Source: Papiliotrema nemorosa (Eukaryota > Basidiomycota > Tremellomycetes > Tremellales > Rhynchogastremaceae). Taken from it: a DNA stretch of 64,000 nt. Below, piece by piece: positions 1-64,000 of the stretch. Position numbers and translations under genes: made by a program. The notes beneath the pieces were generated by a model, which saw nothing but the letters and a program-made list of their open reading frames with translations, ran no database searches and had not been told where the DNA came from. The stretch covers positions 1-64,000 of the forward strand of contig JASKOT010000048.1 of the NCBI GenBank assembly GCA_032158125.1, written 5' to 3'. How positions within the stretch are numbered: position 1 is the stretch's first letter; each line of letters opens with the position of its first letter.

Positions 1-249
1 GGATGCAATACCAATCAGGACTGTGAACAGGTTGGTGGATGGGATGCCAAAGCGGGTGCGGCTGCTCAAGCAGCAGAGAGGCTGGTCTATTCCGTACTGA
101 GTGATAGATAACATATGTACGCCTTTGAATACAAAGTTTCAAGTCTCTAGCTGTCAAATTGCATGAGTTATAGTTGCAAGAATATCGATACCCTCTGAGA
201 TGATAGTGGTGGCAATCGCCACCTACAACTTTTCTCGGATCCCTACTGT
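1..249. other. Window edge, possible gene tail
   Basis: Two plus-strand frames are open from the window edge and stop near 105-115, so the 3' end of a gene that starts outside the window is possible. The stretch is too short to choose a frame or name a family. Positions 116-249 show no recognisable signal. Confidence 0.2.
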
Positions 250-621
250 ATGGGCAGCAAAGAAACCTCACAGTCTGCGGTCCGACCCACTTCTTTGCGC
301 AGGACCCAATACCCATCGATTGAAACCGTGCTGACGACGGAGATACCAAAGTCTGACATAGACACCACAGAGGCAGACACTTTACAAAAGAGCGAGCACT
401 TAGCCTTGTTGCGCACTCTCCAAAATGTCATTCCCGACCAGAACCATATAAGGCTCATTGGAGAAACGATCGAGGCATACGAGCACGGAAGCTTGAATAA
501 AGCGGAGATCTCGAAACACATTCAAATGATCCGGGAGTCTATAGAAGAGTACGATAGGCTCGTGGCTAGAGTGAACAGGGGAACAAGGAGTAGCGGTGTA
601 GGCCCACTCTCGATCATGTAG
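250..621 (+). CDS. Small hypothetical protein
   Basis: A single open frame of 123 codons starts at an ATG. The product is polar and probably helical in its second half, with many Glu, Arg and Ile residues around positions 55-110. I see no signal peptide, membrane segment or known motif. I do not recognise the family. It could be a chance frame or one exon of a longer gene, because introns in this genome are frequent and the start lacks support. Nothing nearby suggests a role. Confidence 0.3.
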   Translation: MGSKETSQSAVRPTSLRRTQYPSIETVLTTEIPKSDIDTTEADTLQKSEHLALLRTLQNVIPDQNHIRLIGETIEAYEHGSLNKAEISKHIQMIRESIEEYDRLVARVNRGTRSSGVGPLSIM

Positions 622-1116
622 TCAATGGATACAGCTTGTTGCGAGGTGCGAATCACAGATCGCCAGACGCAAGAACAATTGGAAAATCAGGGCATTCATA
701 ATGGGGTCGAGCACAAAGCAACCTGACGCATCGCGCCACATGTGGAAGAATCGAGAAAGACCGTCTTGGACGAGGCAAGGGGCAAACGAGGTGACAGCTC
801 AGTGAGGAGACGATTGACAATGGTAGCAAGGCAAACCACGGGCAGACTCGCTGCAATGAAACGCATATGAGGCTTGTACATCGGCGTCTGTAGAGTCTAG
901 AATACCGTAAGCGACGTTGAAAGGACGCAACAGCACCGACTCGTTGCACTGCGTCAGCTATATGAGGTTTTGCGTGTTCTGGTGGTTGATGTTGCCCTTT
1001 GTGCTTACTTTGCTTATAAAAATCAAGCAGAGTTCGTGCAGCCGTCTGATTCATCCTCATCCTGAGCATCTTGTCAACAACTCTACTGAATTTTCATCTT
1101 CCTAACCAACTCAAGC
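622..1116. other. Intergenic, nothing recognised
   Basis: A minus-strand frame of 138 codons (653-1069) crosses this stretch but has an Arg/Cys/Ser-rich composition typical of an antisense shadow. I see no RNA gene or repeat here. The last 60 bases are the leader of the next gene. Confidence 0.3.
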
Positions 1117-1534
1117 ATGCCTAAGACTCGGAACGCAGTTTCCAAATGGTCACAGGAAAGCACACTGTTATCAAATGTGGTATGTTACCTTTGCCGCGAC
1201 GCATAATAACCCTTTCCAAGAGAAATGAGGATACTGATCACCCTTACAGGCATCCATTATCAGAGACAAAGCCAAGAAGATTGATGATGTGACTTACTAT
1301 GATGTGAAGAGCTTCATTGGCCGACACTTGGACAAGGGGTCATCTTGGAAGGATGGGACAAAGATGGCTTTTGCTTCTCAAGAATCAATTTGGTATGGTA
1401 CAGGTCAAGCTTGTGTACACACAGAATCTGAGGTAAACACTATTGTAGTGGGTGCCCTGCAAGAGATCTTGGCCAAACTTGGGACATCAAGCGCAACACA
1501 GTCAAATACAGGCACAGTATCAGGCACTCAGTGA
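1117..1534 (+). CDS. Small two-exon hypothetical protein in CpG-poor DNA
   Basis: Exon 1 is 1117-1179. A GTATGT donor and a TTACAG acceptor bound an intron at 1180-1249, with a CTGAT-type branch site. Exon 2 is 1250-1534. The junction keeps phase and yields 115 residues starting MPKTRNAVSKW. The protein is soluble-looking, with a basic N-terminus, a middle part rich in Lys, Asp and Tyr, and a Ser/Thr/Gln tail. I do not recognise the family. Its DNA is as CpG-poor as the paralogue array at 15.6-21.1 kb (see findings) and lies directly upstream of a copia relic, so it may be an old gene in silenced DNA or part of a mobile element. The clean intron argues that it is or was expressed. Confidence 0.45.
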
Positions 1535-1815
1535 GCAATAAGGTGAGAGGTCAGATTCAGGACCACTAGAGCAAGATGTAGAAAGGTGTGCGCCGGAATT
1601 GCATGCAGAGAACAAAGCAGAAAACTGTTGGGCATTGTGTGTTACCCTATGAGAGTTGCTTGTGTCAGGATTGATACATTCAACACTATTCACTCAACTC
1701 GTTCCATTGGAAAGCCCACCCCTTTAGCCCTCTTCCACATGTGGACAGTGTTGAATGATCCTTGCCCACAATGTTTGCCAATTTTGTTGCTTTTGTCAGA
1801 GTTGTAACTGTTTGT
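1535..1815. other. Intergenic between small gene and copia relic
   Basis: CpG-poor sequence with no supported gene. It may include further decayed copia pol sequence, but I cannot read a conserved motif in it. Confidence 0.3.
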
Positions 1816-2017
1816 CATGAAGGCTAGCTCAATGCAACTTACTTTTGCCACCAATGACCAAGGATATATGACCAAAGCATCAACAACTTTGCCTATTTTG
1901 CTGAAATTGCCTACTCCAGTGACTACTTGACGACCCTTGCTACGGACCCAATTATTGCCAAAGAAGCCCAAGGAAAGGCATAGCATCAGGTGGATCATCA
2001 TTCAACTCTTTGTCATC
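1816..2017 (+). pseudogene. Relic of Ty1/copia pol C-terminus
   Basis: The plus frame from the ATG at 1816 reads a sequence with 'LTFATNDQ' followed by 'MTKAS'. It resembles the end of the copia RNase H domain, where 'T-x-DQ-x-AD-x-x-TKALP' precedes the 3' LTR. The frame stops within about 40 codons. A closely similar peptide is encoded on the minus strand at 18376-18567. Only the 3' end of the element is present, with no integrase or reverse transcriptase, so it is a truncated, dead copy. The family assignment rests on this short motif plus the downstream LTR-like repeat. Confidence 0.55.
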
Positions 2018-2385
2018 ATTCAACGCTCAAAGACCTCTTTGCTCATGACCCAAGAGATATAAGTACTAGGAGGAAGGTGGTGGATTTCTTTTTTTAGCTT
2101 CTTGTTATTGAGTCAATACAACACTATAACAGTGCTTTCTGCATCACTACTTGTTATCTACTTGTAGTCTTGCCCTCTGTCATCTCTAGTCTGCGCTACT
2201 CTCGTCCTCTAGCCACTCTCATCAAGATCCTCCCGCCTTGCTTGCTCTCATCGAGTATCATTCAACCCTCAACAACTTAGCCGACTTAGTTACTGGTAAC
2301 TAGGTTCACATATCTCGTTGAGTACCTTCTCTTTCTAGACTAGATAGACTAGTCACGCATTGGGCTGGTAACTAGTAGTGGAGCA
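2018..2385 (+). mobile_element. copia-type LTR, plus-strand copy
   Basis: About 370 bases follow the pol relic and are repeated in inverted orientation at about 18000-18375. Shared blocks include a TATA-like ATATAAGTA just downstream of the start, the segment around 2096-2150, and a perfect 22-base match at 2365-2386 (to 17999-18020). The unit can be read as beginning TG and ending CA, as LTRs do. The exact 5' boundary is uncertain by some tens of bases, and no target duplication can be checked because the 5' end of the element is missing. Confidence 0.6.
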
Positions 2386-2955
2386 ATGTGATAAGATCTT
2401 TGTTCAAACCATCATGGGGTTTGAGGATTAGTACACGCCTCTGCCATCATGTCTTCAGAGAGTTAGTGAAGGTAGAAGAGAACATACAGCTTTAGCTTTA
2501 GGCTGGATCTGCTGCCTGGTCATTATTTGTGTCTGGCAGGATCAGCATGTAAGTGGTTATGGTGCGCTTTGTTGAGTGTTATGGGTCATGGACTGGTCAG
2601 GCGAAGTGATTGGTTTGCCCGTTATTCAATTGAGCGACACCTTTCCACCGTCGGCGAAAAGAACGCTTTGCTCTGCTGTCTGCACGAGTCACGAGTCTGC
2701 ACGATGAGCATCCTCACGAGCGAGTGAAAAGACATGCTCGAGCCTGATAAGGGTGCGATGCGCGGGTGTGGTCTGTGATGGTCGTTCCTGCCCCTTGGCT
2801 GGTTGAAACAACACTCCCCTCGACGACCTCGACTGCGACGATGACCGAACTCCTCATGCAAACATTCCACTCTCTGTCTCTACACATACAAATACTCACC
2901 ATGCCTGTCCCTACTCCAGATTCCCCCTAATAATCTCACCACCAGACTCGTGAAG
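2386..2955. other. Intergenic, leader of next gene
   Basis: No gene supported. CpG frequency rises again after about 2580, marking the end of the left CpG-poor segment. The last 100 bases are pyrimidine-rich and serve as the probable 5' leader of the Ser-rich gene. Confidence 0.3.
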
Positions 2956-5013
2956 ATGCCTCGTGAACGGGACGACATCACGTCGCTCGGATCCAACTCG
3001 GACTACCTCGCGCGATATCGATACTCTACCCTCTCTATCGACCTCCCATCCCCTCGGCCTCTAGGGGGCTCAAATAGGACATCGTCACACTCGTCCACAT
3101 CGACATCTGCCTCTGGGTCGTCGATTGATACAGGTGCAGTCGCGTCCGCAACGAGGGGACGAAAGGCCAGCGCGTCGAGCCATCATTTACTCTCGAGACC
3201 GGGTACGCCAGGGACAGCTCTTGATGCGCTATCTGCGACGCCTACTGTCCTTGCACGAGACGACTTATCCACTGCTCCCTCACTGTCCCAGTCGGTTATC
3301 CCACTGCTTCATACGGGGGCCGAGGAAGGCTACGATGGAGATCAGCAAGAGGGGGAAGTGCAGAACCGACCGCCCGTTGATGACGATCTCCCATGGACAG
3401 GTCAAAGGACCGGCTCCTCTCATTCATCGAGTCAAGAGCAAATTCACGAAGCTGAGGTTTCGAGACCGGTTGATCAAGCGCAGACGGATCTAGCAGTAGC
3501 TCTGGCATCTCTCCCATGGGCTGAACCGCCTCCTCGACACACCTCCCCTTCTCCCGCTCCATCTCAATTGCTCAGTATCCCCTACACATCCCCAACCCCC
3601 ATCTCCCCGGCAGAACGGAATCTCGCTAGATCACCATCATTGTCTTTCCTACAAAACGACCCGGCGTCCTCCCTCATCCATGGCCATTCAAGGTCCCCCT
3701 CTCAAGCTTCGTCCATCTCGTCGTCCAGATCAAACCGAACAACCGACCTCTTACCTCCCCCTCGACAGCAGTATAGTCTCCCCGCGTCCCCGTTGTCTAT
3801 CCACACACCTTTATCCATACATACTCCAGTCCCCGAAGGACGATGGTTATCGGCCCCTGGACCTACTGGCCTGGGTGAGAGACCATTGAGCGGGTACTCC
3901 GGGATGGCCGATATTTACCCGCCACACACGCCTCAACCCGGCGACAGTGAAGACTCAGTCGTAGCTTCCCTCTCGGCAGCTCTGAGGCATTTGTCTCGCT
4001 TATCCACGCAATCCAGCAAGTCGGCCCGGTCGATGAAATCAGGCAAGACTGGCATATCGTCTCGAGGGAGATCAACGCGGTCGACAAGCTCGAAAAGGAC
4101 GAGCGGGAGCACCACGCATCATAGATGGGGAGGGAAGAGGTTCTCGGTGGATAAAGAAGCTCAGCCTTTGGTACATCGTGATGATGTGGGGGAAGGGGAA
4201 ATGAGGGAGAGGGAGGAGATGATGGATCTGTTGACGCTCGTACGACGGGCGGCAGTGCTGGAGCGAATGTTGCGGGCCGGAAAGAGGGTAAGCATTGCAC
4301 AAGCATCAATAATAGAGTGAGTAGGGCTGAATGAGTAGATTAGCAGTTCGACTATCCGGAGTCGAGCCCGAGTATCCGTTTCTTCCCTGCATCGACGGAT
4401 CACCTCTTCCAGGTCGACTTCCCCACCCTCACATCCTTCTCGACGATCTATCAGTTCCCGATTATCCGGCGTGTCGATGAAGGCCGGTACGCCCCGAACC
4501 AGTCGTTCATTTCGACAACGGCTGTCTCGCCGTGTCGGTCGCAACGAGTCAAGGGAAGATCTCTTCACTGAACTGGATGAGCGATCTCAGGAGAATATAC
4601 AGGTGGATATGCCTGAACATGTCGGTGAAATCATGGTTTTCCCTGAAAAGCGAGCCTCTATCCCTCCTCCATTGCCCGAGAAACCGGGTAAAATGGGCAA
4701 ATGTAGGGATATCACCTATGTTGAGCCCCTCGAGCCAGTCTCTCCCGTCGACTACAGTCGTATAGAGAAGGGTCGTCAAGTGGGTGGCTCAAGTGCAGCA
4801 GAGGAGGAGGCAGGATGGGTTGAACAGTCACCTCATCTAGGCCACAGATCCCCCGGATGGAGAAAAAGGCAGAGCGTGTTGAGCTACATGTCGACGGGGG
4901 TATGGAGTTATCGAGCGAAAAGGAGATGGATGTGGAGTATATCGATTGGAGCGGGGATAGTGGTGGTCATGATTATAGGTCTGTTGGCTGGACTCTTGTC
5001 TAGACGTCAGTAA
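2956..5013 (+). CDS. Ser-rich protein with C-terminal membrane anchor
   Basis: The first long frame starts at the ATG at 2956 and encodes about 450 residues of Ser/Pro/Thr/Arg-rich, low-complexity sequence. The second frame continues to 5013 with a basic Ser/Arg stretch and a Pro-rich segment. It ends in a single hydrophobic helix (about 20 residues, SIGAGIVVVMIIGLLAGLL) followed by SRRQ. That arrangement is a tail anchor: a large cytosolic domain on one C-terminal transmembrane segment. The frames join in phase through GTGAGT at 4317 and an AG at 4346, giving an intron of only 30 nt. No alternative keeps the frame without a much longer intron. The product would be about 675 residues. I do not recognise the family. 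The two-exon model is inferred. Confidence 0.6.
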
Positions 5014-5864
5014 GCAGCATAAGGGTGTAGCAGACGAATCTGCCAGTCTGTCCCTCTGTCGTGAGTGATTAATGGCATTGTTGGACTAGGTAATACGAGA
5101 TCGAGTCAGTCATGTTGATTTACATAGCGACGCATGATGATGTGTAACCCAGAAGGACGTCAGGCGAGAGGAGACTCTTAGCCTTGCTTAAACCCGCATA
5201 CTATCCAGCAGCTCCATCGACGACACCGAGTTCCCTCGGACCACCTAGGGATCAGCACAAGTCTCACCGCGCCATGTTTGTACACCCACAATCATCCCGC
5301 AAGGTTTCCTGACTCCCCCTCCGAGCTCCTCGAAAGCATTGTCCACCACCAAATTCAAAAACATGTCGAATCCTCTCAAAACACCAGAAACGGCTCGACC
5401 ACCTTGAATATGGAGGTACAGTCGTCGGTCCATGAACTCTGTTTTGTCAGCCTCGACTAATTACGTGAAGTTCTGGGCGCACTCTTCAGTTCGGGTTGGG
5501 ATGCTCGGGACATTGTTGAGGGAAAATGGGAAGAGTTCGAGAGGAATGCAAGTTGTTTTTAACGGGATTCGGTGCTTTCTCGGCGCGTCGTCTCTCGTGT
5601 CACTGTGACTTTTTCGTCTGACACTCCTTTTGACTGTTCTGCGGCCCTGTCTGAGTGTTGTTCGAGTGATCTGTCGAGGGTATAGGTGAGACGTTGTATG
5701 AGTGTAGGCTGGATGAGTTGTTGGGTGGCAAATTGATCATGACGTGGCACGTTGATATAGCTTATCAAATGACTTGTGCATCCACGTCCACCCTATGCCT
5801 CCCTATACACCCTACACATCTCAACTTATCGTCTCCCATACCTCCAGATCGATACCCAGACACC
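5014..5864. other. Intergenic, no gene supported
   Basis: Only short scattered frames occur on both strands. No repeat or RNA gene was recognised. The stretch from about 5770 to 5864 is pyrimidine-rich and is the likely leader of SED5. Confidence 0.3.
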
Positions 5865-7456
5865 ATGGCGAAGGACAGGACGGCAGAGTTTCACAATACG
5901 GTACTATCCATCAAATCGCGTACCGCTGCACCGGCCAATGGACCCGGAGGAAAGAGAGACGAGGCCAAACAGTCTCTTTTGGGAAATGGACAAGCTGGAC
6001 CGAGTAGCTCCAAAGGGAAGGGAAGGGATGCAGGTGGAGGTAGTGGGAAGAGTGAATTTGGGAGACTGGCAGGTGGCATAGCGAAAGATATCAATGCGAC
6101 CACGCTCAAACTGCAAAAGCTAGCTCAGCGTGAGTACCCTTATCCCTAAACGGACCTCACATCCTAAACACCAAAACTCGAATCCCAGACCATCTTATGC
6201 GATAGCCGACGGGAAGTGCTAACTCACAGTGGCCAAGAGAAAGACATTATTCGATGATCGACCGATCGAGATATCCGAATTGACCTATATAATCCGACAA
6301 GATATAGCCTCGCTCAATACCCAGATCGCATCTCTCCAATCGTTTGTTCGGACGCAAAAAGCAGGAACGAAAGGAAATGCAAGTGGGACGGGACAGGTGG
6401 ATGAGCACAATTCCAACGTGGTCATGTTGCTCCAAAGTCGATTGGCCAATATGGGTATGGGTTTCAAGGATGTGCTGGAGCTGCGCACCCAGGTGAGTCG
6501 ACGTGTGGGCTCAGTGAGATGGGCGTTTCGCTTATGGGCAGAATATGAAGGCGAGCAAGGATAGGACAGAGCAGTTTATGCACACGACCTCTAATGCTAG
6601 TGTACCTCAACCCGCCAAAGGTGAGTCTCCTGATCCCACTTTCCCTATAGGCTACGCAGTCGCATTCGGGGTATTGCCTTTCAGGCACTGGCCTGGCCGA
6701 ACAGGAGCTCGAACGCTGACGAACAGACTCGCTACTATTCTCTCAACCTGGCGGACCCGGTACGGGCTTCCCTTCGGACCGAAAAGGAAAAGCTAGGGCG
6801 TTACCGGACGACCCGAATCAAAAGGACTTTTTGGCATTGGATCTGGATGGAGATAGAGGTGAATCGGGGATGGTACAGAATGGTGGAGGGTACCAACAAA
6901 TGCAGCTCGTCGAACAGCAAGTAAGTGCCACTCTTTTTCATCTGTCCGCGCCCTGTGTACATCACGTACATGGCACAAGGGTCTGCCGGTCTGCCCCGTG
7001 GTGAAGGTCCGATGCAAGTTGGATATGAAGGACTTTGAGAATCTTCAGTGAATCGTGGCTAATGATCAGAACGACTATATCCAATCCCGGTCTACCGCCA
7101 TCGAATCGATAGAATCTACAATAGCAGAACTCGGATCGATCTTTTCTCACCTGGCAAATATGGTAGCGGAACAAAGGGAGACTGTACAACGTATCGACGC
7201 AGATACAACTGATATAGCTGCGTAAGTCCTCTCACAAGTTCTCCGCTATGGATGACCGAGTCAGGTGCACGCGCTGACGTCTCAGAAACGTCTCGGGCGC
7301 ACAGAGAGAACTGTTGAAATATTACGCGAGCGTCACTTCGAATCGATGGTTGATGCTCAAGATCTTTGGCGTGTTGATCATTTTCGTCAGTTCACCCTCT
7401 TTTCAGGTATGGCAATTGCTCACTCTCAGTTCCTGGTATTTATCCTCGTCTCGTAG
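5865..7456 (+). CDS. SED5: Syntaxin-5 family Qa-SNARE (Sed5)
   Basis: Sed5 is the Golgi t-SNARE for ER-to-Golgi and intra-Golgi fusion. Seven exons join in phase: 5865-6129, 6230-6492, 6542-6620, 6727-6920, 7070-7221, 7286-7385 and 7430-7456, giving 359 residues. The N-terminus has the syntaxin-5 N-peptide form (MAKDRTAEFHNTV). 'LAQLAKRKTLFDDRP' followed by an Ile/Leu-rich helix matches the Habc region. The SNARE helix near the C-terminus includes 'STAIESIESTIAELG', and a final hydrophobic anchor runs from about 335 to the stop. The last intron uses a weaker GTCAGT donor. Removing it is required to obtain the anchor ending 'FLVFILVS'. The gene is convergent with CHM7, 222 bp away. Confidence 0.93.
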
Positions 7457-7678
7457 ACTGTTCCAGAGGAGCAGAGCGGGATCGTCATATGTTGTAGCAT
7501 AGAGCAAGGCGTAGATGGATCCGGCATAGCGTAGATGAGTCAATGTGTGGTGACATGGCATTCATGCATCGTCTCGAACGTATAATACAGCAACTGGTTA
7601 CTTCAAAGTCGTACGTATATATACACGTCTCGATGGGATATCCTACAACACCAACCCCACCCTATATCGTCTTTCACG

Positions 7679-9528
7679 TCACTCGGCTGCTACTCGCCTT
7701 TCGTCTCGTTTTAATCGTTCCTGTTCCGCACGTAGTCCTTCGTCGACTTGACGTTGTTGAGCCTCTTCAAATTTCCTTTCCCAATCGTTTTCCCCTGCAC
7801 CTGTGGATATCTTGCTTCCTAGTTCCGTGCTCTCCCTCGCCTGTCCAATCACAAGTCCGGTTTGCGATATTGACCCCATCGGTCGTTGCTTTCCTTGCTC
7901 TGCGATCTTGCTCTCCCTCTCCACCCTCTGCTTGTCCTTCTGCTCCTTGTCCTTCTCCTTGTCCTTGTCCTCCTCGGCCAACCTCTCCTTTTCTTCTAAA
8001 ACCAACCCCTCCAACTCCCTCTCCAGCTCATCCTCGTCCACCTCCACACCCGCCGCTCCGACCGCCACCCTCCCTCCGACCCTGATTGCCTGATCCACCT
8101 CTTCCTGACTCGCCAGTACGTCCGCGAGTTCCTGTGTCGTCTTTTCAACCCTATCAAGGTCCAATTGCGGATTCGCCAGTATACCCTTGAGCGTGGAGGT
8201 AGCTGTGGAATAGGCATTCACAATCTCGATATCGTTTTGAGCCGTGTTGATTCCCGACAAGACGGTTTGGAGCTGATGGGAAGTAGCGAGACGTTTGGTG
8301 AGGATCTCTTCGAGGTGTTTCTTGCTTCGTAATGTGGCTAGGGCCAGGGCTTTTTGGGATTTGGATAATTGCGCTTTGGCAGTGACCGTGCATCTGAGAT
8401 CAGCCTTTCTCCTTCTGTTTCTTGATCGTGAATTGGGGGGTGGACAGGTGGGCAGGGAAGCCTCACTGGTTGATTTGCTGGGTTATCGACTCGATCTGTT
8501 TCTCCACAGTCTTGATAGTCGACAAGATGGTCACTGTCCCGCGGTCCGCTTCAGTGATCTCTTCCCCTGCTGCGTCCTTCTCTATGATCTTGATGACCTG
8601 GGATTAGGGCAGTTCTACGGCTCAACTATGACAGCCATCCAATTGCAAGGAAAAGAGGCGGCAAGGGGGAGGTGACCTACCGAGCCATCAGATACGATTA
8701 ACCCCGTATCACGGGATAACCACTTGACGAGGACTTCCACATCTCTCTCACTCAACTTCTCTGTCGAGCCATTCTTCTCGTTCAGACTGGTCGAAGAAGC
8801 TTTCGAGGTTTTACTCGGGATTGCCAATGCCCCAAACGTCTCGCGGAAGGATGTGGGAGTATAGAGTGAATCAGAGTAGTCCAATGGAGGGTTGTCTGTA
8901 ATGTGTTTGATCACTGCCGCAGCTGCTCGCTGTACATCAGCCGTCCGACTCTTACTCGATCTGGCACCAGACTCACCTCGAGCAATCCTAGATGAACGTA
9001 CTCTTTCCCCGCATGTCTCTTCCACAGTGTCTCTTCCTTGTCCACCGTATCTCCACCACTTCCAAATGGGTTGATCTTGTTCAATCCCCATAGTAGGGGT
9101 CTGCCCAATAGACGGTAGGTCAATGACCCTGGATCGTTTATGGGTGTAGGGGAAGTCAAGAATGTTCCAAGGGGATACAACTTTCCCGAAATCACCATAG
9201 AGTCCTATACATCAGACATCGCCCCCCTACCCACTCTGAGGATACGCACCACCACCCCACCCAACCCTTTCGGTCGGGATCCATCATTGTTCTCAAAATG
9301 AGACAACAGATCATTATTCACCGTAATGATCAGTCGATCCGACCCCAAATGACCTGAAGCTAATGTCGAATCCAACACCGAAGTCCACCATGATAAATTT
9401 GCCGCGTAACCTGTGGAATTTGACAGTTTCTGGGTGGATGTACTGGCGTATAAAGCCTTGAGACGGGCTTGAGAGGGGATCGGGGAGATTGGGGCGGGTT
9501 CAGCGAGGAGGAACGGGGGAAGTGACAT
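7679..9528 (-). CDS. CHM7: CHMP7/Chm7-like ESCRT-III protein
   Basis: Chm7/CHMP7 recruits ESCRT-III to the nuclear envelope and ER for membrane surveillance and sealing. Five exons read on the minus strand: 9250-9528, 8977-9204, 8681-8929, 8467-8597 and 7679-8393. Phases fit and the product is 533 residues. The N-terminal half has winged-helix-like segments (for example 'VLVKWLSRDTGLIVSD'). The C-terminal half carries the Snf7-type helical core with 'SKSQKALALATLRSKK' and 'INTAQNDIEIVNAYSTATS'. It is followed by a very acidic, Lys-rich coiled stretch and an Arg-rich tail. Length and order fit CHMP7 better than the short Snf7 paralogues, which are about 220 residues. The assignment is from motif recall, without alignment. 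Confidence 0.82.
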
Positions 9529-10284
9529 GGGTGATGGGTGATGGATGAGGATGAAGGGGATGATGATTGTTGACGAGATTGGTTGACATAGGTTGTTGTC
9601 GGATACTGACCTCGAGTCGACCACGACGACACGACGAGCAATCACCCTCTTCGAGTCGAACTCTCCACAAGGTAGATGGGCATTGCTGTGCCCTGAAGGA
9701 CGATCATGCATGCAATCGTTACACGAGACGAAGAATATGGTCTCCTCATGGTGCCTTGGCCCAAACTACTCAAGATGTTCACCGCTAGTATCATGAACGA
9801 TACAGCCTGCTTTTCGAATCATCTTACTATTCGATGAATTGCAACTCGGTGTGCTCCGACCAAGGAGCTCTGGCGTATGTCAATCTGTTCACGCGTCGTG
9901 CTGAGAAACGTCTCCGGCCCCCACCCCACGTCGACCCATTCCTCGAGTCGACCAGCACCCTCTATCAATCACGCAACACCCCTTCTGACGCATCTTCAAG
10001 TCCTCAGACGTTGATTGTACGCTGACAAGACCGTTACTCACGTGGATCCTCTGTCCACTTTGACCATCCTTTGATCCTCCTCCCCCGTGAAGCCTGACTT
10101 CCAAATGTCGAAGGATGACATCTGACTCGACCGACTGTCACATATATCAGACCTCTTGTCCTTCACGTTCCCCCCTCCTCAGACTCCTGTCTTTCTCATC
10201 ACTTGACTGCTCTACTCTCAATTGATCACCCCATTGCGCTGATAACTATCTCACTGAGCACAACACTGACCATCACCAATCGCA
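9529..10284. other. Divergent promoter region
   Basis: This 756-base stretch separates the divergent CHM7 and the hypothetical gene at 10285. Short frames occur on both strands, but none has coding-like composition. The last 100 bases are pyrimidine-rich and probably form the leader of the next gene. Confidence 0.3.
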
Positions 10285-11157
10285 ATGTCTGCAATCTCTA
10301 CATTTTCGCCTTTCGTGGCTGGAACGCTGGTACCCTCGTTCTTTGCCGCCAACCCACTCATCGGGATGGAACCGATCGGAGACCTCTCCCTACGAGCCGG
10401 CGGGGCTCATAGCCTGTTGGATACTTTGTTCAACTTCGGCTCTGCCGTGCCATCGCAGATGACCAACGTTCCAGGTTTCGCGAAAGCTCACAAGGACTGG
10501 ACCGAGGGCAGGCAAGTGGGGACTATTGATCCTGAGAGAATCATCGTCTCGTTGACCAAGCCAAACTCCGATGTCAAAACCATCGAGGGGACCGAAGCCA
10601 AGTCTGCCAATGAGGCGTCGGACAAAGATACCGCCTTGACCGCCAAAAATCCCTCTCAAGCTCTGAGCAAATTTACGCGGGATGCATTCACCAACCCGTT
10701 GAGTCTCTTTGCCCTCTCACCTTTCCGAGGTTTGGGGGTCAACATGTCTGTCCCGGACGGTATCGTCCCCGTCTCATTCGAAACGGAATTTGACGGAGGG
10801 AAGACCGCGACCTCGATGTACAACACTGGAGAGGTCGACATTCCCGGTGGAACATTCCAGCAATCCGGTTTCTCTTCTTTTACAGTCAATGGAAAGCCTG
10901 TCAGCTCTTTTGCTTCGAGCCAGCCCGACACCAACCGCGGCGCGACGCCCGCGACGTCTTTCGAGTCAGGCATGGCTCTGGGAGAAGTGAAAGATGATGA
11001 CGAGACTGTGGCCTCTGTCCCGGACTCTAGAGCCTTCCACCCTTCATCCATGGAGAAAGCCAACACGTTTGACGAGGCTACTGAGGGTGAGGCGCTGAAG
11101 ACTGTCGAACCGTCGCTCTTCGCTTCTGAGCCTGTCACTCGTGTGACTGAAGCCTAA
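10285..11157 (+). CDS. Hypothetical protein, single exon
   Basis: An uninterrupted frame of 290 residues starts at an ATG in a good context (CGCAATGTC). The codon choice favours C-ending codons, as in the well-supported neighbours. The N-terminal 60 residues are fairly hydrophobic and Gly-rich. The middle has a patch resembling a beta-rich fold (around 'GEVDIPGGTFQQSG' and 'FTVNGKPVSS'). The C-terminal third is acidic and Ser/Thr-rich, probably disordered. No signal peptide cleavage pattern or known catalytic motif is visible. I do not recognise the family. Confidence 0.6.
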   Translation: MSAISTFSPFVAGTLVPSFFAANPLIGMEPIGDLSLRAGGAHSLLDTLFNFGSAVPSQMTNVPGFAKAHKDWTEGRQVGTIDPERIIVSLTKPNSDVKTIEGTEAKSANEASDKDTALTAKNPSQALSKFTRDAFTNPLSLFALSPFRGLGVNMSVPDGIVPVSFETEFDGGKTATSMYNTGEVDIPGGTFQQSGFSSFTVNGKPVSSFASSQPDTNRGATPATSFESGMALGEVKDDDETVASVPDSRAFHPSSMEKANTFDEATEGEALKTVEPSLFASEPVTRVTEA

Positions 11158-11404
11158 ATCTAGGTCTGAAGTGGATCATGGACTGTGCATATGCCTCGGT
11201 GTATTTAGGGAAAGGGTCATTTTGTCAAGTCGTCATGCATTATTGTAAGAATGATCTTTGCGAGAGGTAGGAATGGTCACGCAGCTAGAGTACCCTCGTC
11301 TACCCACGCCGTAGTCTCCTCATTCTTTTTGCGAGCTGCATTACGCTGAGAGCCTTCATCGGTCAAAGAGTCGTGCAAGGACAAAAAAGCGAGAGGGGAA
11401 GATT

Positions 11405-11950
11405 TCATGATATCCTCAGGATACGAGAGAGCCCCATGGCGGACAGGTGGCCCGCGAACAGCAGAATGTGATTCCGAAGCAAGAATCGTTGTTGCGTACA
11501 GCCCGTGTCGAAGTCCACCCTGTACCCTACAATATCCCCTTTGACCAATGGGTCGATCTCGCTTTGCCGGTAGGGTAGCTAGACAAAACAATCAGTCAGC
11601 TGTCAGCCTATTGAGTATCAAGTATCGATCAGGGTACGATAAATCATCGCTAGTATCCTCCTCGGCTACTCCTCTGGCATGTTCGAATTCGTCCTCGCGA
11701 GCCTTCTTTGCATGTTCTTGATGTACTTTCCTTTTCTGTGCAGCTCTTGCCATTTTGGACTTCTGGATCAATCCAAACATCTCTGAGAGAGGCGAGATAA
11801 GGCGGTAGTTGAACTGCTCTCCCCACTCGCATGTTCGTCAAGAATGACGATGAGCTCTCCTTTCATCGACGCCCAGTCTGGAATCCTTCTGTGAGCAGGC
11901 AGCGAGGTATAAGTAGACAATGACAGATAATCACGAGTTGTCCTGCCCAT
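11405..11950 (-). CDS. Possible short multi-exon gene
   Basis: Several minus-strand fragments look coding but no single frame covers them. One starts at an ATG at 11950. A second carries a Lys/Glu/Ala-rich helix ('KMARAAQKRKVHQEHAKKA'). A third reads 'EIDPLVKGDIVGYRVDFD' before a stop at 11405. GT-AG boundaries near 11638 and 11582 could link the last two. The alternative frame 11277-11591 looks less protein-like. I cannot settle the structure or name the product. Confidence 0.25.
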
Positions 11951-12001
11951 CTCTTCAATCTCAAGCTTTACTCTTAGTGAGTCAAAATTGAAACAGGCAG
12001 A

Positions 12002-12364
12002 ATGAGTGTCCCGTCTAAAGCCACTACTATCTCGCGGATCCTCACTTCGAGGCCTTCGACAGTGTTCGCGTTTGTGATCCCACGCATCGTCTCGAGCGAG
12101 CGCGACGCAGCAACTTCTTCCCGAGGTGAAAGTGACAACGGTGACTTCAAGCCTCGAACAGGTGATATTTACAATGTTGCCGGAGAACAAGTCGGTTCGA
12201 CGCTCGGTGGTGAGACGGCAGTTCCGTCGAACATGTCCGATGTCGAGCCGGCAGAGAACACCAATGCCAAGAATGCCGAGAGCTCTTCCGGCTCTGCTGT
12301 TGGAGGCGTCAGCCAGGATTTCTTCACGGCGAACGAGTCTGCTGCCAAGTCTGATGAGACGTAG
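12002..12364 (+). CDS. Possible small acidic Ser-rich protein
   Basis: A single frame of 120 residues begins at an ATG. Its C-terminal half is rich in Glu, Asn, Ser and Ala and probably disordered. It overlaps the uncertain minus-strand fragments upstream, so at most one of the two interpretations is likely to be right over the shared part. No family is recognised. It is included because composition and codon use resemble the gene at 10285. Confidence 0.25.
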   Translation: MSVPSKATTISRILTSRPSTVFAFVIPRIVSSERDAATSSRGESDNGDFKPRTGDIYNVAGEQVGSTLGGETAVPSNMSDVEPAENTNAKNAESSSGSAVGGVSQDFFTANESAAKSDET

Positions 12365-12940
12365 ACTTTGCGGAGGGACTGCCCCTCGCAGTGACAGAGG
12401 GCGGGATTTGCGATAGTTAGATCCGTTTATCGTTTTGGTGAGAATGTTTAGTAGACGGTAACGAGGTGTTTACAAGATGTGTCTCTCAAATCCAGTTGAT
12501 AGCCTAGTGATTTGCACCCTGCAGCAGACTCCATACGGTGCACATAGGTGGAAGCACTCTCACAATTGTTGTCGGTCGCTGTGGGTGTACGTGTCGTGCT
12601 CGGTCCGGGCGGTGACGAGATTTTGCCAAAACGTGTACAATCCCTTGCAACGCACAGCAGCTGCAATCAGAAATCGAGATGGAGCTGCCCCGCACAGAAA
12701 ATCAGAACGATCAGCTCGTCCAGATGGCATCAAGAAGCGCTGGTATTCTGCAGTCCTTCACCGCGGATTAGAATGTGCGTGCCTAGTGTCAGCCGCACAG
12801 ACCGATGTGTTCCGGTTCTTGAGCCGATTATACTTTCCATACTTCACTTATACAATGTCCACTAGACTTGGCTCGCCAGATCACTCGACTAAAGTCCAGA
12901 TCTATTTCTCCAATCACTTTCATTTCGACAAACTTCTCAC
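12365..12940. other. Intergenic, nothing recognised
   Basis: Frames at 12477-12944 (plus) and 12448-12695 (minus) overlap each other and have Cys/Arg/Ser-rich shadow composition. I see no RNA gene or repeat. Confidence 0.3.
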
Positions 12941-13723
12941 CTAGTCCCGCGTGTAATCCCCATCGGCGACGTCGTACGCTCTAGTCTTCTTTGTAGGCGA
13001 AGTGACGATCGAGGGCGCGCCTTTCTTGCTTTCTTTAGTCGATACCGCTCGAACGGATCCAGGCTTGCTCTTCGAGACCAGGTGATCCGGCCGTTCCGAG
13101 ATATCCCTCAATCCTGATAATATCTCCATGTGCAACTTTTTCGACTTTTCCAAAACCAACCGCCTCTCTTCGGCCGCTTTCATCTCTCGCTCAGTCTGCG
13201 AGTTGGTCTCTCCATGCAGCCTCGCCAGATCCGAAGTCCACATCTCGAGCTTGTTTGTGCGGTACTTCAGCTCGTCCTTGATTTCGTCCCGATCTTGGGT
13301 CATCTCCCTCAACTTCCTCTCCAGTTCATCGATCTTGGGCTGCAATTCTCCTCTAATGCGAGCTTCGACATCTCTCTCCGCCTTGGCTTTGACCTCTTTG
13401 GCTATCCTTCCATCCTCCTCTCTACCTTCCTTTTCCCGGTCGAGCAACGATTGGACTTCCTCTTGTTTGATATGCGCATCATCTGCCGCTTGCTCTGCTA
13501 ATCGGAGGCGTTCTCCTTGGTTCTCATAGTCTTTGACCAAGAGAGGGTAGTCGTCATAGACCTCTAATAGCTCTTTGAGGGGTACATGAGACTGACGTAG
13601 CTTTCGCTGTTCCAGAGGGATCGCAGAGAACGGCTGACTGGAGCGAATTCGCTCGGTCGAGGGGGATCCATTGGAGGATGGCGGGGAGACGGACGACGGG
13701 GCTTTGGATTTCGATTTGAACAT
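12941..13723 (-). CDS. Coiled-coil protein, unknown function
   Basis: A single exon of 260 residues starts at an ATG. Residues 1-40 are Ser/Pro-rich and probably disordered. Residues 45-205 form a long, highly charged helix dominated by Glu, Lys, Arg and Leu in heptad-like spacing, that is, a coiled coil. The C-terminal 50 residues are basic and Ser/Lys-rich. No catalytic motif or membrane segment is present. The start 'MFKSKSKAPSS' is basic. A cytoskeletal or spindle-pole accessory role would fit the architecture, but nothing in the sequence proves it. Confidence 0.65.
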   Translation of the reverse strand: MFKSKSKAPSSVSPPSSNGSPSTERIRSSQPFSAIPLEQRKLRQSHVPLKELLEVYDDYPLLVKDYENQGERLRLAEQAADDAHIKQEEVQSLLDREKEGREEDGRIAKEVKAKAERDVEARIRGELQPKIDELERKLREMTQDRDEIKDELKYRTNKLEMWTSDLARLHGETNSQTEREMKAAEERRLVLEKSKKLHMEILSGLRDISERPDHLVSKSKPGSVRAVSTKESKKGAPSIVTSPTKKTRAYDVADGDYTRD

Positions 13724-14016
13724 GCTCTCGAGTCGGTGCTAGGGTCGGGATGGACGCTACAGAGATGTGAACGTAGACTTTGACGATGTATAGAACAACA
13801 ACAACGACGAGGAGTTGGACATGAGACGAGGTCGAAGGGAGGGGGGGAGTGACGTCATCCCACACTGTTCATCTCATTCGCTATCTCATTACAGGCGATT
13901 CCGTATGGGCTGGCTCGACGACGCAGGAGGGCAGAATGAAAGCGCACAAGAGGTGAGATGCATGCAGTGGGGAACATTAGTAAAGCAGCCCGTCCGACGG
14001 ATGGCATCTGGGTTGT

Positions 14017-15072
14017 TCAAGCTCGGTCGTCCGAAAGAACGTTCCAATTCTCCATGTGCTCCTCGAGAGCCGCATGCCATCCAACAAGATCTCTACAATG
14101 AGTTTGAATCTGCTTGATCGCCTGTGTCTCCATCTCTAGCGTTTCTCTGTCAGCATCTCCCGAGAGCATCGTCTCAAGCCTGTGTGACCAAGCTGAGAAA
14201 GCTTCGATGTTGGTTTGCAATCGTTGCCATTCCTGACGGTCCACGCTGTACAATTCGTCTCCGTCATCGCCCTGCCTGGTGGCCTTCAAGCACTTTGCGG
14301 TCTGCTTTTCCAGCAAATAAGGGAGTTTCAGCATATCACTCATTGTCGACTCGCGAGGAAAGTTCAGGTCTGAGTACAAGTGAGTGAGAACCTCGCAGCC
14401 CTTTTTCACCGAGTAGAGGTTCATTTCTCTCAGATCGTCCCATCGCTTGGCAAATGACCAGAAGGAAGTAGGCTGTCCGCTATTCTCAGCATCGAGGCGA
14501 TAGACCTTGGGTATCTCCGCCTTCGTATGGGCCTCGCGCCGATTCGCCGTAGAGTTTCTGGTTGATCGTCGAGTCACCACCCTGTCAGTCGTAGCCAAAA
14601 CGCGAGGTGGTCGATGACAGCCCAATCTCTGTTCCCGCTCGTATTCTCCAGTAAGCGTGGAGTTCACATGAATCAGTTCAGCGGCAGCACAGTGCACCTC
14701 GCTGAACTGGCGAGTGTACTCGGATTCCAGCGCCTGGGTGGACTTGACCAGGTCCGTTTGCGTCGATTCCGACTTGACCATTTTCTCCAGTTGAGCGTAC
14801 TGAGCGATAAAGCTTCGAAGCTTGAATCTGTCATCATCGTACTTGTCGGTGGCTATTTGTAGCTCTGCGTGATCAGACTCTGCATCGACTGCCGCGGGAC
14901 CGAAAAGAGCAACGAGGTCGAGGGGCAAGAGCATGTCTTCTTCGCGAGGCAATTCGAATTTCGCTGTTAAAGCTGCGCGAAGGGAGAGGATACTTGAGGT
15001 CCATTTCGAATGAGCAGTTACCAAGGCGTCTTGGATGGCTGAGTAGTTTTCGTTGAGAGATAGCTGTGACAT
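14017..15072 (-). CDS. Array paralogue 1, minus strand, normal CpG
   Basis: One exon of 351 residues; the start is the ATG at 15072. It is the most divergent member of the six-gene family here. Shared features with the tandem copies are an N-terminal helix beginning 'YSAIQDALVTAHSKW', a central 'RWDDLREMNLYSVKKG' equivalent to the R-x-x-x-RDWSY-x-AI block of the others, and a C-terminal 'CRDLVGWHAALEEHME' equivalent to 'CRDLIFWQDQLEQLME'. A basic insert around residues 175-200 is unique to this copy. It is predicted soluble and all-helical, with no signal peptide. Its DNA has normal CpG: I count 40 in 14461-14940. Function unknown. Confidence 0.6.
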   Translation of the reverse strand: MSQLSLNENYSAIQDALVTAHSKWTSSILSLRAALTAKFELPREEDMLLPLDLVALFGPAAVDAESDHAELQIATDKYDDDRFKLRSFIAQYAQLEKMVKSESTQTDLVKSTQALESEYTRQFSEVHCAAAELIHVNSTLTGEYEREQRLGCHRPPRVLATTDRVVTRRSTRNSTANRREAHTKAEIPKVYRLDAENSGQPTSFWSFAKRWDDLREMNLYSVKKGCEVLTHLYSDLNFPRESTMSDMLKLPYLLEKQTAKCLKATRQGDDGDELYSVDRQEWQRLQTNIEAFSAWSHRLETMLSGDADRETLEMETQAIKQIQTHCRDLVGWHAALEEHMENWNVLSDDRA

Positions 15073-15528
15073 TGCGTCGAGGTGATATAGCAAGAACCGG
15101 CTGATTGTGAGTGGGGTGTCGGGATGGATGAAGGCTTATAAAGCCTTCGAGACCGAGGTAGACCGTGCAGATCATGTAGCAGATGGCGTATGACTCGAGT
15201 GTGAATGAATCTCTGAAAAGAGTGATAGACTGATTCTCGAGCGTCATGGCTTCGATAACGCAGTAGAGCTTCGTTGAGATATCAAAGGGCTAGGAGAGCT
15301 GTCGACTCACACAATCAGGCGATGCATTCCACGTCAGGGCTTACGACTTCTGAGATCCTTTGAGACCCTCGTCAGCCTTCAGCTTAGCGTTTCAAATATG
15401 ATCAACCGAAGTCGGTTCATACTATATATTCTCACGGAGTCGAACAAGTTGCAGCGCATCGCTCATAACACTGTTTTCTTCTCCTTTTCCATCATCTGCT
15501 CGATAGTCTATTGCAAGCCAATTGCACC
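15073..15528. other. Divergent promoter of array paralogues 1 and 2
   Basis: No gene supported. The stretch separates the minus-strand copy from the first plus-strand copy. TATA-like ATATAT sits near 15422. CpG is still near normal here and falls within the first 150 bases of the next gene. Confidence 0.35.
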
Positions 15529-16386
15529 ATGCCTGAATTTTCCGTCGCACAATCCGCAACATGGACGGCACTAAAAGCCAAGATCCAGTCTGCACATGAT
15601 ACCTACGCAAGCTGCAGGACAGCCTACTATGAATCCAAGGGACAGCCCAGCGCCGGCTACCCTTTCGAAGTGAAGTCAGTCTTTGACATGGTAGAAGGCT
15701 CAGAGTTGGCATATATCACAATGATGAACTTTGAGTGTTACTACGCCGCTCTGTTGGAAGTGCAGCCACTGGCAGAACATTCAAGATCTACTTTCACAGG
15801 CTCCAACAAAGAGCTACTCCTCAACTTTGCTCGCTCTCATGCACACCTTACTAACGTCTTTGGAACCATTGTTGCGTACTTCCAAGAAGATGTCTTGCCT
15901 ACTTCTATGGGTCTCTCGATGGAAAGCTCACAAGGATTAGGGGTCCTCCCCAAACATGCAGAGTGGGAAAGATATGCAGCGCAGACACGAGCTAAAGGTT
16001 TACACAAACAAAGCCTGCAAAATGCAATTCTTGCAAAGCAGATATTGGAGGAAACAAATTCATCCCAGTCAATCACCAATCGCATCCAGGCCCTCAACAT
16101 GGAAAGAACCTTGTTGACAGTGAATGGCCTGTATGGTGACACAGGTCATGCATCCAAAGATCCTACCTCAGGGATAGAGGTCCCCAAGCGCAAAGTATTA
16201 TGAGAAGATTTCAACAGTCTTAGCAAGAGTGTGAATGACCTTGTAGCCGCCACTCAAGAGCTCACTGTTTCAGATGAAGACACAAAGCTACTTGTGACAT
16301 CGCTAGAGAGCTTCTTGTACTGGCATCAGCAACTGCATAAACACCTAGAAAGTGCGGGAGCAATTGTGGATGACATGGGTATCTAG
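15529..16386 (+). pseudogene. Array paralogue 2 with in-frame TGA
   Basis: The frame starts at the ATG in CACCATGCC and runs 286 codons to a TAG at 16384-16386. It is interrupted once, by TGA at 16201-16203 (codon 225). Beyond that stop the same frame still encodes the family's conserved C-terminus, including 'LESFLYWHQQLHKHLESA', so this is a single-point nonsense mutation and not a frameshift. A change from CGA to TGA is the simplest origin. The N-terminal part has 'NFARSHAHLTNV' and 'VAYFQEDVLP', equivalent to 'RRSYANLTDS' and 'ISFLQ' in paralogue 4. It may be a pseudogene or yield a truncated protein of 224 residues. Confidence 0.6.
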
Positions 16387-16948
16387 TTGAGGCATTGAGG
16401 ACTTCACAAAAGGGCCTTGATTTTGTGACGCAACAAGGCAGATTTAGATAGCATGGGTCATGATGAAAGTAGCTGCAGAGTACTATCTACTGAGCCGTCT
16501 CATGAGCCACTTCATGAACAGAGGGGGAACAGTACATTCAGGGCACAATGAAGACTTTGACCTTCCCCGTGCAATATATTTCCCATTTGGCACTTGCAAA
16601 GGGCAGTCCTTACAATCAGTGCCTGCCACATGGCACAGAATGAAAGGATCTGCACAGTACTGCCCACAAAGCCTTCTCGCAAGGGTCATGTCTGGGGTGA
16701 GGGGATATGTAATATTTCCCATGCAGTATCTTTTGACATTTGTCTTATACAAGGGAGAGAGTTCAGACAAACAATGTCTTCCAGGAACATCCTTTGAGAG
16801 TGACCTTTACTGATATCTTGTTGGCTTCTTGAACAAGTGGGTGAAAGGTTTATTGCGTGAATCATGACTCACATGAGGGTGTATCTGTGCTGAAGTGTAT
16901 ATGTGTATTCACATTTCTCCCTAGGTCTGGTCTCTACCTTCATCAACA
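16387..16948. other. Intergenic within array, CpG-poor
   Basis: A frame of 117 codons at 16460-16813 lacks any family motif and I do not support it. The stretch holds the probable promoter of paralogue 3, with TATATG near 16898 and a short leader ending in CATCAACA. Confidence 0.3.
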
Positions 16949-17818
16949 ATGTCCTACCTTGATCCCGCTGCTATTCTGCATTGGATGCAGCTCAAGCAGG
17001 AGATTGACTCCACCAGCAATGCGCTTCAAAGCTCCTGTGACAAGTTCTATCAACATAAGTATCTTGACTCAGTGAAGATCAGTAGACCAGCCCCTTTGAT
17101 ATTGGAAAAGGCCGTCAAAGATCCAATCAATAATTTTGTTCAAGATACAGTTCATAGCGAAATATGTTGTACTGATTACTGTGCAACCCTTGCAAAAGCT
17201 GTACCTCCAGCCATTGAAGAGTCAGAGTTTGAGGAGGCCAGCAGCAGCCTCCTCCGGGACCTAGAAGACTACAGCCTATCTTACGCTCATCACACCAAAG
17301 CACTCTCAAATGTGATTGCATTTTTGCAAGCAAGTCAGCTCCCAGAAAACTCCACAGATGAAGCGGTGAAACCTCTGATGAAGTTTCTGGCAATTGACTC
17401 TTCAACCCTGAATGATCTTGCACTCCAAAGAGCTAGGCTTTCCCGTGATTGGAGTTACAGGGCTATCACTGCAGCAGCAACACGCCTAAATCATATGCCT
17501 AACACTGCTGAACCCATTTTGGATTTAGTGGACTGGTGTGACAGAATTGGAATATTGATGGGCCAATTTGAAGAATCATGTCTGGATGAGGAGCCTAAAA
17601 AACCTTCTCAAGCACCATCTGCCAATATCTTGAAGACCTACAAAGCACAGGTCCAGGCATTGGAGGAGTTAGTTGCTGAAGAGGGTACAGACGGCCAAAA
17701 GTCTGACATGGAGTTCTTGGTGTCATCATGCCGTGATCTGATCTTTTGGCAGGACCAGCTGGAGCAGCTCATGGAAAGCACCTACAAGACAGCTTCAGAT
17801 TTGTCTTTGAGCAGATGA
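16949..17818 (+). CDS. Array paralogue 3, CpG-depleted
   Basis: An intact single exon of 289 residues starts at an ATG in CAACAATGTC. Family blocks in order are: an N-terminal helix with 'CDKFYQHKYL' at about 30; 'CCTDYCATL' at about 75; 'YSLSYAHHTKALSNVIAFLQ' at about 110-130; 'RARLSRDWSYRAITAAATRL' at about 165-185; and the C-terminal 'CRDLIFWQDQLEQLME'. The product is helical, acidic and without signal peptide or membrane span. I count only 7 CpG in 16981-17460, against 33 in an equal length of paralogue 6. The frame stays open despite that, suggesting either recent selection or only mild decay. Function unknown. Confidence 0.6.
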   Translation: MSYLDPAAILHWMQLKQEIDSTSNALQSSCDKFYQHKYLDSVKISRPAPLILEKAVKDPINNFVQDTVHSEICCTDYCATLAKAVPPAIEESEFEEASSSLLRDLEDYSLSYAHHTKALSNVIAFLQASQLPENSTDEAVKPLMKFLAIDSSTLNDLALQRARLSRDWSYRAITAAATRLNHMPNTAEPILDLVDWCDRIGILMGQFEESCLDEEPKKPSQAPSANILKTYKAQVQALEELVAEEGTDGQKSDMEFLVSSCRDLIFWQDQLEQLMESTYKTASDLSLSR

Positions 17819-17998
17819 TGAAGACCTTGCAAGAGGTCATGTTCCTCATATTCAAAACTTATCTTTATGGCTTGCCTGTGATTCAGAGACCAATGTTCAG
17901 ATGGGGAAGTTGGATGGAGAGACCTGGGTGCAAGAACAGGTAGACAGCAGCTACATTGGTAGGAAGTCATGATGAGTGAATGGATGCATAGTGTCACG

Positions 17999-18375
17999 TT
18001 GCTCCACTACTAGTTACCAGCCCAACGCGTGACTAGTTTATCTGATCTAGGGAAAGAAGGTACTCAACGATATATGTGAACTTAGTTATCAGCAATTAAG
18101 TCGCCTAAGTCGCTGAGGGATGAGTGATGTTTGCCGAGAGTGAACGAGGCAGGAGGATTTGGACGAGAGTGGCTAGAGAACGAGAGGAGCGCAAACTGGA
18201 GATGACAGAGGGCAATACTACGAGTAGATAACGAGTAGTGATGCAGAAAGCACTGTTATAGTGTTGTATTGACTCAATAACAAGAAGCTAAAGAAACAAT
18301 CCACCGCCTATCTCCTACTTATATACCTACCAGGCAACAAACGAAGGGAATCCTTGGGCGTTGGATGATGATGAC
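17999..18375 (-). mobile_element. copia-type LTR, minus-strand copy
   Basis: This is the inverted counterpart of the repeat at 2018-2385. It reads 5' to 3' from about 18375 to 18000. It has a TATA-like TATATAAGTA, the block around 18231-18289 and the perfect 22-base block 17999-18020. Next to that block the left copy has CA where this copy has CG (GCAT versus GCGT), a CpG transition. The outer boundary near 18375 is approximate. No full-length partner LTR is seen, so the element is truncated. Confidence 0.6.
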
Positions 18376-18567
18376 GAGTTGAGTGATTTTCAACTTGACG
18401 CTCTGCCTTTCCTTGGGCTTTTTTGGCAATAAATGGGTCCGCAACGAGAATCGCAGAGTAGCCACTGGAGTAGGCAATTTCAGTGAAATAGGCAAAGTCG
18501 TGAGAGCCTTGGTCATAGCTGCTTGGTCATTGGTGGCAAAAGTAAGTCGCGTTGAGCTAGCCTTCAT
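18376..18567 (-). pseudogene. Relic of Ty1/copia pol C-terminus, minus strand
   Basis: The minus frame beginning at 18567 reads a peptide with 'LTFATNDQAAMTKALTTLP', almost the same as the relic at 1816. It matches the end of copia RNase H ('DQ-x-AD-x-x-TKALP'). The frame continues with Lys/Arg-rich sequence to the start of the LTR. No upstream pol domains follow, since plus-strand gene-array DNA begins again at about 18570. It is a truncated, inactive fragment. Confidence 0.55.
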
Positions 18568-19014
18568 GACACATGGATTATCACAGAGTCATGACAGGAA
18601 ATCAAATTCACCACAAGCAACATACCAAGCATGCACTGTCATCTATGCTGTCACAATGGCATGCCACCTAACCATTGATCAAGACCGCCTTTATAAGGAG
18701 GCTTTGAATTCAGCTGCTCAGGTTGAATTCAAGCGGCATATATGGCCCTCATGACATATGCGCCTCACAAATCACACGTTCCCACCCTTTTGTTTCCCAG
18801 GGGAAGGCAGCATTCACATGATTACCTTCAATGGTCCTTTCACTGCATGTCCTGCTGAATTTTTCAGGGTATCTGGAGACCTCAAAGAAACGTTTGCCAG
18901 TAAAGGTGGGTTTGCTAGTCAAGGTTGTACGTGGAATGTTGACTTGAAAGTGACAAAGATAAGAAACATGTCCAATCCCTACATATTCCCCCCAGCTTCA
19001 CCCACCATTTTGCA
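18568..19014. other. Intergenic within array, CpG-poor
   Basis: No gene supported. The region follows the copia fragment and should contain the promoter of paralogue 4. The last 60 bases are C/A-rich and precede the ATG. Confidence 0.3.
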
Positions 19015-19941
19015 ATGTCCACTCAGGCCACCTGGTCTGCTCATCCGGAGTCTAACCCCATCATAGAGCTAATGAAGGCTCAAGCAGGGCGCCAGGATTG
19101 CCACAAGAAGTTCTGGCAGCATAGAGATCTTCTGACCTCAATGATTCCCGGAATCACTGAACCACCGGCTATGCTTTGTCCAATTCAGTTGATTAATCAC
19201 CTCTGCAATAACACTGGCCATGGCTCTGTGGAGAGCAAAGATCTATTCAATAATTATTGCTCTGCCCTGTACAACTCTCGACCCCCACCCATCTGTGATT
19301 GGGCAGCTCTTGAACTGGCTCCAAGACCAATCTATGAGGATCGTGAAGCCTGCCGGCGCTCATATGCCAATCTGACTGATTCTGTTAGCAATACAATTTC
19401 TTTTTTGCAGGGGACAAATCATGTACAGATGTCCTCAACAGGGGAAATGCTGCTTGCTGGGAGGAGGTGTCAAGAGGACAATTTTGACAGCCTCAGCCAC
19501 CTTGTTGACAGAAGAACACTCTTGGCCCGGAACTGGAGCTATCACAATGTGGTGGCTGCTATAGAGCTACTGAGGGATACACAAACAAATCAGCGGGAGC
19601 TCCTTGATGTGATGACTGAATTTGAGGCAATTAATCATCCAGATGATTATTTTGACAGTATCTATGATCTCAAAGAAGATGCAGCAACAATTTTCAAGCA
19701 GCTCCCAGCCTGTGATTTCAGCATTGCTCTACTGGTTACAGAAGCTTACAACGGGGGAACCAAACAAGAGATGGAGGATGCACTTTTTTTACAAACATCA
19801 TACTACAAATGGATCCATTGGCAAGAACTTGTGGGCCAGATTCAAAATACTATGGCTGGGGCTGCAGCGACCACCTGTGCAGGTGTTGCATACAACGGGG
19901 AGGATGTAACCATGGAGGGCCAAATTGAGTCAGGTTCATAA
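19015..19941 (+). CDS. Array paralogue 4, CpG-depleted
   Basis: An intact single exon of 308 residues. Family blocks are 'CHKKFWQHRDLL' at about 30, 'LFNNYCSALYNSRPPP' at about 75, 'CRRSYANLTDSVSNTISFLQ' at about 115-135, 'RTLLARNWSYHNVVAAIELL' at about 170-190, and the C-terminal 'YYKWIHWQELVGQIQNTM'. It has an extra acidic, Gly/Ala/Thr-rich tail of about 30 residues. No signal peptide or membrane span is seen. I count 8 CpG in 19081-19560. It lies directly downstream of the minus-strand copia fragment. Function unknown. Confidence 0.6.
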   Translation: MSTQATWSAHPESNPIIELMKAQAGRQDCHKKFWQHRDLLTSMIPGITEPPAMLCPIQLINHLCNNTGHGSVESKDLFNNYCSALYNSRPPPICDWAALELAPRPIYEDREACRRSYANLTDSVSNTISFLQGTNHVQMSSTGEMLLAGRRCQEDNFDSLSHLVDRRTLLARNWSYHNVVAAIELLRDTQTNQRELLDVMTEFEAINHPDDYFDSIYDLKEDAATIFKQLPACDFSIALLVTEAYNGGTKQEMEDALFLQTSYYKWIHWQELVGQIQNTMAGAAATTCAGVAYNGEDVTMEGQIESGS

Positions 19942-20277
19942 TCCTTGAGTGGGACATTCAAGGTAGATGGTAATCATAGAGATGAGTGGTTCAGGGTGTG
20001 ATGTAGCTGTTTGAGAACAGGTCTTGCAAATATTTCTGTGGAAAAGCATTTATTGTGCGAGAGACTGCAGGTTCACCGCATGATGATAGGCCAGGTGGGG
20101 TAGTCCCCACATCTGAGAGATTCTCAGAAGCTATCCCTTGATGGAGGTCCTTCAGGCATGACTAGACAAAGGTCTGCCAGGAAAGTATGTCTCAGGGCAG
20201 AGAGTGTGTCTACAGTGAGCATGTATATGTACCTGAGCAGACTGTCTGCTGATATGAGACTCACCTTTTTTTCCATC
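19942..20277. other. Intergenic within array
   Basis: CpG-poor spacer with no gene. A TATATGTA at about 20223 lies some 55 bases before the next ATG and could be its TATA element. Confidence 0.3.
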
Positions 20278-21090
20278 ATGCTGAATATGGATGAACCAAC
20301 TTGTGAGTATTGGAGAATACAAAAAGGCAAGTTATGCGATTGTCTTCAAGAGTACAAGACCTCGCACAACCAGTTTTGGTCACATGAAGCAACTCTCAAT
20401 TCATTGGGGTTTCCAACACCGGCGGCAATGAATCTCTCAGCAGGTGCAGTGGAGGATGTTGCTGACAGCAATCATCCCTCTTTCCTAACAGATGTGCAGT
20501 TCCACACTTTCTGCTCTGATCTGGAACAGAAATATCCTCCAGTCATCTTCAACAACAATACTGTGTGCTCAATATCTACTGAGCTCCTTGAAGATTGGCA
20601 ACATAACCGACGGTCATATGCCAGACTCACCATTGTGGTCAGCGACCTAATCTCGTTTTTCCAGCAAGACCAGGTTGCAACTAACCGCCAAAATGTTGTC
20701 CCATTGAGAGAGTTTCCCTTACATGATCTCTACTCGGCACAATGTTCAAAACAGAGGATACTCAGCTCCTGGTCATGGAGCTTCAATGCAGTTGAGACTG
20801 CACTAGACCTGCTTGTATACAACAATCCCATTTGGTTGCAATACACTTCTTTCCAGGAGTGCGCAACAGCATTTCAAAGCCTGAAGAATGGATTAAAGAA
20901 TCCAGATACCAACACCTCAAACTCACATAACAGGATGTCTTGTCTCATCAATGACACTCAAGAGAGGGCTCAAATATTCTTTGAAGAACTGAGAAGTGGG
21001 GACCCCACTGCCCAGGAATTGCGTGATGCAGGGCTGTTGCGAAAAGGAAGTAAGCGCTTGGCCTTCTGGCACCAGGCTCAAGAGCCCTAG
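20278..21090 (+). CDS. Array paralogue 5, CpG-depleted
   Basis: An intact single exon of 270 residues, taking the ATG at 20278 because upstream in-frame Met codons precede any family homology. Blocks are 'SHNQFWSHEATL', 'FHTFCSDLEQKYPP', 'NRRSYARLTIVVSDLISFFQ', 'RILSSWSWSFNAVETALDLL' and the C-terminal 'GSKRLAFWHQAQEP'. The C-terminus ends right after the conserved Trp, as in paralogue 6, so it is not an obvious truncation. I count 9 CpG in 20401-20880. Predicted soluble and helical. Function unknown. Confidence 0.6.
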   Translation: MLNMDEPTCEYWRIQKGKLCDCLQEYKTSHNQFWSHEATLNSLGFPTPAAMNLSAGAVEDVADSNHPSFLTDVQFHTFCSDLEQKYPPVIFNNNTVCSISTELLEDWQHNRRSYARLTIVVSDLISFFQQDQVATNRQNVVPLREFPLHDLYSAQCSKQRILSSWSWSFNAVETALDLLVYNNPIWLQYTSFQECATAFQSLKNGLKNPDTNTSNSHNRMSCLINDTQERAQIFFEELRSGDPTAQELRDAGLLRKGSKRLAFWHQAQEP

Positions 21091-21729
21091 CGCAGGTCAG
21101 CAGTGTCTATATGGAGGTCTGTGCAGTGTAGACTACGAGTTAGGCACTAATTCCTGCTCTGTGTTGATGGTTGCTGGACATGACATTTTTGGGGTATATG
21201 TATCAGTCTACAGAGCGGCATATGAATATCTGAAGAGACGTGCAAGGAGTCCAGCTGTGACCCAGAATGCAATGTTTCTCTGTTGTATCAGTGCGTCCCA
21301 GGTGTTCAACAAGAATGCTCATTTTCTGTGTTGTGCCCCCGAAAGTCCTGCAGATACAAGCAAGCCAATTTGTCTGGTCAATGTGCATGTGTCCAGCTTG
21401 TCCTACACCCCTGACATTTCTTGCAAGCTGGCAGCACATGCTATCTTCCCCATTTTGTGGGTGATTCTTCCAGAGCTTCTGAACATGACATCGGTCTAAG
21501 CCTTGTGGCTCTCAACAAGGCAACTCTTCCCTAGAAAGGTTCACATATCTCTTGCATGCTTCTCATTTCTCTGTCTTCTAATGCCGGGCACGGGGTTGAA
21601 TCCAAAGGTTGCTCATTGCACTAAGGATGTGAGAGGTACAGGCTCTTGTGCGATGTTTGCCAGAACTCATGCACCCCGAGCATATGTATCTTGGCCGTTT
21701 TGGGTCGTTTTCTCATAATCCTTCTGATC
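21091..21729. other. Spacer and right CpG boundary of array
   Basis: A frame of 167 codons (20996-21499) overlaps the end of paralogue 5 in another frame and has no family motif, so I do not support it. CpG frequency returns to normal at about 21.6 kb, just upstream of paralogue 6. Confidence 0.35.
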
Positions 21730-22530
21730 ATGACCAGTCTGGAATCAGCTGCCGACCTTGATACAGGATCCAAGGACCGTCAAATCGACCTCGCGAGCCT
21801 GTTTGTCGACGCTCATGAGAGGTTCGTTTCCACTATGAATACCTTCTATGGTTCAATCTCAGCTGCTTCTCAATCAATCGCCGAGCCCTTCCCAGTCACA
21901 GACCTCGTCGGCGATGTCGAGCTTACTGAACATCTCGAAGACAACCTCATGAACTACTGCCGAGATGTAGCCTATGGGCGACCCCTCATCCCTGATGAGG
22001 GCTGGTTTGACAATGGTGTTTCTTCCGAGATCCTGCAGACTTTGGCAGATTGTCGACGCTCTCGCGCCGACCTTGTCATTGTGCTCACTGATGTCATCTC
22101 CTGCTTGCAAAACGACGTGCCATTCAGTCAAACCAGCGCAAGCGGACAAGATCGACAGTTCCGACGGGTGCTTCCCTCGAAGGGTTTTACCAACTCAGCA
22201 TATTATGCTAAGGAGAGAGCACAATACGCAAGAGACTGGTGTTTGTACGCTATCGACGCTGGCACCGCCCTGCTGAAAGGGAGCGAAATCCCCGCTCTCG
22301 AGACAGAGCTGGAAGCTGTGCCGCATTGGGTCTCGAAGAGTCAAGGATTCCCAAGACAGGACTCGAGTGCACTCCTGGCTGACCTCCCAGAAATCAAGAT
22401 TATGACTGAATCGGTGGTGAAAAGTGTCAAGAATCATGGCAACGAACAGCAGCAGCGTGACGCAGCGCTTGTGCTTGATGGCATAAATCGCCTACAGTAC
22501 TGGGGGAACGTTTCTGAGCCTACGCCTTGA
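21730..22530 (+). CDS. Array paralogue 6, normal CpG
   Basis: An intact single exon of 266 residues starts at ATCATGACC. It shares 'LFVDAHERFVSTMNTFYG', 'LMNYCRDVAYGRPLIPDEG', 'CRRSRADLVIVLTDVISCLQ', 'RAQYARDWCLYAIDAGTALL' and the C-terminal 'INRLQYWGNVSEPTP' with the other copies. Codon use is C/G-ending and CpG is normal (33 in 21781-22260), unlike copies 2-5. That makes it and paralogue 1 the likely active members. Predicted soluble, helical, acidic. Function unknown. It is convergent with NNT, whose stop lies 235 bp downstream. Confidence 0.6.
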   Translation: MTSLESAADLDTGSKDRQIDLASLFVDAHERFVSTMNTFYGSISAASQSIAEPFPVTDLVGDVELTEHLEDNLMNYCRDVAYGRPLIPDEGWFDNGVSSEILQTLADCRRSRADLVIVLTDVISCLQNDVPFSQTSASGQDRQFRRVLPSKGFTNSAYYAKERAQYARDWCLYAIDAGTALLKGSEIPALETELEAVPHWVSKSQGFPRQDSSALLADLPEIKIMTESVVKSVKNHGNEQQQRDAALVLDGINRLQYWGNVSEPTP

Positions 22531-22764
22531 AAGGCAACGGTGAGACTGCACTGTTGCTTCGTGTTCAGGCAATGACGATGGCGGGTCGAGAAGGAGATTC
22601 GGCAGTACTCGGTGTATGACATGATGTACTGTATATAAGCGAGATGCGGCATGAGATGACCACAGAAGATGTGATGGTCGCAGAGTTGATGTAGATCAAC
22701 CGGGATCGAGGCATCTCCATGATTTGCCTAGCTCTTCTGTCATTCTAGACATCTAGCAGAATAT

Positions 22765-25700
22765 CTAGCTATCTTTCAAAGCGGTCTGCAAACCTTTACT
22801 GAGTCCATCACACGTACTCTTCGCGTCTCCGAACAGCATCTTGGTATTACCATAGTAGAACAATGGGTTGGGCACTTCCGCGTATCCTACCCATCAGTCA
22901 CCCCAGCCCCCGAAGATTGGATGAGAGAACAAAGTGGGACTTACCAGCCGCCATACCCCTCTTCATCACTACCACCTGTTTAGCCTTCCATACGTTCAAA
23001 ACTGGCATGCCGGCTATACTGCTTCCTTTTTCCAAGGCTATCGGGTTGACCGTATCGTTTGCGCCGATGACAAGCACCACGTCTGTCTCGCTGAAATCAT
23101 CGTTGATCTCGTCCATCTCCAGGACCACTGCGGCGTCAGCCCTTTTCCGCTTGACACAAGATTGCTGAAGTTGCCGATTTCAGAGAGCCGCTCGAAGACG
23201 CAAAGAAGGGATGCAGTAGGTAGGAGCCACTCACCATCGTACGGCACTCCAGCTTCGGCTAACAAGACATTGCACTGTCCGGGCATACGACCAGCGACGG
23301 GATGAATACCGAATCGGCAGTTTATGCCTTTACTCTTGAGAGAAGAGACCATCTCGTTGATGGCATATTGTGCCTTTGCAACGGCCATCCCGTACCCGGG
23401 GACCTAGAAGTCAGCCGACGATCTCGCACAACGCGACCGGAGGCGAAAACGGTAGAGGAGAAGCGAGGGGTACTCACAATGATCACGCTCTCTGCGTTGC
23501 TCAACATTTCTACGACTTCGTCTATTGAGGTTTTAGTGACTGTAAGACCCTTCGTTGAGTCTAAACGGATTAGCGCCCCGGACTTCAAGCCCGACCAGGG
23601 ACCGAGAGGGTTTAGACCCACCTTCACTAGTCTGGGTTGGAGCTATACCTCCGAAAATCACATTTGACAACGACCGGTTCATAGCTCGGCACTGCTATGT
23701 CAGCACACTGTGACGTTGGTAGGAGAACTCTGCTCACCATGATATAACTTAGAATACTTCCCGAAGCCCCAATGAGACTCCCAACACTTGTCAACAGCAT
23801 ATTGTCCAACATGAATCCCTCCGCTACGAGCGCAAAACCCGAATAAGCATTGAGGACAGTGACAAGTACAGGCATATCGGCGCCTCCGATGGCTGCGCTG
23901 GTCGTCCATCCTTTAGCGAATGACAAAGCAGCATTGCCAGCCAGACAACCGGCAGCTATAGCTGGAGAAGCTGGACCTAGGGTGAGGAAAGCGCCCAGAG
24001 TCCCGACGTTGGCGAGGAGGAGAGACGAGTTGATCAAGTGGCGGCCAGGGAGGATGAGGGGTTTGGAGGACATTCTTCCGGCGAGTTTGAGGAATGCAAG
24101 GATGGAGCCTGTATGTCAGTGGAAACATAACCGGTTACACCTCGAGAAGGGACAGGCCCTGATGGAGAGAGACAAGGTGCTTTGACTCACCGGTGAAGGT
24201 GATGCCACCGATCAAAACACCCAGATACGCAGTGACCAGATGCAGATTCCCGACTTCTCCAGCTCCATGTGCAAGCACAGACGCAGCGGACGTCATGACC
24301 GCCGCTAGACCAACTACGCTGTGCAACGCCGCGACCGTCTGGGGTAGTTGCATGGGCGAGACTCGTCGTCCGATTGCCAGACCGATCATTCCGCCCAGAA
24401 GCGTAATAGTGGTCGCTTGACCGAGAGTCTCAGGGGAGAATCCAACTGCGAAGAGGGTGGAAATGACTCCAAAGGCTACACCTAGCATTCCAAGGGCGTT
24501 ACCTGCTCTTGCTGTCACCTGATCGTTAGCCAGCGCCCTGATCCGAGCGACCTTAGCAGCAAGATGAGGCCATATGAAGAGAAGCTGTTTGCGGGAGACT
24601 TACCTGCGATGATAGACCAGTAAGAGCACCAATGGATAACAGGGTCGAAAGGAAGTATCCCGCCTGGACCAAACCGCCCAAACCGGTACTTGAGGCCCAT
24701 ACGAACCCACCCCCGAAGACGGCGGCGGGGATGGCGTACAACCAAGAGTACTCTGGTGGATCGGTAGGTCGACGGAAGAGGTCCAACATCCGTTTGGTGA
24801 TCAAGAATCCACCGAAGATGTCTAGTCACGTTAGCGCTCGGTCCACCTCGGATCGAGACGCGGGGATTTCCAGAGAGACAGACCGGGAGGGCATTTGGGA
24901 AGAGGACAGGGAGCTGATGAGGGAAAGGCAAGTGGTACTCACTAACGTTGGCGAGGAAGACACTGGCTGCAGCGAGGACTTGAGGGAAGGTGTGCGGGAC
25001 CCATCCTCCGCCCATGACGAATAGTCCACCAACACCCACAAGACCTGATAGCGCATTGGTCACGGCTAGAGGTCAGCCTGATCGTATCGATACTCAAAGA
25101 CATGAGAACCTTGTCGCGGAATGAAGGGAAGGTGTAACTCACACATCAGAGGGGAATGCAAAGCGGGAGTGACACTCCATACGGCTCTAAAACCAATCAT
25201 ACCCGCCAGAGCCAGAGTCGTAAAGAGATTCATGAAAGCCGGTCCGGTGAGTTTACCCAGGGCAAGAGCGGTTCCTACGCCTCCGGTGGTGAGAGCGACA
25301 GAGCGGACTTGTTCTTGCCATGGTGTTAGGGCGACTACCGGTTCTTCAACTTTGTCAAGCTGCGACGTGAGCCTCGACCGGGTGATTCATTAGGGCAGAG
25401 AGCGGATTCAGGATCAAGTTTGAACATGACGACTGACGGGTTTCTGAGCGGCTTGAGCGGCTTGGGGCGTAATAACAGGCGCGGGAGCAGGCCACATAAC
25501 CTCCTTCTGGTGAGTTACAATAGACCTCCGGACGACTTCGTCCTCCAAATTGATGTGGAACCGAGATTGATCACCGATGGAAAGCAGGAACTACCTGTCA
25601 GCGTACAAATACTTGGGAACGATGTGAACTCGACAGTAAGGATTCTGCTCACCTTTGTGATGTTGTTCGAGTAGAGTGTACTGGATTGAGTAGGCAGCCT

Positions 25701-27034
25701 TGAAGGTAGATCCTACTCTATCAGTATATCAATAGGAGTATAGACAAGAACCCACGGTGTAGCCGATGATGGTCACTCCATTATGGACGTATTTCTCTCC
25801 CGGTCTGGTCAATTCGCAGTTCCCGCCTGGAGGTCAGCGGTGACAGTGTGTGATTAGGCCGACATACCAGTCTCAGCTGCGAGATCAACAATGACCGATC
25901 CGGCTGTGCGTCAGTATGCAGTATGGGCGTTGATAGGTCGTAGATCACTGACGCTTCATTGCTTCGACATGTTCCTTCAGGATCAACTTGGGTGCCGGCT
26001 TCCCAGCTGGACATGAGCTTTCATATCCTAATCCATGCAAGTCCGACTCACGAATGAGGGCAGTAGTGACTATGATGTCCACATCTTTCGCTTGTTGCAG
26101 GAACAGAGCCATCTCAGCGTCGAGAAAGGCCTGTCTATAAGCGTCCACCCCGACGACCCAATAGTTGGCAAGTGCGGAGACTCACCTTGGACATCTCCTT
26201 GGCATAACCTCCCTGCCCACTGCCATCCTCTTCGACCTCTACTGTCAAAAACTCCGCTCCGAGACTTTGCACCTGTTCCCGGACCACAGGCCGAGTATCA
26301 AACCCCCTGACAATAGCTCCCATCCGCTTGGCCGTCGTGATCGCGCTCAAACCTGCTACTCCTGCTCCAATGACCAGCACTTTGCCCGGGGGTATCTTGC
26401 CCGCAGCAGTGACTTGCCCCGTCAAGAACCTCGGAAAGGCAGAAGAGGCTTCCAAGATGGCCCGGTACCCCGCCGTGTTGGCCATGGAGGATAACGCGTC
26501 GTAGACTTGAGCTCGTGAGATACGGGGGATACAATCCATTCCGAAAGAAGTCACATTTCTATCCCGGAGTGTCTCCACTGTCGCCTTGTTTTGAGCGGGG
26601 TAGAGGAAAGAGATGAGTGTAGAACCGGGTTGCACGGCCGCGCACTCTTCCAAAGAGGGAGGACGGACTTTGAGCGTAATGTCAGATGAGGAGAGTGGGT
26701 CATCGTGCAATGTCGCACCGGCCGCGGTGTACTCTTCATCAGGGAAAGAAGCGAGAGATCCAGCACCGGGGGTGATGTGGACAGCTTTGAAGCCTTTCTT
26801 GAGGAGAAGGCGGACGCTCGAGGGTGAGACTGACACTCTCCTTTCGTCGGGGTACGACTCGCGTGGGACTCCAATGATCAAGTCGGAGTATGGGGTGCCA
26901 AGTGGGCTGTTGGAGACCTGAGCAGAGTTTGATCGACACGATGTGGAAGTGAAGAGTCGGACAGAGTGGATAAAGGGGGTCAAGGGGGTGAGAGGGGATC
27001 GATAGGAGATCGACCCGACGATTGAGACCCGCAT
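22765..27034 (-). CDS. NNT: Mitochondrial NAD(P) transhydrogenase, fused alpha-beta
   Basis: NNT couples inward proton flow to hydride transfer from NADH to NADP+ in the inner mitochondrial membrane. Seventeen exons join in phase to 1054 residues; exon 1 is 26186-27034 and the last is 22765-22886. Residues 1-40 are basic and Ser/Thr-rich, a mitochondrial presequence. Domain I follows with 'IGVPRE' at 54 and a Rossmann Gly motif at G223-x-G225-x-x-G228. '[15 protein letters not shown]' and '[17 protein letters not shown]' complete it. The membrane domain contains 'DLPSRLPTQ', '[18 protein letters not shown]' and '[15 protein letters not shown]'. The NADP-binding domain III ends it, with '[13 protein letters not shown]', '[15 protein letters not shown]' and '[10 protein letters not shown]'. 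All conserved blocks appear once and in order. Confidence 0.95.
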
Positions 27035-27357
27035 CGTACCTGCCTGCTTACCCTCTGGCTTATCTCAGACGCGATGTGAATGATAAGAAGAGATGCACAA
27101 TCTTTCCATAGCTGGACACCTCCATCGCCGTCGTCGTCGTCGTCGCCATCGCTCTACGGGAGATTGACGGTCCGACAGAATGGAGGGGTGGTCAGATGAC
27201 CCCTTTTACGCCTCAGAGTCGCCGAGATTGGTGGACCCGCGTGGAATGCGCAGTGCATTACTCAAGCCAAGGTGGTCATGCATACACTATGAACAGGTAG
27301 TCATGGACAAGGGACAGCAGCAGCATAGCTATGGGTTCATCCACACGGGAGGATGCG
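27035..27357. other. Intergenic with GTC repeat
   Basis: The spacer between the NNT start and the end of the aldo-keto reductase-like gene. A short GTC/CGT microsatellite lies at about 27126-27150 in the NNT promoter. Nothing else is seen. Confidence 0.4.
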
Positions 27358-28596
27358 TCAGAACCTCTTGTACTCGAGTCGTGTACCTGCCTGGGCGATG
27401 GAATCCACCTCGTCTGGGCTGAGCGGCTCAAACTCAAATATCGCCAAGAACTCTTTCATCACCTCGACATCAGGCGTCGATCTGCACGTTCAGCTCATCC
27501 TCTCATGAGCTTCAGTGGTCCGGTGAGGTAAACTTACGCTGAAACAGTCCCGGAACTTGTCTGAACCGCCCAGAGGAGGATGGCTTGCGCGTCAGATAAC
27601 CCTTTCTTCACCGAGATGGCCTTGACGACGGGATCGATCGGACCGTCCTTGTACGTGTATACCGATACCAGAGTGGAATACCCTCCTGTGGGCAGGTCGA
27701 GCTCGTCTCCAAGGGATCGAGATTCTGTGAGAAGAGGTAAATGGGCACAGTAGGGGTGATGTTCGACCTATACATACAATAAGCAAAGACAGTATGTTGA
27801 CGTATAGGAGTGTACTGACATGGTGTTGAAGTGGCTTGATCACCCATCCCTTGGACAGCTCTGCCAGCTGTTCAGGTGGGAAATCACGAATCGAGATGGA
27901 TAGAGCCAGTCCATTCTGCTTGATCTCTTCGAAGGTTCTCCATAGCTGACCAAGGGGGATTTCCCCTTTGTCCTACAGTACCATTAAGTCTTCTTTACCC
28001 GAACAGCTTCGATGAACTTACGTGATAGGCAATCTGGACTATTCTGTCAGTTCCGTACATACTAACAATGAAATTGAAAGGATGATAGTGGGTCGCGGGG
28101 GACCAATCACCCACTCACAATCATCGATAGAGTCAAGCTTCATCTGTCCAAGATTAGCCGACTACCAAGGGAATCGGACTATGGGGCATACCTTGTCGAG
28201 CACATCCAAGAGGTATCCTCGGGGATCCCCACTCATGTCCCCTACAATCAGTGCTTCCTCTATGCTCAGCTGTATGCGATGTCACGCACAAGCAACAGCG
28301 ATGATCAGATCTTGCCTCTTGCCGCCCCATCCTCGGATACCCTTTCCGACCTCTACGGCGTACTTGGAGGAAGTGGTGATCCCTCTGAAACCGACGCTCA
28401 AGGCGTTGACAACTGCATCGACGAGTTTCTGATCCCCGTGGGGGAAGTGCAAAGAGGCTAAACACGGGTCAGTTCCGCAAACCAACACCAGGGTGAAGTG
28501 TTGAAGGGATCGAGCTCAGAAAGACTCACGGGTTGAGAAGAATAAACGTGGGTAAACGAGCCCTTGGGCCAGAGTAATATCTCGCGAGAGTGTCAT
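27358..28596 (-). CDS. Aldo-keto reductase-like protein, catalytic residues missing
   Basis: Eight exons join in phase to 277 residues: 28530-28596, 28290-28457, 28192-28241, 28119-28143, 28022-28038, 27820-27972, 27538-27767 and 27358-27481. The fold follows the AKR order: 'NALSVGFRGITTSSKYAVEV' (usual G-[YF]-R-x-[IF]-D-T-A...Y), 'AWDMSGDPRGYLLDVLDK', 'KLDSIDDFQIAYH', 'LWRTFEEIKQNGLALSISI', 'IKPLQHHVEHHPYC' and 'MKEFLAIFEFEPLSPDEV'. The tetrad Tyr and His can be placed. The Asp is replaced by Thr in 'GITT', and the Lys that precedes the usual 'LW' is absent ('IIAVAW'). The C-terminal 'IPKS' cofactor motif is also missing. It is shorter than the usual 290-320. It is either inactive or repurposed. 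Confidence 0.72.
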
Positions 28597-29039
28597 GGTC
28601 AGTCGCTATCAAGTCGGCTGGACAAGTCGAGTGAGAAGTGAGCGAGACGAATGATCAGTGCTGTAGCGCTCGACTCGTACATGTACGTCTTGTCGATGCA
28701 AAAAGGAAGAAATGCATCGTACATCCTTTGTTGATGGCTCACGACTGACCATGGGAGAAGATTGTCGAAGATTGGGAACAGCCTCGAATATGAGGCGTAG
28801 TGGTAAAAGACAGGTCGTCGTACCGTACGTCAAGTCACTCTACAAGTGCTAGCGTCACAACGCGATAACCCAGGCGCGTTCCCTTGCCGGAGGCAGCTGG
28901 TGAGCCCACTCGTACGGCTGGTCGTGAAGAACCTGCAAGCGAGCGACGATCCGAACTTTGACGCCATGAAGCGCAATTCGACCCTTGCATGGCGAGTGTT
29001 TGGTCCAGCGATGGTGATTTGAGCCGTTCCTTGACTTCA
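28597..29039. other. Intergenic, nothing recognised
   Basis: Minus-strand frames of 62-74 codons overlap one another here with no coding-like composition. I looked for tRNA arms and found none convincing. Confidence 0.3.
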
Positions 29040-30908
29040 TCACCCCTCAGGAGTTCCATCCCTCGTATACACCGGGGTCAAATCCGCACTGACATCTCCC
29101 AACTCGTCTTCATCCCCTTCGACCCAATCCAACACCCTCGTCGGGGGAGCTTTTACACTTTCCCATCCCATCTGGACCGCCTTATCCGCTCGTTTCTGCA
29201 TGTTGACAACTAGATCTTGTAGATCCTCCCACCGTTTTTCAAGTTCCGGATCAGCCATCTGCATATCCATCACGTTATCCGTATCGTCGGATGTGTATCC
29301 TTCATACATGTCCTCGGTGACGGGCGATGGGACAGGAGGGGAGAAGAATGTTCGGAAAGATGGACCCGAATGGCCTGCACCGTCGGTAGATTCGCGCAAA
29401 GCTCTACGGAGTTTGATGATTTCCGCTCGTTGTTTCGCCTTGGCCGCTGGAGATCAGTATGACGTGAATGACGACTGAAACAGGGGATGTAATGAGTAGT
29501 TCGACGGAACATGGGATAGAAGATTTTGGAGAAGGAGAAGTTTCAAGGGACCTCTGACGCACCTTCCAAGGACCGGTTGATAGCCATCAGACTAGCGTTT
29601 GAAATCTCCAAATCTGCAATCTAGTCATCAGCCCCATGTGTCGTCTCTGAACGATCCCTTTGACAGACCTTTCGATTGATCTTGGCCTCTTCAGCATCTT
29701 CATCCAGGATCTGACTCGTCGTCATCCCCTTGTTTCCTACTTCCACCTCGACCTCATCAGGACTCTGTACCATTTCCACCACAGGCGCCGGTTGACCCGC
29801 TATGATTCCCAATCCTGAGATCTTCAACGCTATTCCATACGCGTCGGGATAATCGTATTCTGCCTCGACCGCTGTACTTCCATCCCATTCGTCCCTGAGC
29901 CCGTTGTTGACCCCACGTAAAAGCCCGTTCATCTCCCCTGTCCGCGAGTTCTCCCTGGACAGACTCTCTGATGCCTCGGATGTGCGTCGAGGGGTCATGA
30001 TTGGCAAGTCAATAGTCTTCAACTCTGGACTTCCGGGAGTCTGAATCCTGGGTTGTTCTTGGATCCGAGTATTGGGATGGACAGGTAATAACCTACTTGC
30101 CCGTTGAGAGTGCGATGCGTGGGGTACGAGTGGCGCGGAGAGGGGCGGACCGACGGGCGGAGAAGGGGGACATGATGCTGGGGGAAGGAGGGGATGTGCT
30201 CCAGGTCGGAGATGCAGAGGAAGGGCGGTGAGCTGTTTACCGGGTGAAGAGTGATGCGAGGTCACTCGTGTGAGGTCGGAAGGGGTGTCGGTCTGAGAGA
30301 GGGTAGGCACCATCGGGGCTGATTTGGGAGGTGGGGGGACATTGGGAAGCGTGGACTGCCGAGATGAAGGTCTGCTATGAGAGTGACTCCTTGGAGCGGT
30401 GGGCGTTGAGAGGGATGTTATGGATGGCGATTTCACCTTGGCTCGACCTCGATCGACCGAGCTTATAAGTCCAGCGCTCGACCCGACGTTGCTAGCTGAA
30501 GAAGGGGGTCGAGAGAGTATCGGACGGGTGGCAGAAGGTCTAGAGGGAGTGGTGATAGGTGTACTGGTCGATGCCCTCTGTAGAGGGGTCGTTCTTGCCC
30601 TGACAGTCGGGGTAGGGGTGGACGACATGGTCCGCGTAGGTCCGACTGGGACTGTGGGAGTTCTGACATTGTTTGAACTGCTCGAGATGGAAGAGGACGA
30701 AGGGGTGGATCGTAGAGTAGGTCGGGGTGATCCAGTGGGAGTGGAAATAGCTGCCAAGTCCACTTTGGCTCGAATACGAGGTTGGGACGTTGGCCCGGTC
30801 GAGCTGGGTCCGGCGATGGGTGTCTGAGCAACGACCTGCGGGGTTAGCTTCCGAAAGAGATAACAGAGATATGCCACTTGCTACTCGACGCTTCGGTGGG
30901 TCTGTCAT
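29040..30908 (-). CDS. Ser/Pro-rich protein with coiled-coil motif
   Basis: Four exons join in phase to 551 residues: 30885-30908, 29669-30835, 29563-29620 and 29040-29446. The first exon encodes only eight residues. Its intron has a GTAGCA donor and a CTAAC branch site before CCGCAG. Residues 10-300 are low-complexity Ser/Thr/Pro/Arg. A conserved-looking helix follows: 'KINRKIADLEISNASL' and 'AKQRAEIIKLRRALRES' flank two splice sites and form a short coiled coil. The C-terminus is acidic, with another helix around 'LEKRWEDLQDLVVNMQKRAD'. I recall the 'ISNASL...INRSLE' motif from other fungal hypothetical proteins but cannot name a function. Confidence 0.68.
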
Positions 30909-31580
30909 GTCGTGGACGTCGGTGTGGTCGTTGTTGTCACCGTCGTCGTCGTCTAGACCATTCAGCTGTGACGAGTGATCTAAAGAGAGAAGCGGGGGAT
31001 CCGGATCCGGGATTGATTAGAAATGAGATTTGTAATGGCATTACAAAGATGGTTTGTAATGTCAGCCTCCGCCACCCAGCCAGCCTTACTCGTACAAGCG
31101 GACATGGCCGATATAGCAATTATCCTGGCCTCTGTTCACCCACCCATTCGGTGCATGCATCTCGTTTCTCCAAATGCTACACGCAGCGACTGTGTAGAGT
31201 GAATGTACAGCCCGCCGCCGTACTGTTGTGAGATATGCATGGGATCGCTCTGGCTGAACGGATACTCATCTCACCTTTTTCCGCCGGAAGCGGCTGGCCC
31301 ACTGGGACGCGTCCGGATCTGGGCGTTGTTCGGTTCAGCGGGTTTTTTCCCCAATCACGATAGGTATACATCTCACCCAACTCGACCCATACGACTTGTC
31401 GTTCGAGCTTGTAGAGAGGGAGAGGCAGACTTTTACGCCTGAAGGACCCAGAAGAATTTTTCCCTGCCCAGCGAGTCGGAGAGGCGGGTTTCGCAAGTTC
31501 TGCCATCACCTTATCGTCTCGGTCCTCGTGGGACAATCGATCTCGAGTTCACATCTCCATTGCGAGGTTCGTCGACCGCG
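30909..31580. other. Divergent promoter region
   Basis: Separates the coiled-coil gene from the glycosyltransferase-like gene. It contains a GTC/GTT-type microsatellite at about 30925-30955. No supported gene on either strand. Confidence 0.35.
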
Positions 31581-33428
31581 ATGCCCGCTTCACACGGTGC
31601 TGACCTCAGATTGATGGAGAAGCAGGACCCCTCTGACCAACCTCAGACTGGCTTCGATATGCCGTCTCGACTGAGCTCGCCCCCTTCTACCCCCTTGGCG
31701 GGTCTGATCCCACGACGACGACATTTCCGACGTTGGACAAGGGACTACCGCTTGATCCTCGTCACCTTTGTCGTCCTCGGAGGGATCTTCCACACTCAGC
31801 TCTTCGGACTAGACACGACGAAATCATGGGACGCATTGTCAAACCTCCCTTCTTCCCTCTCTCCATCCACATCCAGAATCGCTCATACGTCTCCACCTCT
31901 GTTCCCAGCTGTCCCTGACGATATCGAGCCGTATCACCCTGCACCTATCCTAGTCTCTCGACCCAACTCCTCCGAAGTCGCCTTCACAAGCCACTACCAC
32001 GATCACCCTTATCCCGGTATAGCCTACCACTTGTCTTCTGCCGTTCACCCATCCAAGAACATCGTATACGAGACCAACTATGTCGTGGGGAGTAAATGGA
32101 ATTTTGAACAGATTGATAATTTCGACTGGATGAGGATCGGGGTTCAGTTCCTCTTACCATACGGTATGGCCCATCTCTCCTTTACCTGCGACTATGCTCG
32201 AGCCGGGTCGAACAAGTACGAGACACTCGTGGCGAGGACCGTGTTACAAGGGAGGAGAGAGTACATCCATGTGGAGTGTCCCCTCCCATCGTGGGTACAC
32301 CTCGATACGACCATGCCGGAGACTCAACTCGTCAAAGCTTTGAACCAATTCAAGAGGGACAAGATGAGGATGCAGGCTTGGTTGGAGATCGATCCAAATT
32401 CCAAGGAGACGGATCCATGGCAGGATTGGCGAAAAGGTCCAGTATCACCCGAAGCCACCACGAGGGTCAACGAGACGACGGGTTTGACCCATGTGTTGAT
32501 TGCGACCCAAGAGCTCTCGGGTAACGACTGGACAAATTCGGGACCGGGGAATCGGCTCGGTATATGTCTCTCTCCTATCCGACTATACCCCAAAGACCCC
32601 AAAGACGACAATGCGAAACTCATCTCGCAGTTGAAAGACTTTGTCGAGTGGAGAGTTTGGAGTCAGTTTGTAGGTGTCGAAGTCGTTCACTGGAGCTCTC
32701 GACACCCGAATTTCATCCGATGGGTCGAAAAGCTCAACCAGTTGCTTGGGCTGCATGATGATTTCCTCGCTGCCCCTGCGGCGTCTGAGTCATTCATTAC
32801 TCATCGACGAGACTACGGGGATCAAGTACTGTACCTTGCCGATTGTTTATTGCGACACGGTGTGACGGACAAGTATCACGCTATGATCGATTTCGACGAG
32901 TACATGTTGGCTCGAGACGATCCTACCCCTTATAGCGCCATGCGACGTCTCCAAGGACTCAAAAACGACACGGGAACATTTTCCATCGACCACACATATT
33001 ACGGTGGTGATCCCATCCCCCCAACCGACGAGTACGCCCCGCCCCGTGTTCCCGCCTTACCTAAATTCCCCCGAAACGCATACAAAGGATGGGACACGTT
33101 GGAAAAGCCAGATGGATACAGACGACAGAAATCGATATACCTCACGAGCGCGGTAAAGTCCATCTGGGTCCATGCGCAGACGGAAATGGGGGATGATTTC
33201 TGGCGTAAAGACGATTATCCCGGAATCCCACCTGATAAGGGGGACTACCCGTCCCAGTTGGAATTGATGCACGATAGGAACCCCAAACCAGTCAAGTTGG
33301 TCATTGAGAAGGAGGTGGATAGTGATCAACCGAGAAAATGGCAGGACATGTGGAGGATGATGGCAGAGGTATTGGCCAGGCCGGAGCTGGAACAACTATG
33401 GGACCTGGCTCTGGTAGAGCAGGAGTAG
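31581..33428 (+). CDS. Type II membrane protein, glycosyltransferase family 92-like
   Basis: A single exon of 615 residues, starting at the ATG at 31581 (the open frame upstream has only a TTG). Residues 1-55 are cytosolic and Arg-rich near the membrane. Residues 56-76 are one hydrophobic signal-anchor, giving a Golgi type II topology. The lumenal part has 'NYVVGSKWNFEQIDNFDW' around 165 and 'YHAMIDFDEYMLARDD' with an acidic DFDEY at 437-441, resembling the metal-binding core of GT92/DUF23 glycosyltransferases. Around residues 363-373, 'GVEVVHWSSRHPNF' fits the beta-strand region before it. Substrate is unknown, and the family call rests on the DFDE motif and architecture. Confidence 0.62.
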   Translation: MPASHGADLRLMEKQDPSDQPQTGFDMPSRLSSPPSTPLAGLIPRRRHFRRWTRDYRLILVTFVVLGGIFHTQLFGLDTTKSWDALSNLPSSLSPSTSRIAHTSPPLFPAVPDDIEPYHPAPILVSRPNSSEVAFTSHYHDHPYPGIAYHLSSAVHPSKNIVYETNYVVGSKWNFEQIDNFDWMRIGVQFLLPYGMAHLSFTCDYARAGSNKYETLVARTVLQGRREYIHVECPLPSWVHLDTTMPETQLVKALNQFKRDKMRMQAWLEIDPNSKETDPWQDWRKGPVSPEATTRVNETTGLTHVLIATQELSGNDWTNSGPGNRLGICLSPIRLYPKDPKDDNAKLISQLKDFVEWRVWSQFVGVEVVHWSSRHPNFIRWVEKLNQLLGLHDDFLAAPAASESFITHRRDYGDQVLYLADCLLRHGVTDKYHAMIDFDEYMLARDDPTPYSAMRRLQGLKNDTGTFSIDHTYYGGDPIPPTDEYAPPRVPALPKFPRNAYKGWDTLEKPDGYRRQKSIYLTSAVKSIWVHAQTEMGDDFWRKDDYPGIPPDKGDYPSQLELMHDRNPKPVKLVIEKEVDSDQPRKWQDMWRMMAEVLARPELEQLWDLALVEQE

Positions 33429-33745
33429 GTACTGCATGGAGTGAGGGTTTCTTTTGGGACACAGTAGCGGAGTGCATCGATCACTGCCGTGCATTTACAT
33501 TATAGAGGTTTACGAGTCTTGGGTACGAGTATCATCTTGGCGATCATAGCATAGATAGAGATGAACATTGCATTCACATCTGCGATCAAGGATGGTCCAA
33601 GATCTTATCCGTCTGACGCTGAGATAATAGGTCGAGGTCCTTGAAACATCTGGTCCAATAAATGATGGTATCGATTCATACATGACTCGTTTTGTCCATT
33701 TTGGCCCGATTCTAAGAGATATCGAGCTTGTACTCTGCTTCTACC
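33429..33745. other. Convergent 3' intergenic region
   Basis: 317 bases between two convergent genes. They should hold both 3' ends. I see no distinct terminator or other feature. Confidence 0.3.
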
Positions 33746-36124
33746 TTACTTCTTGGTGAAGAACATGACCTTGCTCTGGTAATCTCCATGCCAGGGCAAC
33801 CTCAATCCGACACTCATCAACGTCTCCCCTGCCCACTCTTTACCCTCTTCATCGACGTACACTGCGCTCTTCTCCAACCCCTGTAGTCGGATGGTCGGGG
33901 TGGACGTGTTGATCCGGTTATACACCTGATAAGCCAATACCGCCACTTCTCTTCCTCCTTCTCCGACATATTCAAACGCTGGCCAATTAGACTCTTCCGG
34001 TCTGGCGAGTCTATACAAATCTCCCTTGACGATCAACGGTGAAATCCTTTCGCTGAGCTTGATCATAGCCGGGATGACCTTCTTCTCTTCCGCGGTAAAT
34101 GTCCCTGGGTCAAGTTCAAACCCAAACGATCCACAGAGCATAGCGACGTGAGCTCTGAACTCCAATGGCGTCTCTCGACCTGTCTGATGGTTTGGCGAGG
34201 CGGAAACGTGGCCTGACATGGACGAAGGGGGGTAGACGAGACTGGTGCCTGTTTGGATGTGTAATCTGTCCACTGGGTCTGTACAGTCGCTGGTCCAGCT
34301 TCCGGGCCAGTAGTGCAGTAAACCCGGATCGAATCGACCACCTCCACTCGCGCATCCTTCCCAGAGGATATCCGGGAATCGGGATGTGAGGGTGTCCACT
34401 ACCCGATATATTCCAAGGATATAAGCGTGCCCGACGGAAGGGGTGGGTAGTTGTTCCATCGCTTTGTTACAGTCCCATTTGATATATGCAATATCGGTCG
34501 ATCCAAGGAGGTCGGACAAGACTTTGATAAGGTAATCCTGGACCGGTCCGAGGGAGAGGTTGAGGATCTGTTGGTTTCGCTGAACGACTCGAGGGTATTC
34601 TTTCCCATTGGCGCTAACGTGTAATGCCCAATCTGGATGGGTCTCGTATAGCTCACTCTTTGGATTGACATGTTCCGGTTCAACCCAAAGACCGAACTTC
34701 ATACCCTTCCCTTGAGGGTTCTTGAGCTGTTCAATCTTCTTGACCAATGCGTCGAGACCCCCTTGAAGTTTCTTCTCATTGACGACCCAGTCGCCCAACC
34801 CGGCATTGTCCTGGTTTCGAGGGTACTTTTGGCCAAACCACCCATCGTCCAGGACCATCTAGAGGCACGTCAGCCACAGAACTTCGCAGATCACCCATGA
34901 TAAGGTCAAGTAGATCAGAAGTCGACCTCAAGAAAGATAAATGGACAGGGAGGATGGACGCACCAAACTACAGCCAATCTCGCTGGACTGTTTGGCGATC
35001 GTGTAGATTTTGTCCTGATCAAAGTCAAAATACGTCCCTTCCCAGTTGTTGAGCAACACCGGTCTGTCCTTATGCGTCCAAGGGTTTCGGGACAGATGAT
35101 TCCTGTAAAGTCGATGATACAACCTTGACATTTCGCCCAGACCTTCATTCGAGTACACTGCGATTCCTTCGGGCGATTGGAACGATTGTCCAGGTTCGAC
35201 CACCCAATCGAGTTGTAGTGGATTCATACCGATTTGTACCCTGTCCAGACCCGTAGGACCCCTTTCCACAGAAGCAGAGAAGGATCCCGTGTAGACTAGA
35301 CTGAAGCCGTATGCCTCGCCTGCGGTCTCTGTGGTGGTGGGTTCTACAATGCCAAGGAAAGGGTTGTGAAGGTGACTCGAGAAACCGGTCAGCGATTGCA
35401 CACTGCTATCAGCCTCACCAGAATCGTAATCAGAGGTATGGCTTACCCCTGGAAGCCTGGATAGATGGTCCTTCTAATAATCTGCGCTTCTCTCGCCCAT
35501 TCCCCACTGAGCTGAATCATGTCCCTCCCCTCGGCCGCATGACCCAGATCCACACTGAAACTCGCCGCAGCCTCAATCACCGCATTTTGCCTGCCCCTGT
35601 TGTAGATTTTGAAGGATCGAGCAATGGCGTTGTACGCCGGAAAGACAGAGTATGACAATACCGCATCGATCAACGCGACTTCATCCCGCAGTTTCACGTT
35701 CAATGTCGAGACCTCGTCGTCCTTTCCAAACGTCGCGGGCAATCCATCGAGGCCCGGTTTACCGCTTACGATATCATAAGAGACGTATTCGAATCGAGTG
35801 ACGGTGGTCCCCTCGCCGTGTTTCACACGGATGGCAGGTAGACCGAAATCCCCATTCCCATTATCTGGGAGTTCACGTTGAGCCCGACCATACGCGTCCG
35901 CAGGGCCCTGCAACCATCCTCCATCGTTGATTTTGGGTGGGAGAGGGATAGAGCTGACTGGAGCAGCGTTGAGGCCGCCGAAATGGTCATGAATGAGATC
36001 GCCGGACGGAGCGACGTGGAAAGAGTACGAGGCTGAGGAGGCTTGTAGGGTGAAATGGTTGTCTTTGACGATTATATCTGCATATCAGACTACGTTCCAC
36101 GACCTGATACTCACGCTTAGACAT
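33746..36124 (-). CDS. GH36 alpha-galactosidase, intracellular
   Basis: Hydrolyses terminal alpha-galactose from melibiose, raffinose and similar sugars. Four exons in phase give 730 residues: 36115-36124 (only ten bases), 35447-36077, 34964-35402 and 33746-34858. The beta-sandwich domain comes first, then 'VLLNNWEGTYFDF' and the TIM barrel with 'VLDDGWFG'. The nucleophile is Asp489 in 'YIKWDCNK', and the acid/base is probably Asp551 in 'WTSDCTDPVDRL'. 'GLWVEPEHVNP' and 'WEGCASGGGRFD' are further GH36 signatures. Length fits the tetrameric bacterial/fungal GH36 type. There is no signal peptide, so it should act on imported sugar. It is divergent from a sugar permease, with repeated elements between them. 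Confidence 0.93.
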
Positions 36125-37026
36125 GGTGAGCCGTCGCTATCAGCAGTGGGGAGAGGATGCACTGCGCAGTACAACATGGGACACGAGGATCTGACTTATA
36201 CTCAGTGCATCTCAGAACAACATCGGCACCGGCACCGCGGCCTCCGATGCCGACACCGCATGCCCCCATCCCAGCCAACCCTTCTCCCTCTCCCCCCTTG
36301 TCCTGCATGAGCGAGGCTCATGTACGCTATTCCTGAAGTTCCCGTTCCATAAAATGCAAATAGAATCTCCGCACTAGAGGGTCAACCTCGGAAAGATTCT
36401 TTCTTCATTACACTTGGAAAAGAAAGAGTGGACCACACCTCCACCTCCACCATATCATCAACCACTCACGAACGCCCGCATCGAGAGGGTGGAGGTGCAG
36501 CATGAACACCCAACAACCGTGCACTGGTGCGGCACCTTATGACAAGATCTCTCAGCCCTCCACGAGATGTACGTACCGGCGGCAAGATCTCGGTTCTTCC
36601 GACCCTCTCACCCTGCCCAGTGCAGAATCACGAGGTCGTTTAAATGGTTGACGTATGACTAACCAAGTTGGCAAGCATATCCAGGAACACGGGAATTTCT
36701 GTACGACCATGTCAAATCGATCGTGCAAGATTCCCGTTCGTCAAAGTTGACGAGCATGAATATTCCCGTTCGTGAAGACTAGGCGTTGCAGATGGTTGGA
36801 GATCGATGTCATTTACATGCTTGGACACACACAAAAGCTAGTGCTTGGCCCCGAGGTCTCTCCGCTTGGAGCCACTTGACGGGTTCTGGAGCAGTAAGAT
36901 GAAGGTATAAAAGGTCGGGTTGAAGAGGCCCTTTTCAACATCGCACCACTGGACGTGACACAAACAGTCCAACAACTCGAAGCTTTATTCACCAGACTCG
37001 ACAATAATCGAACACCGAAGCACACA
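36125..37026. promoter_or_regulatory. Shared promoter of alpha-galactosidase and sugar permease
   Basis: A 902-base divergent promoter. The 12-mer ATTCCCGTTCGT occurs twice in direct orientation at 36730-36741 and 36762-36773, spaced 32 bases. An inverted ATTCCCGT core lies at 36689-36696, and a fourth related TTCCCGTTC is at 36339-36347, near the enzyme gene. A TATAAAA box at 36906-36912 serves the permease. Repeated GC-core elements between co-functional genes suggest an activator or repressor site, possibly for a CGG-binding regulator. Confidence 0.5.
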
Positions 37027-39079
37027 ATGACGTCTGAGATCACTCCTGTCAGACCGAACATCCATACCGAGATCTCGTTTGGCGAGAAGAAACCCGACGA
37101 AGACTCGCAAATCGAACGATTGGACAATGTCGAGTCGGGAAAACCTCGAGATCTGTCGATCGAAGCTGCCGCTGCTGCAGAGCTCGCAGAGCAGTCGATG
37201 ACCTTCCGAGAGGCTGTACGAGACTATCGCAAAGCAATCTTGTGGTCCATGGCCATCAGTCTTTGTATCATCATGGAGGGTGTCGACACTGCTTTCCCTG
37301 TGAGTGGCACGCGTAGACTCGGATCGAATAACAATCAAGAGATAAGCTGACTCAGTCAGGGAAACTTCAATGGTCTTCCTGCTTTCCGAAAGCGATTTGG
37401 AGTCTATGTCAATGAGACGGACGGATACCAGCTCACTCCTGCTTGGCAGGCTGGTCTCGGTCAATGCTCAGGTATCGGTTCAATCTTGTGAATAGCTTCT
37501 TCTACATCATTGCGTGCTGTGAAGATGACTGATACCCAGGTCCATCTTTGCCACTGCTTGGTTTCAGCAACGATACGGTTATCGACGAGTCATCCAGACT
37601 GGTCTTGTCGCCATGTTCTGTTTCATTTTCATCGTCTTCTTCGCCCAAAACATCACCATGCTCGCGATCGGGTTCCATCTCTGCGGTTGGGCTTGGTAAG
37701 TCGGCGTCCAAGCCTGTCCACGTGATAATGGGTGTGCTGACATTCAGGGGAACATTCCAAGCCAGTGTGGTATCGTACGCTAGTGAAATTACCCCAGTAG
37801 CTCTACGAGGGTACCTCACCACCTATGTTAACCTCTGCTGGATCATTGGTCAATTCATCGCTGCTGGTATTCTCAAAGCGTTGGCTGGTCGAACAGACGA
37901 TTGGGCATGGAAAATCCCCGTGGCCACTCAATGGTGTGAGTCGAACTTCACACACTCGTCCTTCTGGCGCTGAAGAAACAGTCTGGCCCATCCCCCTTAT
38001 CATTCTTATCCACTTTGCACCAGAGTCCCCCTGGTTCTTGGTCAGAGCAGGCCGACTGGAAGAAGCCGCGGTATCCGTCTCTCGGATCCAGAAGAAAGGC
38101 TCCAAAGTCGATCCGAGGGATACGGTCGCCATGATGGTCCGGACCAACGAACATGAAAAGTCGGTCTCTGCTGGTGTCACTTACTGGGATTGTTTCAAGG
38201 GCAGCGATCTCCGACGAACTGAGATCGCCTGTGTCGCCTGGGCTTCTCAATGTCTCGCCGGGTGAGCTTTCACAGCATCTTGTCCTCGTTTGTGTCCCTC
38301 GCTCATGTTCAAGTCTCGGTTTCGCCGGTCAATTCGTCTACTTCCTTCAACAAGCCGGAGTGAGCGTCGAGGATTCTTATTCTTTCAACTTGGGATCGGT
38401 AGGAATGGGATTCATCGGTACCATCTGCTCTTGGTGGTTCCTCAACAAGTTTGGCCGACGAACCATTATGGTTTGGGGTACATTCGGTCTCACCGCTCTG
38501 TAAGCTGCCCTCAATTCTAGTCGAACAGCAGTATGCTCATAAAGCAGCCTCGTCATCCTTGGTATCCTCACCATCCCGGCAAAGAATCACGCAGGCGCCA
38601 AATGGGCTCAGGCAGTGTTGATGCTTCTATGGGTTCTCTTTTTCGACTTGTCCGTTGGTCCCCTCGCCTACTGCATCGTCGGAGAAGTCTCTTCTACCCG
38701 ACTTCGAGGTCTGACCGTCGGATTGGCCAGAAACGCTTACAACATTGTGAGCAATACATCATCTCCCTGTATAGCTCGCAACAAGGCTAACGGTGCAGCT
38801 CGGCATTCCAACCGGTATTCTCCTCAGTTACCAGCTCAACCCCACCGCATGGGGATGGGGAGGATACACCGGTCTTTTCTGGGCTGGAAGTGCCGCTCTG
38901 GTCTCTGTCTGGGTGTTCTTCAGACTGCCCGAGTGTAAAGGTCGGACTTTCCGAGAACTCGGTATGTTCCTTTTTATCGCGCGATTGAAAGGTCTGACCA
39001 ACTAGATATCTTGTTTGAACGAGGTGTACCGGCTAGAAAGTTCTCTTCGACAATGGTTGATGCCTACGAGGAGGACTAG
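37027..39079 (+). CDS. MFS sugar permease, alpha-glucoside/maltose type
   Basis: A proton-coupled sugar importer of the plasma membrane. Nine exons join in phase to 548 residues (37027-37299, 37360-37487, 37540-37695, 37748-37935, 37982-38261, 38314-38499, 38548-38746, 38799-38961, 39006-39079). The N-terminal 70 residues are acidic and cytosolic, followed by twelve hydrophobic segments. Family signatures are 'FQQRYGYRR' after TM2, 'SEITPVALRGYLTTYVNLCW' after TM4, 'PESPWFLVRAGR' after TM6, 'FGRRTIM' in the second half, and 'PECKGRTFRELD' at the end of TM12. These match the MAL/alpha-glucoside group of sugar transporters. Next to a cytosolic GH36 enzyme, the natural substrate may be an alpha-galactoside. 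Confidence 0.9.
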
Positions 39080-39625
39080 GTGGACTATTGTCCTCTCGAA
39101 AAAAGAAAAACAAGTCATGTTTGTTGGGTTAGCACGAATGGATCACGATGGGTGCTGCGACTCGGGGTCAAAGAAAGATCGGAGTAAACAATCAAAACAA
39201 GTGCTCCATATCAGGTATCAGCGATGCAGTGTTCTGCTTGATAAATTTTGAACACTCGCTCGTTCGCAGCATATGAGTACAGCATATGAGTGCACTGCTG
39301 CTGCTCGACCATGGCTTAGGACTTCGAGTATCTCGAGGTGATCAGCTGGGAACACTCGCGAAGGCGTCTGTTGCAACTCCGCTTTTTCCGCAGAGCCTCC
39401 TTTCGAATGGGATTGTATGGCCGCTGAAGGCGTCTTTATGCGCAGCTCCATGGTCCCCCGCTATGTCCATACAGCACAAAATAGACCGGCCCCGGAGAAT
39501 TGGCGGAGAATCGCAGATACCCGCAAGCCGGCTCATGGGATGAGCTGCGATCCTCTTTGTGCGCCCTACGCAGCTTCGACTTGCACTCTTGATACTGGTC
39601 ATTCATCAAATTGGTGTTGTACAAG
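39080..39625. other. Intergenic with small direct repeat
   Basis: No supported gene. A tandem-like GCATATGAGT repeat occurs at about 39269-39292. The remaining frames are short and mutually overlapping. Confidence 0.3.
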
Positions 39626-41052
39626 ATGAGCTCTTCCCCCAATGTGAAGGACCGAGCTGCCTTGGACGAGTTCTTGCAACGGACCGTGGATAGTCGGCGG
39701 GTTCCGGCAATGTTTATCGGTGCGACCAATGCCGAGGGCGAGATATACTACAACAATGCTGGAGAGAGGGTCTTTGGCGACCAGGAGAAAGGAGTTGTTG
39801 ACGAGGATACCAGTGAGTCCACTTCAGCGTCATGAGAGTCAGAAGGGGAGTGCTCATGGGCAGTCTTGCAGATCTTCTCTACGACAAAGCTGGTTACTTC
39901 GGTAGGTGGTTCATATTGAATTGACAGGCATTGATGTCCAGATTGCATGTCATCAACTCGTAGATCAAGGAAGGATTTCCCTACATGATCCGGAGGCTGT
40001 CGCTAAGATCTGTCCCGAGCTTGCCGAGCTACAGATTCTCACTGGGTACGAAGAGGATGGAACAGAGATCTACGTCAAGCCAAAAGAGAGGATCACTTTG
40101 AACATGTTGTTGAACCATACTTCAGGTAAGAACATAAATCTGCTTTCGGTGTTGCTCACTATAGGCCTTGCGTACCCCTTCAGCAACCCTTTGATCGCTC
40201 GATGGACCCAAGAACACAAAGTCCCCAGCATGGTTGGACCCCATGCCCCCTTGTCCTCATACATCCACCCTCTCACTTTCGAGCCTGGGACCCGCTTCCA
40301 ATACGCCATAGGCATAGACTGGGCGGGATTCATCGTTTCTAGAATCTCGGGTTTATCGCTCGAAGAGTACTTTCAGAAACACATCTTTGAACCTTGCGGA
40401 ATGACCCACACTTCTTTCCACCCTCCCAAGGATTACGATCAACGAAAGATGGCAATGTGCTTTAGAAATCCCCAGGGGACGATCACCACGGAGAAGGGGA
40501 CATGGGGGCATGTCATTGAGAGGACGTTCAATCCGGCAGAGATCGGCCCGCTGTACTCTGGAGGAGGTGGACTCTTCGGTACGGCCAGAGACTATCTGCG
40601 TCTCCTGAGCGGTATCCTCGCTTCAGGTAAGGGCGACGATCCAAAGGCCTTGATATCCAAAGAGTCCTTCGACACTCTATTCACCAACACCCTCAACCCG
40701 GATCATTTGGAGGCGATCCAAGCGGACGTGGTGCAGATGGCCAAGGGGCAGAACGCCTACGACTCAGCAGCATACGAGGGGAACGGAAAGTACTTGGGGT
40801 ACTCTCCGGGCCTATTGATCAATTTCAGAGAGAGCAAATTTGGGAGATCGGCGTATAGTGGATGTTGGGACGGAGCAGCTAGGACCATGTATTGGCTGGA
40901 TCCCAAAAAGGGTATAGCGGTGAGTCACTCACGGTGAAGTATGGTGCTAATCTCAGGCCGTGTGCTTTACCAATATGATGGTACACAATCCTGATCCGTG
41001 GAACGAGGTCTACAACACGTTTGAGAGGACTTTGTATGATAGCCTCGCATAG
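39626..41052 (+). CDS. Beta-lactamase-like serine hydrolase
   Basis: Belongs to the class C beta-lactamase/transesterase fold, which in fungi includes esterases and LovD-like acyltransferases. Five exons in phase give 419 residues: 39626-39812, 39864-39901, 39942-40125, 40165-40919 and 40957-41052. The catalytic SxxK is Ser68-x-x-Lys71 in 'IFSTTKLVT'. The paired Tyr is probably Tyr183 in 'RFQYAIGIDWAG', where the usual Y-x-N is Y-x-I. 'MLLNHTSG' and 'EEYFQKHIFEPCGMTHTSF' are typical of the family. Near the C-terminus 'YSGCWDGAARTMYWLDPKKG' is the family's final strand region. No signal peptide, so it is intracellular. Substrate unknown. Confidence 0.87.
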
Positions 41053-41991
41053 GGTGATCCAAATATAGTCTTTATCTGCTCTGGCAGAGATCTCTTTGCC
41101 TTGAAATGCGATCTGCGCGTGAGATTGCCATGTTCTCATTTGATCTGCATCGAAAATGAGGCATAGCCGGGATGCCGGTGACATGCCAACCCACGGTGTA
41201 GTTGGGCACATGGTGTTGACCACATACCACACGAAGACTAGTCTGGCGGTATGAATAACACCGACCTGTAGAAGCCCGCGACATCAGTGGAGACGGCTTC
41301 CACACTGCCGTTCAGCGGCGTACCATCAGCTCAGGCCAGGACTACCTGAGTAGAATATCTACAGCGGTATGAATATCGGCGACCTCGTTACCGGGCCGAC
41401 GTTCAGCCTAGGTCTAAGAAACCGGCCGAAAGCTGGGCTGATGCTCCTCGGTGGAAAGCTCGGTATCCTAAAATCGTACATATCTCGCTTGGCACATGAA
41501 TAGGTTGTCGAGCTAACTTTCCCGAGCTACGATCTAAGAGACCTACTACGGATTTCTCGGAGACGCTACTGTTCAAGTGTCTTTTTGGCAGAAGATCAGA
41601 GGCCTCGGAGGATATACGGGTATCCTAGGAACTAGATCTCTACCCCTTGCTTGGCAAGCATACACCGTCAGACGATCTGGAATCACCGGCTCAAACCTCA
41701 CTACCAAGCGTGATTCCCTGTGTTCGAATCAGAGGGTCAAGAGGTCTCGTGATTCTCCCTTGACTCCCCGGTGCATGGGACGAGGCACTCGTTTGCCTGG
41801 CGACCGTTGTCAACGAACTAGTCGAGACGCTAACGACCATCAAGGTCCTTTTCGTTCAAGGCGTTGATTTTGGAACACCAGGATGCTCATCGATCGGGAC
41901 GCCGGCTCTTGCAAGACCTATATGTACCAGCCTTCGTCGCAACCAAGCTCATCATTCCCACTACTCCTGCCTTTCACCCAAATTGTTCCAG
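41053..41991. other. Intergenic, nothing supported
   Basis: 939 bases with only short frames. A GTTCGAATC at about 41722 resembles a tRNA T-loop, but I could not build arms around it. The last 60 bases are the C-rich leader of the cutinase gene. Confidence 0.3.
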
Positions 41992-42733
41992 ATGCTTTGG
42001 ACCACCATCACGACCCTCCTCGCCCTCACGGCGGTCATCGCTGCGCCCGTCGACGCAGTCGATGCTCTTCTCGCTCGAGCCGTGTCTTCCTCTTGCCCCT
42101 CGTACACCATCATCAACACTCGAGGTACCGGTGAGCCTCAAGGTGAATCTTCCGGATTCCGAACGATGAACTCTCGAGTGCGAGCTGCTCTTTCCGGTGG
42201 AACCATCTACAACACGGTCTACGCTGCAGACTTCTCGCAAAACTCAGCTGCCGGTACTGCCGACATCGTTCGACAAGTTCGAGCCGGTCTGTCCCAAAAC
42301 CCTGCTCAATGCTTCATCCTCGAGGGTTACAGCCAAGGTGCCGCAGCTACTACCAACGCCCTTTCACAACTTACCGGAGCGTCTTTTGACGCCGTCAAGG
42401 GTGTCTTCCTTATTGGTAACCCGCTTCACAAGGCTGGGCTGGCGTGCAACGTGGATCAGAATGGAGGTACTACCACTCGAAACACTCGAGGTATCTCCGC
42501 TGGACTCGGCGGAGGAATCCCTTCCAACTGGGTCTCGAAGACTTTGGATGTTTGTATCAAGGTGAGTGCAATTATCCAGATGGGAGCATGAGCTAGACTT
42601 ATGTCAGGGCGATGGGGTATGCGATGCTGCCGGAGGCTTTGGCATCACTGCCCAACACCTCCAATACCCTCGAGATTCGGCAACCCAAAATCTCGGAACT
42701 ACATTCATCACTCGACAGCTCGGTGGGTCGTGA
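41992..42733 (+). CDS. Secreted cutinase, CE5 family
   Basis: Hydrolyses cutin or other esters outside the cell. Two exons, 41992-42561 and 42608-42733, give 231 residues. Residues 1-20 are a signal peptide (hydrophobic core TITTLLALTAVIAA). The catalytic triad is visible: Ser114 in 'LEGYSQGA', Asp192 in 'GDGVCD' and His207 in 'ITAQHLQYP'. 'CPSYTIINTRGTGEPQG' is the typical first strand of the family, and Cys residues are placed for two disulfides. The upstream frame starts at TTG, so the ATG at 41992 is preferred. Such enzymes occur in plant-surface and lipid-degrading basidiomycete yeasts. Confidence 0.93.
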
Positions 42734-43785
42734 TCCCCCTGCCAGCCGTCGATGCATAGACAGGTGTGGCCGAGACAGGTAGCGGGATCAGCCAATTGAG
42801 ATATGATGTGCGGCTGGATACTACTAGTACTTTACACATATTTTACACATTATGCAAAAGTCATGGATCTTCATATGTCAAAAGCAGCCGGCGTATCGTA
42901 TCGAACGTATCACTCGACATTGTACTTTGTTGGCGACACGGTTCCTCTAGAAGCTCCACCGGAATGAGACGGAACAGATACCATCATCTCTATCCAAGCT
43001 ATATGTATGCGAATCGATGCACTTTGAGAATAAGGGGATATTTAATCACGTGACAAGGACGGATCGTCAACAACGTGACAACAGTGATGAAGCAGCGTTG
43101 TACGTCGTCTGCTATACATCGGATGCCGGGTCATGGCCAATACCACTTTCCATGCTATCTCCTGGTGGGAAAGCTATTTGCGAGACACACCACCGCTACC
43201 TCACGAGCACGGTGTCGAATCGCAAGTGACCAACAGGATGCGAAGAATCTAGTAATCGATGACCACAAGACTACTCATTCCTTGGACGATTCCCTGCCCA
43301 TTTGTGACCATATCACACTTGGCATCTCTGCTCGAACCGGAAAGTGCTATACTGGGCTCTCGTGCCGTGTGTCTGAGTGTAAAGACGAGCACAAATCAAC
43401 TTTGCAGCTCGTACATCGTCAATCGGCTATGACCGCGACCAAAGTTCAATGGCGCCATTTGTGCTCGACTTTGGATCATCTCTCCTCACCCTCGACCAAC
43501 CTCAAAGTGTACGATGATGCCCAAGAGGCCTTGGCGCAGAGGCGCAGTGTCAGACGATATATGCTCAACAAGCTAAATAAAGCATTGCCATTATCTGGAC
43601 TGGAATCACTCGTCGGGTTATGCCCCTCGGTTCGATGCGACACTCGACGAGATGTGCAATGCCCATCCAAAGTGTCCTCACTTGTGCGTGCTCGCTCATA
43701 TCACTGATTATGAGCTGGACCGGATGATACTTAAAGCATGACATCCTGATGCGACTGTAAGATTCTGCAACCTGGTCGTGCGAAA
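42734..43785. other. Intergenic, one unsupported frame
   Basis: A plus frame of 210 codons (43075-43707) is rather long for chance, but it has an irregular Cys/His/Arg-rich composition and no recognisable motif. I do not annotate it as a gene. The final 80 bases precede the MFS gene. Confidence 0.3.
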
Positions 43786-45762
43786 ATGACAGGAGTAGTC
43801 AGTAGGATAAAGCAGAATCGGATCGGGAGCGTCTTTGTCGATGTTTTCGACTGGTATCGTAAGCTCCATCTTACTTGCTCCCTGATATCTGCTGAATTTT
43901 CCAGCGTCTCATCTGCCCAGAGCTGAGAGGAAGTTGCTGCGGAGACTCGACCTGTCGATTTTGATTTTCGCTTGTCTAAGTTGTAGGTTTTGAATGCCAA
44001 TCAGACGGACAATCCGCTGATGACAGTCTTCTGCAAATACCTCGATCAAAGCAATATCACAAATGCCTATGTGAGCGGGTCCTTCGACATCTGGATTGCA
44101 CGATAGCTAATGTTAGGTATCGGGGATGAAGGAGGAGATACATGCGGATGGAAACGCCTTGAACTACTTCAACGTAGCTTGTGAGTTCGCGTCGATGGAC
44201 AATACTGATGATAACAGACTACACTGCTTGTGCGTTGTCTTTATCCCCTAGGGTTCCGCTCATATCCCAGATGTTGTCGGTCAGATTCCTCTTATGGCCC
44301 TGCAGACGAAGCCTCACCTGTGAGCTGATTTCCTCTTGAGCCTTCTCAGGCTGACATCCAGCGCACCTTACCTGCTCCCCACGCTCGAGGTCATTTGGGC
44401 CATTCTCACTTTCGCTCAGTCAAGAGTCACCAAGCTGTGGCATTTATACCTCATCCGAGCTTTGATAGGGTTCTTCGAAGCTCCCTCATTCGGCGGGACA
44501 CACCTCATTCGTAAGTCCGAAGCACGACCGTTGCTAATAGCCAGTCGGCAGTTGGTATCGTAAAGAAGAGCTATTCAAACGAGCCGGAGTATGGTTCATG
44601 GGTAATTCCCTCGGATCCATGTTCTCCGGATACCTTCAAGCTGCCGCTTACAAGAATCTGAATGGGGTGCACGGTTTATCTGGATGGAGATGGTTATTCC
44701 TCATCGATGGGATCATCACCCTGCCCATCGCTTTCATCGGCTTTGCTGTCTTTCCAGGACTTCCGAATTCCCCCAGGAGATGGTACATGAGCGAGGACGA
44801 GTACGAGTTGGCATCGGAGCGGATGAGGAATAAAGATGGAACGACGAGTATGGACAGAGGAATCACGTGGAAATCGATCAAATTCACAATGGGACGACCA
44901 ATGTGGTATATTTGTGTCGCGGCATATATGTGAGTCTGGTTGCCCGTCGTCCATGGCGAAGTGGATCGACAACTGACGCGCAGCTGCATGATCCAGGCGC
45001 ACTACTGGACAGGATACATGACCCTTTGGCTCAAAGCGGAACACTGGCCCGTCTCGCTGATCAACATCTTGCCCACGTTTATCAACCTCCTCCAAGCGTT
45101 GTCTTCTTGGCTCGGAACGACACTAGCAGCGACGGTCAGTCTGCGTGGGCTGTGGACTTTCCAGGCGGTCTTTATGGTCACTGCAGAGATTTGCCTGAGT
45201 GTATGGACCATACCCTCTGGACTCAAGTTCTTCGCCTTTTACGCCGGGGGTTTCTCGGGCATGGCATCTCCCATTTTGGTGAGCGATCTATGTCCATGTG
45301 CAATGGACGAGGATTGACTAGTAGTACTCTTGGATCAACTCGGTACTGCGCGAGTCGACTGCGGAGAGGGGTTTAATCATCAGCAGCATGATGACTCTAG
45401 GTTACAGTACCTACATTTGGGTAAGTCCGCTTGTTAGGCTTTACCTGGAACTAGCTGACGACTAGATCCCGCTATTCACCTTTCCGACCGTCGAGTCACC
45501 CAGGTTCCCCAAAGGTTACCCTGCATCGGTTGCGTTTGACGTGGCTCTGTGGGCCATAGTCATGTTCGGTTTTTGGTTCATGGCTAGACGAGCTCGCCAA
45601 TCGAAGGCACTGGATGAAGGTTCGCAGTTGGATTCCGCCAGTTCTGCGCTTGAAACAGATGCCAAGGTGGAACCTGAATTGGCAGGACAAGGGAACGCGG
45701 ATCTGCAGCCGGCGATAGGCGTCACTCGCGACGACATTGAGCCTTTGCCTCGCAGGAATTAA
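43786..45762 (+). CDS. MFS anion:cation symporter, Fen2/Dal5-like
   Basis: Family members import pantothenate, allantoate, vitamins or small carboxylates with protons. Eleven exons join in phase to 513 residues. Exon 5 is only 12 bases (44218-44229) and is needed to restore 'NYFNVAYYTAYVVGQIP'. Other family signatures are 'ERKLLRRLDLSILIFACLS', 'KYLDQSNITNAYVSGMKEE', 'LPTLEVIWAILTFAQS', 'GSWYRKEELFKRA', 'GVHGLSGWRWLFLIDGI' and 'YSWINSVLRESTAERGLI'. Twelve membrane segments are expected. It is convergent with the ALDH gene (105 bp apart), at the left end of the catabolic cluster. The substrate cannot be read from sequence. Confidence 0.88.
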
Positions 45763-45867
45763 ACACGAGTATATCACATGATAATGGTGATGTACTGAGA
45801 AAAATTCAATCTAGATGGGCCAATCGCTGTGCAAGTCAGCGACAAGTCTCATGCACCAGTTGATCAC

Positions 45868-47801
45868 TCACAGCGTCAAACTGACATTTTGATGGACTGC
45901 TTTGATCTGACGATGAGTGTGAGGCATTCCAGAGCGATTATACTCACTTGAGTGTACGCCTCCAACCCATATGTCCCCAGTTCTCGCCCGATACCACTTT
46001 GCTTGAACCCACCGAATGGTACTCCAGGGTGCAAGTAGGCATAGTGGTTCACCCAAATTGTCCCTGCGTCCAGAGCATGGCCGATTCTCGTGGCTTGTCT
46101 ACTATCGTTGGTGAAAACGGCAGCGGCTAGACCGTAGGATGTGGCATTGGCAATCTCGATAGCCTCTTCTTCTGTCTCAAAAGTCGCAGCGACGATGACT
46201 GGACCGAAGATCTGACGGCTCAGCCGGGAAACAGGGTCATACTTACCTCCTCCTTGACTACTTTCATGCTTGGCTTGACATCGGCCAACACGGTAGGTTC
46301 AACCCAGTATCCTCCCTGGGACTGAGCCCATTTATTTCCTCCAGTGACAACTCGAGCTCCTTCCGTCTTACCGCTCTCAATGTAATCCAGAACCTTATTA
46401 CGTTGATTCTCCGAGATCTGGGCTGTCAGATATCGACTTATTGTATGCTCACCAAGGGTCCAAACGCGGTATCTGGGTCGGATGGCTATGATATCAGTGG
46501 AGACTCATCCACGAGATGCGTATACGCACTTGGCCGATCTTGCACTTCTCCGCATTCGCTTTGAGGGCACTGATAAATTTGTCGTATATGGTATGCTGCA
46601 CATAGACCTGCCTCTTAGCTTAGACCTAGAACCGTTCAAGCCCTGCTTACCCGACTACCCGCACAACAGTCCTGACCCGAGTTGTAAAAGATTCCAAGGG
46701 CAACCCAGTTGGCGACCTCCTCGACATTGACACTATCGAACACGATAGATGGGGATTTCCCCCCTAGTTCCAGGGTGACCTTTTTTAGATTGCTCTCAGC
46801 CGCGGCGACTGATATTTTGCGTCCAGTGATGACCGATCCAGTGAAGGCGACCTTGTATTAGTGCTTGCTCATACTGGATATTTCAACTCACCTTGTCGAT
46901 ATCCATATGCCTCGCAATGGCGTCTCCGGTGGTACTACCCAGCCCAGCCACCGTATTGATCACACCTGGTGGGAACCCCGCCTCCTTGATCAAGTTACAC
47001 ATATACAGCGCGGTAAGAGGGGTAAGCTCTGACGGCTTCATAACGACGGTGCAGCCAGCAGCAATGGCAGGACCAATCTTCCATGCCCACATCTGCAAAG
47101 GGTAGTTCCAGGGAATACTACAAGTCAGTTCTCGCGAATAACGGTGAACTCACATTTGACCGCAGACCCCGATGGGTTGATTGAGGGTGTAGACAAATTT
47201 GTCTTTACCGAAATGATCGATCGTCTGACCATGGGTCTTGTCTGCCAGTCCAGCATAGTACCGTAAACAACCGATAGAATCGGCGACATCTCCACCGCTG
47301 TGGGTCAGCAAGCAGCTTAGAGCCCTAGGATAGGTGTAACATACGTTGCGATCCGAACACCCTTGCCCGAGTTGAGACTGGTGGTCAGCACCGAACCATG
47401 GACAAACGTGCCTTTCCAAAGCGCCGATCAGCTTGATATCTCGTTCCATCAAGTCTGCCAGTCTGAAGAGCACTGTGATGAGCATCGACTTTTGCTATTA
47501 CCATATCTCATTATCGACTCACACCTCGCTCGCTCGGTAGACGGCACATTGTTTCCCCAAGTCGTCTTGAATGCCTTTCTGGCGGAAGCGACGGCCCGAT
47601 CGACATCATCCACGGTGGCATGTGAGCACTCCAATAGAGGCTTGCCGGTTGCAGGATTGATTGTCGTGAAGGTAGCACCGTGTGAAGATGCGTTCCACTC
47701 ATTGTCACTGATGCATCAGCGAGCAGCGTTATCACGACTCACATGAAGATTCCAACCGGTACGTCGACTTCCCCGAAAGCTGGTACGTTCAACGCAACCA
47801 T
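45868..47801 (-). CDS. NAD(P)-dependent aldehyde dehydrogenase
   Basis: Oxidises an aldehyde to the acid. Twelve exons join in phase to 497 residues, the usual ALDH length. The catalytic Cys is Cys298 in '[11 protein letters not shown]', and the general base is Glu264 in 'LELGGKSP'. '[14 protein letters not shown]' and 'VAFTGSV' are cofactor-domain signatures. '[19 protein letters not shown]' closes the domain. The third intron (47378-47411) can only keep frame if it begins with GC and ends with AG, giving '[11 protein letters not shown]'. It shares a 304-base divergent promoter with the FAD oxidase gene. Together they suggest oxidation of an amine to an aldehyde and then to an acid. Confidence 0.94.
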
Positions 47802-48105
47802 TTTCGATCTTTCAATACTCTTGAAGCTGCATCAGTGACACTATCAATGCATCACTTATGTATGCCCCTCCCTCCCCCGACGGGCATGCCTGCCGTATCC
47901 TCCGTGCATGCATGCACGGATAGCTGAGAAGTTGTGTTGCGGTTAATCTCGTATCGAAGTTGGAAGCGAAACGTCGGCTAAATATCGGTGGCAGAATTAA
48001 GCGCTTCCGCAAGCCATGTGCGACTCTGCAAAGCAATTCAGAGATAGCGAAACTTAGATAGGATGGGTACCACTGAGCTGCAAGGAATTCCGGAGCAAGT
48101 CATAC
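47802..48105. promoter_or_regulatory. Shared promoter of ALDH and FAD oxidase with 20-bp palindrome
   Basis: The two genes diverge here. Positions 47901-47920 form a perfect 20-base palindrome, TCCGTGCATG followed by its exact complement, so CCG and CGG triplets flank twelve bases. About 20 bases before it lies a looser GGGCATGCCTG element. CCG/CGG inverted triplets are typical targets of Zn2Cys6 dimers, and such a regulator is encoded 4.7 kb away. Confidence 0.55.
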
Positions 48106-49754
48106 ATGTCTCCTGCAATGTTGAAGCCTTGTGGTCTACCGGTCGAGAACCCGGTGACCTCCTTCTGGCTTGCAGAACCGTCTCGATTGGCAAACCACCG
48201 AACGACCAGGTCGTTACCGCCCACGGCAGATGTAGTCGTCGTTGGATCAGGGGTCGTGGGAGCTCTTACAGCTTACACTCTCCTGAAAAGACGACCAGGG
48301 CTGAGCATTGTCATGCTGGAGGCTAGGCAGGCCTGCAGCGGTGCCACGGGCCGAAATGGTGGCCAAATCAAGACTGATGTTCGTTGTACCACTTTTCTGG
48401 ATAAAGGTCGAGTTGCTGATACTTAGCCATATATCGCTTGTGTGTATGATATGTCTACGTGTTCTAATCTGCAGACGAGGCATTGAAGGCGCAGCATGGC
48501 AGTCGGGCAGCCAACGAGCTGCTGAATTTCGAAGCGAAACATTTTGATCTCTACCAGCGTTTATTAGAGGAAGAGCCGATTCCTTGCGACCATCACGTCA
48601 CGACGGCATACGACCTATGTCTCACGGACGAGATGGCCGAAATCGGTAAACGCTCCTTCCGCTCCAGGCAAGCCGAATTCCCAACCGATATGAAAGACTA
48701 CCTCGAAATCGAGGGAGAAGAGCATTTGGAACGACTCTCCCAGGTCAAAGGAGCGAAATGGGGCTGCGCCTACCGTGTCGGCAGTATACATCCTTACAAG
48801 CTGGTCAACGGTCTTCTGGAGAGATGCTTCGAAATAGCAAGGTTCACTGGAGGGAGCTTTGGCCTCCAGACGCATACTCCGGTCCACGCGCTGTCGCACG
48901 AATCGGGTGTTTGGGCAGTGTCGACGGCTAGAGGTACAATCTCGACGCCAAAAGTGGTACTTTGCTGCAATGGGTACACCTCGAGTCTTCTCCCAGAATT
49001 TGCAAACAAGATCGTACCCGTCCGTGGTGCTTGCAGTGCTCTCAATATACCTCCAGCACAGCCATTGGGCACGCCATCACAGCAGGTCATGCGGCCAATG
49101 TTCACGACCTACTCTTTGAAGCATCGTCCAGGCGCCTTCGACTATATGATATCACGCCAGGAATCACCTAAACATGTAGTTGTAGGAGGCGCGCACCAGG
49201 CCTTTGAGCATGATTCGAGGTCGTGGTATGGGAACATCAATGACAGCGAGGCGATGTAAGTCAATCGCTCTGTCTGTTGTCGTTCGTTAATCATCCAGAC
49301 CCGGCACGAAGGAATACTTTGAATCCCTAATGCCGAGACACTTTGTAAACTATCCGTTGGACAAGTCAAGAGCTGTACATGTCTGGAGTGGCGGTGCGTC
49401 CTAGAGATTGCTTTTCGACTAAATACAGTATTGGGTTACAGCTCAGACTCGCTTCCATGGGTTGGTCCGGTGCCTAACAGATCAAAAGGTCTTTATGTGA
49501 TAGCTGGGTTTCATGGACGCGGGATGGTGTAGGTTGCTTCTTGTCCTCTCATGGGGAACTGACCCATTAGTCGCGGGTACGGCTCAGTACTAGCTTCGGT
49601 GGAGCTGCTCTTGGCTGAGGACGGACAGAGCGCAGAAGAGGTCCTCTTGCGTGCTGGGCTGCCCAAAGCATATATCGTCACTGAAGAACGATTGGAGTCA
49701 AAAGAAAACGTTGTCCTGGATTCAGCCAGAAACAAGATCATGGCAAAATTGTAA
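48106..49754 (+). CDS. FAD-dependent amine/amino-acid oxidase, DAO family
   Basis: Oxidises an amino group with FAD, forming an aldehyde or keto product and peroxide. Exons are 48106-48406 (donor tentative), 48475-49255, 49299-49392, 49428-49528 and 49571-49754, about 486 residues. The N-terminus has 'GLPVENPVTSFWLAEPS' and the dinucleotide motif Gly47-x-Gly49-x-x-Gly52. 'SGATGRNGGQIKTD' is the second FAD contact. The C-terminal 'WSGVLGYSSDSLPWVGPVP' and 'GLYVIAGFHGRGM' are the closing FAD signature. An alternative first donor at 48383 also keeps frame. The family includes the PuuB gamma-glutamylputrescine oxidase, which fits the neighbouring ALDH and permease, but sarcosine-type oxidases are equally possible. 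Confidence 0.88.
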
Positions 49755-50164
49755 TGTCAGCATGTATAGATTGTCCCAAATAGCCATTGCCAGTACGAGA
49801 AATGTCAGTTGCACAAAGTAGATTTGCCATATTAGTACAGACGTTGGGGAACTCTTAACGATGCGGAATCGTCACGACGCCCGGCCGGTTAAATCACAAC
49901 GCCTCTTCCTGGGCCCTGCCCGAAATAGTCCATGCAAGGCGGAACGACCAAGACGAATACTCTTATCTGGCAAGTTTGGTACTTCGCAGAGTGCGCAATC
50001 CGTTTAGACGAGATTAAGCTTTCGTATCGAGCTCGTCTCTCCGTGTCCGAAACGAGGTCTCCATGATCATCCTGACGATGCATAAAGGCAGCGTCACCTG
50101 GGATGCGTTGAACAGCACGCTCACTGCGGACACATTGTGAACCCCGCACATCTCCCTGAACAGT
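49755..50164. other. Promoter region of amino-acid permease
   Basis: 410 bases with no gene. It contains CCCGGCCGG at about 49880, a possible CCG/CGG regulator site. Otherwise nothing is seen. Confidence 0.3.
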
Positions 50165-52419
50165 ATGAATCGAGCTAACACGGATGACTCACATACCAAA
50201 GGTCCGCCTTGTTCAGTTGCCAGCTTGGTTGAGCTGATCATAGATGTATCGACAGCGGTCATCGAGCCTGAGGTGCGTTTCGGGGAGAGCCAGCCGGCTC
50301 AAGACACGCTACTCGAGGAGTTCGGGTGAGTAGAAAGAACTCTACAAGTTTGGGAGATGACGAATAGCTACGTCCAGGAAATGCGACGGGCAAGTGTAGC
50401 TCTCAATGATGCGGTTTATCCCAACTAATCACCTCAGACTCGAACGACATTCAACTTGGTACTGATGCTCCTGGTGTTAGGTTCACCGCCATATGGTTTG
50501 GCCACTACGTTCTTTTACACCTTGGGCAATGGGGGTCCCCTAGTAGCGATCTACGACTGGATCATCGTTGTGCTCGCAAACCTCTGCGTCGCCGTAGCTC
50601 TGGGAGAGATCGCCTCGCTGTATCCTGTCTCCGGAGGAGTATACTATTGGACATACATGCTGTCCCCAGCCAAGTTCAAACCGATAGTCTCGTGGATAGT
50701 TGGTTGGCTCATGGTTGTGGGAAACTTGACAGTATCGCTCGCTGTCAACTTTGCGTCAGTCTTCACACTCATGCATATGACGAATCTGACCTTCAGTACC
50801 GCCCAGTTGATACTGTCGGCTGTGATTAGTGAGACCACATTGATACTTTGGGGCTCATATCAGTCTTCGTCCCCGACTACGTTCCCAAGCCTTTTCATAC
50901 TGTTCTCACCTGCTTCGCCATGTAAGTGGGACCAGCACGAGAAGGTCAAAGCTGATTAATCTAGCATTTTAGTTTTAGGTATCATCGCATTGGTGGGACA
51001 ACGATATCTTCAGCACGTCGATGTGAGTCATCACCTTCAAGGCACAGCTTCGTCTCCCTCAACAGCAGACTTTCTCTCTGGTTGTATCAATAGCAGTGTA
51101 AGTCGACTGCATCAGAATGACACCAGACTCACTTGCAGCGTTCTTGCTGTACTGATTACTTTACCCGTCAAGGCGGCGGCTGGTCGTCGATCTGCCAAAT
51201 TCGTCTTCGCGTGAGAGCATCATGGTCAGCATGACTACAGGACTGACCAGTGACAGCGAGATCATGGATATGGGCGCAGGCTGGCCGAGAGGGGTCGTGA
51301 GTTCACGCAATACAGCAAGAATTCCCGGCTGAAAAGTAGCAATGGCTGTTGGGCTTGATACAAGGCTCGTACTGCTTTTGTGGGACTGGCATGTTGGCCG
51401 CTATGGCTGAAGAGACCATCCGGCCAGAAGTGACCCTCCCTCATTCTATGTGAGTTAGGTCTTGACAGGTCTCACGAGCTTCAGTTGATGCTCAGGCTGG
51501 CAGGCGTCAGTGCACAGTAAGCGCAAGGTCTCGTTGCTGGTCAATCTCTGCTGACCATGTACAGAGGTGTTTTCGGGCTTCTGTTCTTACTACCCATCAT
51601 GTTCACGCTTGGAGACCTGTCCACCATCTTGGCAAGTCCAACTGGACAGCCTATAATTGAGATCTTCTTCGAAGCCGCCGGTACCAGTGGCGCAGCTTTT
51701 GGTCTTTTCTTCCCAAGTGAGTCGATCCTTTGTATCGCAGTCTGATGACCTAGTCTTGCTCATTGGCCTATGCTGCGGGCTCGCATGCTCCCAAGCGACC
51801 TCTAGGTCCGTCTGGGCGTAAGTTCAACTTACACCTAGACTTCGTACCACCCCTAAACATCAGTTTCGCACGAGATGGAGGTATTCCCGGTAAAGCAATA
51901 TTCGGCAGAACTTCACAACGACTGGAGATGCCCGTCAACGCTTTCCTCCTTCAAGCTGGTCTCCAAGGCGCTTTAGCGTGTATTTACTTTGGCTCGACCG
52001 CCGCTTTCAATGCTTTCGTCGGTGTCTCGGTCATCTCCTTGGGCGGGTCAATCATCGTGCCCGTCTTGATGTCGCTTATTGATCGACGTCGACAAGTGTC
52101 GCAGTCCAAGTTTTACAAAGGAAAACTTGGAGCCTTTTGCGCTTGGTGAATCTCTCCACTCGCAGTATCGTAACTGTACGAATACTGATGTCTCAAGGGT
52201 TACTGTCTTGTGGTATGCTCTTTTGATCCCTCTCTTGTCGTTCCCCCCATATCTCCCTGTCACCGAAGCGAATATGAATTGTGAGTCTCGGTCGATTCCC
52301 CATTGACTTCAGACGCCGCGATGGTCTTTGTGGGCTTTGCAGCGCTGGCCATGGTGTGGTACGCAGTCTACGGTCGAAAGCATTATCATGGACCACCAAA
52401 TGGTCATGTCTCCCTGTAA
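50165..52419 (+). CDS. APC permease, GABA/choline type
   Basis: An amino-acid/polyamine/choline importer of the APC superfamily. The ATG at 50165 gives an N-terminus leading into 'EEFGYVQEMRRTRTTFNL'. That junction needs a GC-AG intron (50390-50437, donor GCAAGT). Later signatures, over ten or more small exons, are 'EIASLYPVSGGVYYWTYM', 'KAAAGRRSAKFVFAEIMD', 'MLAAMAEETIRPEVTLPHSM', 'LASPTGQPIIEIFF', 'SFARDGGIPGKAIFG' and 'MPVNAFLLQAGLQGALACIY'. It ends 'YAVYGRKHYHGPPNGHVSL'. The helix order matches Uga4/Hnm1-type fungal permeases. I placed the first five junctions exactly; those from 51023 to 51560 are less certain because this part is diverged. Confidence 0.87.
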
Positions 52420-52569
52420 GCAATCTTCACAAGATACAGTAGGGTACCCGTACGAGGTCCTGTTTCGTTCTGTACATTCAATGCAACATTCCTGTACATA
52501 TCGTGGAAAGTCGATCCTCATACAACCTTGCGTGGTTGAATACAACTAGCCTAATCTTCTACGGATCAC

Positions 52570-54755
52570 TCAATCGAAGAACGGCTTGCACACTAACGCA
52601 GTCTTGGGGCGACCTGCAGGACTACTCGCCTTAGCCCCAACCTCCGCGTCCCATCTCTCATTGAGCATACGACATGCTGCGGTATTGTCAAAGCACGCGA
52701 ATCGGCTGCACGTATGAGCTGACTGCGCCATAGGCTGTATGCAGACTTACCCAAATTCTCCCAATAGTTTCAGCGCAAGGTCTCGATTAGGATCCCCGGG
52801 CAGCATATTGAATCCAGCGATAAGAATAGGCCAAGTCAGCCTGCGTGTGAGCCAGACTAAACGCCACTTGTACTTTGCACGCACCAAGTGATACGCCCGC
52901 ACGCACAGACCATCTCATTTGCGAGCTCCATGATGGCCTTGACGGACTCTTGCACCGACGTATCGTCCATCGGTACAGCGTACACCTCTCGGAGAAGGCG
53001 AATTCGGATGGTGTGCCGATAACTGTGATTCCCGTATTGCACTCGGGGATGATACGGCGAGTAGCCGCATGCCTGATACCAAATAGTCAACTCTGCCAAG
53101 AGGTCGTTTGCCTCTGCCAAAAGGGCGTTGCGGGCTGGATTGCTCGGTGAAGGCAAAGATTGAGACGGTAGCCGAGCGATAGCGTGCGGGGGAAGCTGGA
53201 GTGGGATTTCGTTCTCGCTAAAGGAGGGCATGCAGTCTTTTCTGACTTTATGGATTAGTGTGCAGGACTGAAGTCAGCTCACAACCAGTTGAAGAGGTGA
53301 GGGAGTCAATGAAGAAAACCTACCCTTGCCATAAAGTCCACCATTCCGCGGGATATACCAAACATCCGTTCTACCGATTCCCACTCGTGGTCTCCATGAC
53401 TCCATTGTTCTGCTTCAAAGAACCATGGACTGAATGCGGTATCGAGTAGTCGAGGTGCCATTTGAGTTGTCATGCAGCCAAAGACGTCTCGGACGGCGAG
53501 TTGCTCTAAAAAAAAGCGGAAAGAAGAGAGTTTCTCCCGAGACCCTTCCTTCAACAACGCCTGAGCCCCACCAAGCTTGTCAACCACTGAAGCGATGGTA
53601 TTTAGTAACTCTTGCCACGAGCTATCAGCTGCGAGACTCTGCTGTCAGCACAAGCTAGTTGTCATGACCCACACTGGCTACAGCGCAACATAGTAGCGAA
53701 GCAAGAATCATCTCGATGTCCGATTTCTCAAAGGAGGCCCCGGTCGCATCCTGCCCATCGATGCTCCCTTTTACCAAAAGTAAGACTTTGGACTTGGCCT
53801 TCCTGACAATTTCCCATGCGCCCTGTTGATCCGACGAGTCATCACAAAAGCGGATGTGCACCGTACCTATGGCGAGGATCGCAGCTCTAAGTGCGTCACT
53901 TGCCAAAGAATGCCTGATATGAGATTCCACCCAGTTCCAGGGATGACAAGCTCACCCTGGAAGATCGTTGCACGCCAATGGCACCACAAAGTCTATCCAT
54001 GGATCCCAAGGTCTCCTTTGACACCCGAACGCGACGAGATTCTTGGTCGTCTTGAGCAGAAAATGACGCATGACGAGGCGATCATCACTGAATGAGCGGA
54101 AAGCTAGACCGCTTGACCTACATCGATGGGAAGTACGGCTTCAGAAACGACCTTTGATGTGAGCTTTATAATAAACACGACTTACGGATCAGCCATCATC
54201 TCTGCCTTTCGACTGGGATGAATGGACGACGTGGCCGGCTGCGTGGAAATGATCGCTCGGTAATGGTCGATCATTCCCGATGTTGGCAAGGTATCCGGGG
54301 GGATGTAGAAACGAGCATGACGAATGGGCGTTGCATTCTTGCTCGACGTCGGATCATTTGAGATGATACCTCCTAGCCAAGCGCAGCCAAAGAGGTTACT
54401 ATCGTTGTCAAGGCTTTCAGAAGGCTCGGGAGAGAGAATGATATCGGGAGCAATGTCTAGTGTACACTTCGAGGGGTCCATTTCCACCGTTGGCACGCTG
54501 GCATGTCTCTTGCGAGGTACTTGAGGTTGAGCATCTTCTGCCCAGATACACTACCTGATCAGTGTGGGACAGAAAGGGCGACAAGGGTGTGGGCCTTACT
54601 TGCCGAAACTTGAAGGAGCATTTCCCACAAGAGGGCCTTATCTCGTCACATTTGACTCGTCTCCTACGACAAGTCAGGCATCCATGCCGACTCCGCTGAC
54701 CGGAAGGCTGTTTAGACACTTGTAGAATGCTCAAGACACTGGAGTCGAGCGACAT
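52570..54755 (-). CDS. Zn2Cys6 transcription factor
   Basis: A fungal-specific regulator and the likely controller of the neighbouring enzymes. The ATG at 54755 is chosen; the longer frame begins with TTG. The zinc cluster is complete after splicing: C26-x2-C29-x6-C36-x6-C43-x2-C46-x6-C53. The last Cys lies in the second exon ('CIWAEDAQPQVPRKR'), just after an intron that follows 'KFRQ'. A Ser/Pro linker follows, then a helical fungal-TF middle region split over several exons (for example 'ALRAAILAIGTVHIRF', 'RLLREVYAVPMDD' and 'LTWPILIAGFNM'). The C-terminus reads 'RMLNERWDAEVG' before the stop. Convergent with the permease, 150 bp away. I did not resolve every internal junction. Confidence 0.85.
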
Positions 54756-55086
54756 GCCGCTGATGAGAGAATCATGAGATACGGGGGTAAGATGAGATGA
54801 GATCAAGATGGAATGTCCCCACCTTCTGAGGCTATCTTGTCGTTGTCAGTTCGTGAGAAGATTCTTACCCAATGCCGTTGACTGCGTTGACTCACACTTC
54901 GGATCGCAAGGATACGTGCTCACTCGTAGATAGGCTAGGTTCTCAGCCCGCGGTCTTAAGATACATGGGACATTTTGCGTCTCCGTGACGAAAATCCGGA
55001 TACGCTCGTGTGCTATACGATACATTCCGGCTCATTGCGAAGCCTGATCATAATCATCGTTAAGTAGCATCATACTTCCAGCTAGA
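54756..55086. other. Intergenic, regulator promoter
   Basis: 331 bases upstream of the Zn2Cys6 gene and downstream of GNL1. A TCCGGA at about 54993 is a possible CGG-type site. Nothing else is seen. Confidence 0.3.
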
Positions 55087-57325
55087 TCAACTCCGTTCGC
55101 TTTCTTGTCCATCATCTTCCTCTTCCTCTTCCGACCCCCCTTCCCCCTCGGAATCATCTAAAGCAGCGAAGAAGCCGGACTGGAGATTATATACCGGGGA
55201 CGCAACGTCCGGGGATGTAGCGATCGATCCAGAAGTATTCGCCGGGAGACCGTATCGATCAGGCGGACTGTCGGATACAGCAGGTGTCTTAACGGATGCG
55301 GGAGCTTGAGCGTCTTCCTGCGATCTCTCCGTCGGGTGAGCAACGATTTCGGTATCGAGATCATCCTTGTGATCAAGATATATCCCATTGCCTTGACGAG
55401 TTCCGACCTCTGCATCAGGCGACCAAAACCCCCAGCGGATTTTCCCCTCGGCCAGAGATCTCATAACTACAACGAGTTAGGAATCCAGATGAATAGGATG
55501 GGTAGAACTCACTTCCGTTGGCAGCCCTATTGGCATCGGGCCGGCCTCCCTTTGCCGTCACTATAGATCAACTCGGCTTCTCGCGGCGATAACTCGACTC
55601 ACAGAATCCTCGGTCCAGAGCACGACCCTCCATGATGCTTCCTGCGGTCCAGACGACCTGTTCAGTCTTCTCCGACACGGGTCGAGGTGTTCTCCATGTC
55701 TTCTTCGCTTCGAACGATAAATCCTCTGCTTCTGGAGGAGGTATTCGGAAGATCTGCTCGAGTGGTACGAGTCGAGCCGCATAGTAGATACAAGCGGGTA
55801 AGGAAGGAATCTGTGAGATGGGCAAGACTGGTCATTAGTCCTTGGGTCGATCGATAAAGCAGGAACTCACTCCCTGCGAGAGCCTGTATCTCTAGCCCGA
55901 CAAGACTGGGGCAGACCAAGCCAGGACAATCGACCAATTTGACTTCACGCTTGGCACCCCAAAACATAGTTTGAAAGTGTTTTGTCTGGACGTCAGTCGA
56001 GACGAGATGATGAAAGGGACCAACCTTTCCGGGAGTCTTGCTTGCGCGAACTTTCTGCTCACCCAGCAGCGCGTTGAGTAGTGATGACTTGCCCACATTT
56101 GGTTGACCGATCAGACCAATGGTCAGAGGTGGCTCTGCGTCTGAGAGCTTGTGCGCTGGAGTATCCCCTTCGCTTTCCTCCCCTTCAGCCGGTTCGTCTG
56201 ATTGATACCCTTCGTCCGACATATCCTCATCCTCGGAACCATCCGCATGCAACCCTTCTCCGTGGGTTTGGCTCTCGCCGTGATATTTCAAGCCCTCCCA
56301 GTCGACTGATGTTCGTACGGAAGGAGACCATCGAGCCAATTTCTCCTCGTCTTCTCGTACGCGGTCGGGGGGAGTGAGAAGTCTTTCGTGGCATCTATGC
56401 AAGGCGTCAAGCAAGGATTGCATAGATGCGAGGGGTATGTCGGGTCGATGTCGACCGCTCTCTGGCAGTCAGCAGACTCTCTTCCCACAGCGAGGTATAA
56501 GATGCCTACCCTCGAGTTCGGCTTGATCATACGATGTGACGGTGACAATCTCCACAGGACGCCCCCACCATGCCTTTGTCCACTCCTTCCATCCGTCCAA
56601 AGCAGAAGGGTCCACCATGTCTGACTTTGTGAGAACAATAACGACTTCTTTGTGCGTTTTGGCCGACTGAATGTAAGACCGCAGCGACGGAGGGCAATGA
56701 AGAGGAGGACAACGGCTATCCATGAGAAGGAGTAGGATCGAAGATGATTCGGTGACTCGCCAACTGTCGTGAGCACAGTCAAGATAGGTACGCACAGTTG
56801 TCGCCAGACCTCTAGATTCGTCTCGAACCAGCTAGGACTCCGTGGCCAAGGGTCACCGTCCGACTCGCTCCCCTCAACATCTTGTTCGACCCATTCCTTC
56901 ACTATCCCCTCGGTCGACCTGAGCCATTTCTTGAACATCCCTTCCTCGTTCTTCTCCACCTCTTTCTTCGTCTGCCCAAAGCGAAATTTGGGCCTGCTGG
57001 GACAGGTCAATCGACCTTGATCCCGAAGCATGAGATCATCCACCGGAAATTTGGCATATTCGTCGGGGATGGGTCGGGCTAGTGGGGTTGAAAATGCGAG
57101 GTCACGCGTTGTTTCGAGGTACTTTGGACTGAGAGCTACAAAGCGCGACTGCAGCTTCGCCGAAGTGGGATCGGCTGCCAGCGATCGCTGTGGACGACTT
57201 GCATGGCGGGGTGTAGAGTGTTGGGTGGATTTGGTTGGAGGGGGTGATTCTCCTCTTTTGGTTGCCCTTTTCTCCTGTATTTGGGCTTTGCGCTGCTTGG
57301 CAGAGAATGGCTTCCGACGCGGCAT
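55087..57325 (-). CDS. GNL1: Circularly permuted GTPase GNL1 (HSR1/MMR1 group)
   Basis: A nucleolar or cytosolic GTPase of the YRG family linked to ribosome biogenesis. Seven exons join in phase to 662 residues: 56796-57325, 56510-56763, 56025-56461, 55871-55985, 55603-55827, 55513-55560 and 55087-55466. The N-terminus 'MPRRKPFSAKQRKAQ' is the typical basic GNL1 start. G motifs occur in permuted order: G4 'VLTKSDMVD' first, then G1 'GQPNVGKSSLLNALLG', 'TPGKTKHFQT' and G3 'VDCPGLVCPS'. 'FETNLEVWRQLWRVTE' is the conserved block before G4. An acidic insert lies before G1. The C-terminal tail is acidic (Glu/Asp/Ser), as in relatives. Confidence 0.93.
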
Positions 57326-57980
57326 GGAACCGTCTCCCCAGACGAGAGATGCGTCGTGGGCCTACTTGGATCCAAAGAGTGTCTGCGAGGGATCGAGTGA
57401 GAGAATGTGTCGAAGTAGAAAATGAGACGACTGGTGAGCAACGCTTCATGGCATCCATCCATCCTTGCCCGAGGTAGCTTTCTCATCCGGAATTCACCCT
57501 CAACCTCGATCTAGCTGCCTCGCGGACGGGCAGGCCTACATCAATGCAGAGATGGACCTCGATTTGCTCGCGTGGTGGAATGAGACCTGGGTGAAATCAC
57601 CCAATGACACTTGCTTGTGATGGCTGACACCATTTCAGGCAACCCGTTGGTCAGACGCTGAGTCACAGTTGAGACCTCGGTGCATCACAGCGCACATCGA
57701 CGCAGGGAATGCTGGCTAGAGACACACTCAAGTAGATACTGAAGTAGAATACTCGGAGATTGCTGTCAAAACCCGCATGAGCATCACTCGCCGTCGCCTC
57801 AACGGACAGCCTTCAAACCTGACCGCGGTGCCATCAAGCATATCGACAGCCCTGTTCTTGATAATAGCACTACGGCTGCGTCACACTGATGCAATCGCTG
57901 ACCAAGCTTTGAATGGTCTAGTCAAGATGAAGCTGATCGAGGGCTTCCCAGCCCTTGGCCCGAAATCGGACAAGGGCAAG
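57326..57980. other. Intergenic, distal promoter of ABC pump
   Basis: No gene supported. A plus frame of 146 codons starting at 57777 runs into the transporter leader and includes the regulatory repeats, so I regard it as chance. Confidence 0.3.
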
Positions 57981-58130
57981 AAACCAATCTCCGCAATCTT
58001 GGCGGAGATTCACTTTGTCGATCATGTCGACGGAGATTGTTCGCCTGACCATCGGGGTGGAGATTGGCCCCAAAATCAGTGGAAGGCCGACAAACCACAA
58101 ATGAGAGAATCAACCATGGCCTATAAAAGA
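57981..58130 (+). promoter_or_regulatory. Repeated elements and TATA box upstream of ABC pump
   Basis: A perfect inverted repeat, AATCTCCGC (57986-57994), seven bases, GCGGAGATT (58002-58010), carries TCCGC and GCGGA half-sites. CGGAGATT recurs at 58031-58038 and TGGAGATT at 58058-58065, spaced 28 and 27 bases. A TATAAAA box at 58122-58128 lies 49 bases before the start codon. The half-sites resemble the TCCGCGGA pleiotropic drug response element of yeast Pdr1/Pdr3. Confidence 0.5.
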
Positions 58131-58176
58131 CCAGATCCTTGCTTTCTCAGGGAAGAAGGAGAAAATATACAAAGAC

Positions 58177-61100
58177 ATGACCGAACCATCTACCGAATCG
58201 GTGTTGACTGTCTTTGACCAAGCGGACCCAGGAGCTTCAATCAGTGAGACAAAATGGACGTATGCTTCTCAACTTCAAGTGAGTGTCCAAACATTTCTTG
58301 ACTCCACTTTGCCTTTGTCACTGACAACGCAGCGAGACAACGAGGCGCGGGAAGCTCAGAGCTTGCCGCCGCCCATCCGCCTTCCTCTCGCATGGAACAA
58401 CCTCGCTGTGCGTGGTCGGGGCAGTCGAGACGAGATTGTGCACCACGCAGATCTTGCCTCAATCTTTGCACCTTGGACGACCTGGAAATCTAAGAAACGG
58501 GCCGCGCAGCTGGCGTCGCAGAGACACCACGCCGAAGCGGGTCAAGGGGATGCCACCGAGAAACCTCCAAGTAGCTCGAAAGATGACCAGACCAGGCTCA
58601 AAAACGGGGAACGGTACCTTTTGAAGGACTTTAGTGGAGTTTTGCAGCCTGGCGAAATGATGTTGGTCGTTGGCAGACCCGGATCGGGTTGCTCGACGTT
58701 TCTCAAAAGTCTGTCTGGAATGACAGACGCATACGCCGGAACTGAGGGAGAGGTCAAGTACGGATCCATGACTGCGGGAAGCAAACAGCTCAAGCCTTAC
58801 CGCTCGTTGATCTGTTACAATTCCGAAGAAGACGAGCACGATCCCAATCTGACCGTTGGCCGCACCATGGATTTTGCTACACGACAGGAACTTGTCCCTC
58901 CTGCGGCACGTCTTGCAGAGGAAGACGGACATCATCCTTCCGACGACGAGTATCGAACCAATGTCAAGACACACCTTCTCGATGCCTTTGGAATCCGACA
59001 CACACACAACACCAAAGTCGGTAATCAATATGTTCGTGGTGTATCTGGTGAGCCGAAATGCACAATGATGTGAGCTGACATTTCAGGTGGGGAACGAAAA
59101 CGTGTATCGCTGGCTGAAGCTCTGTCTACCGACGCTTCCATTTTCGCCTGGGACAATGCAACCCGTGGATTGGATGCGTCTACTGCTTTGGATTTCGTGC
59201 GCACATGTCGTGCGACCAGCGACATTCAGGGCAAGATCAACGTGATGAGTCTTTACCAAGCGGGAAACGGCATCTACGATCTTTTCGACAAGGTCACCGT
59301 CATCGCTGACGGCTTGGTCATCTACTATGGACCTCGATCGGAGGCTCGACCTTATTTTGAGGGTCTCGGAATGACCCATATCGACGGTGCCAACACTGCA
59401 GACTACCTCACGGCAGTGACAGCATTGGCCGAGCGTCGGGTTGACCCAGATTACCATGGTCCTATCCCCACCTCCGCCAACGAGTTTGCAGATATCTACC
59501 AGCAATCCGATATTGCCAAACGAATGAGAGCTGAGCTGGACAGCCACCTCGCCAATCATGCGATCCTCGAGGAAGTCACCACTGCTGCGCAGCACGCGGT
59601 CGATTTGAGGAGACAAAAGGGTGTTCCTCCATCTTGGGCAAACGTGACCTCGTTCCCTGCTCAAGTTCGTACAGCGCTCATCCGTGAATACCAGCAGAGA
59701 TGGGGCAGCAAATTGTGAGTCCACCCACACAGGACAGGCGAGTGCTGAATTGAAGCGCCTTTTGGGGCCGATATGCATCAGCTTTCTTGCTTGCTTGGAT
59801 CACCGGGTCGGTCTTTTATGACATGCCCAAGACCACTACTGGATTAGTGAGAGATACAGCGGGGATCACATGCTGATAGCAGTTCCTCCGGGGTGGTTCA
59901 GTCTTCTCAGCTTTAGTCTGTGAGTGCCGCGACCTGGGCCTGAGCTCATTCAAGTACCTGTAATCCTCACCTTTGCCGATGTCCAAGTTGCCTTTGAAGG
60001 ACGCCCAGTCTTGGCCAAACATAAAGCCTACAACATGTACCGCCCTGCCGCCCATTTCATCGCTCAAACCCTCGCAGATTTACCACTATCCATTATTCAA
60101 TTGACGGTACACAACATCATCATATACTTTATGGGTGGATTCCAGTACAACGCTGGGCTATTCTTCGCGTTTCTCCTCTTCTCCTTCACACTCACAGGGA
60201 CTATCACTGCTCTTTTCCGGGCCGTCGGATACGCGGTTTCCAACTACAACGATGCGACAAAGATTACTGGTGGAGCGTTTACCGCATTCGTCGTTGTGCG
60301 TACAAAGCTTTCATTATGGTAGATAGACTAACGGGAAACAGTACAGCGGATATGTGATCTATCAACCCGCTATGCATCCCTGGCTTTCTTGGATCCGCTG
60401 GATCAACCCGCTATTCTATATGGTAGAAGCAGATCTGGCAAACGAGCTGGACGGCTTGACCTTTGCCTGTGCTCCCCCTCAGCTGGCTCCCTATGGATCT
60501 GGATATCAAGGTGGTCCTGCCTCGTGCGCAATCACAGGTGCAGCACCTGGCGAGACATCTGTCAGCGGGGCAAACTACCTGGATGCGGCACTCGACTTTC
60601 ATAAAGCCCACGTCTGGCGCAACTGGGGAATTGTCATGGCGTGGTGGGTAACATACATCATACTAGGGTGTATCGCTATCGAGAGTATCCCCGCTGCTGG
60701 AATGACAAAAGGTGTAACATTGTTCAAGCGGAATGCGGTTCTCGAGGATGTCGGATCAAATGAGAAAGTTGTTCGGGAAGCAGATGCGTCATCAAGCTCA
60801 TCAGTGGCGTCCGAGACGCAAGGACAAGGATCGTGAGTGTGAATCAGCGTTGCAGCTGGTGCTCAATGACGCAGAACCTTCACGTGGAAAGATCTCGACT
60901 ACACTGTGAAATACGAGGGCAAAGATAAGCAGCTGCTAAACAAGGTGTCTGGGTACTGCAAGGCAGGGACTCTGACAGCTTTGGTAAGTTCTGCACACTG
61001 ATTGTGACTCACCGTCTTAGATGGGCTCCTCGGGTGCTGGTAAAACTACTCTGATGGACGTTCTAGCGGCACGCAAGGATGAGGGAGTGATTCACGGAGA

Positions 61101-63144
61101 AGTCTTGCTTAACGGTCATCCTCTGCCAGTATCCTTTCAACGGCAGACTGGCTATTGCGAGCAGCTGGATGTCCATCTACCAACAGCGACGGTCCGCGAG
61201 GCTCTCGAATTCTCAGCGCTTCTTCGACAGCCGCGGCATTACTCGAGGGAGGAGAAGCTAAAGTATGTCGATGTCATCATCGACCTGCTGGAACTGCACG
61301 ATCTGGCCGACGCGATTGTTGGACAGCCAGGTGCGGGTCTCGGGGTGGAACAGCGGAAACGATTGACAATTGGGGTAGAGCTAGTCAGCAGACCGTGAGT
61401 GGAGCTTGCCTCTCTAGCTAACCAAAGTACACTACTCTTCCTCGACGAACCCACATCAGGTCTCGACGGTCAATCGAGCTACATGATCTTGCAGTTCATG
61501 AGAAAGCTCGCTCATCACGGGCAGTCAATCCTCTGCACGATACATCAGCCGAGTGCGGCGCTTTTCGCAGAATTTGATCAACTCTTGCTGCTCAAGGGCG
61601 GCGGCAGGGTGAGCATCACACCGTTATCTCGTGCTGACAAGATAGACGGTGTACTTTGGGTCGGTCGAGCATCTTGGTGATTATTTCGCCAAATATGACA
61701 CTCCTTTCCCCGCCGGAGTCAACCCTGCCGAATATATGATCGATGTCGTCTCTGGTTCACTCTCGAAGGACCGTGATTGGGCCGAAGTCTGGCTTCAGTC
61801 GGAGGATCGACAGCATCGAATGGATGAGCTGGAAGCGCTAAAGACGGAGGCTCGTACTAGCCCTCTAGTCACCGACGACTATGAGTATGCGTCTCCTTTC
61901 TGGACCCAGGTCAAGATAGTTTGCGAGCGGGCATCTGTCCAGGCAAGTTCGAGTCATCTGTCTCACTGACCTGGGCAGCTCTTCAGAGACACTGAATACG
62001 TAATGAACAAAATACTCCTCCACATCAGTGAGCAGGATCCTCTCCAACTGGCTGCCGAGCTAAAATGGGATAGCCGTCGCCCTCTTGATCGGGTTCAGCT
62101 ACTGGAATATCGGAAACGCCTATGCTGATCTACAAAATCGCATGTTCGCCTTGTTCAATTTTATCTTTGTCGCTCCCGGTGTCATGGTCCAGACTCAGCC
62201 CAAGTTCATCGCCAATCGAGATATCTTTGAAAAACGGGAAAAGCGGGCCAAATTATATTCTTGGGTGGTGTTCTGCATCGCAGAGATTGTCGCCGAGCTA
62301 CCCTATCTTGTGCTATGCGCCGTGTTATTCTGGTGTTGCTGGCAAGTTATTCTGTCTCCTTTCCAAAGAACCGCAGCGCAAAGAGTCTGATGAATCAGGT
62401 ACCCAACTGCTGGACTCGACCTATCACCGGGAGCAGCAGGTCCAGTGGTCTTGACCATGTTCTTCTATGAGCTACTCTACACCGGCATGGCTCAATTCAT
62501 TGCCGCGTATGCACCGAATCCACCATCGGCAGCGCTATTCATTCCGGTACTCATCGCTACCTTGGTGACCTTCTCTGGTGTTCTGGTACGTCCGAAATCT
62601 CGATTCCGCTGACCTCAGGTTCCGTACTCGCAACTCAATGTGTTCTGGAGGTACTGGCGTGAGTGTGCAGGCTTGGGGGTACCTGAACAATGCTCATACC
62701 TAGTATACTACATTGACCCCTTCAAGTACCTGCTCGGAGCTCTCATGACCTTTACTATTTGGGACGTCAAAGTGACTTGCAAGGACGACGAGTACGGCGT
62801 CTTTGATCCTCCTGCAGGATCCACCTGCGGAGCCTACATGTCGGATTTCCTCTCCGAATCAACTGGCTATCTCCGCAATCCTGTGAGCTAGATCATACAG
62901 GACAATTGCTGACGACAGAACGCCACGAGTGGCTGCGAGTACTGTGGTTACAGCAATGGCCGGGAATATCTGGCAAATCTTAACCTTACAAAGCACTTGT
63001 ATGCGTATAGAGACATGCTGATCACCCTGTAAGTCGTGAAAGTCGACTTGAGCTGATCATTGCAGGTTGTTTTGTTTCTCGTCGTACGCCCTGGTCTTTC
63101 TGCTGCTGAAGTTGCGAAGTAAGCGGTCAAAACTGGCCGAGTAG
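58177..63144 (+). CDS. PDR-type full-size ABC transporter (ABCG)
   Basis: A plasma-membrane drug/lipid exporter with the (NBD-TMD)x2 layout. NBD1 has the PDR-type Walker A '[14 protein letters not shown]', the signature '[14 protein letters not shown]' and Walker B '[12 protein letters not shown]'. NBD2 has the canonical '[15 protein letters not shown]', the degenerate signature '[16 protein letters not shown]' and '[16 protein letters not shown]'. The asymmetric motif pattern is the hallmark of fungal PDR pumps. Both membrane domains are present, with '[17 protein letters not shown]', '[20 protein letters not shown]', '[15 protein letters not shown]' and the PDR family 'YRVSPFTYL'-like element '[14 protein letters not shown]'. 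Introns are short and I found no break. It ends '[15 protein letters not shown]'. Confidence 0.93.
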
Positions 63145-63383
63145 GCGATTGCGCAGATCTTCATAACGCCTGCTCGGAAAACTGGCTCCCTTCGATTCGA
63201 GTTGGCGCAAAGCGAACATATACCCGGCTTTGCTGGAACAGTACATAGATGGTGCTTCCTCACAGCCTTTCATAGAGAATGAGTGACGGCTATGAATGTA
63301 TAAATTGCCATTTCCGAGCTGGCACAGTCATCGAAGAAGATGGTTGGATTGTCATCGTCGATCTGTACTCGACAGCATATTGT

Positions 63384-64000
63384 CTACGGAAGAGACATCA
63401 CGTAGGAAAAGCTAAGCGGTTCCGCGTGGAGTTTGTATTGATCCAACACCCCTGGTCCACAAGATCCCGTCCCTATTCCACCCATCTTGTGGTCCAGATT
63501 TACCCAGACGGTCTCGCCAGGTAGCAAGTCTGTCCTGTGACGAGCAGCGTAGAGCTCATCCGACGTCCAACGCCTTGCGGTGATACTGAAGTCGCTCGTT
63601 CCTTCGATTCGAAGATTTTGTCCAGTTCCCCGCATCTCAGCCCATTGCACACGTGATCTGGCTCCGTTCTCTTGAGGATAGACATATGGAGTCTGCATCT
63701 CATCGATGGTCATTGTATACCTTCCCAGTCGACCCGCGAGGGTGGTATCTGGGTACGTCTCGTGAGGGCCCAGCCCATACCAAGAGACGCTCTCGTGGCT
63801 CTTCGGCAAACCCAGTCGCAGACCTACTCGAGGCAGGGTGACATCGCTCCAGTCGCCTCGAGGCTTGATGTCGACGTCGATCCTGAGCGACGTCTCACCA
63901 GCAGTATATCGGTATCGGGTATCAAATCCTCGGTTGGTGACTGCGGGTGCGACGAACGTCTCGACCACAAGTGACTGGCCGTCGACGGAGACAGACTTTG
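63384..64000 (-). CDS. GH2 beta-galactosidase, C-terminal part
   Basis: The 3' end of a LacZ-type beta-galactosidase; the gene continues beyond the right edge of the window, so its start is not visible. The frame encodes the last ~205 residues. 'SVSWYGLGPHETYPDTTLAGRLGRYTMTIDE' type sequence, read around 63780-63690, is the conserved small C-terminal (Bgal_small) domain. 'PQENGARSRVQWAEMR' and 'DYQMGGIGTGSCGP'-like 'HKMGGIGTGSCGPGVLD' complete it. The catalytic Glu residues lie in the missing part. Together with the GH36 enzyme and sugar permease 27 kb away, it indicates galactoside use. Confidence 0.88.
   Translation of the reverse strand, partial: KSVSVDGQSLVVETFVAPAVTNRGFDTRYRYTAGETSLRIDVDIKPRGDWSDVTLPRVGLRLGLPKSHESVSWYGLGPHETYPDTTLAGRLGRYTMTIDEMQTPYVYPQENGARSRVQWAEMRGTGQNLRIEGTSDFSITARRWTSDELYAARHRTDLLPGETVWVNLDHKMGGIGTGSCGPGVLDQYKLHAEPLSFSYVMSLP

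What the first reader, a model, noticed from the sequence alone, without database searches (positions are those of the whole stretch)
14017..22530. Six-member paralogue array of an unrecognised protein family
Six genes (one minus, five plus) encode 266-351 residue helical proteins that share an ordered set of blocks: C/S-x-x-x-[FWY] near residue 30; a Tyr/Cys motif near 75; R-R-S-Y-A-x-L...I-S-F-[LF]-Q near 120; R-x-x-L-x-R-x-W-S-Y-x-A near 175; and a C-terminal aromatic-W-x-x-x-L-x-x block. Pairwise identity looks low outside these blocks, so the family has diverged fast while staying in tandem. No signal peptide, membrane span or known catalytic motif is present. Fast-evolving tandem families of this type are often involved in genomic conflict, self/non-self recognition or host interaction, but nothing here proves a function.
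Basis: partly seen in the sequence, partly recalled or inferred. Interest (0 to 1): 0.85.

Follow-up and report, generated by a model that had tools for sequence, protein, structure and literature searches.

The report
Orphan gene array in CpG-eroded DNA
A yeast-like fungus carries a row of related, unrecognised genes, and the middle of the row lies in DNA that has lost most of its CG letter pairs, as silenced transposon DNA does, yet three of the four genes there still read through intact; that matters because genes are thought to avoid such mutation-prone DNA.

Summary
The array is real but smaller than claimed. Four plus-strand genes (g3-g6) are certain paralogues; g2 is a fifth, cut by an in-frame TGA; the minus-strand gene g1 is not shown to belong and has a weak relative on another contig. 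The proteins look soluble and, for the one modelled (g3), all-helical, with no Pfam family, no relative beyond own-sequence hits in a 5.8-billion-protein collection, and no clear fold match. The genome is Kwoniella-like: it has Dnmt5 and a second DNA methyltransferase.

The unexpected part: from inside g2 to just before g6 (about 15.75-21.75 kb) CpG observed/expected falls from about 0.93 to about 0.25. CpG-poor flanks of LTR copies elsewhere in the genome show the same order of loss by base context (TCG most). Three genes inside stay open, and their remaining CpGs are over-represented in arginine CGN codons (retention 0.45 against 0.17 and 0.14), as expected if selection keeps the proteins. 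Other CpG-poor LTR flanks also hold long non-transposon frames, including two paralogue pairs.

Best reading: a gene array kept by selection inside long-methylated heterochromatin. Methylation, expression and protein function were not measured; the proteins' role remains a guess.

The parts
14017..15072 (-). g1, 351-aa frame; not shown to be a family member; relative of a 433-aa gene at C44:30432-31730
15529..16203 (+). g2, family member, 224 codons up to an in-frame TGA
   Evidence: 33.6 bits, 0 of 395 scored shuffles
16204..16386 (+). continuation of g2 homology after the TGA (60 codons and a stop)
   Evidence: 12.5 bits, 0 of 420 scored shuffles
16949..17818 (+). g3, 289 aa, open, CpG o/e 0.24; AlphaFold2 model all-helical
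17992..18571 (.). 580-base solo LTR (TGTCA...TGACA, flanks CATAG/CATGG), CpG o/e 0.81
19015..19941 (+). g4, 308 aa, open, CpG o/e 0.25
20278..21090 (+). g5, 270 aa, open, CpG o/e 0.33
21730..22530 (+). g6, 266 aa, open, just outside the island, CpG o/e 0.90
15751..21750 (.). CpG-eroded island (250-base tiles mostly 0.08-0.52, apart from the LTR)

Best explanation
The locus is a tandem array of at least five paralogous, apparently intronless genes for soluble, acidic, probably all-helical proteins, so far without known relatives, in a Kwoniella-like tremellomycete. Its middle (inside g2 to just before g6) has for a long time lain in a CpG-methylated heterochromatin domain of the kind that holds LTR retrotransposons in this genome. 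Deamination of methylated CpG removed about three quarters of its CpGs; selection kept g3, g4 and g5 open and spared arginine CGN codons, while g2 acquired a stop. Shown here: homology of five members, the CpG island, its likeness to LTR-flank erosion, the open frames, the codon-position bias, and genes for Dnmt5 and a second DNA methyltransferase. Inferred: methylation as the cause, its present state, silencing most of the time, and the genus. Guess (about one in four): the proteins are conditional intracellular binding or scaffold factors, expressed in a narrow stage, whose divergence is sped up by their mutable location.
For: Homology. Island: 7 of 64 1-kb tiles of the window are below 0.6, six of them 16001-22000; the other 57 are 0.73-1.13; 89 tiles fetched elsewhere have mean 0.93 and minimum 0.67. 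TpG and CpA are raised, TpA is not. Same context order of loss in the island and in 49 low-CpG tiles beside other LTRs: TCG 0.115/0.136, ACG 0.245/0.218, CCG 0.328/0.292, GCG 0.339/0.341 of background. Methyltransferases. Selection: CpG retention at codon positions 1-2, 2-3, 3-1 in g3-g5 0.45, 0.17, 0.14 (17, 10, 11 CpGs; Fisher p=0.002 for positions 1-2), in 15 other low-CpG frames 0.31, 0.16, 0.15 (p=0.0009). Longest frames in the two halves of the island 297 and 332 codons against 192 and 242 as the longest in 200 shuffles each.
Against: No methylation or expression data. g2 is broken. Blind CpG decay leaves a frame open by chance in 0-39% of runs depending on the exon, so three open of four is not decisive. 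The codon test is post hoc, the 15 other frames were picked by eye, arginine content may shift it, and for positions 3-1 alone p is 0.066 (g3-g5) and 0.053 (others). The TCG preference is not what plain methyl-CpG decay predicts. g1 and g6 have normal CpG, so the island is not a property of the family, and g6 is as diverged as the others.
Confidence: 0.55

Rival explanations
1. RIP-like hypermutation: the tandem duplicates and nearby LTRs were recognised as repeats and mutated at CpG (preferring TCG), leaking into neighbouring DNA; divergence of the paralogues is largely its product.
For: CpG-specific loss with the strongest loss at TCG; RIP-like CpG mutation is reported in Basidiomycota and a TpCpG bias in Pucciniomycotina (PMC4014442, passages). 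20% of differences between LTR copies are CpG-type although CpG bases are 12% of sites. One gene of the array (g2) is broken.
Against: The repeat itself is less eroded than the single-copy DNA beside it: LTR mean 0.81, lower flank 0.41, higher flank 0.72; LTR above its lower flank in 25 of 28 (taking the lower flank favours this). Paralogues at 14-27% protein identity are far below what a repeat-recognising process would be expected to see today (inference).
Confidence: 0.2
2. Dying genes: the island genes are silenced relics, open only because decay has not yet hit them.
For: g2 has a stop; a related gene on C44 is split between two frames; chance survival of 0-39% per exon.
Against: Three of four genes are full length at CpG o/e 0.24-0.33; CpG retained at arginine codons; frames longer than any of 200 shuffles.
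Confidence: 0.12
3. Foreign or viral genes: intronless orphans acquired from a virus or another organism and silenced by methylation, as proposed for other eukaryotes.
For: The array looks intronless beside intron-split neighbours; no relatives found; methylated silent genes of viral origin are described in diverse eukaryotes (PMC12344493, abstract and passages).
Against: Family member g6 lies outside the island with normal CpG; loss follows the same context order as in DNA beside this genome's own LTRs; 0 matches at E<=0.001 among predicted viral structures.
Confidence: 0.08

Closest known systems
5mC heterochromatin of Cryptococcus and Kwoniella (Dnmt5, DnmtX; PMC11185503, passages)
   Same: Dnmt5 with chromodomain, a second methyltransferase, LTR elements, CpG-directed signature
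   Different: The passages read describe 5mC at centromeres, transposons and a few other regions; here the eroded DNA holds an array of genes that look selected
RIP-like CpG hypermutation in Basidiomycota, e.g. Rhizoctonia solani AG8 (PMC4014442, passages)
   Same: CpG to TpG/CpA change, also in genes near repeats
   Different: Here the loss is confined to sharp islands, near complete, and weaker in the repeat than beside it
Two-speed genome compartments of fungal pathogens (recalled)
   Same: Fast-evolving gene families beside transposons
   Different: Those are recalled as mostly secreted effectors; these proteins show no signal-peptide-like or membrane-like stretch by hydropathy
Methylated genes of viral origin in eukaryotes (PMC12344493, abstract and passages)
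   Same: Genes in repressive-methylation-type DNA
   Different: No viral relative found here

Membership tests
CpG-methylated heterochromatin of the Kwoniella type | Maintenance methyltransferase Dnmt5 in the genome | tested here: met
   L061:928-3852 - matches PDB 7r76_A at 1521 bits over residues 59-942; chromodomain in the upstream frame, E 9.6e-10. The chain is deposited as 'DNA repair protein Rad8'; that it is C. neoformans Dnmt5 is recalled. SNF2 part not examined.
CpG-methylated heterochromatin of the Kwoniella type | De novo methyltransferase DnmtX (BAH + DNMT) | tested here: inconclusive
   A second PF00145 match on C10 (E 3e-5, over the cut-off); further motifs and a possible BAH stretch seen by eye only
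CpG-methylated heterochromatin of the Kwoniella type | CpG-specific loss shared with LTR-bearing DNA | tested here: met
CpG-methylated heterochromatin of the Kwoniella type | 5mC and H3K9me2 present | not testable with these tools
   No methylation or ChIP data held
RIP-like mutation | Repeated DNA mutated more than single-copy DNA | tested here: not met
   LTR mean CpG 0.81, flanks 0.41 and 0.72, 28 copies; one repeat family only, and its age is unknown
RIP-like mutation | CpG (TpCpG) preference | tested here: met
   TCG retention 0.115 in the island, lowest of the four contexts
Secreted effector family | N-terminal signal peptide | tested here: inconclusive
   No hydrophobic N-terminal stretch in g1-g6 as read; no signal-peptide program; the frame of g6 has a hydrophobic stretch upstream of its ATG
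Described protein family (Pfam-A) | Match over the curated cut-off | tested here: not met
   0 of 6 array frames; C44 relative none
Known fold in the PDB | Match well above generic helical bundles over most of the model | tested here: inconclusive

The most novel reading that the evidence does not exclude
This fungus keeps functional, fast-diverging gene families inside CpG-methylated, LTR-bearing islands, where CpG deamination works as a local mutation engine that selection filters codon by codon: a methylated nursery for new genes.
Probability: 0.3. Interest if true: 0.82.

Novelty: new variant of a known kind. Interest (0 to 1): 0.6.

Why it matters
A 2026 review (PMC13297926, passages) says gene-body methylation was largely lost in fungi because of its mutational cost and that fungal 5mC became specialised for silencing transposons. 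If genes under selection live for long in methylated islands, that cost is being paid, and possibly used. Kwoniella is reported to have both a maintenance and a de novo methyltransferase (PMC11185503, passages), so the cause can be tested by removing either gene in a laboratory strain.

Tried and rejected
Species: an rDNA pattern found nothing; no species is claimed. g1 as a family member: left unproven. A weak hit of g5 on C20 (E 0.14) lies in a region of unrelated frames, hydrolase-like by eye, and was dismissed. AlphaFold2 of g1 with its C44 relative was poor (pLDDT 43.2, pTM 0.28) and was not searched. Structure hits of g3 (TTYH, McpS, TorS, 14-3-3, designed bundles) look generic; HET-S/HeLo-like domains, considered from memory, are not in the rows shown, which excludes nothing. 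Profile matches to an encapsulated ferritin and kinesin chains have E 0.2-0.45 and were dismissed; g3 alone to an aminotransferase E 0.02-0.05 likewise. Weak matches of two low-CpG frames from other loci to g1 (L044, E 0.007-0.009) and to the end of g2 (L039, E 0.007) in a set of 22 sequences were not followed. An intron removing the TGA of g2 was considered by eye; none with plausible signals and phase was seen. Papers: searches listed nothing that by title or abstract start concerns this family or selected genes in CpG-eroded islands of Kwoniella; most subscription journals are not held.
Full report
What is there. The window is the first 64 kb of an 87,203-base contig (C48) in a 19.19-Mb eukaryotic assembly of 68 contigs. 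Between a 260-aa, lysine/glutamate-rich frame (12941-13723 -) and an intron-split NAD(P) transhydrogenase gene (about 23-27 kb, -) lie six open frames: g1 on the minus strand, then g2-g6 on the plus strand.

Is the family real? Each of g3-g6 is found by a profile of the other three at 53-90 bits; of 500 shuffles each, 349-429 got a score and the best reached 12. Genome searches with g3, g4, g5 and g6 find the other three of them at E 1e-14 to 7e-4; g2 appears at E 0.01-0.38 in the three searches run with a loose limit (g4 was searched at 0.001), and nothing else except one dismissed hit on C20. These searches rest on a loose word-based first look, so remote members may be missed. g2 belongs (33.6 bits), is cut by an in-frame TGA, and the 60 codons after it still match (12.5 bits). 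g1 does not pass: 87 of 446 scored shuffles reach its score; only about 20 C-terminal residues resemble g3 and the end of g2. g1 does resemble a 433-aa gene on contig C44 (14.4 bits; best of 312 scored shuffles 5.7). Beside that gene lies a frame pair; its C-terminal part resembles the end of g2, g1 and g5 (E 0.002-0.014) and is in a different frame from the rest. So there is one array of five, and a second locus with a g1 relative and a probable remnant.

What the proteins are. 0 of 6 frames has a Pfam match over its cut-off. Three searches of 5.8 billion proteins returned only hits that look like the organism's own copies; I could not tell how well fungi are covered. The g3 model (five-row alignment) is all-helical, pLDDT 73.9, pTM 0.77; Foldseek gave nothing at E<=0.001 in the PDB or viral models, and the second look gave only values common for helical bundles. 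As read, all six are net acidic and have no membrane-like segment. Neighbouring genes are split into several frames (melibiase over three; transhydrogenase), and a simple intron-signature scan found none on either strand at 12-20 kb and none on the plus strand at 20-24 kb, so the array looks intronless.

The island. In 1-kb tiles CpG o/e is 0.21-0.26 at 16-18 and 19-21 kb, with TpG and CpA at 1.43-1.57 and TpA not raised; 57 of 64 tiles of the window lie at 0.73-1.13. In 250-base tiles the fall starts near 15.75 kb, inside g2, and ends near 21.75 kb, at the start of g6. Of 89 1-kb tiles fetched elsewhere (the rest of this contig, C44 and five other contigs) none is below 0.67. Inside the island one feature stands out: a 580-base solo LTR (TGTCA...TGACA, 5-base flanks differing at one base) with CpG 0.81, so it probably came later. 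The repeat has 67 matching stretches in the genome, fragments and this copy included. Of 28 copies examined, 19 have at least one flank below 0.45 and 7 have both. A second CpG-poor tract (1001-2000), ending at another copy of the repeat, lies near the contig start.

Cause. The genome encodes a Dnmt5 and a second cytosine methyltransferase. PMC11185503 (passages read) states that all Kwoniella have Dnmt5 and DnmtX while Cryptococcus lacks DnmtX, and that Kwoniella transposons are methylated. This fits the genome but does not prove the genus. CpG loss by context is nearly the same in the island and in 49 low-CpG tiles beside other LTRs, TCG lost most, which argues for one process. Methyl-CpG decay fits; the TCG preference is a loose end that RIP-like mutation would explain, but the repeat is less eroded than the single-copy DNA around it (0.81 against 0.41 and 0.72).

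Selection. If CpG loss were blind, arginine CGN codons should go like the rest. In g3-g5 CpG at codon positions 1-2 is retained at 0.45 of the background density (11 normal-CpG exons), against 0.17 and 0.14 at positions 2-3 and 3-1 (17, 10, 11 CpGs; Fisher p=0.002 for positions 1-2, p=0.066 for positions 3-1). In 15 other frames from CpG-poor tracts the values are 0.31, 0.16 and 0.15 (p=0.0009 and 0.053). Against g1+g6 alone the g3-g5 test gives p=0.012. The tests are post hoc, use hand-picked frames (one, in L034, may be a transposon frame, since it recurs at another LTR locus), and could be shifted by arginine content. Blind decay of g1 and g6 to o/e 0.22 gives on average 3.0 and 2.0 stops, none in 3% and 7% of 300 runs each; in five other exons none in 8, 0, 3, 12 and 39% of 200 runs each. 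So three open genes of four is suggestive, not decisive.

Is it general? In 24 CpG-poor LTR flanks (35.5 kb) there are 9 frames of 200 codons or more, against a mean of 0.07 and a maximum of 2 in 100 dinucleotide shuffles; the 32 other flanks have 10 against 0.26 (maximum 2 in 50), so both kinds hold coding DNA. Of 15 frames from CpG-poor LTR flanks given to Pfam, one is a reverse transcriptase, one a sub-threshold galactosyltransferase match, and none of the other 13 has a match over a cut-off. Two islands carry paralogues on either side of an LTR: C5 (tandem, open frames of 277 and 273 codons, 39% identical) and C19 (divergent, E 5e-26). So the array appears to be one case of a wider pattern: gene families inside CpG-eroded, LTR-bearing DNA.

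Verdict. Its protein function is unknown; a conditional intracellular binding role is a guess. The stronger discovery is where it lives: a sharply bounded CpG-eroded island whose genes still bear marks of selection.

Noticed in passing
window 1001-2000 (exon 1250-1531) and 1813-2391: A second CpG-poor tract (o/e 0.29) with a small two-exon gene read by eye (about 1118-1534), next to an inverted copy of the LTR repeat; no convincing paralogue of its exon 2 in the genome (best E 0.2).
   Followed up: partly
L054 (C5:330768-334580); L051 (C49): Tandem paralogues of an unknown family (frames of 277 and 273 codons, 39% identical) on either side of an LTR in CpG-poor DNA. A weaker relative in L051 (E 4e-5) was not returned by the genome search.
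   Followed up: partly
L049 (C19, LTR at 50250-50858): Divergent paralogue pair (E 5e-26), glycosyltransferase-like by eye, no Pfam match, on either side of an LTR in CpG-poor DNA.
   Followed up: partly
genome-wide, LTR flanks and window 15751-21600: CpG loss is strongest at TCG (0.115-0.136 of background), a preference that PMC4014442 (passages) reports as specific to Pucciniomycotina.
   Followed up: partly
C44:30432-31730 and 31983-32745 (L017): A 433-aa g1 relative beside a g2-like gene that is split between two frames; CpG there is 0.73-0.94 in 1-kb tiles, not eroded.
   Followed up: partly
window 21646-21729: The open frame of g6 runs upstream of its ATG through a hydrophobic stretch (no in-frame ATG, only a TTG); if used through another start or exon it could be a membrane anchor.
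   Followed up: no
L039 (C7, 2-1384 +): A 461-codon open frame in CpG-poor DNA that by eye contains two similar halves; no Pfam match.
   Followed up: no
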